A stretch of 47,765 nucleotides of DNA from Heminiphilus faecis (lineage in GTDB: Bacteria; Bacteroidota; Bacteroidia; Bacteroidales; Muribaculaceae): positions 1-47,765 of the forward strand of contig NZ_VSMC01000025.1 of assembly GCF_008728965.1 (NCBI RefSeq). The letters are read 5' to 3'. Below the pieces are notes generated by a model, which ran no database searches, had not been told where the DNA came from, and saw only the letters and a program-made list of their open reading frames with translations. This document shows positions 1-47,765 of this stretch, in pieces. How positions within the stretch are numbered: position 1 is the first letter of the stretch; every line of letters starts with the position of its first letter. The translations under genes were made by a program, and so were the position numbers.

Positions 1-46
1 CAAAAAATCTCTAATAACTCTTGTGTTAAGCGGTTAATGTTATTTG

Positions 47-107
47 GGCCAAAAGGGTCAATCATATTATGGCCAAAGGGGTGAATTCTGTTTGGCCAAA
101 AGGGTCA
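47..107. repeat. Three spaced copies of a 14-bp repeat
   Basis: Near-identical copies of GGCCAAAAGGGTCA lie at 47-60 and 94-107, with a variant (GGCCAAAGGGGTGA) at 71-84. Spacing is 23-24 bp, about two helical turns, which suits side-by-side protein binding. Several spaced subterminal repeats just inside a TG-starting end (TG at 39-40) resemble the ends of IS21-family elements. No istA or istB gene lies to the right, so if this is a transposon end it is solitary or belongs to a degraded element. The transposon reading is weak; the repetition itself is certain. Confidence 0.6.
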
Positions 108-191
108 AAGTAGAGTGGCTTTTCCAGCTGTATCAGATAACCACGAATACGACCCTTTCGACATCCCCAAAGATGAAATCGTCGGGATAGC

Positions 192-232
192 CCGTGTGGT
201 CGGGGTAATACACCTTGAATAACACCACACGG
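192..232. repeat. 9-bp inverted repeat
   Basis: CCGTGTGGT at 192-200 is matched by its exact reverse complement at 224-232, with 23 bp between. It lies in the gene-free 108-454 stretch, where I see no credible coding sequence. Function unknown; it may be a leftover of the mobile element suggested by the repeats at 47-107. Confidence 0.45.
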
Positions 233-454
233 CTTACATGCAAATACGCATGATAGCCTCTTTTTAACGCACACACGCAAGCTTATGGGCTTTTCAAGGC
301 ACAAAAAGTATAACAAACTATAATACAGCTATTTACAACACACAAACACACTAAAACAATCGGGGGATTTTCCTATAATAATTTTGCGATATTTTGAGGT
401 TATAATGATTATATGTGTTATTATCCTATGAAATACAAACCTTGAAAAAATGGG

Positions 455-481
455 AAATGTAACCCTAAATGTAACCCTAAA
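455..481. repeat. 12-bp tandem direct repeat
   Basis: AAATGTAACCCT occurs twice head to tail (455-466 and 467-478), followed by the first three bases of a third copy. It lies just beyond the terminator of the small minus-strand gene. It could be a recombinase or replication-protein site, but nothing in the sequence decides this. Confidence 0.5.
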
Positions 482-493
482 CTCAAAAGGCAC

Positions 494-520
494 AAAAAAG
501 GGGAGCGAAAATCGCTCCCC
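494..520 (-). terminator. Intrinsic terminator of the small gene at 583-810
   Basis: A perfect 9-bp GC-rich stem (GGGGAGCGA, loop AAA, TCGCTCCCC at 500-520) is followed, reading the minus strand, by TTTTTTGTG. It lies 63 bp past the stop of the small minus-strand gene and shows that gene is a transcribed unit. Confidence 0.8.
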
Positions 521-582
521 ACAGCATTGAAATGAATAACGCACGAAGGTTGTTATAACGGCGTTATTTTATCATTAATCAT

Positions 583-810
583 TCAGCCCGTCCTACTGCC
601 TCTAATAAGCGTAGACTGCTTAATTATAGCCCTTTTAGTTATCACCGTGCCATTATCTGACAGCCCAGCATGGAGCAGATAGCTCTTGGATGCTCCTACT
701 TGTTCCGGTGTCAAGACAGAATACACCGCAGAGATACTGGCAAAGTACCAGTCCCGCTGTTTTTCACCCACTATCGGGCATATAAGATGTACATGTATAA
801 TCTTGCTCAT
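583..810 (-). CDS. Small conserved-type hypothetical protein (75 aa)
   Basis: The 75-residue soluble protein starts MSKIIHVHLICPIVGE and contains WYFASISAVYSVLTPEQVG. This layout (KI-hydrophobic, then D-WYF-S--A-Y--L-PEQVG) resembles short proteins scattered in Bacteroidota genomes, often in accessory DNA; that comparison is from memory. No function is known to me and there is no signal peptide or membrane segment. I chose the ATG at 808-810 because the longer upstream reading encodes low-complexity sequence across a 15-bp dyad at 830-864. An intrinsic terminator follows at 494-520. It stands alone and may be cargo of, or a remnant from, a mobile element. Confidence 0.6.
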   Translation of the reverse strand: MSKIIHVHLICPIVGEKQRDWYFASISAVYSVLTPEQVGASKSYLLHAGLSDNGTVITKRAIIKQSTLIRGSRTG

Positions 811-829
811 TACAGCAACAAAAATAGCC

Positions 830-864
830 AAAATATTCCAAATAGTGATTATTTGGAATATTTT
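830..864. promoter_or_regulatory. Perfect 15-bp inverted repeat upstream of the small gene
   Basis: Arms at 830-844 and 850-864 are exact reverse complements (core AATATTCCAAATA), separated by GTGAT. The dyad sits 20 bp upstream of the start codon of the minus-strand gene at 583-810, where an operator would lie. The AT-rich arms and short spacer suit a dimeric regulator better than a terminator. The rest of 865-1162 holds no gene I can support, only a small GGCG-TTTT-CGCC hairpin at 1029-1040. Confidence 0.55.
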
Positions 865-1162
865 TGAGAAAAATTTTAGAAACTGGGGCAAAAAAATGCG
901 ATCAATATACCATAGATCGCCTACACTTCAAAAGACCTCCTATTTGGATAAAAAGGCACGCACACGCCAACAAAGTGCCATCCAAGCCCATTTATACACA
1001 AATTGCACAGGCGATGTAAAGAAACCGAGGCGTTTTCGCCCCAAACAGCCCCATTTTGTAAAGCTGATGTAAGAACCATGTAAAAGAAAAACCGCTTGGA
1101 AATATCGCTTCATTTTTCAGATAGCCACCTAACCTATTGAACTGCAAATCGTTTAACATCAT

Positions 1163-1435
1163 TTGCCCGACCAACAAACAAATCGCTTCGTTTTATGCCC
1201 CATATATGATTATACTCCTTACACAGCAAAAGGCAAAAAGAAACCTCGCTATATGGTAATTGTAAATGTCAATTTTGACAAGGATGCTGCGCCCGATGCG
1301 CATGCAGAGTTTAAACTTAATTATTTTCTTATATGGGATCCTGTTATCAAAGTCACACGCGGCGAAACATACTCTATGACAATAACCGAGAGAACCGACA
1401 TATATCCAACTGACAATGCCCCACAGCAAGAGTAA
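1163..1435 (+). pseudogene. 5'-truncated paralogue of the lipoprotein at 1566-2099
   Basis: This open frame of up to 90 codons has only a TTG start at its head and a first in-frame ATG at 1253. From about codon 15 it reads DYTPYTAKGKKKPRY, matching DYIAYTREAKKKPRF in the middle of the downstream lipoprotein; the following 50 residues align loosely at the same spacing. There is no signal peptide or lipobox, so the N-terminal half is missing. The simplest reading is a tandem duplicate whose front was lost, perhaps when the accessory DNA at 1-1160 arrived. It could instead be a short functional gene from an internal start. Confidence 0.6.
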
Positions 1436-1452
1436 TGTTAAATATACAATTT

Positions 1453-1468
1453 TATGTTATATAACATA
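1453..1468. promoter_or_regulatory. 16-bp perfect palindrome upstream of lipoprotein promoter
   Basis: TATGTTATATAACATA is a perfect palindrome ending 9 bp upstream of the predicted -33 element of the lipoprotein gene at 1566. It could be an operator, but AT-rich palindromes also arise by chance. Confidence 0.35.
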
Positions 1469-1477
1469 TCGGTTTCA

Positions 1478-1509
1478 TTTGCTTTCAAATTTAAAATAAA
1501 TTTACTTTG
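1478..1509 (+). promoter_or_regulatory. Bacteroidota-type promoter for the lipoprotein at 1566
   Basis: TTTG at 1478-1481 is followed after 20 bp by TTACTTTG at 1502-1509, one mismatch from TAnnTTTG. Transcription would start near 1515, leaving a leader of about 50 nt. Confidence 0.5.
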
Positions 1510-1565
1510 CATTAGCTTTTGTTTCGCAACTAATAAATTTCGAAATAATATCAACCTTAACTATT

Positions 1566-2099
1566 ATGAAAAAGTTTTACTTACTTTTTGCTATGATGGC
1601 AGTGTTATGCACGGCATGTGATGAGGACGAAAATCTTGATCGTGACCCTCGCGTGTTTACCGTCGATGATTCAGGAAAACTCACCGGCATTACCAAACAA
1701 TATATGATTGTTACCGTGCCAGCCGATATGCAGTCTCTTGATGTAAATATGGTATCGGACGGCAAAATCACTTTCACCACCGAAAAGAGCGTGCCCGGAG
1801 TCAGTGCCGACTACATACCCGGCTATACTTTTGAGGACGGAGTAATACATGACTACATAGCCTATACTCGTGAAGCAAAGAAAAAGCCACGCTTCCTTCA
1901 GGCAATCAAATTTAATGTAGCCAATCCTCTTGTTGTCAAGCAGGATACCGCGGAAATAGCCATTGACTGCGTGCTGCCTGACGATCCGGCGAAAGATACA
2001 AAAGTCATCATAGCCCTTGTAGGCGGCAGCGAATACAAAGTCGAAACAAAAAACCTGACAAAAAAACAGCTCGAAAAACTATACGGCATAGAGGAATAA
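1566..2099 (+). CDS. Predicted lipoprotein of unknown function (177 aa)
   Basis: An N-terminal signal peptide (MKKFYLLFAMMAVLCTAC) ends in a lipobox with Cys18, followed by acidic DEDEN, which agrees with lipidation and possible surface export in Bacteroidota. The rest is soluble, probably beta-rich, ending in a short Lys-rich helix. I do not recognise a named family. A truncated relative lies directly upstream (1163-1435), sharing the DY--YT---KKKPR motif. The gene has its own promoter (1478-1509) and terminator (2127-2161), so it is monocistronic. Confidence 0.8.
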   Translation: MKKFYLLFAMMAVLCTACDEDENLDRDPRVFTVDDSGKLTGITKQYMIVTVPADMQSLDVNMVSDGKITFTTEKSVPGVSADYIPGYTFEDGVIHDYIAYTREAKKKPRFLQAIKFNVANPLVVKQDTAEIAIDCVLPDDPAKDTKVIIALVGGSEYKVETKNLTKKQLEKLYGIEE

Positions 2100-2126
2100 A
2101 AATTGCACCCCTGCATAATACACATA

Positions 2127-2161
2127 CAGGTGCGGACATACGAAAGCCGCACCTGCTTTTT
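2127..2161 (+). terminator. Intrinsic terminator after the lipoprotein gene
   Basis: The stem CAGGTGCGG / CCGCACCTG (2127-2135, 2147-2155; 11-nt loop) is followed by CTTTTTG. It begins 27 bp past the stop. Confidence 0.85.
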
Positions 2162-2217
2162 GATGAACCGGTCTTATATTTCATTCGAAAGCCGACGTTA
2201 ATTTGATTCATATTCAC

Positions 2218-2225
2218 TATCTTTG
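2218..2225 (+). promoter_or_regulatory. -7 box upstream of fbp
   Basis: TATCTTTG fits the Bacteroidota -7 consensus exactly, 27 bp before the fbp start. No good TTTG lies at the expected distance upstream, so only the -7 element is supported. Confidence 0.5.
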
Positions 2226-2252
2226 GCTTCGTCATAAAAATTCTACCTGATC

Positions 2253-4247
2253 ATGCCAAATGTACCTACATCAGCCAAAATAGACACCGACCGGCGGGTG
2301 CTTGAACTGCTGTCGCAGACATTCAACAACATAAGTGCCGCAAGTACGGAGATAATCAACCTCGAAGCCATACTGAACCTACCGAAAGGCACCGAGCACT
2401 TCGTGGCCGACCTTCACGGAGAGCACGAAGCATTCCGCCACATACTGAAAAACGCCTCAGGCAACATAAAGCGTAAAGTCACCGAAATATTCGGCACCTC
2501 GCTGCGCGGACAGGAGATACGCGAGCTGTGCACACTCATCTACTATCCCGAACAGAAACTCGAGTACATAAAAGCCGCGGAAAAGAATCTCGATGACTTC
2601 TATAATATCACCCTCCATCAGCTGGTACGGGTATGCCAGACTGTATCGTCAAAGTACACACGCTCCAAGGTGCGCAAGGCGCTCCCGCGGGAGTTTGCCT
2701 ACATCATTGAGGAGCTTCTGCATGAGTCGCCGTCAGATGACGACAAGCAGGCCTACTTCAACCGCATAATCGAGACTATAATCAGTACCGGACAGGCTGA
2801 CTCTTTTATCGTGGCCATGTGCAACGTCATACAACGCCTGAGCATAGACCAGCTGCACATACTCGGCGACATATTTGACCGCGGTCCCGGCGCACATATA
2901 ATCATGGACACCTTGTGTAACTATGGCAACTTCGATATACAATGGGGCAATCACGACGCGCTGTGGATGGGCGCCGCCGCAGGCAATGACTGCTGCATAG
3001 CCAATGTACTGCGCCTGTCACTGCGCTACGGCAACATGGCCACTCTCGAAGACGGCTACGGCATAAACCTCGTGCCGCTGGCCACATTTGCCATGGAGAC
3101 CTACGGCGACGACCCGTGCGATACATTCGGCCCGCATCTCGACAGCGACGACACCACCCACAACGAGAAGACACGCCGTCTGATAGCGCAGATGCACAAG
3201 GCCATAAGTATAATCCAGTTCAAGCTCGAAGCGGCCATGATAGACCGACGTCCCGAATGGGGCATGACTGACCGCAAGCTGCTCGAATACATCGACTTCG
3301 ACCGAAAGACATTCCGCCGCGACGGCAAGGAGTATGCCATGAAAGAGTGCAACTTCCCCACCGTCAGTCCTGACGCCCCCTACCGTCTAACACCTGAAGA
3401 AGCCGATCTTGTAGCAAAACTTCACCACTCGTTTCTCGTAAGCGACAAACTCAAAAAACACGTACAGTGTCTGTTCACTCACGGATGCATGTATGGCGTA
3501 TTCAATTCCAATCTGCTTTTTCATGCCTCTCTTCCGATCAACCCCGACGGCTCTCTGAAAGAAGTCGATCTTAACGGCCGGCTATACAAAGGCCGCGAAC
3601 TAATGCACCGCATAGGCATGTTGATGCGCTCGGCCTACAACGATGATACTCCGAAACAAGAACGCGACTTCGCTATAGACTATTACTGGTATCTATGGTG
3701 CGGGCCCGATTCTCCCCTGTTTGACAAATCGCGGATGGCTACTTTTGAACGTTACTTCATAACCGACCCAGAAACCCACCGCGAGGAAAAGGGCTGTTAC
3801 TACACTCTGCGCGACAATGAAGCTGTATGCGACATGATACTTGATGAGTTTGGTGTGGAAGGAGAGCATCGCCATATAATAAACGGACATGTGCCCGTAC
3901 GTATAAACAAAGGCGAAACACCTATACGGGCCAACGGCAAACTGATGGTAATCGACGGAGGCTTTGCAAAAGCCTATCACGGCACGACCGGTATAGCAGG
4001 ATACACACTCGTCTTTCATAGCCGCGGGCTGCAACTTGTGCAGCATGAGCCATTTACCTCAGCCGAGGAAGCAATAAGAAACGGTACTGACATCGTAAGC
4101 ACAATACAACTTGTGGAACTAAGCCAGAAGCGCATGCGCGTACGCGATACCGACAAAGGCCGAGAACTCCTCAGCCAGATCGATGAACTATCGGAACTGC
4201 TCTATGCCTATCGCCACGGCATCATCAAGGAGCGCACAAAAAAGTAA
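2253..4247 (+). CDS. fbp: Fructose-1,6-bisphosphatase, class III
   Basis: The enzyme hydrolyses fructose-1,6-bisphosphate to fructose-6-phosphate, the committed gluconeogenic step in the cytoplasm. The 664-residue length matches the class III (Firmicutes/Bacteroidota) type, which is unrelated to the E. coli enzyme and has a calcineurin-like metallophosphatase core. Metal-binding motifs are visible: DLHGE (residues 53-57), GDIFDRG (from 205) and GNHD (232-235), with a C-terminal NGHVPV segment. Between them lies the large insertion typical of the class. The gene is monocistronic, with a -7 box 27 bp upstream, and rpsP follows from its own promoter. No irregularities seen. Confidence 0.95.
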   Translation: MPNVPTSAKIDTDRRVLELLSQTFNNISAASTEIINLEAILNLPKGTEHFVADLHGEHEAFRHILKNASGNIKRKVTEIFGTSLRGQEIRELCTLIYYPEQKLEYIKAAEKNLDDFYNITLHQLVRVCQTVSSKYTRSKVRKALPREFAYIIEELLHESPSDDDKQAYFNRIIETIISTGQADSFIVAMCNVIQRLSIDQLHILGDIFDRGPGAHIIMDTLCNYGNFDIQWGNHDALWMGAAAGNDCCIANVLRLSLRYGNMATLEDGYGINLVPLATFAMETYGDDPCDTFGPHLDSDDTTHNEKTRRLIAQMHKAISIIQFKLEAAMIDRRPEWGMTDRKLLEYIDFDRKTFRRDGKEYAMKECNFPTVSPDAPYRLTPEEADLVAKLHHSFLVSDKLKKHVQCLFTHGCMYGVFNSNLLFHASLPINPDGSLKEVDLNGRLYKGRELMHRIGMLMRSAYNDDTPKQERDFAIDYYWYLWCGPDSPLFDKSRMATFERYFITDPETHREEKGCYYTLRDNEAVCDMILDEFGVEGEHRHIINGHVPVRINKGETPIRANGKLMVIDGGFAKAYHGTTGIAGYTLVFHSRGLQLVQHEPFTSAEEAIRNGTDIVSTIQLVELSQKRMRVRDTDKGRELLSQIDELSELLYAYRHGIIKERTKK

Positions 4248-4256
4248 CACTAAAGA

Positions 4257-4287
4257 TTGTGTATTTCAAGGATTTTGTCTACCTTTG
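4257..4287 (+). promoter_or_regulatory. Promoter of rpsP
   Basis: TTG at 4257-4259 is followed after 20 bp by TACCTTTG at 4280-4287, a textbook Bacteroidota promoter. Transcription would start near 4293, giving a 40-nt leader. Confidence 0.75.
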
Positions 4288-4332
4288 CACCGCATTTTGC
4301 AATACAAAACCACTTAAATTAATTATTTTTCA

Positions 4333-4893
4333 ATGGCAACTAAAATCAGATTACAGCGTCATGGTCGCAAGAACTATGCGTTTTATCCTATTGTAATCGC
4401 CGATAGCAGGGCACCACGAGATGGTAAATTTATTGAAAGGATAGGTTCTTATAATCCGAACACTAATCCTGCTACAGTAACTTTAAACTTCGAGCGGGCT
4501 TTGTATTGGCTTAACGTAGGTGCCCAACCCACCGACACCGTTCGCACCATCCTCTCCAACGAAGGCGTGCTTCTCATGAAGCATCTTCAGGGCGGTGTGA
4601 AGAAAGGCGCTTTCAACGAAGAAGAGGCTCAGCGCCGCTTCGAAGCTTGGAAAACCCAGCGTCAGGCTAACGTTGATGCCGCAAAAGCATCAATAGCCGG
4701 CAAGAAAGAACTTGAGAACAAACAGCGTTTTGAGGCTGAAGCTGCCAAGAACAAGGCAAAAGCCGAGGAAGTAGCCAAGAAGAAAGCTGAACTCGCCGCT
4801 GCCAAGGCTGAAGCAGAAGCTGCTGCAGCAGCCGAGCAGGCTGCCAACGAGGCTCCCGCAGAAGAAGCTGCCGAGGCTCCCGCCGCTGAATAA
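4333..4893 (+). CDS. rpsP: 30S ribosomal protein S16
   Basis: The first ~85 residues are a standard S16 ([20 protein letters not shown], then [15 protein letters not shown]), a structural protein of the small-subunit body. The protein is 186 aa, about twice the E. coli length, because of a C-terminal Lys/Ala/Glu-rich tail from about residue 100 that is probably a long charged helix ending in Ala/Glu repeats. Such tails are common on Bacteroidota S16. The gene stands alone, with a strong promoter at 4257-4287 and a strong terminator at 4921-4953; it is not next to rimM or trmD as in many bacteria. Confidence 0.96.
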
Positions 4894-4920
4894 GTCTTTA
4901 AGCGACTTCGCATTAAAAAT

Positions 4921-4953
4921 AAAGAGTTGTACCACATCGGTACAACTCTTTTT
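4921..4953 (+). terminator. Intrinsic terminator of rpsP
   Basis: A perfect 13-bp stem AAAGAGTTGTACC / GGTACAACTCTTT (4921-4933, 4939-4951) with loop ACATC runs into a T tract. The A-rich 5' side means it could also stop minus-strand transcription from the porin gene. Confidence 0.9.
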
Positions 4954-5002
4954 GCATTTACACCCTGTCTGATAATAACGGTGCAAAACCGGCATTACCA
5001 CT

Positions 5003-6307
5003 TCAGAAACTGAACTGCGCCATAAGACACGCGCGGTTTACCCAACGATGCTGAAGATCGATGTCCTGACGCTTGCCGAAATTATACTCCATGCCTACCT
5101 GACAGCGCGGCGTTATGTCCCAGAACAGATTGGCAGTACCGTACAGTCCGTATTTGTAAGTAAGATCCTCATAACGCGGCTCATGCTTAGGAAGAAAACG
5201 CTCCTCGCTGAACATTATGGTCGAAAACAGATTGGGACGGAAGTGGTATTGCAAAGCCGCATACCATCCTATGCTCAACGGAGCATACATGCGTCCGTCA
5301 CGGGTTATATCGCCGACCAAGTCCGAATTGGAGCTCTGAAGATCATTAATTATACTGCTTATGCCCTTGCCGGTTATGAAAGCTCCGTAAACAGTCACAG
5401 GATCTACCGGACGAAATACCGTACTCAAGTGAGCACCCCACCCTGTCACCTTATGATTTTTTCCGGCTTTCAGGTCACGGTATTCCAATCCTCTTACAAT
5501 CCCCGACAACCTGATGTGCTGTCCTCCTTTCCACTGGTACTGAACGAAAGCAGCGAAATTGGGCATATAATCATTACACGGTTTGTATACATCGGTAAGT
5601 TCGGGTATGTCACCGTTGGGAGTCTCGATCGACACCGCAAACACATAACGGTCCTTCACTGTGTGCATCCAGCGCAGCAACATGTTTGTATCGCTTGTCT
5701 CCGAATTAGGCCCCTGAGCATCGACTGTAGGCGGCTGAGCCGCAGGGTCGGAGAAAGTTGAGTTTGTGTAGCCAAGCGTCCAGTCGCCCACGGCGGCATA
5801 AGCTTTCTTAAGATGGAAGTCACGATTACCGTAACCGTTGAAATTTGCTTCAATATACAGTTGATAGTTGCCATACTTCGGATTGCGCCCGAATACAGAG
5901 AAAAACAACGCCGTGCCCGCGGGAGTGGTACCGAACCAACGGTCGCGTGTAGGATCATTGGGGATACTTATATTATAAGGTATGAAAGCGCTGTTCTGCA
6001 TAGCGCCGTTCCAGTCATACCATCCACGCATCCTTACTACACCTCCCACACCCATCGCATACTGATGGGTTTTGCTCATCAACATGAAATATGGAGCACG
6101 AGGATCCTGAAAGTGTCTGAACTGGTCATAATAAAACAAACCGATAAGATCTTTTTCTGTCAACGAATCCAACTCGGTATCCTTGTCTATATTAACCGTG
6201 TGATGGCTCTTTTTAAGCTCTTCCAACTGTTGTTCGGCCGGAGAAACGGCAAAAGATGATAAAGCACCTAAACCAAGCACCAACGCCAAAGCGAATTTTT
6301 TATTCAT
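5003..6307 (-). CDS. DcaP-like outer-membrane porin
   Basis: The 434-residue precursor has a clear signal peptide (MNKKFALALVLGLGALSSFA) and ends in Phe (LMAQFSF), as outer-membrane barrels do. After a short charged N-terminal segment (residues 25-55, possibly helical) the sequence alternates polar and aromatic residues in strand-length stretches, with short turns and landmarks such as WTLGYTNSTFSDPAAQPP and DAQGPNSE that I associate with DcaP-type porins. These form trimeric channels for small anionic solutes. It is monocistronic and divergent from the gene at 6678. No clear promoter was found. Substrate cannot be told from sequence. Confidence 0.75.
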   Translation of the reverse strand: MNKKFALALVLGLGALSSFAVSPAEQQLEELKKSHHTVNIDKDTELDSLTEKDLIGLFYYDQFRHFQDPRAPYFMLMSKTHQYAMGVGGVVRMRGWYDWNGAMQNSAFIPYNISIPNDPTRDRWFGTTPAGTALFFSVFGRNPKYGNYQLYIEANFNGYGNRDFHLKKAYAAVGDWTLGYTNSTFSDPAAQPPTVDAQGPNSETSDTNMLLRWMHTVKDRYVFAVSIETPNGDIPELTDVYKPCNDYMPNFAAFVQYQWKGGQHIRLSGIVRGLEYRDLKAGKNHKVTGWGAHLSTVFRPVDPVTVYGAFITGKGISSIINDLQSSNSDLVGDITRDGRMYAPLSIGWYAALQYHFRPNLFSTIMFSEERFLPKHEPRYEDLTYKYGLYGTANLFWDITPRCQVGMEYNFGKRQDIDLQHRWVNRACLMAQFSF

Positions 6308-6507
6308 AATAATACAAATTTGTTAACATATATTACAACAACAGGACATACGATATGTTTATAATCATTACCGATTTAAACGCCTCGGCAGACAAAATAT
6401 GTTGCATAACATTGTTTTTGGAATATTTAACAAACGGTTGAAACGCGCGCCGACAAAGGGAATCGGAGCCACAAAACATTTAAAACCGGGGTGCCGCACT
6501 CATTAAA

Positions 6508-6540
6508 ATTGCATATTTACGGCAAAAAGCACTAACTTTG
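6508..6540 (+). promoter_or_regulatory. Promoter of the thioredoxin-fold gene
   Basis: ATTG at 6508-6511 and a perfect TAACTTTG at 6533-6540 are 21 bp apart. Transcription should begin near 6546, giving an unusually long ~130-nt leader before the ATG at 6678. The rest of the divergent gap (6308-6507) shows nothing I can name. Confidence 0.7.
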
Positions 6541-6545
6541 CATCG

Positions 6546-6677
6546 TTGAAATTGTTATTTCGAAGGTTGAAAGAGTTCAGCCTAAGCCGAAAATCGGCAA
6601 CAAAAAGAGTGACGCACCGACGCAAAACTCTACGTTTACCGTCCTCTTTTTGTTAGTAGTAATTTTAATTTTAAAGA
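6546..6677 (+). promoter_or_regulatory. Structured 5' leader of the thioredoxin-fold gene
   Basis: The predicted leader holds a small GCCGA-AAA-TCGGC hairpin (6586-6598) and, next to it, an 11-bp closing stem AACAAAAAGAG (6599-6609) / CTCTTTTTGTT (6644-6654) around a 34-nt loop containing two GACGCA-like units. The right arm is U-rich but no free U tract follows, so an RNA thermometer, protein-binding or metabolite-sensing leader is as plausible as an attenuator. I cannot match it to a known riboswitch. Confidence 0.4.
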
Positions 6678-7181
6678 ATGAAGAAAACAATGACAATCAT
6701 TGTGATCTTCGCCGTTCTTTTGGGACTCGGATCAGCCGCCACAAATACTGCCGTAGACGGCAAGAATGGCTACAGAGCCCCAATGTTCAGAGTAGAGCGA
6801 AACGACTCGGTCATAGCTCTTGATGACATGAAGGGAAAATGGGTACTTCTGCAATTCTGGACGTCAAGCGATCCAGCTTCTCGTATAGCATGCAGAGACT
6901 ACTCAGACTTCGAAGAGTGCCAAGCTTCGGATAACTTTCAAGAACGATTCCGTCTCTTATCGGTCAATCTTGACCGTAGTGAGCGCCTCTTTCGTGAGAT
7001 AGTGCGTAGAGACGGTCTTAGTGCGAAATCACAATTCCATGTCAAGGGAAGTCAAGCCAATCAACTGATTAAAGACTATCACCTTGAGTCGGGAATGAAA
7101 TCTTTCTTAATCGACCCGCAAGGCCGCATCGTAGCAAAGAACCCGACAGAAAAAATGCTTAAAGAGATCGCAATCAACTAA
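6678..7181 (+). CDS. Thioredoxin-fold (TlpA-like) protein lacking the CxxC motif
   Basis: An N-terminal signal sequence or anchor (residues 4-21) precedes a TlpA/AhpC-type fold: APMFRVE near 34, then GKWVLLQFW, the site where TlpA proteins carry WCxxC. Here the motif reads DPAS, so both redox cysteines are gone. LLSVNLDR and the C-terminal SFLIDPQGRIVAKNP segment are typical of the family. The protein is probably periplasmic or inner-membrane anchored and cannot do thiol-disulfide exchange in the usual way; related Bacteroidota proteins also lack the cysteines, which suggests a binding or folding role (inference). It has its own promoter, leader and terminator. Confidence 0.8.
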   Translation: MKKTMTIIVIFAVLLGLGSAATNTAVDGKNGYRAPMFRVERNDSVIALDDMKGKWVLLQFWTSSDPASRIACRDYSDFEECQASDNFQERFRLLSVNLDRSERLFREIVRRDGLSAKSQFHVKGSQANQLIKDYHLESGMKSFLIDPQGRIVAKNPTEKMLKEIAIN

Positions 7182-7187
7182 ACCGAC

Positions 7188-7222
7188 AGCCTGCCGCAAT
7201 CAATGACGACAGGCTTTATTAT
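7188..7222 (+). terminator. Intrinsic terminator after the thioredoxin-fold gene
   Basis: AGCCTGcCG and CGaCAGGCT (7188-7196, 7207-7215), with one internal mismatch, close a 10-nt loop and are followed by TTATTATTTTC. It lies between two convergent genes. Confidence 0.75.
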
Positions 7223-7240
7223 TTTCTTATTACGCCGTCG

Positions 7241-8161
7241 TCAGCTGTGAATATCGCGGATATCGTAAGGAGTCTCCTGATATACAAAATAATTAAGCCA
7301 GTTGCTGAAAAGCAGATTGGCATGTGAGCGCCAACGTACTATAGGCCCTTTGGACGGATCGTCATCAATATAATAATGGGCAGGGACAGCAGGATTCATA
7401 CCTTTATCCGTATCACGGCGATACTCGAAGTCGAGCGTATACGGTGAGTATTCGGAATGTCCGGTGATAAAAAACTCACGCCCGTTGCGGGCCATCACCA
7501 TGTATACGCCGCTTTCCGGACTCTCGGCTATTATGTCAAGCCCTTTCACCTGCTCCACCTCGTCGCGCAACACCTCACTAAAACGGCTGTGAGGTACATA
7601 AAACTCGTCATCAAACCCGCGGAATATAGGATTGCGGCTATCATTCACCCGATGTGGAAACACCCCTGAAATCTTACGGTCTATCACATGCTTTGGCACT
7701 CCGTAATGATGGTACAGACCGGCAAAAGCCGCCCAGCATATATATAATGTGGATGTGACATGCGTTCGCGCCCAGTCAAATATATCGCACAACTCATCCC
7801 AATAATCGACTTCCTCGAAGTCGACTTTTTCAACCGGCGCACCGGTTATTATGAAACCGTCGTAATTAAGGTCTTTTATCTCTTCAAATGTCTTGTAAAA
7901 CTCCTCGACGTGCTCACGAGGGGTATTGCGCGACACGTGCGATGCCGTGTCGATAAGATCAAGTTCCACCTGCAGCGGAGTATTGGAAATAAGCCGAAGC
8001 AGATCGGTCTCCGTCATAATTTTTAGCGGCATAAGGTTCAGTATACCTATACGCAACGGTCTTATGTCCTGCGACGAGGCTCTCTGTTCATCGATCACAA
8101 ATATATTTTCTTCCTTCAACATCTCGACGGCAGGAAGCGAAACCGGAACTCTAACAGGCAT
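7241..8161 (-). CDS. metA: Homoserine O-acetyltransferase (MetA family)
   Basis: It activates homoserine at the start of methionine synthesis. The 306-residue protein starts at MPVRVP (ATG at 8159-8161); eight upstream codons that could extend the frame overlap the previous stop and were rejected. The catalytic residues fall at the usual numbers: Cys142 (YICWAAFAGL), His235 and Glu237 (ITGHSEYS). Residue 111 is Glu (TGAPVEKV), the residue linked to acetyl-CoA use, whereas Gly at this place goes with succinyl-CoA. I therefore call it an acetyltransferase despite the MetA fold. It begins 4 bp after the PHP phosphatase stop and is last in a minus-strand run. Cytoplasmic. Confidence 0.95.
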   Translation of the reverse strand: MPVRVPVSLPAVEMLKEENIFVIDEQRASSQDIRPLRIGILNLMPLKIMTETDLLRLISNTPLQVELDLIDTASHVSRNTPREHVEEFYKTFEEIKDLNYDGFIITGAPVEKVDFEEVDYWDELCDIFDWARTHVTSTLYICWAAFAGLYHHYGVPKHVIDRKISGVFPHRVNDSRNPIFRGFDDEFYVPHSRFSEVLRDEVEQVKGLDIIAESPESGVYMVMARNGREFFITGHSEYSPYTLDFEYRRDTDKGMNPAVPAHYYIDDDPSKGPIVRWRSHANLLFSNWLNYFVYQETPYDIRDIHS

Positions 8162-8165
8162 TATT

Positions 8166-8990
8166 TCAATTATTATAATTATCAATCTTTTTTACAAAAC
8201 GCTTTATAACCTCCTCGCGACCGGCATCGACCTTGTCAGGATAATGGGCGTCACTGTTGACTACAATGGTGACACCGCTCTCTACAAGACGAGGCAGATA
8301 ACGGAATGAGGGGAAAATTCGCCGTTCACCCTCCCACACCTTCGTATTGATTTCAACAGCTACACCCGACTTGATTATGGCGTCTACAAGCCGGTCAACA
8401 CACTTTCCGTACCACACCTCATCCTCTATGCCGGGAGCAAACATGGACGCATTATGGCCTATTTTATCAAAATGTCCGATTATATCGAAGCCTCCCGCCT
8501 CCACCATATCTACCGACTGTCGGTAGAAGGTTTCTACGACATGACGTATATCATTATCAAAAAAACGCTCCATCTTGATCTTGAACGAGTCAAAGCGTCC
8601 GTCTACATCTACGTAACCGTCGCCGCACGGCAGAAAGTGCACAGAGCCGATGCGATAATCAAGAGGCACTGTATCAAAATAGCTGTGTGAAGGCCCCCAG
8701 TCATCACCGAGATAATCTATCTCCATTGATGTATAAAGGCTGATACGTGAACCGAAAACGGTCTTCAACCGCTGTACCTCCTCTACGTATGGAGCTACGT
8801 CATCCATCGGCATATTGCATGACGATTCTATAGGCACCGGAGAATGCGGTGAAAATCCCCAATGGAGCATGCCGGACTTAACGGCCGCCTCGGCCATGAC
8901 CGCCATGTCAGCCCGCCCGTCACAGAACTGTGTGTGGCTATGGAAATTGTACCGGTCGGTCGTTGATACTATATTTGAGAAGTCAATCAT
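8166..8990 (-). CDS. PHP-domain histidinol-phosphatase
   Basis: A 274-residue PHP metalloesterase. NFHSHTQFCDGRAD near the N-terminus supplies the HxH and acidic metal ligands; SMEIDYLGDDW, SVHFLP, GHFDKIGH, VEINTKVW and NSDAHYPDKV give the remaining ligands in the usual order. This is the HisJ/HisK type that dephosphorylates L-histidinol phosphate in histidine synthesis. No other his gene is nearby; it sits between cstA and metA in one direction, so a general phosphoesterase role cannot be excluded. Cytoplasmic. Confidence 0.85.
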   Translation of the reverse strand: MIDFSNIVSTTDRYNFHSHTQFCDGRADMAVMAEAAVKSGMLHWGFSPHSPVPIESSCNMPMDDVAPYVEEVQRLKTVFGSRISLYTSMEIDYLGDDWGPSHSYFDTVPLDYRIGSVHFLPCGDGYVDVDGRFDSFKIKMERFFDNDIRHVVETFYRQSVDMVEAGGFDIIGHFDKIGHNASMFAPGIEDEVWYGKCVDRLVDAIIKSGVAVEINTKVWEGERRIFPSFRYLPRLVESGVTIVVNSDAHYPDKVDAGREEVIKRFVKKIDNYNN

Positions 8991-9020
8991 AAACTATCTG
9001 TTGGAAAACTTAAAATAAGT

Positions 9021-10460
9021 TTAATCTAAAGGAGAAAGAATCTTTTTTGTAAAGTACTGTTTTTTGACAAACCATGCCAGAGCAGCCGCAGCAGTCAGCA
9101 GGCTCAACATAATCGACACATCATAACGAAAGCTCAGCCCTTCCGGAGCATACAATATATATGATGTACATACACATGTCATGAACAGCGCCGGCAGCAT
9201 CGTGAGCCAATAAAATTTGTGATGACGTGCCAGATAGACCGTCACCGCCCACAAGGTAAATACGGCAAGAGTCTGATTGCACCATGCGAAATATCGCCAC
9301 AATATAGCGAAATCTATCTGCATGATAAAGAATGTCAAGGCAAATATAGGTACCGATACCACAAGACGTCTTACTACGGTTTTCTGCTGATAGCGCATGA
9401 AATCGGCGGCAATAAGACGCGCGCTACGCAGAGCCGTGTCGCCAGTCGTTATAGGTGCGGCCACCACGCCAAGTATGGCGAGGACTCCGCCAAAGGCTCC
9501 GAGCCAATCAATGGATATGGCATGCACGAGGCCGGCAGTGCCTCCGTGTTCCGACAGGAATGCGCTCAATTCACCATATCCGCCGGTAAAGGCAATGGCT
9601 GCGGCAGCCCATATCAATGCCACAATACCTTCGGCCACCATGGCTCCATAGAATACCGGACGGGCCAGCCTCTCGTTTTTAAGGCAACGGGCCATCATGG
9701 GCGACTGAGTGGCATGAAAACCCGAAATGGCACCGCATGCTATAGACACAAACATCATCGGAAACAGCGGCATCGACCCGGCCGACGGCGATCGGTTGTA
9801 CAACCCGTCCGATATACCGTCGGGTATGGCCACGTCACCGAATATAAGCACACTCATTATGCCCACTGCCATAAACAGCAATGCCAAGCCAAACACCGGA
9901 TATATATTGCCGATAAGCTTGTCTATCGGAAGCAATGTGGCAAGCATGTAATAGACAAATATGGCTATTATCCAAAAGGTAGAGTCCATCCATCCGGGAG
10001 TCATTCCGGCTATCAGTTCGGCGGGAGTAAGAATGAACACGGCACCGACAAGCACCATGAGTGCCAGCGAAAATACGCGCATAAGTTGCTTTACGCCGGC
10101 GCCGAGCTCCGCCCCTACAATCTCGGGAAGCGATGCTCCGTCACGACGTATAGATATCACTCCCGACAGGAAATCGTGTACAGCACCGGCAAATATGGTG
10201 CCGAACACAATCCATAAAAATGCAGCCGGGCCGTACATGACACCCATTATGGCGCCGAATATGGGTCCGAGACCTGCTATGTTAAGGAACTGTATCAAAA
10301 ATACTTTCCATGTAGGCAGTGGCATATAGTCGACACCGTCCTGCTTGGAATAACAAGGCATAACCCGCTTGGGCTCACATCCTATGACTCTTTCCACAAA
10401 GAGTCCGTATATAAAATATCCTCCTACCAATACGGCAAGAGATACAAGAAACAATGTCAT
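9021..10460 (-). CDS. cstA: CstA-family carbon starvation transporter
   Basis: A polytopic inner-membrane protein of 479 residues, shorter than E. coli CstA (~700) and matching the compact form common in anaerobes. The family signature is complete: GPIFGAIMG, AVHDFLSGVISIRRDGASLPEIVG near residues 90-120, SGFHATQSPMMARCLKNE and AAPITTGDTALRSARLIAADF. CstA members import peptides or pyruvate during carbon limitation. It starts 32 bp after the TPR gene and ends 30 bp before the PHP phosphatase. Substrate is not decidable here. Confidence 0.92.
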   Translation of the reverse strand: MTLFLVSLAVLVGGYFIYGLFVERVIGCEPKRVMPCYSKQDGVDYMPLPTWKVFLIQFLNIAGLGPIFGAIMGVMYGPAAFLWIVFGTIFAGAVHDFLSGVISIRRDGASLPEIVGAELGAGVKQLMRVFSLALMVLVGAVFILTPAELIAGMTPGWMDSTFWIIAIFVYYMLATLLPIDKLIGNIYPVFGLALLFMAVGIMSVLIFGDVAIPDGISDGLYNRSPSAGSMPLFPMMFVSIACGAISGFHATQSPMMARCLKNERLARPVFYGAMVAEGIVALIWAAAAIAFTGGYGELSAFLSEHGGTAGLVHAISIDWLGAFGGVLAILGVVAAPITTGDTALRSARLIAADFMRYQQKTVVRRLVVSVPIFALTFFIMQIDFAILWRYFAWCNQTLAVFTLWAVTVYLARHHKFYWLTMLPALFMTCVCTSYILYAPEGLSFRYDVSIMLSLLTAAAALAWFVKKQYFTKKILSPLD

Positions 10461-10492
10461 CTAAATATGATTGGTTACTAATCTTTCCGTAT

Positions 10493-11896
10493 TTAATTCT
10501 CAGCGGCTATAACATCGTTGGCCGACTTTTTCAATTCCGACCTCGCATTGTCAATCTCCGCCTCCATGTTCAGGATAGCAGTTTTCAACGAAGTGTCACC
10601 GTCGCGATACTGACGCCTCATCTTCTCAAGAGTCGCCAACTGACCGTCAAGATGCTTCTTGTCGTCAAGATAGCGCTTCATGAGCTTACGTGCACGAGGG
10701 TTTTTGAAGTCATTCCAAGAAATGTATACACGTCCCTGACCGAGAGCAAACCGAAAGTCGGGTTTACGCAGCTTTTTATCCGGGTCTATCTCCTTTATTG
10801 CGTCGAGCAGATCGGCATAATCCTTGCCATCTTCCCATGTCGATTTATAATCAGTTATACGAGCCATGTCGGTAAGTTCGGGATAATCCACCGGATAATT
10901 GTTGCGAAGATCAGAAGGAATAAACTTATATATCGTTATATAATCGCCCAGACGGTTACGGTCGGTAGCCCACCAGCCCACACCGGTCACCTCATCGATG
11001 GCAAGCAGATAATCGTCATACGGCGAGTTATATGGCATACCTATATTCTGAGGCTGCAGGAAACCGTCTTCGTCCTTGCGGGATATAAATATGTCATATC
11101 CGCCAAGCGACTCCTCGCCATTATTGGCATAATATAATGTGACACCGTCAGGCATCATAAACGGGTAATTGCTGTCGCCGTCAAGGTCAAGCACGCTACC
11201 AAGCGGCGCCGGCGTCTCCCATGATCCGTCAAAAAGACGGCTGGCACCGGTCAGTACAAAATTCTCGGCCGAGTCGGGAGCGGCCCATATCATGAAATTA
11301 CGGGTCTCCGGCATATATACGGTTGAAGGATCAGCCGCAGCAACGCTCTTGGGTAGTACTTCGGTCGAATTGACCGAACCGCTCTCCGGAGCCAGCCTGT
11401 AAGCCTTGAAGAACTGATCGCGGTCTACAGCCACGCTGTCGATAATCACAATCTTCTCCACACGGTCAAGCATAGCCCTCGCCATGCCTATGCGCTCACG
11501 AAGAATGTCCATATCCTCCGGCAGCTGCTTACGCGACTTCTTGAGCGACGCTTCATACTTGTCTATATACTCGTCGGCTTCATCAAGAGCATAATGGTAA
11601 AAGGCTATCTCGGCAAGATAGCGAGGCGCCTCGGTCACCCTCTTGGTGTCGGCAAATTTAAGATATGGCAACGCCTCGTCATGGCGTCCTTCACGAAGCA
11701 GGCACACTCCCGTCCACTGGTTTAAAGCCGGATCCTTAGGCTTGCTCGCCAAGGCCTCCTCAAACACCGGCAACGCACCTGCGAAGTCGCCGGCCTGATA
11801 CATCTCTTTGGCCTCATCAAGTGTATATGCTGTCGCCGTCGAAGCCATCGCCACGGCAACACCCAATATGTATTTACGTAACTTTATGTATGACAT
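10493..11896 (-). CDS. Exported TPR / PD40 beta-propeller-like protein
   Basis: A signal peptide (cleavage probably after residues 20-23, TATA) is followed by a tetratricopeptide region (residues 25-110, with the A-LP-FEEAL and NQWTGVCLL helices), a helical segment to ~150, then a PD40/WD40-like part (residues 195-310) with DLDGDSNYPFMMPDGVTLYYANN and GGYDIFIS repeats, and a C-terminal coiled coil (~405-465). Bacteroidota proteins of this build are cell-envelope scaffolds, often with OmpA domains, but none is present here. It opens the minus-strand run leading to cstA. The -7 candidate CAAAGTAA at 11951-11958 (TTACTTTG on the minus strand) is imperfect. Role unknown. Confidence 0.75.
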   Translation of the reverse strand: MSYIKLRKYILGVAVAMASTATAYTLDEAKEMYQAGDFAGALPVFEEALASKPKDPALNQWTGVCLLREGRHDEALPYLKFADTKRVTEAPRYLAEIAFYHYALDEADEYIDKYEASLKKSRKQLPEDMDILRERIGMARAMLDRVEKIVIIDSVAVDRDQFFKAYRLAPESGSVNSTEVLPKSVAAADPSTVYMPETRNFMIWAAPDSAENFVLTGASRLFDGSWETPAPLGSVLDLDGDSNYPFMMPDGVTLYYANNGEESLGGYDIFISRKDEDGFLQPQNIGMPYNSPYDDYLLAIDEVTGVGWWATDRNRLGDYITIYKFIPSDLRNNYPVDYPELTDMARITDYKSTWEDGKDYADLLDAIKEIDPDKKLRKPDFRFALGQGRVYISWNDFKNPRARKLMKRYLDDKKHLDGQLATLEKMRRQYRDGDTSLKTAILNMEAEIDNARSELKKSANDVIAAEN

Positions 11897-12113
11897 AATG
11901 ACGCTTTTTTCTCAATTTAGCTTCAAAATTACACATAATTATAATACCGTCAAAGTAATTACTCTCCATTAGAGCCGACACCAAAAACTTTTAACATACT
12001 TTTCACCCGCACATTGATCCATACCAGAACCAGATATCAACAAACACCTCACAGGGCACAAACACACAATATGCCACTTTATAGAAAATAGCCTTAATAT
12101 TCAGGAAAATGAC

Positions 12114-12121
12114 TACCTTTG
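12114..12121 (+). promoter_or_regulatory. -7 box at the head of the secA gene run
   Basis: TACCTTTG is a perfect -7 element. Transcription would start near 12127, placing the ATG at 12146 about 20 nt into the message, which supports that start over the ATG at 12332. Nothing else is seen in 11897-12113. Confidence 0.6.
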
Positions 12122-12145
12122 TATCTAAAAATATCTGAAAACAGC

Positions 12146-13582
12146 ATGATATCAACAGAAATTCTTTCAAAATTCATTGATAGCTTAAGAGGTGCAGTTC
12201 TTGACCGTGGCAAGGCGTACGGCTACCGGCTCAACTCAAATGACATCAATGAACTATGGGAAGACGGACGGCAAATCACTTACGAAGACCGTGCCGGAGA
12301 ATTTCGTTTAAAATATAAATATTACTCCTTCATGTCGCAATTCATTTCTCTTAAAACTTTTCATACGTTCAAGTCGGTAATGCTGGCGGCATTGTTGCTG
12401 CCGGTACATGCAGCCGCGACGGAAACGACCGACAGCACGGCAGAGGCCGAAGCGCCGTCGGTGCAGGTAAGCCTGATCACTTGCTCGCCCGGACGCGACA
12501 TCTATGAATTGTGCGGCCACACGGCCTTACGTGTCAGGAGCGGAGATATGGACATGGCGGTCAATTACGGCATTTTCGACTTCAATGCCCCCAACTTCGT
12601 GTATAGATTCGTGAAGGGAGAGACCGACTATATGGTGGCGGCCTACCCGTTTGAACATTTCATGGAGGGCTATCAACGTCAAGGCCGATCGGTAACCGAA
12701 CAGCCTCTCAATCTGACCTCCCGGCAGGCCGACAGCCTTATAGCACTGCTCGACCGTAACCTCCGTCCCGAGAACCGCGTGTATCGCTACAATTATGTAA
12801 AGGACAACTGTTCCACAAGACCTCTATCGATGATAGAGCGTGCGCTTGGCGACACGATAGCACTTACGGCTCCGTCGGGAACCGAAGGATGGTCGTTCCG
12901 CGACGCAATGCGGCATTATCACAAAGGATATCCATGGTATCAGTTCGGTATAGACCTCGCTTTAGGAAGCGGCATAGACTATCCGATAAGCGCCCGGGAG
13001 AAGGCCTTTGCCCCAATTATGCTGTCGGAAATGCTGAAAACAGCCGTTGTAAAAGACTCCATGAACCGTAAAATACCGCTTGCAGCCGGCACGCGGATCA
13101 TATCAGAAGGCCGTCCCGACGGAGGCCCGGCATCGCCCACTCCTTGGTATTTTACCCCGATGGCCGCAGCCATAGCATTGCTGATTATAACCATAGTCGT
13201 GACTCTCCGCGACTTAAAACGTCGAAAGATAACACGCTGGTATGACTTCTTAATCTTCTCGCTTTACGGAACGGCCGGCTGCGTAACAGCATTTCTTGTG
13301 CTTATATCAGTACATGAAGCCACATCGCCCAACATATTGCTGCTGTGGCTCAATCCGCTATGCCTTATCATACCTGCATGCATATTCATAAAAAAGTGCC
13401 GTCGGTTGGTAATATTGTACGGAATTGTTAACTTTGTTGCATTAATTTTGTTAACATTGATGTGGCCGTTGTCAGGGCAGTCGATAAACCCTGCGTTTAT
13501 ACCGCTTATTCTGACTGACGCCATATTGACAGCACGATATTTATACATCACACGATGCGACGAAAAAACGACCCGCGACTGA
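12146..13582 (+). CDS. DUF4105 (Lnb N-terminal-like) membrane protein
   Basis: Residues ~100-265 form the DUF4105 domain: VSLITCSPGRDIYELCGHTALRV, NYGIFDF, then YNYVKDNCSTRP, whose Cys/His pattern recalls papain-like enzymes. Five hydrophobic segments follow (about 340-360 and 370-470). A signal-like hydrophobic stretch (MLAALLLPVHA) lies at residues ~79-89, not at the N-terminus. Two starts are possible: 12146, just inside the predicted message, or 12332, giving a normal signal peptide. The intervening 62 codons have coding-like composition, so I use 12146. First gene of a seven-gene run; its end overlaps the next gene by 28 bp. Enzymatic activity unproven. Confidence 0.8.
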   Translation: MISTEILSKFIDSLRGAVLDRGKAYGYRLNSNDINELWEDGRQITYEDRAGEFRLKYKYYSFMSQFISLKTFHTFKSVMLAALLLPVHAAATETTDSTAEAEAPSVQVSLITCSPGRDIYELCGHTALRVRSGDMDMAVNYGIFDFNAPNFVYRFVKGETDYMVAAYPFEHFMEGYQRQGRSVTEQPLNLTSRQADSLIALLDRNLRPENRVYRYNYVKDNCSTRPLSMIERALGDTIALTAPSGTEGWSFRDAMRHYHKGYPWYQFGIDLALGSGIDYPISAREKAFAPIMLSEMLKTAVVKDSMNRKIPLAAGTRIISEGRPDGGPASPTPWYFTPMAAAIALLIITIVVTLRDLKRRKITRWYDFLIFSLYGTAGCVTAFLVLISVHEATSPNILLLWLNPLCLIIPACIFIKKCRRLVILYGIVNFVALILLTLMWPLSGQSINPAFIPLILTDAILTARYLYITRCDEKTTRD

Positions 13583-15192
13583 CAGGACGTATCATCACAG
13601 CCTTGGTGGCTTCAATGGTGACTTTCACCGTTGTGGCGCAAGCACCCGCACCCCGTCCTAAACTCGTAGTGGGAATAATGATCGACGGTCTGCGCGAAGA
13701 CTACCTCGATCTTCTTAAAGGATACTTCGGAGAAAACGGCTTCAAACGCCTCATGAAAGACGGAGTCATGTTTGACAACGTCAACTACGGCACGGCTGTC
13801 GATGCCACTGCCGCCACAGCCATGATATACACAGGCTCGGCTCCGGCAGTCAACGGCATTCCAGCCGCCATGGTATATGACCCGGAAAACAAGCGTAGCT
13901 ATCCTATAGTACTCGACCCGTCTAAAATAGGCAACTATACCGACGAGACCTACTCGCCCAAGCCCATCAGAGTAAGCACACTCGCCGACGAAGTACGCAT
14001 AGACGGCGGCGGTTTCGGAGCCGTGCACTCGATAGCTCCGTCTGCCCCGCAGGCCATAGTGCTCTCCGGACATGCAGGCAACAGCGCTTTCTGGATAAAC
14101 GACGCCACAGGCAAATGGGCCACGACCACCCACTACAAGGATGTGCCGCCGACCATGCAGTCGCGCAACTACTCCAAGCCCCTCACAGTACGGCTCGACA
14201 CTCTCACATGGCGTCCGCTTCTTGCGCCCGACCGTTATCCCGACCTGCCTGCCTATAAGAAGTTTTACCCGTTTCGCTATCTTTTCCAGCACAACGACGT
14301 AAACCGTTATCGCAATTACAAAACCTCGGCTCCGGTCAATACCGAAATCACCGACATAGCTACGGAATACCTCAAAGGGTTGCAACTCGGAGCGCATGAG
14401 GCCATCGATATGCTCAACCTCGGCTATACAGTAGCACCTTTCGCAGGAGCTAAAGACGCCGACAGCCGCATAGAGATGATGGACAGCTATCTGCGTCTTG
14501 ATGCCGATCTCGGCCGCCTTTTCAACGAAATCGACGGCAAAGTAGGCCTTGACAATACATTTATCATGGTGGCCGGCACCCCGGCTCCCGCCAACGACAA
14601 GCGCGACGACGATAAATGGAGCATACCCAACGGCGAGTTTTCGGTACGACGTGCCATATCGTTGCTAAACATGTTTTTCATTCCCCAGTACGGCAACGGC
14701 GAATGGATAGCAGGGTATCATAAAGGACAGATATATCTCAACCATAAACTCATAAAAGAAAAGGGTCTTGACCCGAAGAAACTACGTGTTGACGCCGCCG
14801 ACTTTCTTGAGCGCATGAGCGGAGTGAGCTGCGCATGGACAATAGATGACATACAGGCCGGAAAGGCCGGTGTCAACTCCGATGCGCTGAAGCGCAACAC
14901 ACAGGTAGATTATGCCGGCGATATACTTATCGAGGTAAATCCCGGATGGGAAATAGTGGAAGTGGAACCGACATCGCAACAGGAACACCGGTCAACCGTA
15001 CGTTCAGGGCTTATGACCGCTCCTGTGTTTCTGCTATCGCCGCAGCTTACCCCGGCGCGCATGACAGGCGAGATCGACGCCCGGTCCATAGCGCCCACAG
15101 TGGCCCGGCTGCTTCGCATACGCTCGCCAAATGCCTCGCAACTCCCTCCAATGCATCTCGACAAGAAAACAAATATCGTAACATCAAAATAA
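13555..15192 (+). CDS. Alkaline phosphatase-fold protein with eroded metal sites
   Basis: A signal peptide (to about residue 29, VVAQA) precedes an alkaline phosphatase superfamily domain close to PafA: GIMIDGLREDYL near 40, FDNVNYGTAVDATAATAMIYTG near 75-95, and MDSYLRLDADLGRLFNEID near 310. The first ligand Asp (IDGLR) is kept, but the places where PafA-type enzymes have their D---H pair and the DH of ADHG read LGYTVAPFAGAKD and VAGTPAPAN, with no ligands. I predict a catalytically dead or altered periplasmic protein. It sits between the DUF4105 gene (28-bp overlap) and secA (12-bp gap), so an envelope or secretion-linked role is plausible but inferred. Confidence 0.75.
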   Translation: MRRKNDPRLTGRIITALVASMVTFTVVAQAPAPRPKLVVGIMIDGLREDYLDLLKGYFGENGFKRLMKDGVMFDNVNYGTAVDATAATAMIYTGSAPAVNGIPAAMVYDPENKRSYPIVLDPSKIGNYTDETYSPKPIRVSTLADEVRIDGGGFGAVHSIAPSAPQAIVLSGHAGNSAFWINDATGKWATTTHYKDVPPTMQSRNYSKPLTVRLDTLTWRPLLAPDRYPDLPAYKKFYPFRYLFQHNDVNRYRNYKTSAPVNTEITDIATEYLKGLQLGAHEAIDMLNLGYTVAPFAGAKDADSRIEMMDSYLRLDADLGRLFNEIDGKVGLDNTFIMVAGTPAPANDKRDDDKWSIPNGEFSVRRAISLLNMFFIPQYGNGEWIAGYHKGQIYLNHKLIKEKGLDPKKLRVDAADFLERMSGVSCAWTIDDIQAGKAGVNSDALKRNTQVDYAGDILIEVNPGWEIVEVEPTSQQEHRSTVRSGLMTAPVFLLSPQLTPARMTGEIDARSIAPTVARLLRIRSPNASQLPPMHLDKKTNIVTSK

Positions 15193-15204
15193 CAACATAA
15201 GAAA

Positions 15205-18200
15205 ATGTCATTTACATCTATTTTAAATAAACTTTTCGGCAACAAATCGCAGCGTGACCTGAAAGAAATACAACCTATCGTAGACAAGATAAACGCTCTC
15301 GGACCTGAAATGAAAGCGCTGTCCAACGACGAGTTGCGCGAAACCATCACTAAAATCAAAGGAGAACTAAAAGCGGCCACCGAGGCCGACACCACGGCCA
15401 TAGCCGAGCTTAAAGCCAAAATCGAGGAACTTCCCTTTGACGAGCGTCAGCCGCTGTGGGACGATATAGACAATCGCGAGAAAAACATTCTCGACATCTA
15501 CGAAAAAGAGCTCGACCGTGTGTTGCCGACCGTATTCGCAGCCATGCGAGAAACAGCCGCCCGCTTCGCAGCCAACGAAACCGTAGAGGTCACCGCCACA
15601 CAGATGGACCGCGACCTTGCAGCAGCCGGCAAAGACTTTGTAAGCATCGAAGGCGACAAGGCTTTGTACAAGAACCGGTGGGTAGCCGGCGGTAACGAGA
15701 TAACTTGGGACATGGTCCACTACGACGTGCAGCTAATAGGCGGCATTGTACTGCATCAGGGTAAAATAGCCGAGATGGCTACCGGTGAAGGCAAGACACT
15801 TGTGGCCACGCTTCCGGTATTTCTCCGCTCCCTCACAGGCCGAGGCGTACATGTGGTGACTGTCAACGACTATCTGTCAAAGCGCGACTCCGAATGGATG
15901 GGTCCGCTGTACATGTTCCACGGCCAGACCGTAGACTGCATCGACAAACATCAGCCCAACTCGGTCGAACGCCGCAAAGCCTACGCATGCGACATCACAT
16001 TCGGTACCAACAACGAATTCGGCTTCGACTATCTTCGTGACAATATGGCCATGTCGCCGCAGGACATGGTACAGCGCAAGCACTACTACGCTATAGTCGA
16101 CGAGGTTGACTCGGTGCTTATTGACGACGCCCGTACTCCACTCATCATATCCGGTCCTGTTCCCAAAGGCGAGGACCAGTTGTTCAACGAGTATAAGTTC
16201 AACGTCGAGAAAGTATATGATGCCCAGCGCAAGCTCGTCGCAAAACTGCTGCTCGACGCCAAGGAGAAGATAGCAAGCTCCGACAAAGAGGTAAGAAAAG
16301 AGGGTGCGCTGCAGCTCTTCCGCGCCTACAAAGGCCTTCCAAAAAACGGAGCTTTGATCAAGTACCTGTCGCAGGAAAGCATAAAACCGTTGCTGCTTGA
16401 GACTGAAGCCTTCTACCTTCAGGACAACAGCCGCGAGATGCCCAAAGCCGTCGAGCCGCTCTACTTCGTAATCGACGAGAAAAACCGTTCGGTCGAGCTA
16501 ACCGACAAAGGTATCGACGAACTTACCGGCCGCAGTCAGGACCCGCAATTCTTCGTACTCCCCGACATAGCCTCACAACTTTCCGAAGTCGAAGGCAATG
16601 AATCCTTGTCGGCCGCCGAGCGTCAGGAGAAAAAAGACGACCTCATGCAGAACTACGCCATAAAGGCAGAGCGCGTACATACAGTGACACAGCTTCTTAA
16701 AGCCTATACTCTGTTTGAGAAAGATGTCGAATACGTAATTGACGATAATAAGATAAAGATTGTCGACGAACAGACCGGCCGTATAATGGAAGGACGTCGC
16801 TACTCCGACGGTCTGCATCAGGCCATTGAAGCCAAAGAGGGTGTCAAGGTAGAGGCTGCCACGCAGACATTCGCCACCATCACCCTGCAGAACTACTTCC
16901 GTATGTACCACAAGCTTGCCGGTATGACTGGTACGGCCGAAACAGAAGCCGGAGAGTTCTGGGACATCTACAAGCTTGACGTGGTGACAATACCCACCAA
17001 CAAGCCGGTAGCCCGCATCGACATGAACGACCGCGTGTACCGTACTAAAAAAGAGAAGTATGCCGCTGTCATTGACGAGATTGTAAATCTTGTGGAGCAG
17101 GGCCGTCCCGTACTTGTGGGCACTACATCGGTCGAAATATCGGAATTACTGTCACGTATGTTGACACTGCGCCGCATACCTCACAACGTGCTTAACGCCA
17201 AGTTGCACCAGAAAGAGGCCGATATTGTGGCACAGGCAGGTAAAAAAGGCACAGTGACAATAGCCACCAACATGGCCGGACGCGGTACCGACATCAAGTT
17301 GCCGGCTGAGGTAAAGGATGCCGGAGGTCTTGCCATTATCGGTACTGAGCGTCACGAATCGCGTCGTGTCGACCGGCAGTTGCGCGGTCGTTCAGGACGT
17401 CAGGGCGACCCCGGTTCATCGATATTCTTCTTGTCGTTTGAGGACCAGCTTATGCGTCTTTTCGCAGGCGACCGCGTGACCAAGATGCTTGACACCCTCG
17501 GAGTCAAAGAGGGCGAGATGATCGAGGCCAAGATGGTAAACCGCGCTATTGAGAACGCGCAGAAGCGTGTTGAAGAAAACAACTTCGGCATACGCAAGCG
17601 TCTTCTCGAATACGATGATGTCATGAACAAACAGCGTCAGTACATATACGGACGCCGCCATCATGCGCTCATGGGCGAACGCATAGGCATCGACATAAAC
17701 AATATGCTTTATGACACGGTTGAAAACATCGTATCGACCTATGACTCTCCCAATGACTATGCCGACCTGTCGATGGAGATGCTCAAGGTATTTGCCGTTG
17801 AGTTACCATTTACCGAAGACGAATATCGCAGTATGCCTCGTCAGGAAGTCTTTGACCGCACTATTGCCGCCGTCAACGAAGCTTTCCGACGCAAGAGCGA
17901 CCGCATAATAGAGATAACCCGACCCGGCATAACAGAACTTGTCGAGGGCAAAGACGCAAAAGGACGTGTGCTCGTACCTATAACTGACGGAAAGCGTGTA
18001 TTCAACCTTCCCTGCGACATCCGTGACGCCTATGATACCCAATGCCGTTCGATAATCAAGGAATGGCACAAGGCCATCATGCTCGTCACCATCGATGAAG
18101 TATGGAAAGAACACCTGCGCGAACTCGACCAGTTGCGTCAGTCGGTCCAAAACGCATCCTACGAGCAAAAAGATCCTCTTGTAATATATAAGGTAGAGTC

Positions 18201-18573
18201 GTTCCATCTATTCGAGAACGCCATGAATACCCTCAATATCAAAGCGGTATCGGCGCTTATGAGAGGTCAGATATTCATTCCGCAGCCTCAGGCACCCCGC
18301 GCTTCTGACGCCCAGTTGAGCTCGGAGCGTCAGGCTCCCCGCCAGCCGCAGATGCGTGAAGCCATGCCCGATCGGCCTAACGACTACAGCCGCTATCAGG
18401 CAAGCAAGGAACAGTATCCGGGAGCTGACGCACAACGTCAGGCCGCATCCGCTCAGCAGGGCGAGCAACGTCGTCATCAACCGATTGTCAACGCCCCCAA
18501 AGTAGGACGAAATGATCCATGTCCTTGCGGCTCCGGAAAGAAATTCAAAAATTGTCATGGCAAAGGCCTATAA
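15205..18573 (+). CDS. secA: Protein translocase ATPase SecA
   Basis: The motor drives unfolded preproteins through SecYEG. At 1122 residues it has the size usual in Bacteroidota, longer than the 901-residue E. coli protein because of inserts in the N-terminal motor. The Walker A motif [11 protein letters not shown], the DEAD-type [12 protein letters not shown] and the helicase motif [12 protein letters not shown] are intact. A Gln/Arg/Pro-rich linker (about residues 1030-1100) leads to a C-terminal zinc knuckle, [13 protein letters not shown], used for SecB and lipid binding. Start 12 bp after the phosphatase-like gene, end 20 bp before the peptidase gene. Confidence 0.98.
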
Positions 18574-18593
18574 ATTCCTTAAAACCGATCATT

Positions 18594-20708
18594 ATGAAAA
18601 CATTGCTATCATCTGTTACAGTTATGACATTATTGGCATCGTGCGCGTCGGCGGTGAAATATCCCGAAGCTCCGACGTCGCAGATAGTAGACGAATATTT
18701 CGGAATTCAAGTGGCCGACCCGTATCGGCCGCTTGAAAACGACACCTCAGCCGAAACCCTCCAATGGGTTGAAGCACAGCGTAAACTCACTGACGATTAT
18801 ATGTCGTCGATACCCTTCCGCAGCAAATTGCGCGAACGTCTTACCGACCTGTTCAACTATAAGAAGAGCGGTATGCCTTACAAGCAGGATGGCTGGTATT
18901 ACTTTTACGAAAACGACGGATTACAGAATCAGTCGGTATTATACCGTACAAAAGAACTCGGCACCACTCCGGAAGTATTTCTCGACCCTAATAAACTGAG
19001 CGAAGACGGCACTGTGGCTCTCACAGGCATCTCGCCCTCCAACGACGGGAAATACACGGCTTACACCATATCGCGAAGCGGCTCTGACTGGACCGAAATC
19101 TATGTTATGGACACTGCGACCAAGCAATTGCTGACCGACCATATCGAGTGGGCCAAATTTACCGGCGCGGCTTGGGATGGCGACGGTTTTTACTATAGCG
19201 CATATGACCGTCCTGTGGAAGGCAAGGAGTTTTCTCACGCAAACGAAAATCACCGCGTATATTACCATCGCATAGGCACCCCCCAAAGCGAGGATAAGCT
19301 TATATATGAAGACGCGGCCAATCCCCTGCATTTCCACTCGGCGTATGTACCTGACGATGAATCGGTGATATTTATCTACGGTTCTGGACAAGGGCTCGGA
19401 AGTTCGCTTTCCATGAAAAAGCTCAACACTTCCGACAGCTCATGGACCGTTATAGAGCCGTCACAGGATTACGAAATATCGGTTCTTGATGTCATTGACG
19501 GCACCATGTACATTCTCACCAACTACGGAGCGCCACGCTATCGTCTGATGACAGCTTCAGTCAAGGCTCCACAGCGTGAGAACTGGAAAGAGCTCATCCC
19601 TGAAGGCGAAGGCGTAATGTCCGATGTCACTTTTGCCGGCGATAAACTCATTGTAACCAATGAGACTGACGCTTACAACCGCTCATACGTCTATTCACGT
19701 GATGGTAAATTGATCCGTGAGATCGAGTTCCCCGCCATAGGTTCGGCCGGTTTCTCCACCAGCAAAAAAAATGACGAGGTATTCTATACTTTCACTTCCT
19801 TTACTTACCCGTCGGCAATTTATAAGTACAATTTAAGCGATGGGGCATCGGAGTTGTTCAAAGCCACCGAAATCAAGGGCTTCGACATGGATGACTATAT
19901 CACCGAACAGGTATTTTATCCGTCGGCCGACGGCACCGAGATACCGATGTTCATCACTTACAAAAAGGGCCTTGAGCGCAATGGCAAGAATCCTGTATAT
20001 CTATACGGTTACGGAGGTTTCAATATATCGCTTAATCCCGGTTTCTCGGCACAGCGCCTGTTATGGCTTGAAAACGGCGGCATATACGCACAGGCCAATC
20101 TGCGCGGAGGAGGCGAGTATGGCGAACCGTGGCACCTTGCGGGTACCAAGCAGCAAAAACTCAATGTGTTCAACGACTTTATCGCTGCAGCCGAGTATAT
20201 GATCAAAGAGGGCTGGACCAAACCCGAACTCATGACAATAGAGGGCGGCTCCAACGGCGGACTGCTCGTCGGAGCTACAGTCAACATGCGTCCTGACCTG
20301 TTTAAGGTTGCCATACCCCGCGTTGGCGTCATGGACATGATGCGCTACCATTTGTTTACTATCGGATGGAACTGGGCTTCTGACTACGGAACAAGTGCCG
20401 ACTCTCCCGAAATGGCCAAGTATCTTCTCGATTATTCGCCAATTCACAACATAAAGAACGACGGCACACCCTACCCTGCTGTTCTGGTGACAACCGCCGA
20501 CCATGATGACCGCGTGGTACCGGCACACTCATTCAAGTATGCAGCCGCACTTCAGGCCTCCGATACAGGCGACGCGCCCAAATATATACGCATCGACTCT
20601 AAGGCCGGACACGGCGCCGGCAAACCCGTATCGAAAGTTATCGACGAGTATGCCGACATCTATTCGTTCATCTTCTACAACTTGGGCATAGATCCCACCG
20701 ATAAATAA
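18594..20708 (+). CDS. Prolyl oligopeptidase, S9A family (lipoprotein)
   Basis: It cleaves short peptides after proline. The start at 18594 gives MKTLLSSVTVMTLLASC, a lipoprotein signal with Cys17; a 25-codon upstream extension overlaps secA and was rejected. The N-terminal half is the beta-propeller gating domain, the C-terminal third the alpha/beta-hydrolase: Ser553 in GGSNGGLL, Asp638 in DHDDRVVP and His673 in AGHGAG, spaced as in mammalian prolyl oligopeptidase (554/641/680). At 704 aa it is full length. The lipobox suggests anchoring in the envelope, facing the periplasm or outside. Confidence 0.93.
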   Translation: MKTLLSSVTVMTLLASCASAVKYPEAPTSQIVDEYFGIQVADPYRPLENDTSAETLQWVEAQRKLTDDYMSSIPFRSKLRERLTDLFNYKKSGMPYKQDGWYYFYENDGLQNQSVLYRTKELGTTPEVFLDPNKLSEDGTVALTGISPSNDGKYTAYTISRSGSDWTEIYVMDTATKQLLTDHIEWAKFTGAAWDGDGFYYSAYDRPVEGKEFSHANENHRVYYHRIGTPQSEDKLIYEDAANPLHFHSAYVPDDESVIFIYGSGQGLGSSLSMKKLNTSDSSWTVIEPSQDYEISVLDVIDGTMYILTNYGAPRYRLMTASVKAPQRENWKELIPEGEGVMSDVTFAGDKLIVTNETDAYNRSYVYSRDGKLIREIEFPAIGSAGFSTSKKNDEVFYTFTSFTYPSAIYKYNLSDGASELFKATEIKGFDMDDYITEQVFYPSADGTEIPMFITYKKGLERNGKNPVYLYGYGGFNISLNPGFSAQRLLWLENGGIYAQANLRGGGEYGEPWHLAGTKQQKLNVFNDFIAAAEYMIKEGWTKPELMTIEGGSNGGLLVGATVNMRPDLFKVAIPRVGVMDMMRYHLFTIGWNWASDYGTSADSPEMAKYLLDYSPIHNIKNDGTPYPAVLVTTADHDDRVVPAHSFKYAAALQASDTGDAPKYIRIDSKAGHGAGKPVSKVIDEYADIYSFIFYNLGIDPTDK

Positions 20709-21635
20709 ATGAAGCGCATAGCCGCAACTATATCTACTACATTGACAGTGCTCTTGATGACCGGTTGTTTTACCGGCATCGAGAGCACTCCTAAAATTAC
20801 GGCCAATGATGTAAAAAAAGAACGTGCCGTACAGACCCCGGAGGACAGCTACTTAAACAACATAACATACGAGTCACTCGAAGCATGGCAACCGGGAAAA
20901 CTCTTTTATGTTACTGACGACAAGATCAGCCTTACTCTGGAGCCGTCGGCCACACCCGCCCCCAAAGCAGGTGAGTATATTGCATTTGACAGCTATCGTC
21001 CTGTGACATCGCTTACCGGTTCAATTGATACGGAAATAATTTTTCATAAAGAAAACGGTCAGGAAGTTGTATATAAGGCAAGTGCATCGCCTGACGAACT
21101 GCAACAACGCAAAAGGGTAGAAATTCCTTTCACTATCGAGACATCGGTTGTCGACGCCACTAAAGAGGTTCTGGCAGGCAAGACATTTTACATCAAGACC
21201 CCCATTTGGTACACTGCCACAGGTGACGCCCGCAACGGTTTGAAATTCATACCCGTAACAATAGAGGAGATCACCCCCGGCAATATGGTGTATCCGGTAA
21301 AACTTAAATTTTCTGTCGACAGCCCTTATGATGACACGGCATATGTATACATGTCGGTGGGCGACAGTTCACGGTCTACCCGTAATTTTGCCGCATTGTT
21401 CAGCCTTACCGACCCGCACCTGCGCTACCCGGCCATAACCGATGAGACATGGGACCGCATAATACACGGAAGAGTGGCCCCCTATATGACCCGCGAGGAG
21501 TGCCGGCTGTCGCTCGGGGCGCCATCATCAATCGACCGGCGTGCGGCCATCAGCTCTCTGCAGGAGTTATGGACGTATGAAAACGGTGTGTACCTGATAT
21601 TTGACGACGGTCTTTTACAAAGTTTCAGACGATAA
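20709..21635 (+). CDS. Predicted lipoprotein with SmpA/BamE-like C-terminus
   Basis: The ATG follows the peptidase stop with no gap. A lipoprotein signal (LLMTGC, Cys19) leads to a ~200-residue domain of probable beta strands that I do not recognise. The final ~60 residues, PYMTREECRLSLGAPSSIDR then LQELWTYENGVYLIFDDG, follow the pattern of the SmpA/OmlA (BamE-like) fold: a T-eE-r--lG-P helix, then W-Y--G-yl-FddG strands. An outer-membrane assembly or envelope role is suggested only by that likeness and by the neighbouring secA and murB. Confidence 0.65.
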   Translation: MKRIAATISTTLTVLLMTGCFTGIESTPKITANDVKKERAVQTPEDSYLNNITYESLEAWQPGKLFYVTDDKISLTLEPSATPAPKAGEYIAFDSYRPVTSLTGSIDTEIIFHKENGQEVVYKASASPDELQQRKRVEIPFTIETSVVDATKEVLAGKTFYIKTPIWYTATGDARNGLKFIPVTIEEITPGNMVYPVKLKFSVDSPYDDTAYVYMSVGDSSRSTRNFAALFSLTDPHLRYPAITDETWDRIIHGRVAPYMTREECRLSLGAPSSIDRRAAISSLQELWTYENGVYLIFDDGLLQSFRR

Positions 21636-21650
21636 TGCCAACCTGACAAT

Positions 21651-22661
21651 ATGAAGCTATTACGTGATTTTGACCTTACTGCGACAACGACCTTTCATGT
21701 GCCCGCTCTGACAAGATGGTACGGCGAATTTGAAAATATCGAACAGCTGTGCGCCTTGCTTGAGGACCCGAGGCTGCAGGGCCTTCCACGCATGTGTATG
21801 GGAGGAGGCAGCAATCTGCTCTTCGTAAAGCCCTATGAAGGAATAGTGATAAGACCGGCATCCCGCGATATCACGCTTCTCGGCTCAGACAACGAAACTG
21901 TGTCGGTTAAAGCGGATGCAGGCGTGGTGTGGGATGATTTTGTGAAATTTTGCGTTGACAACGACCTTTTCGGAGCCGAAAACCTATCTTATATTCCGGG
22001 GGAAGTCGGTGCTTCTGCCGTACAGAATGTCGGAGCCTACGGTGTCGAGGCCAAAGACATAATATCTGCCGTACATGTATACGACACTACTGACCGGCGG
22101 CAAAAAGTACTTGATGTGACTGACTGCGGTTACGGATACCGCGACAGTATGTTCAAGAAATTTCCGTCGCGCTACATAGTTCTTGATGTCACTTACAGGT
22201 TATCCTGCAAAGAAAGCTATAATCTTGAATATGGGCCGTTAAAAGAATTGAAGGAGGATGCTGACCTGTCGTTGCGTAAAGTGCGCGAACGTATAATAAA
22301 TATACGCAAGTCCAAACTCCCCGACCCCGAATATATGGGCAGTGCCGGTTCTTTTTTTAAAAATCCGGTCATAACCCTTAAACATTTCAATGCATTAAAG
22401 GAGCGTTATGCCGATATTCCGAGTTATCCTGCAGGTCAAGGCATGATTAAGGTTCCGGCGGGATGGCTTATCGAACGGTCAGGACTTAAAGGCGTTGCCG
22501 TAGGAGGAGCGCAGGTGTATACGCGCCAATGCCTTGTCATAGTAAATACGGGAAATGCCACCGCCGATGATGTAGTGGCCCTGTATCGCCATGTACAGGA
22601 TACCGTATCGGATAAATTCGACATATTATTATCTCCGGAAGTAAACATAATCGGCCTATGA
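21651..22661 (+). CDS. murB: UDP-N-acetylenolpyruvoylglucosamine reductase
   Basis: MurB reduces UDP-GlcNAc-enolpyruvate to UDP-MurNAc with NADPH and FAD, the second committed step of peptidoglycan synthesis, in the cytoplasm. It is a 336-residue type I enzyme: MGGGSNLLF near residues 50-58 and YIPGEVGASAVQNVGAYGVE bind FAD; the catalytic Ser is in GSAGSFFKNP and the Glu in LSPEVNIIG at the C-terminus. It shares an ATGA overlap with the MBL hydrolase gene downstream, so the two are translationally coupled. Confidence 0.97.
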   Translation: MKLLRDFDLTATTTFHVPALTRWYGEFENIEQLCALLEDPRLQGLPRMCMGGGSNLLFVKPYEGIVIRPASRDITLLGSDNETVSVKADAGVVWDDFVKFCVDNDLFGAENLSYIPGEVGASAVQNVGAYGVEAKDIISAVHVYDTTDRRQKVLDVTDCGYGYRDSMFKKFPSRYIVLDVTYRLSCKESYNLEYGPLKELKEDADLSLRKVRERIINIRKSKLPDPEYMGSAGSFFKNPVITLKHFNALKERYADIPSYPAGQGMIKVPAGWLIERSGLKGVAVGGAQVYTRQCLVIVNTGNATADDVVALYRHVQDTVSDKFDILLSPEVNIIGL

Positions 22662-23446
22662 TAAAAGTTCGTTTTATGGGCACCGGCACATCTACCGGAG
22701 TACCGCAGATAGGGTGTAAATGCCCTGTATGTACATCAGCTGACATGCACGACAGACGGTTGAGAGCATCGGTATTGCTGACAGTAAACGGCAAAAATCT
22801 GCTTATTGACTGCGGTCCCGACTTCCGGTCGCAGATAATATCAGCCGGAGCACCGGCTATTGACGCCGCTCTGCTCACCCACAGCCATTATGACCATGTA
22901 GGAGGCATCGACGACCTTCGTCCATATTGCCACACCGCTGACGGCTTCGATCTTTATTGCCGCGAGGATGTGGCTCGTGATCTGCGTTCGCGATTACCAT
23001 ATTGCTTCAAAAAGCACCCCTATCCCGGAGTGCCGATATTCAATATGCATGTCATTGACGACAGGAGCTTCCGCATCGGAGATATAGACATCACTCCGCT
23101 TCCGGTCATGCATTACCGGCTGCCCATATACGGCTTCCGCATATGTGATTTTGCCTACATAACAGACGCAAAACATATCCCCGACACCACTTTTGAACTG
23201 TTGGACGGAGTAGACACATTGGTCATAAACGCATTGCGTAAGGAAGAGCATCTGTCGCACATGAATCTCCGTCAGGCACTTGACGCTATCGGACATATAC
23301 GTCCGCGGGTGGCATATCTGACCCACATCTCCGACAAATTGGGCTTAGCTTCCGAAGTCGGGCCTGCTCTTCCCGAAGGTGTAAGACTCGCATACGATAA
23401 CCTTGAAATATCGGTTCCCGATGCAAAATATAAGAGTGTTCACTAA
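22658..23446 (+). CDS. MBL-fold metallohydrolase (PhnP-like)
   Basis: A 262-residue cytoplasmic metallo-beta-lactamase-fold hydrolase. TGTSTGVPQIGCKCPVCTS at the N-terminus, with paired cysteines that form a structural zinc site, and LLIDCGPDFR are typical of the PhnP/phosphodiesterase branch. The metal motif is THSHYDHVGGIDD (residues ~69-81), and LTHISDK supplies a later His. Members cleave phosphodiesters such as cyclic ribose phosphates, but the substrate in Bacteroidota is not established to my knowledge. The start codon lies within the murB stop (ATGA). Last gene of the run. Confidence 0.85.
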   Translation: MIKVRFMGTGTSTGVPQIGCKCPVCTSADMHDRRLRASVLLTVNGKNLLIDCGPDFRSQIISAGAPAIDAALLTHSHYDHVGGIDDLRPYCHTADGFDLYCREDVARDLRSRLPYCFKKHPYPGVPIFNMHVIDDRSFRIGDIDITPLPVMHYRLPIYGFRICDFAYITDAKHIPDTTFELLDGVDTLVINALRKEEHLSHMNLRQALDAIGHIRPRVAYLTHISDKLGLASEVGPALPEGVRLAYDNLEISVPDAKYKSVH

Positions 23447-23510
23447 ACTTTCCACACTCTGAAGTGTCACTATAATATATACATTATATCACAATTAAAC
23501 CTACGTAATT

Positions 23511-24392
23511 ATGAAAATTAGTATTAAGTACTTAAATATCATTGCATGCTTCACCATTGCAACAGCATTTTCAACATCATGCAGTGTATTCAACAAAAAC
23601 AAGAACACGGCAAACAACGACAAAATCACCATGACCAAGACTGAAACTGTAAAAAGCCCCGTGACCACAGGCTCTCAGGTCGCTGTTCCGGCGGAAAATC
23701 TCGGTGGCGAATGGACCATATACATGGTCGGAGGCAAAAAAGTCACCGGCGAAAATCGTCCATATATCAATTTCAGCATGGATGACCATCGTATATACGG
23801 ATCCAACAGCTGCAACATTATAAACGGCGACTTCGCCACGGCATCCGGTTCATCATTAAAAATATCCAACGTCATATCGACAATGATGGCATGCCCCGAC
23901 GCTCCATTTGAACAGGCCATAAACAGCGGTCTTGACGCGGTACGCAGCTACTCGATAACAAAAAAAGGACACGAGTTGTATCTTGATCTTAAAAACAGCA
24001 ACGGCATCACGGTCATGACACTGCGCAAGCATAACATGGACTTCCTCAACGGCACTTGGCAGGTCAAGACAATCAACGGCAAGGAGTACAACAATCCCGA
24101 CATGGAGATGGTAATCGACATTCAGGAACAAAAACTCCACGGAAACTCCGGCTGCAACATAATGAACGGCTCGCTGTCAATAAATCCCGACAAATCCAAC
24201 TCGATCCAGTTCCTTGACATAGCCACCACACGCATGATGTGTCCTGAAGCCAACATGAAGGCAGAGACCGCTCTGCTTGTAGCGCTCGAAAGTGTCGAAT
24301 ATGCCAAGGCAGGCAAAAACGGCACAGTGATAATGTCCGATAAGAATAACCAGCCTATTATCGTTCTGAAAAAAGTAGAGGTCAACCGCTGA
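23511..24392 (+). CDS. Lipoprotein with two META (HslJ-like) domains
   Basis: A signal peptide with lipobox (STSC, Cys24) and a short Lys/Asn/Thr linker precede two tandem META domains. The first spans about residues 64-165 (GGEWTIYMVGGKKV, GSNSCNIINGDF, STMMACPD) and the second about 178-290 (NGTWQVKTINGKEY, GNSGCNIMNGSL, TTRMMCPEA). Each repeat keeps the SxCN and MxCP cysteines. HslJ-type META proteins are envelope proteins of uncertain function linked to heat and novobiocin tolerance in E. coli. It follows the murB run after 64 bp and ends at a strong terminator. Confidence 0.88.
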   Translation: MKISIKYLNIIACFTIATAFSTSCSVFNKNKNTANNDKITMTKTETVKSPVTTGSQVAVPAENLGGEWTIYMVGGKKVTGENRPYINFSMDDHRIYGSNSCNIINGDFATASGSSLKISNVISTMMACPDAPFEQAINSGLDAVRSYSITKKGHELYLDLKNSNGITVMTLRKHNMDFLNGTWQVKTINGKEYNNPDMEMVIDIQEQKLHGNSGCNIMNGSLSINPDKSNSIQFLDIATTRMMCPEANMKAETALLVALESVEYAKAGKNGTVIMSDKNNQPIIVLKKVEVNR

Positions 24393-24418
24393 CCCCGACC
24401 TACATAACCGAAACAGTA

Positions 24419-24443
24419 AAGGGCGCCCTCATCGGGTGCCCTT
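24419..24443. terminator. Terminator between convergent genes
   Basis: The stem AAGGGCGCCC / GGGTGCCCTT (24419-24428, 24434-24443; one G-U pair; loop TCATC) is preceded by A residues and followed by TCGTATTATAAT. It probably serves the META lipoprotein gene and, in the other direction (TTTACTGTTT follows), the ampG-like gene. Confidence 0.7.
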
Positions 24444-24478
24444 CGTATTATAATCGGTTTGAATCAGCTCATGTGGTG

Positions 24479-25795
24479 TCAGCGTTGTTTGCGGCCGAAA
24501 GCAGACGGGACTTTTATAAAGACGGTGACGGCTATGGTGACACAGCAGCAACCCATTATCCACCAGAAGAATCCGGTGTATCCCATCTGCTCCTGAAGCC
24601 ATCCGGCCGCCATACCGGGCAGCATCATGCCAAGCGCCATGAAACCTGTACATATTGCATAATGAGCCGTACGAAACGGACCGTCGCTGAAATATATCAG
24701 GTAAAGCATATATGCTGTGAATCCGAATCCGTAACCAAACTGCTCTACAAAAACACATATATTTATTGACAGCAGATCGACAGGCTGAACAAAAGCCAAG
24801 TAAAGAAATGTACTGCATGTGAGCGATATGCTCCATGCCATAGGCCGAAGCCAGCGCTTCAAGCCACCGCGGGCTGCTACAATACCGCCTATTATACCCC
24901 CGGCGGTAAGACCGAGTATACCCACCGTACCGTACACAAAGCCTACCTCGGCCGTCGACAGCCCGAGTCCGCCCAGTTCACGTCCGTCAAGCAAAAACGG
25001 ATTTATCATCTTTACCAATTGCGCTTCAGGAAAGCGGTAGAGCAGCATGAACGCAATGGCTATACCCGCATGCGGCTTCTTGAAAAACGATACAAACGTA
25101 TTGACAAACTCCCGCCCGGTTTCGCGCCATGTCATCTCCACGGCGGCATGATCCGATGACGGCCGCGGCAATATCCACCAATGATATATGGTGACCGACA
25201 GGAAAAACACCGACAAGACACCCATTACAGTCATCCATGCAATCGGAGTGTAGTCCATACTTTCACCGGGCGACAGTGCGTCATTGAGGTTTTCAATATA
25301 ACCGGCAAGCATCACAAGCACTCCCTGCCCCACTATCGTGGCTATACGGTAAAACGTACTTCGTATGCCTACATAAAACGACTGCTGGTGCTCCGACAAT
25401 GCAAGCATGTAGTAGCCGTCGGCGGCAATGTCGTGAGTCGCGCTCAGAAAAGCCACCGCCCAGAATACCGCCAGTGTCGCCTGAAAGAAAAATGTAAGCG
25501 GTATGGTAAATGCGATACCGGCAAATCCTATGGCTATGCACATCTCCATCAGCACGATCCACCTCCGCTTGGTGCCGAACAGATCCACCACCGGACTCCA
25601 GAACGGTTTTATGACCCACGGCAGATAGAGCCATGACGTATAAAGAGCTATATCGGTATTGGATATGCCGAGGCGCTTGTACATTATGACCGATATGGTC
25701 ATGACAGCCACATATGGAAGCCCCTGCGCAAAATAAAGCGTCGAGACCCACGTCCATGGCGAAACACGGTTAATAGATGCGTTTGAGTTCTGCAT
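24479..25795 (-). CDS. AmpG-like major facilitator permease
   Basis: A 438-residue inner-membrane transporter with about 12 hydrophobic segments. The start TWVSTLYFAQGLPYVAV, the loop FWSPVVDLFGTKRRWIVLME and SATHDIAADGYYMLAL are hallmarks of AmpG-type permeases, which bring anhydro-muropeptides into the cytoplasm for recycling. The gene overlaps the preceding DUF4922-SpoIID gene by 26 bp and is last in a three-gene minus-strand operon. Substrate is inferred from family and context; other MFS substrates are possible. Confidence 0.85.
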   Translation of the reverse strand: MQNSNASINRVSPWTWVSTLYFAQGLPYVAVMTISVIMYKRLGISNTDIALYTSWLYLPWVIKPFWSPVVDLFGTKRRWIVLMEMCIAIGFAGIAFTIPLTFFFQATLAVFWAVAFLSATHDIAADGYYMLALSEHQQSFYVGIRSTFYRIATIVGQGVLVMLAGYIENLNDALSPGESMDYTPIAWMTVMGVLSVFFLSVTIYHWWILPRPSSDHAAVEMTWRETGREFVNTFVSFFKKPHAGIAIAFMLLYRFPEAQLVKMINPFLLDGRELGGLGLSTAEVGFVYGTVGILGLTAGGIIGGIVAARGGLKRWLRPMAWSISLTCSTFLYLAFVQPVDLLSINICVFVEQFGYGFGFTAYMLYLIYFSDGPFRTAHYAICTGFMALGMMLPGMAAGWLQEQMGYTGFFWWIMGCCCVTIAVTVFIKVPSAFGRKQR

Positions 25796-27779
25796 TTTTA
25801 AAATAATGTGCTAATATCTGACGGTAATCATATCCCTGCTCGCTCATTACTGCCGCTCCTATCTGGCAAAGGCCTACCCCATGCCCCCACCCGGCTCCGT
25901 AAAGCGTGAAGCCGGAGGCATCCTTTACCGGCACAAAAGCTGAGCTGTACAGATGTGTCGGCGACAGCCACCGGCGTATCTCAAGTTCCTTTCCTACCAC
26001 TTTCACAGCTTTGCTTCCTACGATACGCAGCCGGTCTATGCGGCCCGAGACTCCGCGCGACAATGGCTGCAACTCCTTGATCACCCCGAAGTCTATGCCC
26101 GAGCGCATATATACAAGTTCTGACAACTCCTCAACCGTATACCTGACCGACCAGCGGTAAAAATCTTTAGTGGCAAGGTCATAATCGTTGAGTACCTGCC
26201 GGAGCGTGTCAGGGCCGGCTTGCGCACAAAAGGCGTCGGGACGGCCCATGATCCAGTCACGGGCTACGTCCTCATCGCGAAGGTCGGGCAACGGTTGCTC
26301 CGGCATCAGGTCGCGTCCACGTTCAAGATAATTGTGATGTACATGCTCCCAGCAATGCTCAAACTCCTCAAACGCACCGCCGCAGCATTTTGAGAAGCGG
26401 GTATCACACAGTTTTCCGTCCGACATGAGCACTTCACCCCATGTCGACATCACCGCACGCCTCGCCTCGTCGCGTGTTATACGGGTCACACCCTGATAAC
26501 GCTGGCAGTGGTCATCGGCACATACGTCGAAATACTCGTGATCGTCATGGTCATACCACTTAACAATCTCGTCGTCGCCTCTATCAGCTTCGCGGCAAGT
26601 ACATGAGTTCTCTTTACGCTCAAGCTGCGCCATGACCCAACTGCGCGATATGACGGCATGCGCTTTCAACAGCTCGAGAGAAGCCTTGGCACTCATTTCA
26701 GAAGATATGACACTTGTCAGGTAATCCTCAACGGGTACGACATTGACAGCCACACGGCCTTCGGGCAGGTCAAGCAGCTGCAGCGCTCCGGCAAACATCT
26801 GCTTCTCCTTGCGCTGCCAGTGAAATCCGACACCGATGGTCACATCCTCAAGTTCAAAACGACATGTTTCATCCTCTGGAAAAAACGTATCGTTCTCCTT
26901 TCGGTAATCACCGACAAGTCTGTATCTGATATCGTCGGCCGACATTATGCCGACCCTTATACTCGGCTGCCTGCTTATATAGGCTACATCTTCAAGTATT
27001 TCCACGGCCTTTTCGTCATCGAGTGCGGCGAAATCAGCCTCCGAAGTCACGATAAATGTACCCGACATGTCAATGGCACCGGGGCTCACATGCAACCGTT
27101 CATAACAGCGCGGACGGTGTGCGCGGCGCGGTATTATGACAGCCTCCATATTGCCGTCGGGAAGCATGTGTACAGCCATGTTTACCATAGGCTCGTAATC
27201 GCCCTCCGGCACCGGTAGCGCACGAAGCGCCTCCTCCAGCTGCGACACAATCTTGTCAGGCGGCTCTACCATATATATACACCTGAACGCATGCTTCCGG
27301 TCAAGCGGCATGTACTCTTCAGGCACCCCTTGAAAATGACTGTGATCGGGAGCTGAGGCCCCGCACCGTGGACCGTTGTAAAACACCGTGTATCCGTCAA
27401 GTGCATGTGCGAAGTGTATCATGTCGGCCACATGTCCGGCTATCTCCTGCCTTACATGGGAGCGATTTATTATAGTGAGGTGACCCGGAAATACCGGATA
27501 CGGATTTACACATATGTCATAATTGCCGTCTGTGACCGACATCTGCTCCACAGGACGCGAACCGCTACATAAAAAACATTTACGCGCGGCTATGGACCGG
27601 CTGTCGACAGATGCGAGTGTACTTATGCTTCTCGAACTGTTGTACATGACCGACACGGCTGTACCGTTGACATTCAGCTGCTTTACCGTGATACCGGCAA
27701 GAGCCTTGTGACGGGCCGCCGCCTCCGGCCAAACGTCAAGTTGTCTTCTTACAAAATCTTTTATATCGTCACTCTTCAT
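25770..27779 (-). CDS. DUF4922 (GalT/HIT-like) to SpoIID/LytB fusion
   Basis: A 669-residue two-part protein. Residues ~1-235 are DUF4922: CFLC (Cys68, Cys71) as a likely zinc pair, NPYPVFPGHLTI, and PDHSHFQ (His146, His148, Gln150), the HxHxQ motif by which GalT and Ap4A-phosphorylase enzymes form a nucleotidyl-histidine. Residues ~271-669 are a complete SpoIID domain: IRVGIM at the start, VISSEMS with the presumed catalytic Glu361, the Cys-rich CCGGAFEE, and the C-terminal GWGHGVGLCQIGA. SpoIID proteins are lytic transglycosylases acting on stripped glycan. There is no signal peptide or membrane segment, so both halves seem cytoplasmic. It overlaps the GT2 gene by 11 bp and the AmpG gene by 26 bp. 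Confidence 0.88.
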   Translation of the reverse strand: MKSDDIKDFVRRQLDVWPEAAARHKALAGITVKQLNVNGTAVSVMYNSSRSISTLASVDSRSIAARKCFLCSGSRPVEQMSVTDGNYDICVNPYPVFPGHLTIINRSHVRQEIAGHVADMIHFAHALDGYTVFYNGPRCGASAPDHSHFQGVPEEYMPLDRKHAFRCIYMVEPPDKIVSQLEEALRALPVPEGDYEPMVNMAVHMLPDGNMEAVIIPRRAHRPRCYERLHVSPGAIDMSGTFIVTSEADFAALDDEKAVEILEDVAYISRQPSIRVGIMSADDIRYRLVGDYRKENDTFFPEDETCRFELEDVTIGVGFHWQRKEKQMFAGALQLLDLPEGRVAVNVVPVEDYLTSVISSEMSAKASLELLKAHAVISRSWVMAQLERKENSCTCREADRGDDEIVKWYDHDDHEYFDVCADDHCQRYQGVTRITRDEARRAVMSTWGEVLMSDGKLCDTRFSKCCGGAFEEFEHCWEHVHHNYLERGRDLMPEQPLPDLRDEDVARDWIMGRPDAFCAQAGPDTLRQVLNDYDLATKDFYRWSVRYTVEELSELVYMRSGIDFGVIKELQPLSRGVSGRIDRLRIVGSKAVKVVGKELEIRRWLSPTHLYSSAFVPVKDASGFTLYGAGWGHGVGLCQIGAAVMSEQGYDYRQILAHYFKNAELKRIY

Positions 27780-29091
27780 TGCGCGTTCTATTTAAATCGA
27801 TTCGTGCTGAAAGCTCCCACGACCTTATACGGTCCTTGTAGAAATTATTGCGATTAAGCGCTTCGAGCGACAACGAGGCGTCGGAATTACCCTCCCACCG
27901 GCGACACAGATAAAGCGACTCGTATATGCGTCCCACTTTATAGTTGCGCGACACGGCAAGAGCCATTGCATAATCCTCTCCATAAGATGTATCGGGAAAC
28001 AGCAGCTCACGCGCTATCGGCGTATAAAAAGCCCGCGGTGCGCCGAATCCGTTGATACGCAACGCATTGTTACGACCGTTTCCGTCGGTCCACTCATTGT
28101 GCGATATAAGTCCCGGCGCCATGACATTTTTATTTATATCGGTAAGAGTATAGGCGCCGACCACCATTGCACACCGCTGCTCATAAAATTTATCTACTAT
28201 AGCTTGCAATGTGTCAGGCGACTCATACAGGTCATCGCTGTCAAGTTGCACCGCAAACCGGCCGCAATGCTCCGACATCAGTGCCATATTCCAGCACCCG
28301 CCTATGCCGAGGCCCTCGATGTCGGGTATTATATGTATAAGCTTGGGCTCCTCTGCCGATAACCGGGCCAAAATCCCGGTTGTACCGTCGGTCGACCGAT
28401 TGTCGACCACAATGATATTATATCTGAAAGCTGTATTCTGCACCAAAGCGCTCTTTACGGCATCGCCAATCGTAGCGGCCCTGTTGCGCACCGGTATAAT
28501 AACCGAAGCCTCCACGGGCAGGTCATCGCAAAACTCCACCGGCATCGCTGTTTTAGCGTCTATATATGCATCCACCGCTTTCAGATGGTCGGTACAGGCC
28601 TCCTCCATCTCAATCTGAACATCGCGGTTACGTGGATTAACATAATCAAATTGCGACACTGTATCATCACTCTGCTCAACTTTATACAAAGGCTCATTTA
28701 TATGTACTATTCTTCCCTGACGCGATATCGCAAGCCATAAAGCATAAAAGGCAGCATAACGATAGTCGCGTCTTACCGCTACGAGAGCACTTTCCAGCGC
28801 ACATCGTTCAACACACAGCACATGGCCGAAATCGAAGTCATCGCGAAGCGACCCCGGCTGCATATCTATCAGAGGGTGTACCGCAAAGCTACCGTCAGCA
28901 CAGATATCGGCATAGTCGGCATAAACCATAACCGCGCCCGTCATACGGGCCACCTGCTGCATACGGTGCAACGCTCCGGGCATAAGAGTCACCCTGCTTC
29001 CACGCTTCTTCAATATCACATATTCGGTCGACAAGCCGTCGCACAACGACATAATCCCGTCACCCGAGCATAAAAAATCAATTTCAATCAT
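27769..29091 (-). CDS. Glycosyltransferase family 2 protein, two modules
   Basis: The C-terminal half (about residues 200-440) is a standard GT2 domain: ASVIIPVRNRAATI, VVDNRSTDGTTGIL, VQLDSDDLY with the metal-binding DxD, and the late GEDYAMAL. The first ~190 residues resemble a second, degenerate GT-A module that lacks the nucleotide-binding start (VYADYADI, then INEPLYKV-Q-DD). The start is ATG 29089-29091 (MIEIDFL); three upstream codons were rejected. No membrane segments, so probably cytoplasmic. First gene of the operon with the DUF4922-SpoIID and AmpG-like genes. Acceptor and donor sugars unknown; recycled muropeptide sugars are suggested only by the neighbours. Confidence 0.85.
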   Translation of the reverse strand: MIEIDFLCSGDGIMSLCDGLSTEYVILKKRGSRVTLMPGALHRMQQVARMTGAVMVYADYADICADGSFAVHPLIDMQPGSLRDDFDFGHVLCVERCALESALVAVRRDYRYAAFYALWLAISRQGRIVHINEPLYKVEQSDDTVSQFDYVNPRNRDVQIEMEEACTDHLKAVDAYIDAKTAMPVEFCDDLPVEASVIIPVRNRAATIGDAVKSALVQNTAFRYNIIVVDNRSTDGTTGILARLSAEEPKLIHIIPDIEGLGIGGCWNMALMSEHCGRFAVQLDSDDLYESPDTLQAIVDKFYEQRCAMVVGAYTLTDINKNVMAPGLISHNEWTDGNGRNNALRINGFGAPRAFYTPIARELLFPDTSYGEDYAMALAVSRNYKVGRIYESLYLCRRWEGNSDASLSLEALNRNNFYKDRIRSWELSARIDLNRTRNEE

Positions 29092-29097
29092 AATACA

Positions 29098-29131
29098 CAA
29101 ACTTACTAAATAAAATGCGACTAATCACAAT
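29098..29131 (-). promoter_or_regulatory. Promoter giving a near-leaderless message
   Basis: On the minus strand, ATTG (29128-29131) is followed after 22 bp by a perfect TAAGTTTG (29098-29105). The -7 box ends only 6 bp before the GT2 start codon, so transcription would begin at or next to the ATG. Confidence 0.45.
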
Positions 29132-29210
29132 ATTTAACATTTATACATGCAAGATTTACCTGTATGCCGGATTATATAGGTGATATAAACCTATAAATAT
29201 ATATTACTTT

Positions 29211-29936
29211 ATGAAAATTTTTAAACCTTTTGTTATCATTACCGGTGCATTGCTCCTCTCGACGACACTACAGTCATGTCTTGACGATAACGACTCGTGC
29301 AATGTCATGCGTCCGACGGCTCTGGTGACCGTATCGCCCAATGACGACGGCTCATTTGTAATGCATCTTGATGAAAAGACCGATCTGTACCCGTCCAACA
29401 TGTCAACATCGCCTTTCGGGAAAAAAGAGGTGCGTGCACTTGTAAACTTCGATGAAGAAGTGGCCTCTTCCGATATAAGAAGAGTACACATCAACTGGAT
29501 CGACAGTATACGCACCAAGAATCCAATATTAGCCGATACTGACAATGATGATATAGGCAACGACCCTATAGAGATTGTGAAAGATTGGGTCACCATCGGA
29601 GAAGACGGCTATCTTACACTCCGCCTGCGTACATTGTGGGGTTACTCCAACATAAAACATGAGATTAATCTATTGTCAGGTGTGAATCCCGAAAATCCGC
29701 TTGAATTCGAATTGAGACACAATGCCCACGGCGATGCCGCTTTGCGACATGGTGACGCCCTCATTGCATTCAACCTGAACGAGTTGCAACATTCCGAGGA
29801 TGTATTAAAAATAAAACTCAACTGGAACTCTTATACCGGTAAAAAATCGGCGGAGTTTGAAGTAGGCATGCGAAACAACGCGACTGTAAACCCTAAATAT
29901 AATAAAGACGGAGATTTATCCGTTAATATACAGTAA
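29211..29936 (+). CDS. NigD-like lipoprotein
   Basis: A 241-residue lipoprotein (signal ending LQSC, Cys23, then acidic DDND). The pattern ALVTVSPNDDGSFVMHLDEKTDLYPSN, KEVRALVNFDEEV, HINWIDSIRTKN, VTIGEDGYLTLRL and INLLSG follows NigD-like proteins, a Bacteroidota family with an N-terminal OB-like and a C-terminal beta-sandwich domain. Function is not established. Just downstream is an ECF sigma factor with a barrel-fused anti-sigma factor; as I recall, NigD-like genes are tied to such sigma systems in Bacteroides, so it may be a target or partner. A 12-bp dyad separates the genes. Confidence 0.82.
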   Translation: MKIFKPFVIITGALLLSTTLQSCLDDNDSCNVMRPTALVTVSPNDDGSFVMHLDEKTDLYPSNMSTSPFGKKEVRALVNFDEEVASSDIRRVHINWIDSIRTKNPILADTDNDDIGNDPIEIVKDWVTIGEDGYLTLRLRTLWGYSNIKHEINLLSGVNPENPLEFELRHNAHGDAALRHGDALIAFNLNELQHSEDVLKIKLNWNSYTGKKSAEFEVGMRNNATVNPKYNKDGDLSVNIQ

Positions 29937-29973
29937 CATAGTCCAATCTGTGAAAACAGCACCGATGTCGGGA

Positions 29974-30008
29974 GCAAGTGGATTCGGAAAGCGACAGAAT
30001 CCACTTGC
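29974..30008. promoter_or_regulatory. Perfect 12-bp inverted repeat before the sigma gene
   Basis: GCAAGTGGATTC (29974-29985) and its exact reverse complement (29997-30008) enclose 11 bp. It lies 38 bp after the NigD stop and 30 bp before the sigma ATG. No T tract follows on either strand, so it is not a standard terminator; an operator or a transcript-processing hairpin is more likely. Confidence 0.55.
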
Positions 30009-30037
30009 CGGACAATCGGAAAGCAACAGTTACCGGA

Positions 30038-30601
30038 ATGACTTCAGAAACTGTCGACAACGAACAATTACTGGTGCGCCGGGCAAAGGAAGGCGACACA
30101 ACGGCTTTGAGAGCAGTCTACAAGTTATATGTCAGATATCTCACTGCCGTTTGTTCGCGTTATATCACCAACTCCGAAGATGTGAAAGACATACTTCAGG
30201 ACAGTTTTCTGAAAATTTTTTCAACACTCGACTCTTACGAATATCGCGGAGGCGGCACTCTTAAAAGCTGGCTTACAAAAATCGTAGTAAACGAAACACT
30301 GAAGTTTATAAACAAAAACAACCGGCTCGAATTTACCGACCTTGCGGAAACAGCCGATGACATAGCCGACGATGAACCGGACCTTGACTGCGTGCCGTCG
30401 CAGGTCATATTCGACATGATACGCCGGCTACCCGACGGTTACCGCACGATATTCAACCTTTATGTGATCGAAGGCAAAAGCCATAAAGAGATATCGGCAC
30501 TTTTAAATATCGGAGAAAGCACCTCAGCATCGCAGTTGCACCGTGCCAAGACCATGCTTGCCGCAAAAATAAGACAATTTCAAAACGCTCGTGAATTATG
30601 A
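30038..30601 (+). CDS. ECF-type RNA polymerase sigma factor
   Basis: A 187-residue extracytoplasmic-function sigma factor. Region 2 is seen in LLVRRAKEGDTTALRAVYK, DVKDILQDSFLKIFSTL and GGGTLKSWLTKIVVNE; region 4 in IRRLPDGYRTIFNLY, GKSHKEISALLNI and STSASQLHRAKTML. I use the ATG at 30038; a GTG 20 codons upstream falls inside a 12-bp dyad and adds non-family sequence. The stop overlaps the start of the anti-sigma/barrel gene (ATGA), so the pair is coupled. It is probably held by that partner and directs a small envelope regulon. Confidence 0.93.
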   Translation: MTSETVDNEQLLVRRAKEGDTTALRAVYKLYVRYLTAVCSRYITNSEDVKDILQDSFLKIFSTLDSYEYRGGGTLKSWLTKIVVNETLKFINKNNRLEFTDLAETADDIADDEPDLDCVPSQVIFDMIRRLPDGYRTIFNLYVIEGKSHKEISALLNIGESTSASQLHRAKTMLAAKIRQFQNAREL

Positions 30602-31839
30602 AAGACAAATGGCTTAAAGATATACATGACCGCATGGCCGACTTCAATATCGACGAACCCGACAGACTGTGGGAGGATATTGAAGCATCAGGCATACTTG
30701 ACAGAATCTCACGACGCAACAGACATCGTCATGCTATAATCGCATGGACAAAACGGATCTGCGCCGCGGCTGCCGTCGTAGCCATAGCTATACTTACGGG
30801 CACTCAATTCTATAACGGCACTCCCGACCTCGCCATACCGAAAAGCATAGCATCACCAACTGCTGACAACAATAAGACTGAAGAAAAAAATAAGAAAAAC
30901 GATAACAGCTACGAGGCAATAGCTCCTACACCGAGAAAAACCGCAACATATAAAACGACATTGGCATCATATTACGAGGCTCCTTCTGATGAGGTGCCGT
31001 CGGTTGACAATAAACGCGATGAAGAAAAAACGCCGGCCGATAAAAACGACATGACAGATTTACGGTCACGGCCTGATACCGCGAAAGTAGTACATGAAAA
31101 AAGCCGAAAAACATACCGCGACTTGACATATGCCGCAGTGCGTCCTCGTATCGACCGACGTGTATCGGTAAGTATACACACTTCGGGAGGCACAGGCAAC
31201 AAATCAAACCATAAAGACTTGTTTTCTGGAGCGTTGAGCGCTGTAGGTCCTGACGATGACTACTGGGACAGCAATCCCTCACTCGACATGCTGGTATTCA
31301 ACAAAGGGCAGGAAGTGCATACTGAAATAAATCATAATCTGCCTATAAGGACGGGAATATCAGTATCCTATGCCATAACCGACCGACTCACTGTAGAAAG
31401 CGGCCTTACATATACTTATCTCTCTTCCGATATAAAGGAAAGCAGCAATAACCACTGCTATTCGGGAAAACAGGAATTGCATTATGTAGGCATACCCGCC
31501 AATATCAAATATCGCATATGTTCTTGGAAAGCTATAGACTTGTATGCTTCAGGCGGCTTTCTTGCAGAAAAATGCATATCCGGCAAATTGAATAAAGAAT
31601 ATTCTCTCGACAATAATAATTTACAATCCACGTCAGAGCGCCTGACGGTAAAACAGCTTCAGTGGTCGGCTAACGCATCAGCAGGCGTGCAGTGCAACCT
31701 CACCGATGCCGTAGGTCTATACGCCGAACCCGGAATAAGCTACTATTTCGACAACGGCTCCAGCGTCAGGACCATATACAGCGACAAGCCGCTTAATTTT
31801 AATTTAAATTTAGGACTGCGCTTCACTCTCGGACGATAA
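30598..31839 (+). CDS. Anti-sigma protein fused to outer-membrane beta-barrel
   Basis: A 413-residue protein with three parts. Residues 1-46 are a cytoplasmic anti-sigma-like segment (MADFNIDEPDRLWEDIEAS). One transmembrane helix follows at about 49-69. Residues 70-190 are a Lys/Asp/Thr-rich, probably disordered periplasmic linker. Residues ~195-413 are a small outer-membrane barrel (PIRTGISVSYAITDRLTVESGLTYTYLSS, ELHYVGIPANIKYR, ending LNLGLRFTLGR). The layout implies that one chain crosses both membranes, as in the Dma family of Bacteroides that holds ECF sigma factors and tunes vesicle formation. The ATGA overlap with the sigma gene supports the pairing. No loss or truncation seen. Confidence 0.85.
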   Translation: MKDKWLKDIHDRMADFNIDEPDRLWEDIEASGILDRISRRNRHRHAIIAWTKRICAAAAVVAIAILTGTQFYNGTPDLAIPKSIASPTADNNKTEEKNKKNDNSYEAIAPTPRKTATYKTTLASYYEAPSDEVPSVDNKRDEEKTPADKNDMTDLRSRPDTAKVVHEKSRKTYRDLTYAAVRPRIDRRVSVSIHTSGGTGNKSNHKDLFSGALSAVGPDDDYWDSNPSLDMLVFNKGQEVHTEINHNLPIRTGISVSYAITDRLTVESGLTYTYLSSDIKESSNNHCYSGKQELHYVGIPANIKYRICSWKAIDLYASGGFLAEKCISGKLNKEYSLDNNNLQSTSERLTVKQLQWSANASAGVQCNLTDAVGLYAEPGISYYFDNGSSVRTIYSDKPLNFNLNLGLRFTLGR

Positions 31840-31877
31840 AGACGCTCACTGAATTGCGTACACACAGGTGCATAAAA

Positions 31878-31906
31878 CCGATAATGTTATAAAACAACAC
31901 TATCGG
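31878..31906 (+). terminator. Hairpin after the anti-sigma/barrel gene
   Basis: CCGATAATGTT and AACACTATCGG form a 10-of-11-bp stem followed by CTTTGTAAAA, a weak T tract. It probably ends the sigma/anti-sigma message. Confidence 0.45.
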
Positions 31907-31977
31907 CTTTGTAAAATCATATTATTTAACCAAATTTGCACTTTAATAGTTGTACACAAATTCTTATAGCGCTTTTT

Positions 31978-34743
31978 ATGAGACATATTTATTTCTTGTT
32001 TTGTGCACTGTTCATCGTGTCGTTTACCGGACGTACACAAATTGTCACCACCGATCCGGCCATTATTCAGGAAAACAGTTCACCTATTGTCATAACGTTT
32101 CACGCCGACAAAGGCAACAAGGGTCTTGCCGGACTAACCGCTTCCACTCCTATATATGCACATACAGGTGTGATACTTAAAGGACAAGACAGCTGGTCGC
32201 ATGCTCCGGAATGGCTTGACAACAGCGCAAAATACAAACTGACCTATAAAAGCGCCGATACATGGGAATTAACTTTGCCCGGAATAAAAGAGTATTACGG
32301 CATTACCTCCGGTGAAACGGTGGAACGTCTTGCTTTCGTATTCAGGAATGCCACCGGTACCAAAGAAGGCAAAACCGAAAGCGGAGGCGATATATTTGTC
32401 AATGTATATCCTGCAGATGAGTTTGTTCTTGTCATGACTCCGTCGGTGACTCCCGGACTGTTGAGCGGACCTGCCCAAGTCAATTTTACCGTCAATACGA
32501 CTGAAAACGCCGATATAAGTCTGACAGTCAACGGCAGCGAGAAAAAAACAGCCGCCGATGCCAAGACACTATCCTACACCATGAACATAACCGGCACAGG
32601 CACGACCAAGGTAACTGCACGGGCCACTTGCCGCGGCATGACAAAGGAGGAAACCGTAACCTACGTATGGCCCAACTCTCCGGTAGAAAAGCCCTATCCC
32701 GGAGGAGTGCCCAAAATGGGAGCCACAAGAGCGGGCAACGGCGACGTGACATTCTGCATAGCGGCGCCCGGCAAGACAAGAGCGAGTCTGTGCGGAGAGT
32801 GGAACGGCTATGCTCCGTCGGCCGACACGTATTATTGCGATTACGAAGGCAACCGCTACTTCTGGTGGACCGTAAGCGGTCTGAAAGCAAACACCGACTA
32901 CATATACTACTACAACATTGACGGCACAAATGTAGGCGACCCCTATGCAAGACTCGTACTCGATCCGTGGAACGACAAATATATACCGGCTTCGGTCTTT
33001 CCCGACATGCCCGAATATCCGTCGGCATACGTTGGCAATACCTGCGTGGCGGTCTACAACTCGTCAATAGACGAGTACGACTGGAAAGTAACGAATTTCA
33101 AAGGTGTGCCGCAGGACCGGCTCGTCATATACGAGCTTCTGATACGTGACTTTACCGGTACAGAAGGCAAGGCTGAAGGCAACGGCACCATAGCCGGAGT
33201 GATGGAAAAACTCGACTACCTCCAGTCACTCGGGGTAAACGCTATCGAACTGCTGCCTGTAATGGAGTTTAGCGGCAATAATTCTTGGGGCTACAATCCT
33301 AACTTTTACTTCGCACCCGACAAAGCCTATGGTACACCCGACGACTACCGGCGCCTTATAGACGCCATACATGAACGCGGCATGGCCGTGATACTTGACG
33401 TGGTGTTCAACCAGACCGACGGACAGCACCCATGGTGGCTGATGTATACTCCCGCCAAAAATCCGTTCTACAATGCCTCGGCACCTCACGGTTACAGTGT
33501 GCTCAATGACTGGAAGCAGGAAAATCCGCTCGTGCAGCAGCAGTTCAAAGATGTACTTAAATACTGGCTTGAAGCCTACAATGTCGACGGCTTCCGCTTC
33601 GACCTTGTCAAAGGACTCGGTAACGACGACAGCTACAACGCCACTTATAATCCCTCGACCAATAAGTATTCAGGCGTTACCGACGCCAAGACCAACGCTT
33701 ATAACGCCTCGCGCGTGGCACGCATGAAAGAACTTCACTCGGCTATGAAGGAGGTTAAACCCGACGCATACTTCATTAACGAAAATCTTGCCACGGCCAA
33801 GGAAGAAAACGAGATGGCTCTTGACGGCGAGATCAACTGGGCCAACATCAACGAGGCAGCGTGCCAGTTTGCAATGGGCTACAGCAGCAACTGCAATCTA
33901 AACCGCTTCTACGCTCCCGACGACAGCCGCACGGCCGGGTCGACCGTATCCTATGCCGAGAGCCACGACGAAGAGCGAATGGCCTATAAAGTGGCTCAAT
34001 ACGGAGTAGAAGAAGTAAAAGACAATACGGAGATGACCATGAGACGTCTCGGTTCGGTGGCGGCCATAATGCTAATGACACCGGGCGCCCACATGATATG
34101 GCAATTTCAGGAATTCGGTGCCGACGAAACTACCAAGACAAGCACCGGAGGCAATGAGACCAAGCCCAAAAAGGTAGTATGGAAGTATCTTGACAACGAA
34201 TATCGTGCAGGCCTGAAAGAAACCTACGCCTTGCTAAACGACATACGCAACGGCAATCCGCAACTGTTTGGCAAAGATGCCAAAGCCACGATGAAGTGCA
34301 ACAGCGGCAACTGGACGACAGGCTTCTCGGTGACCGTCAAATCGGCTGACGGCACCAGCGAGCTGTACTGTATCGTAAATCCGAGTACGACAATCGCTCA
34401 GTCAGTGGCGGCACCATTTACAGGAAACGCCTCGGACTACACGATGCTGTGCGGCAGCTATGGCACAACTCCCGAACTTAACGGCAAGGAGGTGCGTCTC
34501 GCTCCGGGAGCTTTTGTAGTGTATGCGAGCAAGGATGTGACAGCCCTCGACGACATACTCAACGACAATGCCGCGACTGCCCGTGTTCATGGAGGCACAG
34601 GAACGATAACAATCGACGGAGTCTATGAAACCGTCAAGGTATTCACAATAGACGGAGTTGCAATAAATCGCCTCGACTCACTTGCATCGGGCATATACAT
34701 AGTGGTTGTCGACGGAGTAAGCCATAAAGTATCGGTAAGATAA
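31978..34743 (+). CDS. Secreted GH13 alpha-amylase-family enzyme
   Basis: A 921-residue starch-type hydrolase with a signal peptide (MRHIYFLFCALFIVSFTG). Residues ~25-270 are two beta-sandwich modules, then an E-set-like domain (~280-380), the GH13 barrel (~400-740) and C-terminal strands. The catalytic triad is intact: Asp542 in GFRFDLVKG, Glu602 in INENLA and Asp664 in ESHDEER. The last ~70 residues (GTITIDGVYETVKVFTIDG, ASGIYIVVVDG, VSVR) look like a type IX secretion sorting domain. I chose ATG 31978; fourteen upstream codons add no signal-peptide features. Likely degrades alpha-glucans outside the cell or at its surface. No susC/susD genes are adjacent. Confidence 0.92.
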   Translation: MRHIYFLFCALFIVSFTGRTQIVTTDPAIIQENSSPIVITFHADKGNKGLAGLTASTPIYAHTGVILKGQDSWSHAPEWLDNSAKYKLTYKSADTWELTLPGIKEYYGITSGETVERLAFVFRNATGTKEGKTESGGDIFVNVYPADEFVLVMTPSVTPGLLSGPAQVNFTVNTTENADISLTVNGSEKKTAADAKTLSYTMNITGTGTTKVTARATCRGMTKEETVTYVWPNSPVEKPYPGGVPKMGATRAGNGDVTFCIAAPGKTRASLCGEWNGYAPSADTYYCDYEGNRYFWWTVSGLKANTDYIYYYNIDGTNVGDPYARLVLDPWNDKYIPASVFPDMPEYPSAYVGNTCVAVYNSSIDEYDWKVTNFKGVPQDRLVIYELLIRDFTGTEGKAEGNGTIAGVMEKLDYLQSLGVNAIELLPVMEFSGNNSWGYNPNFYFAPDKAYGTPDDYRRLIDAIHERGMAVILDVVFNQTDGQHPWWLMYTPAKNPFYNASAPHGYSVLNDWKQENPLVQQQFKDVLKYWLEAYNVDGFRFDLVKGLGNDDSYNATYNPSTNKYSGVTDAKTNAYNASRVARMKELHSAMKEVKPDAYFINENLATAKEENEMALDGEINWANINEAACQFAMGYSSNCNLNRFYAPDDSRTAGSTVSYAESHDEERMAYKVAQYGVEEVKDNTEMTMRRLGSVAAIMLMTPGAHMIWQFQEFGADETTKTSTGGNETKPKKVVWKYLDNEYRAGLKETYALLNDIRNGNPQLFGKDAKATMKCNSGNWTTGFSVTVKSADGTSELYCIVNPSTTIAQSVAAPFTGNASDYTMLCGSYGTTPELNGKEVRLAPGAFVVYASKDVTALDDILNDNAATARVHGGTGTITIDGVYETVKVFTIDGVAINRLDSLASGIYIVVVDGVSHKVSVR

Positions 34744-34759
34744 CGGCGTGGTATCTTGC

Positions 34760-34799
34760 GGCCTATCGGGTTACGTCATTTCACGTGGCCCAATAGGTC
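34760..34799. promoter_or_regulatory. 17-bp hairpin between convergent genes
   Basis: Arms 34760-34776 and 34783-34799 pair over 17 positions (one C-A mismatch, three G-U pairs) with loop CATTTC. It straddles the stop codon of the MurU-like gene. No T tract follows on either strand, so it may act as a 3'-end stabiliser or a T-less bidirectional terminator. Confidence 0.55.
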
Positions 34800-35516
34800 A
34801 GCAGCCGCAGCAAGCGTGCTGTGTTTCCCGATATCAAACCAATAGTATCCACAATCGGGCTCGTAACTTTTTATAATCATGTCGCGGCATACGCTTATAT
34901 AGAACGGAATAATCGAAAACGGCCGTAGCGGCGCATACTCGCACAACGGCTTCAGCATTGACGGCGATATGACATGTATGCCTCCGAACGCGCGCATACC
35001 GAGTCCTGTCATATCCAGTCCGTGAGGAAGCACCTCGCCCGTCGATACATTGGTCCACCCTTTCATACGCTTTTCTCGGTCAAAAAGTAGGTACCGCGAC
35101 GTAGCCCGATCAGAAGTCAATAATGTGGCGTCAGCTCCCGATTCACAGTGACAGCGGTATAATCTGCCGAGGTCAAGATCAGTAAGTATGTCTACATTAT
35201 GCACGAGAAACGGCTCGCCGCCGTCAAGCAACGCCGAAGCGGCTGCAATGCCGCCGCCTGTGTCAAGCAACAGCTGCCTCTCGTCGCTCACTTTTATATC
35301 TATGCCGAAATATCCGTTATTTTCAAGAAAATCCTCTATCTTATCGGCAAAATGATGCACATTTATCACCACCTCATCAAACCCGTAACGGACCAGATTC
35401 ATGATGACACGCTGCAACGCCGGCACTCCGGCCACCTCAACAAGAGCCTTGGGCCGGTTCTCGGTCAAAGGGAGCAGCCGAGTACCCAACCCGGCTGCAA
35501 AAATCATAGCTTTCAT
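34776..35516 (-). CDS. murU: MurU-like sugar-1-phosphate nucleotidyltransferase
   Basis: A 246-residue cytoplasmic nucleotidyltransferase. The N-terminal signature AAGLGTRLLPLTENRPKALVEV binds the nucleotide; DTGGGIAAA and the metal-binding HNVDILTDLD follow in the usual order. Size and motifs match MurU, which makes UDP-MurNAc from MurNAc-1-phosphate and UTP and so bypasses de novo synthesis (fosfomycin-insensitive salvage). The assignment rests mostly on the ATGA overlap with the upstream AmgK-like kinase, the same pairing known from Pseudomonas. A GDP-mannose or glucose-1-phosphate transferase remains possible. The stop codon lies in a strong hairpin. Confidence 0.8.
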   Translation of the reverse strand: MKAMIFAAGLGTRLLPLTENRPKALVEVAGVPALQRVIMNLVRYGFDEVVINVHHFADKIEDFLENNGYFGIDIKVSDERQLLLDTGGGIAAASALLDGGEPFLVHNVDILTDLDLGRLYRCHCESGADATLLTSDRATSRYLLFDREKRMKGWTNVSTGEVLPHGLDMTGLGMRAFGGIHVISPSMLKPLCEYAPLRPFSIIPFYISVCRDMIIKSYEPDCGYYWFDIGKHSTLAAAADLLGHVK

Positions 35517-36997
35517 CGGTTTTGTTCAGTACGAGGATTAAATGTTTCTCTGATACCGCGTTCAAAGTGAGTCAACTCGACACGCACGTCAGGATAGGCC
35601 TTGTGTATATAACGCGCCAGACAATCGGCACAATATACCGAGCGATGCCGGCCTCCGGTACATCCGAAACTTACCATCAGATCGGTGAAACCACGCTCGC
35701 GGTATACCGCCACCGAACGGTCGACCATCTTGCACGCCTCGTCGACAAAGTCTTTGATATCGCTTTTTGTCTCAAGAAAATCTATCACCTCGCTATCGCG
35801 GCCCGACAGCTTCTTATATTCATCATAACGTCCGGGGTTGTGGAGCGCCCTGCAGTCAAATACAAAACCGCCTCCGTTGCCCGATATATCGCGCGGTATG
35901 CCATGACGATTGTAACCGAAACTCGCCACTTTCACAGTCAACTTATCGGCAGGCTCAACCCGCCGGTAACGCGGTATAGCCGCCACCTCCCGCAAGAGCT
36001 GACACAGATACCCGTACCGTGATTCAATCCTCGGCTCAAGACCTTTTACATTTTCAAGCGCATACGGTATGCTCTGCACGAAATGCGACTTGCCCTCGAA
36101 GTTGCCTCTGTAACCGTAAGCGCCAAGTACCTGAAGCAGGCGAAACAGCACAAAGTCATCAAGATGACGGCAAAATTCAACCCGGTCTATGTCGGCATAC
36201 CGCTTGGCACTGTCAAGATAAGCCGTTATCAGCTTCTCCCGCAATCTATCGGGATAAGAGGCCTTGGCCTGCCACAGAAAAGAAGCTACGTCATAATAGC
36301 ACGGACCACGGCGTCCGCCCTGAAAATCGATAAACCATGGTGCACCGTCTTTTATCATGACATTGCGCGACTGGAAATCACGATACATGAACACATCGCT
36401 CTTCGCCTCGAGCAACGCCATGGCAAGCCTGTCAAACTGTTTCTCCAAAAGCGACTCATTGTACCTCACGCCCGACGGCAACAGAAAACAATATTTAAAG
36501 TAATTCAGATCCCATGAGACAGACACATAGTCCATCTGCGGCACGGGAAGGCGGTTTATGTCAAGTCCGGCGATACCGCGCCACTGAAAGTCGGCCAAGG
36601 CTGCAATCGTCTTTTTAAGCATGTCGATAATATCGTCATTCCACTCTCCCCCGTCACGTCCGCGGGCAATGTAGTCAAACAGCGACATATCGCCAAGATC
36701 CTCCACCAGATAATGTGCGCCCGAGTCGCTTACCGCGAGGACCTCAGGCACCGGCAACCCCTTGTCATAAAAATTCTCGGCGAGATAAACAAACGTATTG
36801 TTCTCGCTTAAATCCTCACTTGATACACCTACTACATCCACGACTCCCGACAGCCTGTAATAACGGCGGTTAGAGCCGGCACCCGGCATACGCACCACTG
36901 CTTGGGGGAATATTCCGGTGATACGCTCATAAAGTATCGACAATACCTGTTCGTCGTCACCGCCGTACGATATATTCTTAACTATACTGTCATACAT
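35513..36997 (-). CDS. AmgK-like sugar kinase fused to RapZ C-terminal domain
   Basis: A 494-residue fusion. Residues 1-345 are an aminoglycoside-phosphotransferase-fold kinase close to AmgK (anomeric MurNAc/GlcNAc kinase): GSNRRYYRL, VEDLGD, YRDFQSRNVM (Asp207, Asn212; Tyr replaces the usual His) and IDFQGGRRGP (Asp224). Residues 354-484 match the RapZ C-terminal domain: VFDCRALHNPGRYDEY, GRDSEVIDFLE and SFGCTGGRHRSV. In E. coli this part binds GlcN6P and, with RNA, controls GlmS levels. The RapZ N-terminal ATPase is absent. The stop overlaps the MurU-like start, so the pair is coupled. A possible -7 box (TATCTTTA) lies at 37022-37029. I infer a kinase regulated by, or reporting, amino-sugar levels. 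Confidence 0.88.
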   Translation of the reverse strand: MYDSIVKNISYGGDDEQVLSILYERITGIFPQAVVRMPGAGSNRRYYRLSGVVDVVGVSSEDLSENNTFVYLAENFYDKGLPVPEVLAVSDSGAHYLVEDLGDMSLFDYIARGRDGGEWNDDIIDMLKKTIAALADFQWRGIAGLDINRLPVPQMDYVSVSWDLNYFKYCFLLPSGVRYNESLLEKQFDRLAMALLEAKSDVFMYRDFQSRNVMIKDGAPWFIDFQGGRRGPCYYDVASFLWQAKASYPDRLREKLITAYLDSAKRYADIDRVEFCRHLDDFVLFRLLQVLGAYGYRGNFEGKSHFVQSIPYALENVKGLEPRIESRYGYLCQLLREVAAIPRYRRVEPADKLTVKVASFGYNRHGIPRDISGNGGGFVFDCRALHNPGRYDEYKKLSGRDSEVIDFLETKSDIKDFVDEACKMVDRSVAVYRERGFTDLMVSFGCTGGRHRSVYCADCLARYIHKAYPDVRVELTHFERGIRETFNPRTEQNR

Positions 36998-37138
36998 AGC
37001 AATTCCATCATATTTTGTTGGTAAAGATAATCAATCTCAGACAATATACTGATATGCCCCAATCATTTTTTATCACAAATATCGGCTGACACAGATTCTT
37101 TTTTGACAATGCAGACAATAAATCTCGTTGTTTTTACT

Positions 37139-37146
37139 TAATTTTG
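37139..37146 (+). promoter_or_regulatory. -7 box for the aminotransferase gene
   Basis: TAATTTTG is a perfect -7 match 24 bp before the start codon. No clear -33 element is seen. The divergent gap from 36998 shows nothing else I can name. Confidence 0.45.
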
Positions 37147-37170
37147 TGTATTAATATATTCTGACAGATT

Positions 37171-38370
37171 ATGCCAAATGTTTCACAACGAGGGACTGAA
37201 ATGCCTGCGTCGCCTATACGCCGGTTGGTTCCGCTCGCAAACGCAGCCAAAGACCGAGGTATAAAAGTATACCACCTTAACATAGGACAGCCCGATGTAC
37301 CCACCCCCAAAGAGGGCCTCGACGCGCTGAAACACATTGACCGCACCGTGCTCGAATACAGCCCTTCGGAGGGCCTGCTGTCCTTGCGTCGCAAACTACA
37401 CCAGTATTACAAGACGTATAACATCGATGTGGATGTCGAAGACATAATAGTGACCACCGGCGGCTCGGAAGCGGTGTTGTTTGCTTTTTTAGCCTGCCTT
37501 GACCCGGGCGACGAGATAATCGTGCCGGAGCCGGCGTATGCCAACTATATGGCTTTCGCCATATCGGCCGGGGCAAAAATCATAACAGTGCCGTCAAGTA
37601 TAGAAGAGGGCTTCGCGCTTCCTCCTGTGGAAAAATTTGAAGAGCTCATCACCCCCAAGACCAAAGGCATACTTATCTGCAATCCCAACAATCCCACAGG
37701 TTACCTGTATACGATGAAGGAGATGCTGCAGATAAGGGATCTGGTAAAAAAATACGATCTGTTTCTGTTTTCCGATGAGGTATATCGCGAATTCTGCTAT
37801 ACGGGAGCACCCTATATATCGGCGTTTCACCTACCCGACATCGAAAATCAGGTAGTGCTCATCGACTCGGTATCAAAACGTTACAACGAGTGCGGCATAC
37901 GCATAGGCGCGCTCATCACCAAACACGAGGAGCTGAAAAAAAATATAATGAAGTTCTGCCAAGCCCGTCTAAGCCCTCCGCTTTTAGGACAGATAGTGGC
38001 CGAAGCTTCGATTGACACACCCAAGGAATACATGCTTGAGACCTATAACGAATATGTGGAACGGCGCAAATTCCTTATAGACCAGCTTAACAAAATTCCG
38101 GGATGTTACTCACCCATACCCATGGGCGCGTTTTACACCGTAGTAAAACTGCCAGTGGATAACGCCGACCGCTTCTGCGAATGGTGTCTCGAACACTTCG
38201 ATTATGAAGGCCAGACCATATTTATGGCTCCGGCATCAGGCTTTTATACGACGCCGGGCATGGGCAAAGATGAAGTGCGTATAGCCTATATTTTGCGTAA
38301 AGAGGAGCTTGCCAAAGCCATAAAGGTACTTGCCGAAGCACTGAAAGCCTACCCCGGGCGCACTATATGA
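37171..38370 (+). CDS. PLP-dependent aminotransferase, class I/II
   Basis: A 399-residue fold-type I aminotransferase. LNIGQPDVPTP near residue 36, TTGGSEAVLFAF (phosphate-binding loop), ICNPNNPTGYLY, SDEVYREF and SVSKRYNECGIRIG (PLP lysine) with the C-terminal VRIAY (substrate-carboxylate Arg) give the full active site. It belongs to the aspartate-aminotransferase-like branch common in Bacteroidota. The substrate cannot be read from sequence; aspartate or aromatic amino acids are likely. The stop overlaps the start of the permease gene (ATGA), an unusual partner with no obvious functional link. Confidence 0.9.
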   Translation: MPNVSQRGTEMPASPIRRLVPLANAAKDRGIKVYHLNIGQPDVPTPKEGLDALKHIDRTVLEYSPSEGLLSLRRKLHQYYKTYNIDVDVEDIIVTTGGSEAVLFAFLACLDPGDEIIVPEPAYANYMAFAISAGAKIITVPSSIEEGFALPPVEKFEELITPKTKGILICNPNNPTGYLYTMKEMLQIRDLVKKYDLFLFSDEVYREFCYTGAPYISAFHLPDIENQVVLIDSVSKRYNECGIRIGALITKHEELKKNIMKFCQARLSPPLLGQIVAEASIDTPKEYMLETYNEYVERRKFLIDQLNKIPGCYSPIPMGAFYTVVKLPVDNADRFCEWCLEHFDYEGQTIFMAPASGFYTTPGMGKDEVRIAYILRKEELAKAIKVLAEALKAYPGRTI

Positions 38371-39614
38371 GCTACGAACTCTTTATTGCCCGACGGCTGC
38401 GACTGAACCGTGAAGGCCGGCGCGGCCTATCGACAAGCATCGTCATAGCCATTGCGGGTATAGCGCTGGCCATCATGATAATGATGGCTTCGCTATGTAT
38501 TGTGCTCGGCTTCAAAGACGAGATACGCAACAAGGTCATGGGCTTCGACTCACATGTCACCATACACCCCGAGTCATCGGATTATGACGAGGAAGCGTAT
38601 CTGACCCTGACACCGGAGCTCACCGACATAATAAAACGTACCGGAGAGTTCACATCGGCATCGCTCGTACTGCAGCAGACAGGTGTCATTAAGACTGAAG
38701 ACAACTTCCAAGCAGTCATTGTCAAAGGCATAGAGGCGGGCGACGGCTTTGACTTCGTGCGCGACAATATAGTGGAAGGCTCACTGCCTGAAAGCGACAC
38801 TGCCGAGAACCGCAACAAAGTAGCTGTATCGCAGACAACGGCGCGTGCACTGCAACTGCACCCCGGCGACCGCATATATGCCTACTTCTTCATTGACGGG
38901 GCCGTAAAGACCCGCCGCATAGAGGTGGCTGCAATCTATGACACTCACTTCGGCGACTATGACAAATTATATATCTTCGCCCCGCTGTCATTCACGCAGA
39001 GCATATGCGGCACAGACAGTCTCTCGGGCAATCGCTTGGAACTGAAAACGGCCGATACATACAGGATAAACGAGGCAGCCATGCACCTTCAGGAAGCCAT
39101 GATGGATAGCGCGGAAAACGGACACCTACAAGGCATGTACAGCATAAGCAGCGTACTTGATACGGCAATGATGTATTTCAACTGGCTCGAACTGCTCGAC
39201 ACCAACGTAGCCGTCATTCTCATACTCATGATGATTGTGGCAGGTTTCACTCTGATATCAAGCCTGTTTATCATCATACTCGAAAGAGTCAACATGATAG
39301 GCATACTTAAAGCTCTCGGAGCGACTAACGGCGAAATACGCCGCATATTCATATACATGGCCCAGAAAATCGTGATACGCGGCATGATTATCGGCGACAT
39401 AACCGGCATAACACTGCTACTGCTGCAGCAACACTACAGAATACTGCCATTGAATCCCGACTCCTACTACCTCAACTATGTGCCGGTAGAAATCAACTGG
39501 CCATACATCATACTGCTAAACATAGGAGTATTTGTCATATCGGGCCTCACAATAATAGTGCCCAGTCATGCAGTGTCATCCATCAGTCCCTGCCGCACAA
39601 TACGTTACGAATAA
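38367..39614 (+). CDS. ABC transporter permease, FtsX/LolC-LolE-like
   Basis: A 415-residue inner-membrane protein of the MacB/FtsX permease class. One N-terminal hydrophobic segment (about 23-47) is followed by a ~220-residue periplasmic domain and three C-terminal segments (about 275-300, 320-350, 370-395). The start YELFIARRLRLNREGRRGLSTSIVIAIAGIA and ILKALGATNGEIRRIF resemble LolC/LolE, which pull lipoproteins from the inner membrane. No ATPase gene is adjacent, so the partner must be elsewhere. It shares an ATGA overlap with the aminotransferase gene. Confidence 0.83.
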   Translation: MSYELFIARRLRLNREGRRGLSTSIVIAIAGIALAIMIMMASLCIVLGFKDEIRNKVMGFDSHVTIHPESSDYDEEAYLTLTPELTDIIKRTGEFTSASLVLQQTGVIKTEDNFQAVIVKGIEAGDGFDFVRDNIVEGSLPESDTAENRNKVAVSQTTARALQLHPGDRIYAYFFIDGAVKTRRIEVAAIYDTHFGDYDKLYIFAPLSFTQSICGTDSLSGNRLELKTADTYRINEAAMHLQEAMMDSAENGHLQGMYSISSVLDTAMMYFNWLELLDTNVAVILILMMIVAGFTLISSLFIIILERVNMIGILKALGATNGEIRRIFIYMAQKIVIRGMIIGDITGITLLLLQQHYRILPLNPDSYYLNYVPVEINWPYIILLNIGVFVISGLTIIVPSHAVSSISPCRTIRYE

Positions 39615-39705
39615 ATATGTATACGTTCATGACCTATTTATGCTCTAAAATTGTTATTGAAATATTAAGTATAGCTAAATACCCTGTATTTTAGATTTTT
39701 TGAAC

Positions 39706-39713
39706 TATCTTTG
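39706..39713 (+). promoter_or_regulatory. -7 box for rsfS-ftsH
   Basis: TATCTTTG is a perfect -7 match 18 bp before the rsfS start. The -33 region is weak. Confidence 0.55.
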
Positions 39714-39731
39714 CAAACAATTTAACTATAA

Positions 39732-40091
39732 ATGAATAAGAATACGGATATTGTAAAATTCATCATCGAGGGAATTCAGGATCGCAAAGGAAAACAGATT
39801 TCCGTAGTGGACCTAAGCGCCATTGAAGGCGCAGCAGCCAACCGCTTTATAATATGTCAGGGATCATCGAACATGCAGGTTGCAGCGATAGCCGACAGTA
39901 TTAGAGATAAAGTACGCGAAGAGTGCGGCGTCAAGCCGTACAACTACGACGGATATCAGAATTCACAATGGATAGTAATCGACTACGGCGATACATTCGT
40001 ACATGTGTTTCTTCCCGACGTGCGCCAATACTATAATCTTGAGGAATTATGGAGCGACGCCGACATCAACGAAATACCAGATCTCGATTAA
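39732..40091 (+). CDS. rsfS: Ribosome silencing factor RsfS
   Basis: A 119-residue protein of the RsfS/Iojap family, which binds uL14 on the large subunit and blocks subunit joining when nutrients are short. Family landmarks are the start KFIIEGIQDRKGKQISVVDLS, FIICQGSSNMQVAAIADSI, NYDGYQNSQWIVIDYGDTFVHVFLPDVRQYYNLEELW. Full length. It precedes ftsH by 64 bp and shares its direction; rsfS next to ftsH is a recurrent pairing in Bacteroidota. Confidence 0.95.
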   Translation: MNKNTDIVKFIIEGIQDRKGKQISVVDLSAIEGAAANRFIICQGSSNMQVAAIADSIRDKVREECGVKPYNYDGYQNSQWIVIDYGDTFVHVFLPDVRQYYNLEELWSDADINEIPDLD

Positions 40092-40155
40092 GAGGTGTTT
40101 TAATGACACTGCCTCTTGACAAACCTAAACGTATCATATCATTCATCGTCCCCAT

Positions 40156-42192
40156 ATGAAACCGGACCCGAAAAAAAAGACCATAAAATTCAGCCTGTAC
40201 TGGATGTATGCCATCATACTTCTCGTACTCGGCGGATTGTATTACCTCGACCAGAACTCCATAACCAAGGAGGTTACATACTCAGAATTTGAGAAGTATG
40301 TCACTGAAGGCGGAGTGGAAAAAATAGTCGTGTACACAAACAAAAACGAGGCGGAAGCATTTATCACCGACTCCCTTGCATCCAAGATATTCGCACCCTC
40401 GCAATACACTCAGGGAGAACATCACGATGTAAAGATAACGACATCCATACCGAGCGCCGACAAGCTTCAGGACAAAATAGACCAATGGCAGAAAGACGGT
40501 GTATTCACTGGCTCCGTATCATTTGAAAAAGGCAGCGACTTTATGGCCATGTTCTGGTCAATCGCCCCCATACTTCTGCTTATCGTGTTCTGGTTTGTGT
40601 TTATGCGCCATATGTCGGGTAAAGGCGACGGCAGCGGCGGAGTGTTCAACGTAGGCAAATCAAAGGCCAAGGTATTTGACAAGGACGGCCCCATTCAGGT
40701 CACATTCAAAGATGTGGCAGGATTGTCGGAGGCCAAGACTGAAGTTGAAGAGATAGTGGAGTTTCTTAAAAATCCGCAACGCTACACCGACCTCGGAGGC
40801 AAGATACCCAAGGGCGCACTCCTTGTAGGCCCTCCCGGAACCGGTAAGACGCTGCTTGCCAAAGCCGTGGCCGGAGAAGCCAATGTGCCGTTCTTCTCCA
40901 TGTCAGGATCCGACTTTGTGGAGATGTTTGTCGGCGTTGGAGCATCACGTGTGCGCGACCTCTTCCGTCAAGCCAAGGAGAAAGCACCCTGTATAGTATT
41001 TATAGACGAAATCGATGCCGTAGGACGCGCACGAGGCCGCAATCCAAACATGGGAGCCAACGACGAACGAGAGAACACTCTCAACCAGCTCCTTACGGAA
41101 ATGGACGGTTTCGGTTCAAACAGCGGAGTCATAATACTCGCCGCAACCAACCGCGCCGATATACTTGACAAGGCCCTTATGCGTGCCGGACGATTTGACC
41201 GGCAGATATATGTCGACCTACCCGACCTGAATGACCGTGTAGCCATATTTAACGTGCATCTGCGCAACATCAAGACCGATAACTCGCTTGACGTCGAACT
41301 GCTCGCCCGCCAGACTCCGGGCTTCTCGGGTGCTGACATCGCCAATGTATGCAATGAGGCAGCCCTTATTGCAGCGCGCCGCAACAAAAAAAGCGTGCAG
41401 AAGCAGGATTTCAACGATGCTGTAGACCGCATAATAGGCGGTCTTGAAAAGAGGTCCAAAATCACTACTGACGAAGAAAAGCATGCAATTGCCGTACATG
41501 AAGCCGGGCACGCCACCATTTCATGGCATCTGCGCTACGCCAGCCCGCTGATCAAGGTTACAATTGTACCACGCGGAAAAGCTCTCGGAGCGGCATGGTA
41601 TCTTCCTGAAGAGCGCCAGATAACTCCCTCGGAAGCTCTGCTTGACGAGATGTGCTCGACCCTCGGAGGCCGCGCGGCCGAAGAACTGTTCCTCGGACAT
41701 ATATCAACCGGGGCGGCCAACGACCTTGAGCGCGTGACCAAACTGGCCTACGCGATGGTGGCCTATTACGGTATGAGCGATCGACTGCCCAACCTTTGCT
41801 ATTACGACTCAACAGGTCAGGAATACGGCTTCTCGAAGCCCTACAGCGAAGAGCGCGCCAAAGACATAGACGCCGAGGTGTCGCGTATAATAAACGAACA
41901 GTATGAGAGAGCCAAGGAGATTCTGCGCAAACATGCCGAAGGCCATAAACAGCTTGCCGAAGTGCTGATAGCCCGCGAAGTGATATTTACGGAAGATGTG
42001 GAACACATATTCGGCAAACGCCAGTGGATATCACGCACCGACGAAATATTTGCGGGACGCCAGCTTGAAGAGGGCAAGAAAGAGGACATTGAAGAAAAGG
42101 CAGGCGAAAGCGAGCAACCGGCTGAACAATCCGACGATGCTCCGGCGACAATTGTTCCTCCGGAAATCCCGCCCATCCCCAAATCGGAATAA
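40156..42192 (+). CDS. ftsH: ATP-dependent zinc metalloprotease FtsH
   Basis: A 678-residue membrane-anchored AAA+ protease that degrades misfolded membrane proteins and short-lived regulators. Two N-terminal membrane segments (about 13-30 and 130-150) flank a periplasmic domain. The AAA module has Walker A GPPGTGKT, Walker [12 protein letters not shown] and the second region of homology [27 protein letters not shown]. The protease site is HEAGH at residues 448-452. A Glu/Pro-rich tail (about 640-678) ends the protein. Usually a phosphatidate cytidylyltransferase gene follows in Bacteroidota; here an opposite-strand gene follows instead. Confidence 0.98.
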
Positions 42193-42246
42193 AGAACGGC
42201 AGGAGTGCAGCCGTAACGGCACACTCGTACACATAACGACCATACT

Positions 42247-42285
42247 ACAGCGCATTACCCGTCAACATCATGGGTAATGCGCTGT
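42247..42285. promoter_or_regulatory. Perfect 14-bp hairpin between convergent genes
   Basis: ACAGCGCATTACCC (42247-42260) and its exact reverse complement (42272-42285) enclose 11 bp. The TAA of the minus-strand DUF6291-like gene (42255-42257) lies inside the arm. No T tract follows on either strand, unlike the other terminators here. Confidence 0.7.
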
Positions 42286-42743
42286 CGGTCTAAGTGGCCC
42301 GTATTGCCGGCAAGGTACTGTTCGAGGTATTCTTTGTAAAGGAAGAGCGGCACACGGTCTATGCCGTTGGAAGACAGCAACGCTGACACACGGTCGATTT
42401 CCGACTTTATATCGCCATGGGTGAAGTTGTAGCGCTTGGCGAGGAGGCGGATATACTTACGGTCCTGCTTTACAAATCGGCCGGCATCTGCGGTGGCGGG
42501 TGTGAGGGGCACTTTAGCCGCTGAATCACGGCGACGGCGCTGATAGGATGCAGCCTTGGCGCGGCGGTCTATGACAGGTTTGAGCAAATTGAACACACAT
42601 TGAGCTATCGGATGCAGGTCGACAGGCTCTGTGCCTGCAGTCTGATACTCCTTTATAGCGTCAACAAGCGATTGCTGCAGTTCTACGGGGAGCATGGCTA
42701 TGGACTCGCTCCATGCCTTGTCAAATTTCGGTGTACGTTTCAT
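42255..42743 (-). CDS. DUF6291-like protein
   Basis: A 162-residue cytoplasmic, basic protein. The N-terminal ~70 residues (FDKAWSESIAMLPVELQQSLVDAIKEYQTAG, HPIAQCVFNLLKPVIDRR) match the DUF6291 pattern, a helical module I associate with Bacteroidota mobile-element and phage proteins. A basic stretch (AASYQRRRRDSAAK) and a helical C-terminus follow. The ATG at 42741-42743 is used because a perfect -7 box at 42777-42784 would place a longer start inside the promoter. Function unknown; DNA binding is possible from the charge. It stands alone between ftsH and the minus-strand operon. Confidence 0.65.
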   Translation of the reverse strand: MKRTPKFDKAWSESIAMLPVELQQSLVDAIKEYQTAGTEPVDLHPIAQCVFNLLKPVIDRRAKAASYQRRRRDSAAKVPLTPATADAGRFVKQDRKYIRLLAKRYNFTHGDIKSEIDRVSALLSSNGIDRVPLFLYKEYLEQYLAGNTGHLDRQRITHDVDG

Positions 42744-42776
42744 AATATGTGATATCGGTTTAATAGTTGTTTTCCG

Positions 42777-42784
42777 CAAAGATA
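42777..42784 (-). promoter_or_regulatory. -7 box for the DUF6291-like gene
   Basis: On the minus strand TATCTTTG is a perfect -7 match, 33 bp before the start codon. No suitable -33 element is seen. Confidence 0.5.
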
Positions 42785-42945
42785 ATATGGCATAACACCG
42801 TTTTTATGCACAATCGGGCGTCAACAGAGCGCGATAAGCAGTAACAGACTATGGACCAGCGTGTTACGACGAGAAAAAATATATAATTATTTTTACATGA
42901 GATGTCACCCGTAAGGCGACGACTCCAAAATAAACGAGTTGGTCT

Positions 42946-42974
42946 AAAAAACACCTTAGCCGGTACTAAAGGTG
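42946..42974 (-). terminator. Intrinsic terminator of the 43-47.6 kb operon
   Basis: Reading the minus strand, CACCTTTAG - TACCGG - CTAAGGTG (one bulged base) is followed directly by TTTTTT. It lies 69 bp past the stop of the MmcQ/YjbR gene. The rest of 42785-43042 shows nothing more. Confidence 0.75.
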
Positions 42975-43042
42975 CGACAACACGGACCGCCAATAAATAG
43001 CAATAACACCTCTTGCCATCAATATTATGCCGGCCAGCCGTA

Positions 43043-43417
43043 TTATCGTGTTTTGCTGTTGACGCGTTTTTTCCTGCTGTACTTTTCCTTTACTATGTCA
43101 AATGACCGTCTGACAAGAGCACGAATCTTATCATCGGGTATGTCACCGTTGAAGTCAAGCTGAATCCAATGCCTTTCACTAAGGTTTATCGGTTTGGCTA
43201 CCGCTGAATATGTGAGTTTTAAATCGTCAATCTCTTCAGGAGTGGATTTGACGTTGACAAAACTGAAGTTGTCCATATCAATCAGACAGAACATATGGTC
43301 GAGCACATAAAACACCAATATCGAGTCATAGCGGCGCGCAAATTTGCCAAAAGGCGTTTTCTCAGCTACATCTCCCAACGAAAGGCAATATTCACGAAAC
43401 TCTTCAATATCCATCAT
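43043..43417 (-). CDS. MmcQ/YjbR family protein
   Basis: A 124-residue protein of the MmcQ/YjbR type (CyaY-like fold, described as DNA-binding). Family features: EEFREYCLSLGDVAEKTPFGK near the start, YVLDHMFCLIDMDNF, VNVKSTPEEIDDLK, and SERHWIQLDFNGDIPDDKIRALVRRSFDIV at the end. Cellular role is poorly known. The start is one of two adjacent ATGs (43417 or 43414). It begins 5 bp after the SIMPL gene stop and is last in the operon, before a terminator. Confidence 0.9.
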   Translation of the reverse strand: MMDIEEFREYCLSLGDVAEKTPFGKFARRYDSILVFYVLDHMFCLIDMDNFSFVNVKSTPEEIDDLKLTYSAVAKPINLSERHWIQLDFNGDIPDDKIRALVRRSFDIVKEKYSRKKRVNSKTR

Positions 43418-43422
43418 GGCTG

Positions 43423-44415
43423 TCAGTTATCGGTAGTGTTTCGTTCGAATTCAAACATGCTGCCTGTCGGCAGATATTCCCATGTGGAATTGGTAAATAC
43501 GACCTTGGCGTTGCTGCCGTCAAGAGTGATTACCCCGTGGATGGGATTGCCCGCAGCATCAGTAGCGACAAACCGCAATCCGTCGGGTGTTATTTTGCCT
43601 TTTCCGTCATCCAGATAAGTCAGACGAAAAAGCGCCATCTTAACCCTATACTCTCCTTTCCGATCCTCCGTTATTATCAGACTTGATTCATCAGCAGGAC
43701 TACGATAAGCACCTGTATAGGATAAGCTGCCTGACGGCGCCCCTACGGTAAACAGATATCGGACTTTAACACTATAACGGCGTGAGATACGGCGCATATG
43801 GTCCATACCCGCCCCACTGTCAAATACCACATTGCTGAATCGCGGAGCTTCATAATAATTGGGGCCAGTCTCCACTATTTCCAGCGGCATAGACAATATC
43901 AGCTTCTCATTAGAGGCAATAAACAAAGCCTTTTCTCTTGCCGCATCAAGAGCCGCTTTCAGCCCCTGACGGTTATACGACTCCATGTCACTGTTGTCAA
44001 GCGATGAAATATGAAAGCTCGATATACCCTGCGATGGCAGTGATGAAGCTATCTTGTCAAGCCGGCTTAAGTCAGTCAACACGAACGAAAGTGTCTTAGC
44101 CATCAGAAATCTTTCTGACGATGAGCGATTGCGGAAGTTTCCCATATCGAAAACTGTAACTTCCGACACCCCGGCTTCTGCAAGCGTATTACGCACTTGG
44201 TTCTCTATTTCTGACAGCACGATTTTCACACTGTCGCCTGCGCCTGATACGGGCCTGAAGTATTCCTCGATGCCGATTTCAACCGTTATGCGGTCAGGAA
44301 CGATATTGAGCGTGGCAGTTCCGGTAACCTCTATAAAAGCCGGATTGCCCGCACAGGCCACTGACGTCGAAAGCATAAGCGCCAACGATGCCAATATGAA
44401 TTTAATTCTATTCAT
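43423..44415 (-). CDS. SIMPL-domain (DUF541) exported protein
   Basis: A 330-residue protein with a signal peptide (to about residue 22, VACA). Residues 25-225 are a SIMPL domain: FIEVTGTATLNIVPDRITVEIGIEEY, NTLAEAGVSEVTV, ALDAAREKALFIAS and the later YSVKVRYLF. The last ~100 residues form an extra beta-rich region (YRVKMALFRLTYLDDGKGKI, GNPIHGVITLDG) not part of the core domain. SIMPL proteins assemble into rings in the envelope, with unclear function. It overlaps the upstream small membrane-protein gene by 4 bp. Confidence 0.87.
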   Translation of the reverse strand: MNRIKFILASLALMLSTSVACAGNPAFIEVTGTATLNIVPDRITVEIGIEEYFRPVSGAGDSVKIVLSEIENQVRNTLAEAGVSEVTVFDMGNFRNRSSSERFLMAKTLSFVLTDLSRLDKIASSLPSQGISSFHISSLDNSDMESYNRQGLKAALDAAREKALFIASNEKLILSMPLEIVETGPNYYEAPRFSNVVFDSGAGMDHMRRISRRYSVKVRYLFTVGAPSGSLSYTGAYRSPADESSLIITEDRKGEYRVKMALFRLTYLDDGKGKITPDGLRFVATDAAGNPIHGVITLDGSNAKVVFTNSTWEYLPTGSMFEFERNTTDN

Positions 44416-44654
44416 CGGCTTTTCGTTCTCATAAATTCAATTAAAGAAAACGCCAAATGGATGAAAATACCATAGACCACCGTTGCAACCAGCGCCATAC
44501 CTTCATAAACAAGTATCAACCGATACAACGGCACAGGATACTCCGGCCGCGCCTGTACTACAGCTGCAATAACGGCACATACACTCAACACCACAAAAAC
44601 GACAGCCATCGAAACCGGAGCCAAACCAAACCGATATTTACCTATACGTATCAT
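44412..44654 (-). CDS. Small two-helix membrane protein (80 aa)
   Basis: Two hydrophobic segments (about residues 13-35 and 44-70) with a short loop (RPEYPVPLY) and a basic C-terminus (RTKSR). I recognise no family. The gene is 17 bp after the aldo/keto reductase stop and overlaps the SIMPL gene by 4 bp, so it is a real part of the operon. It may anchor or assist one of the neighbouring exported proteins (inference). Confidence 0.75.
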   Translation of the reverse strand: MIRIGKYRFGLAPVSMAVVFVVLSVCAVIAAVVQARPEYPVPLYRLILVYEGMALVATVVYGIFIHLAFSLIEFMRTKSR

Positions 44655-44671
44655 TTAATGTCGGAATCATT

Positions 44672-46066
44672 CTACGGACGGTTCTGCTTCAGTTTCTCTA
44701 CAAAAGCGTCGATACGGGTCATCTGCTTCGGAATCTTTATGCCTTGCGGACAATGCGGGCTACACACTCCGCAACCAATGCAGTGCGACGCCTGCCGCAA
44801 CTTAGGTACCGAGCGGTCATAACCGACAAGAAATGCTTTGCGAGCCTTGGCATAGTTGGGGTCTTGAAGACTCTCCGGAACATTGCCTTCGTTTACGCAC
44901 TTATTGTAATGAGCGAATATGGCCGGTATGTCAAGCCCGTACGGGCAAGGCATACAGTATTTGCAGTCGGTACACGGCACTGTAGGATAATCAAGTATAA
45001 GCCGGGCTGAGGTCTCAAGAAGAGCCAATTCCTCTTCGTCGCATGGCTCAAGCGGAGAGTAAGTATGGATATTGTCCTGCAGATGCTCCATGTAGGTCAT
45101 ACCGCTAAGTACCGTCAGTATGCCTTCGGGAGTACCGGCAAAACGGAATGCCCACGACGCCACACTGTCATCGGGACGGCGGCGTTTGTACTCCTCCATT
45201 ATATGATTGTTGACCTGCGCCAGACGTCCGCCTAACAAAGGCTCCATAATCACGGCGGGAATGCCGCGTCGGTGCAGTTCGTCATACAGATATTCGGCAT
45301 CGGTATTTCTTTCGCTTATCTCCTTGGCATGCCTCCAGTCGATGTAGTTCATCTGTATCTGGGCAAACTCCCAGTGCACCTCACCCTTGTCATGCATCGA
45401 CAGAAGGTGGTCAAATACCTCGACATCACCGTGATAGGAGAAACCGAGATTGCGTACACGTCCCGCTTCTTTTTCCTTGCAGAGAAAGTCGAGCATGCCG
45501 TTGTCGATGTAACGTCCGTTGAAAGCCTCCATACCGCCCATGCCTATGCCGTGTAGCAAAAGATAGTCTATATAGTCGACCTGAAGCTCCTTCATGGAGT
45601 TGCGATACATAGCCAATGACTTTTCGCGGGGCCAAGTATCAGGTGAAAAATTGGACAGCTTGGTTGCTATAAAATAAGAGTCACGCGGATGACGGCTCAA
45701 AGCTATGCCCATACTCTGCTCGCTCTTGCCCTTGCAGTAAGCGGGCGACGTGTCAAAATAATTTACACCGTGCGCCAGTGCGTAATCCACCTGCCGGTTC
45801 ACTGCATCCTGATCTATTATGTCCTCCCCGTTTTCATTCTTGGTCGGCAACCTCATACATCCGTAGCCGAGTATCGACACCTTGTCGCCTGTTGAAGGAT
45901 TGGTCCGATAGGTCATTGTTCCGTCAGAGGGCATGCCCGACGATATGCCCGGAGCGTCACTATTCTCTTTATTTCTAACACCGCAACGCGACAGAACCAT
46001 GCCGGCACTTCCGGCTCCTAACACCTGAAGAAATCTGCGGCGATCTATATTAATATTTTTTTTCAT
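44672..46066 (-). CDS. Tat-type aldo/keto reductase with ferredoxin domain
   Basis: A 464-residue fusion. The N-terminus has a twin-arginine-like signal (RRRFLQVLGAGSAGMVLSRCG, Arg9-11, possible lipobox Cys28). An aldo/keto reductase barrel follows with the usual catalytic Asp, Tyr, Lys and His (YFDTSPAY, FIATKLS, YLLLHGIG). The C-terminal ~110 residues carry two [4Fe-4S] motifs: CTDCKYCMPCP and CIGCGVCSPHCPQG. Such proteins are found in many anaerobes; the substrate is unknown. The start is 19 bp after a membrane ferredoxin gene, which suggests that electrons reach it from that protein. Confidence 0.88.
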   Translation of the reverse strand: MKKNINIDRRRFLQVLGAGSAGMVLSRCGVRNKENSDAPGISSGMPSDGTMTYRTNPSTGDKVSILGYGCMRLPTKNENGEDIIDQDAVNRQVDYALAHGVNYFDTSPAYCKGKSEQSMGIALSRHPRDSYFIATKLSNFSPDTWPREKSLAMYRNSMKELQVDYIDYLLLHGIGMGGMEAFNGRYIDNGMLDFLCKEKEAGRVRNLGFSYHGDVEVFDHLLSMHDKGEVHWEFAQIQMNYIDWRHAKEISERNTDAEYLYDELHRRGIPAVIMEPLLGGRLAQVNNHIMEEYKRRRPDDSVASWAFRFAGTPEGILTVLSGMTYMEHLQDNIHTYSPLEPCDEEELALLETSARLILDYPTVPCTDCKYCMPCPYGLDIPAIFAHYNKCVNEGNVPESLQDPNYAKARKAFLVGYDRSVPKLRQASHCIGCGVCSPHCPQGIKIPKQMTRIDAFVEKLKQNRP

Positions 46067-46085
46067 AACATTTATTCAATTTTCG

Positions 46086-47570
46086 TCAGACCATACGGTG
46101 TATCTCATGACCTTCAACATAAATAGCGCTGAACGGACGCACCGGACAAAGATTCTCACACGCACCGCAACCGATGCAACGCTCAGTATTGACCGACGGC
46201 ACCTTTGGCGAAGCCGGGTCTTCAGGCTTCAGAGCTATCATGGTTATGGCGCCTACAGGACAGTGACGCGCACAGTTGCCGCAGGATGTACCGTCGACGG
46301 CGGGAAGACAGTTTTCGCGTATCCACACCGCATGGCCCACCTGCACGGCACTCTTCTCGGCGGCATCGAGCGGCAGAATAGCTCCTACCGGACACACCTG
46401 AGAACAATCGGTGCACTCCGGACGACAATAACCGCGCTCGTAGCTCATCTCCGGCTGCATGAAAGTACCGGCTTCAACAGATGGACGCAATACACCCTCG
46501 GAGCATTTGCTTACACACAACTGACATGACGTACAATGCTTGTAAAAATTGTCATGGCTTTTACTGCCCGGTGGCGTTATACGTGTACGTCTTACAGGCT
46601 TTTTCTTATCTATAATCTCGGCAAGACCTCCGTCAACTGTTTTTTCCTGCGCCTTGACAGCAGCCGTAGCGGCAAGAAGAGCGCTGACTGTCAGAAAATC
46701 ACGACGGCCCTTGTCGTTGGCGGTAGAGTCACCTTCGCTTTTCCGGTCTTTTTTCTTTGAAGGATGAATATATGATATGGCACCTGTGCTGCAATTGCCA
46801 ATACAGTCCATACAAGCCACACAACGGGTATAATCGATACGTTCGTTTTTTGCGTCGATGCACGAGGCTTTGCACTCACGCGCACACTTGCCGCACTTAA
46901 CGCATTTCGACGAGTCGATAACCGGTTTAAGCAGTGAGAATTGCGACATATAGCCGAGTATGGTGCCTACAGGACAGACAGAATTGCAGTATATACGGCC
47001 TTTCCACCACGCCAATCCTCCTACAACAAGCAGCGTGACGACCCCAACCACAACCGCAGAAAGTGCAGCATAATAATCCACATTATAAAATGTATAGCTG
47101 TCGGGAGCTTCATTAGCCGCTATAAGATTGTTGACTTCGATATATGCCGGTCTTAGTAAAGACGATACGATGCGACCATATTCGCTATAAGGCTCGATGA
47201 AAGCTGCAAGCCTCGACAACCCAAGCATAAGCGCCACAACAAAAAGCAACAGCACCACACAACGCAGCAATGTCAACGGACGGCTGTAACCGAACTTATG
47301 ACGTCGATTGACCTTGCGATGCACCCATGATATGACATCCTGCATAACACCGAGCGGACACAGCACGGAACAATACACTCGTCCGAAAACAAACGGCAAG
47401 AGTATGAGCACTGCCAACGGCACTACGGCGGTGGAAAGCAGGGCCGGAATGAACTGCCACTTGGCAAGCCAGCCGAAATACCGGACTCCTATACCGGTAA
47501 AATCCAAAAACAGAAATGTGACAGCCAACAGGCATATCACTGCGAGAATTACACGAATTACTTTTAACAT
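46086..47570 (-). CDS. NapH-NapG-like fused membrane polyferredoxin
   Basis: A 494-residue iron-sulfur membrane protein. Residues 1-210 resemble NapH: four to five hydrophobic segments and two CxxxCP motifs (YCSVLCPLG, YCNSVCPVG). Residues 223-262 hold two [4Fe-4S] motifs (CVKCGKCAREC, CVACMDCIGNC). At 288-307 a second twin-arginine-like signal (KGRRDFLTVSALLAATAAV) is followed by four more Cys clusters (CTSCQLCVSKC, CTDCSQVCP, CGNCARHCP, CIGCGACENLCP), the plan of NapG. It thus reads as NapH joined to NapG. A likely role is passing electrons from menaquinol to the adjacent aldo/keto reductase (inference). First gene of the operon. Confidence 0.88.
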   Translation of the reverse strand: MLKVIRVILAVICLLAVTFLFLDFTGIGVRYFGWLAKWQFIPALLSTAVVPLAVLILLPFVFGRVYCSVLCPLGVMQDVISWVHRKVNRRHKFGYSRPLTLLRCVVLLLFVVALMLGLSRLAAFIEPYSEYGRIVSSLLRPAYIEVNNLIAANEAPDSYTFYNVDYYAALSAVVVGVVTLLVVGGLAWWKGRIYCNSVCPVGTILGYMSQFSLLKPVIDSSKCVKCGKCARECKASCIDAKNERIDYTRCVACMDCIGNCSTGAISYIHPSKKKDRKSEGDSTANDKGRRDFLTVSALLAATAAVKAQEKTVDGGLAEIIDKKKPVRRTRITPPGSKSHDNFYKHCTSCQLCVSKCSEGVLRPSVEAGTFMQPEMSYERGYCRPECTDCSQVCPVGAILPLDAAEKSAVQVGHAVWIRENCLPAVDGTSCGNCARHCPVGAITMIALKPEDPASPKVPSVNTERCIGCGACENLCPVRPFSAIYVEGHEIHRMV

Positions 47571-47601
47571 TGCACTTTAAAGCTGATTTTGCACTGAATT
47601 A

Positions 47602-47634
47602 CAAATTTAAACAATTATTTCCGTACCATCTAAA
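47602..47634 (-). promoter_or_regulatory. Promoter of the ferredoxin operon
   Basis: On the minus strand, TTTA (47631-47634) and a perfect TAAATTTG (47602-47609) are 21 bp apart. The message would start about 25 nt before the ATG of the polyferredoxin gene. Confidence 0.5.
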
Positions 47635-47691
47635 TGCAATGAAGATTCAAAATCGAAGTGCAAAAACTTTGCTTAGATAAGCAGACCAACC

Positions 47692-47753
47692 TCACTCCTC
47701 TCGGAGGGGGATGCCCAAGCGGCGGGGGCGGCCGAGTCCGCCCCCAAGAGTGA
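47692..47753. other. GC-rich nested hairpin element
   Basis: An outer stem TCACTC / GAGTGA (47692-47697, 47748-47753) encloses a strong 8-bp inner stem GGGGGCGG / CCGCCCCC (47724-47731, 47738-47745; loop CCGAGT) and a small CCTC-TCG-GAGG hairpin. The base composition is far more GC-rich than the surrounding DNA. It may be a dispersed intergenic repeat or part of an RNA that continues past the window edge. Confidence 0.5.
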
Positions 47754-47765
47754 ATCGGTAGAAAA

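Follow-up and report, generated by a model that had tools for sequence, protein, structure and literature searches.

At 24479-29100 of the window, the 47,765-nucleotide stretch of Heminiphilus faecis DNA analysed here, the genes for a GT2 glycosyltransferase, DUF4922, SpoIID and an AmpG-like transporter lie adjacent to one another in the order of the Tannerella forsythia-type ampG operon. The central gene (25770..27779, minus strand), for which the preliminary description had given no strand, is an open reading frame of 669 amino acids with an ATG start that joins DUF4922 to SpoIID. It overlaps by 11 bp the GT2 gene (27769..29100, minus strand; PF00535, E 2.8e-19), whose true start is probably the ATG at 29091, and by 26 bp the gene of an MFS transporter (24479..25795, minus strand; TIGR00901, E 2e-49). 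Since the transporter scores 168 bits against TIGR00901, under the curated cut-off of 350, we name it only AmpG-like. The structure model of the GT2 protein resembles chondroitin polymerase and other UDP-type GT-A enzymes. About 6 kb from this cluster, two adjoining minus-strand genes provide context: one encodes an AmgK-like kinase domain with a RapZ C-terminal domain (35513..36997; PF01636, E 3.5e-11; PF22740, E 1.6e-31), and the other a MurU-like uridylyltransferase (34776..35516; NF045761, E 6.1e-35, 121 bits against a cut-off of 250). Judged by its sequence, the kinase is a candidate MurNAc-1-kinase outside the four-protein set; it is the sole APH match in the genome, and its match to NF045759 (6e-14) is under the cut-off.

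The two halves proposed in the preliminary description are both borne out by profile matches (PF16269, PF08486 and TIGR02669), and the structure model of the whole protein has a mean pLDDT of 81.2. The DUF4922 half (residues 1-271; 26967..27779, minus strand) matches PF16269 over residues 9-152 (E 8.8e-53) as well as Ap4A_phos_N (E 8.1e-6), and is modelled with an Ap4A-phosphorylase-like fold. It carries C68xxC71 (27567..27578, minus strand), possible metal ligands whose role we take over from GalT, and H146-S-H148-F-Q150 (27330..27344, minus strand), a nucleotidyl-transfer motif that aligns with DHKHLQ of Apa2. The two cysteines, H146, H148 and Q150 are invariant in 38/38 rows of an alignment from which hits with less than 80% query coverage and loci L001 and L002 were left out. 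Both the modelled whole-domain fold and the HxHxQ motif place this half in the GalT/Ap4A-phosphorylase branch of the HIT superfamily, with the HxHxQ histidine as the putative nucleophile and nucleotidyl-histidine chemistry predicted. The Ap4A phosphorylase Apa2 shares 17% identity with it, and GalT ranked far below Apa2 as a nearest relative. What sets the DUF4922 half apart from the Apa2/GalT branch is its bacterial origin, the additional invariant CxxC and its linkage to wall recycling.

The SpoIID half (residues 272-669; 25773..26966, minus strand) belongs to the SpoIID/LytB superfamily, scoring above the curated cut-offs of both PF08486 (residues 343-452, E 2.2e-22; 80 bits versus 23) and TIGR02669 (SpoIID_LytB, 150.6 bits versus 83.3). 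Its model matches the SpoIID and SleC folds. Glu361 (26697..26699, minus strand), presumably the catalytic position of SpoIID, is found in 60/60 cytosolic and 16/16 exported rows, as are C420, H424 and C425 of C420-A-D-D-H424-C425 (26505..26522, minus strand), which we assume to form a zinc site. The motif GWGHGVGLCQIGA (G630 to A642; 25854..25892, minus strand) includes H633, invariant in 60/60 rows, and both the glutamate and GHGxGxxQxGA occur in every one of these 60. The active-site residues given in the preliminary description, namely C68xxC71, H146-S-H148-F-Q150, E361 and the sequence at 630-642, are thus all in place, and no loss of the motifs was seen in close homologues, where they are invariant across the aligned rows. 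Domain, glutamate, probable zinc ligands, GHG motif and fold are common to the fusion and the SpoIID-LytB lytic transglycosylases (PF08486, TIGR02669; 5i1t, 4rwr), from which it differs in having no signal peptide, in being fused to or co-inherited with DUF4922 and GT2, and in falling into a separate clade. A SpoIID protein of Waddlia acts as a muramidase on denuded glycans (PMC6635528).

Neither the signal peptide nor the membrane anchor of exported SpoIID lytic transglycosylases was recognised in the fusion protein, in agreement with the preliminary description: its highest 19-residue mean hydropathy is 0.94, and hydropathy together with reading of the sequence gave no signal peptide. The protein is accordingly predicted to be cytosolic, the absence of an export signal being judged by reading. 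Two kinds of SpoIID exist in Bacteroidales, with a signal peptide in 16/16 exported paralogues and in 0/49 stand-alone orthologues, whose N-termini open straight into the fold (EPxVxVGI). These calls were made from hydropathy and N-termini rather than by a dedicated predictor, and rest on the reading of N-termini because crude hydropathy does not separate the two groups (the lowest paralogue scores 1.52 and the highest orthologue 2.09). The set of 49 leaves out L006, L010, L106, L110, L114 and re-fetched copies (among L054-L093); L006 and L010 are over-long mechanical ORFs whose true start region has no signal, and the frame of L110 is broken by a stop. Twelve of the 16 paralogue loci came from genomes with weak matches only and four from cluster genomes. 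Any SpoIID match was found in 85 genomes, of which the 48 with weak matches only (best 2e-11, mostly to the C-terminal 60 residues) were treated as holding exported paralogues only.

In a quick tree of 76 rows, the cytosolic clade is split from the 16 exported paralogues with an SH-aLRT of 100. Alignment and tree comprise 60 cytosolic rows, including 11 from fusions, and leave out L006, L010, L040, L042-L045, L052, L053, L082, L106, L110, L114 and re-fetched copies. Cytosolic and exported proteins have in common Glu361, C420, H424, C425, Q426 and the GHGxGxxQxGAxxM motif. A further group of residues shows complete or almost complete conservation across the 60 cytosolic rows without being typical of the exported ones, comprising FHW (319-321), H414, D422, D423, R427, D459, R461, K464, E471, R575, R580, K597, E598, R602 and H609; position 597 is Lys in 4/16 exported rows and position 602 is Lys in 7/16. 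These clade-specific residues suggest an active site that is distinct and anion-binding.

Among 149 Bacteroidales genomes, orthologues of the SpoIID half (E <= 1e-50) are present in 37, which together with the invariant motifs rules out a chance or mis-called ORF; the cytoplasmic SpoIID-DUF4922 fusion is confirmed as an observation. DUF4922 is found in 36/149 and GT2 in the identical 36, the exception being G096, which has SpoIID and AmpG without DUF4922 or GT2. An AmpG-like protein (E <= 1e-20) is encoded in 39/149 genomes, namely all 37 with SpoIID plus G087 and G142. The identity of 37-38% in these last two, and of 40% in G111, a SpoIID genome where it is the only AmpG match, indicates that these three may be another transporter. 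SpoIID, DUF4922, GT2 and AmpG hence form a near-strictly co-inherited four-protein set in the Bacteroidales sample. The pattern is more than linkage, because several gene pairs are unlinked (SpoIID and DUF4922 in, for example, G133, G105, G144 and G010), and it holds also with genes on different contigs. In a phylum-wide sample of 296 genomes, which was searched for SpoIID, DUF4922 and AnmK, SpoIID (E <= 1e-25) occurs in 40 genomes, 37 of them outside the class of H. faecis, and DUF4922 accompanies it in 40/40. At the thresholds used, G371 has a strong DUF4922 without SpoIID, and G175, G284 and G308 have weak DUF4922 matches. Across 73 SpoIID loci, AmpG lies within three genes in 53, GT2 in 49 and DUF4922 (fused or near) in 47. 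Of 19 non-Bacteroidales loci, five hold all four genes together (L102, L104, L107, L115, L116), five more have one to three partners, and nine have no partner gene in view (L099, L100, L105, L108, L110, L111, L113, L117, L118).

The partners are also joined in several ways, and linked fusions are a classic sign of a common task. Nineteen loci, that of H. faecis included, have a DUF4922-SpoIID fusion, a count biased by the 16 that were retrieved with the fused protein as query; only 4 of the 36 Bacteroidales genomes having both domains encode them in one ORF (G000, G008, G111, G126). GT2 is fused to DUF4922 in four loci and in L046, and in G126 a single frame of at least 1005 amino acids, which ends at the contig end (L135:985-3999), encodes GT2, then DUF4922, then the beginning of SpoIID. 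Mapped on the SpoIID tree, the fused label takes two changes, and the starred branches are compatible with one origin. We do not regard the fusion itself as the key novelty, the halves being mostly separate genes.

The neighbourhood points to cell-wall recycling. Recurrent neighbours in 63 loci are NamZ (the family to which we take ybbC to belong) in 27, a MurK-like kinase in 16 (named by gene order, its BcrAD match being weak and under the cut-off) and MurQ in eight; a large Golvesin_C/fn3 protein adjoins in 12. In E. coli, NagZ and AnmK release reusable sugars from GlcNAc-anhMurNAc, a route with the same presumed task as the cluster and no homology to it. The H. faecis genome differs from it in having no match to AnmK (PF03702), and its four GH3 proteins all carry signal peptides by reading, including a NagZ-like one with KHFPGHGDTDNDSH; a hexosaminidase search confined to GH3, leaving GH20 and GH84 aside, found no unexported member. 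The fusion protein itself has no match to the AnmK family in Pfam. A true MurQ was likewise not found in this genome, where the sole TIGR00274 match (1e-8) is a GlmS-like frame of 624 amino acids. TIGR00274 at E 0.001 matches 142/149 genomes, the weak matches resembling GlmS SIS domains (frames of about 610-640 amino acids); its cut-off is passed in 21/149, H. faecis not among them, and MurQ was dismissed as an obligate partner. Given the AmgK-like and MurU-like genes, free MurNAc would be re-usable if made from imported disaccharide, and the cluster is the best candidate for producing it in H. faecis.

AnmK occurs in 98/149 Bacteroidales genomes, but in only 4/37 with the SpoIID cluster (G007, G038, G125, G128) versus 94/112 others (Fisher 7e-16, uncorrected for kinship). 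The corresponding figures of the phylum sample are 16/40 SpoIID genomes (the match in G364 being weak and fragment-like) versus 191/256 without SpoIID (Fisher 3e-5). Both Fisher values overstate the evidence because the genomes are related, and one old replacement could account for the Bacteroidales pattern. The cluster thus mostly goes with AnmK absence in Bacteroidales, while coexistence is common outside the order; complementarity as a strict rule was dismissed, as 16/40 SpoIID genomes of the phylum sample carry both. Since 110 of the 112 cluster-free Bacteroidales genomes are also without a match to the cluster AmpG (E <= 1e-20), one set may combine disaccharide import with the cluster, and the other a different import with AnmK.

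A close known counterpart is the T. forsythia operon Tanf_08345-08370, with the order xanthan lyase, gtf, gtf, lytB, ampG and ybbC, which forms one transcript by RT-PCR (PMC5388701) and adjoins murTKQ (08375-08385; PMC5388701, tags also in PMC5790795). Matched by order and annotation rather than by sequence, it fits loci L066 and L112; unlike the fusion, its DUF4922 and SpoIID halves are separate genes, and Tanf 08355 is annotated as a glycosyltransferase though it occupies the DUF4922 position. Among the papers listed for these locus tags, PMC5388701 alone deals with the T. forsythia genes, the others containing a look-alike string; it also names an AmpG of Bacteroides thetaiotaomicron. The AmpG of T. 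forsythia has 24% identity to that of E. coli and proved functional when tested with a reporter in E. coli (PMC5388701). Its substrates are GlcNAc-anhMurNAc and GlcNAc-MurNAc, taken up mainly in peptide-free form (PMC7670621). The latter report predicts no AnmK for this species and states that anhMurNAc conversion 'remains to be explored' (PMC7670621).

Combining these lines of evidence, we propose that the module probably salvages wall sugars imported by AmpG. That the fusion protein is a cytosolic enzyme of a peptidoglycan-salvage module made up of AmpG, SpoIID, DUF4922 and GT2, with reactions deduced from the protein families, is a reading we hold with evenly balanced confidence. In this model, AmpG would import peptide-free GlcNAc-anhMurNAc and GlcNAc-MurNAc, and the three enzymes would turn the disaccharides into reusable sugars, standing in for NagZ and AnmK. 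The SpoIID half would act at C1 of MurNAc like lytic transglycosylases, but ring-opening: Glu361 would protonate the 1,6-anhydro bridge, and with water (or a different acceptor) the product would be GlcNAc-MurNAc. We know of no SpoIID with ring-opening activity, and advance this step tentatively, at somewhat less than even confidence. GT2 and DUF4922 would then carry out a nucleotide-sugar step, in which a reversed GT2 might convert GlcNAc-MurNAc and UDP to UDP-GlcNAc and MurNAc, and DUF4922 as an NDP-sugar phosphorylase might convert UDP-GlcNAc and Pi to GlcNAc-1-P and UDP, with MurNAc entering the AmgK-MurU route; this particular scheme is unlikely to be right in detail. Still more doubtful is a kinase-free variant in which SpoIID would open the bridge with a phosphate or nucleotide acceptor and DUF4922 and GT2 would move the nucleotide. 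Ring strain would be kept in an activated MurNAc (MurNAc-1-phosphate or nucleotide-linked GlcNAc-MurNAc), R427, R461, K464, R575, R580, K597 and R602 would bind the anionic partner, and the wall disaccharide would be fed directly back to wall synthesis.

Other readings of the same genes deserve weighing. To our knowledge, characterised SpoIID proteins all act outside the cytoplasm, and the fusion protein might be exported non-classically to act on the wall; the signal-peptide contrast between orthologues and paralogues, the nucleotide-dependent fold fused to SpoIID in 19 loci and the GT2 domain ahead of it in the G126 frame make this highly improbable. The interpretation given in the preliminary description is partly supported; its view that the SpoIID half trims longer imported oligosaccharides as a lytic transglycosylase or muramidase, with DUF4922 acting on the product, now ranks as an unlikely rival. 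The catalytic glutamate, GHG motif and probable zinc ligands common with exported SpoIID and the SpoIID/SleC fold match speak for trimming, but the substrates of T. forsythia AmpG are mainly disaccharides (PMC7670621), GlcNAc-anhMurNAc lacks the MurNAc-GlcNAc bond, and many invariant residues of the cytosolic clade differ in exported rows.

A biosynthetic module, in which GT2, DUF4922 and SpoIID would use amino sugars brought in by the transporter to make a glycan or glycoconjugate, would agree with the default, forward-acting reading of a GT2 whose nearest structural matches are UDP-type synthases, chondroitin polymerase among them, and the T. forsythia operon has also been termed glycosylation-related (PMC5388701). 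The linkage to AmpG, NamZ, the MurK-like kinase and MurQ and the AnmK pattern favour salvage instead, and none of the 10 annotated recurrent neighbour families is a polymerase or flippase, so that we consider biosynthesis rather improbable. Some SpoIID/LytB proteins are annotated as amidase enhancers (PMC5388701), and the SpoIID half could serve without catalysis as a sensor or scaffold, with imported muropeptides as its ligands and the other enzymes under its control; Glu361 and the core residues, invariant in 60/60 rows, are not obviously required for binding alone, which renders such a role very unlikely.

The enzyme families assembled in the proposed salvage module are known; for their cytosolic combination and the near-obligate link to AmpG no functional description was found in the literature searched, which included no preprints and few subscription papers and gave no function for SpoIID, DUF4922 or GT2 in such a setting. 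The Bacteroidales count among the major bacteria of the gut and mouth, and how anhydro-muramyl sugars are used without AnmK is a question posed for T. forsythia (PMC7670621). Three uncharacterised cytosolic enzymes, inherited almost strictly together with AmpG, are now candidates for this AnmK-free use. If the proposal is true, SpoIID enzymes would gain a role inside the cell, and DUF4922 would be assigned to a pathway.

Among the GT2, DUF4922 and SpoIID proteins of the cluster, fusion also occurs in a second direction, namely that of GT2 to DUF4922, which is seen at loci L046, L051, L058, L080 and L089. Moreover, genome G126 contains a single open frame of at least 1005 residues (L135:985-3999), in which GT2 and DUF4922 are followed by the start of SpoIID before the contig end interrupts the frame. 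This frame represents a candidate three-way GT2-DUF4922-SpoIID fusion. The 93%-complete genome G096 (loci L022 and L071) is the sole sampled Bacteroidales genome possessing SpoIID and AmpG with both DUF4922 and GT2 missing.

In many Bacteroidales, the AmpG-like protein (family F6) reaches about 600-640 residues, as exemplified by L060:10537-12414, and these long forms bear an insertion of ~190 residues at the position that corresponds to residues 176-184 of the AmpG-like protein of the window. MurB (21651-22661, + strand) is encoded 1.8 kb past the AmpG-like gene of the window, on the opposite strand. The window also harbors a MurU-like gene adjoining that of a fused protein (35513-36997, - strand), which combines an AmgK-like kinase domain with a C-terminal domain of the RapZ type; in RapZ, this domain senses glucosamine-6-phosphate.

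In the non-Bacteroidales loci L104 (10672-11181), L107, L114 and L116, a gene of ~170 codons (222 in L116) adjoins DUF4922 on the GT2 side; its product appears GNAT-like by eye. Another neighbor, a protein of ~1000 residues with Golvesin_C and fn3 matches (family F7; e.g., L073:12542-15538), recurs in the cluster at 12 loci. Its gene probably corresponds in position to the one annotated as "xanthan lyase" in the T. forsythia operon, and the protein possibly acts on the wall, outside the cell.
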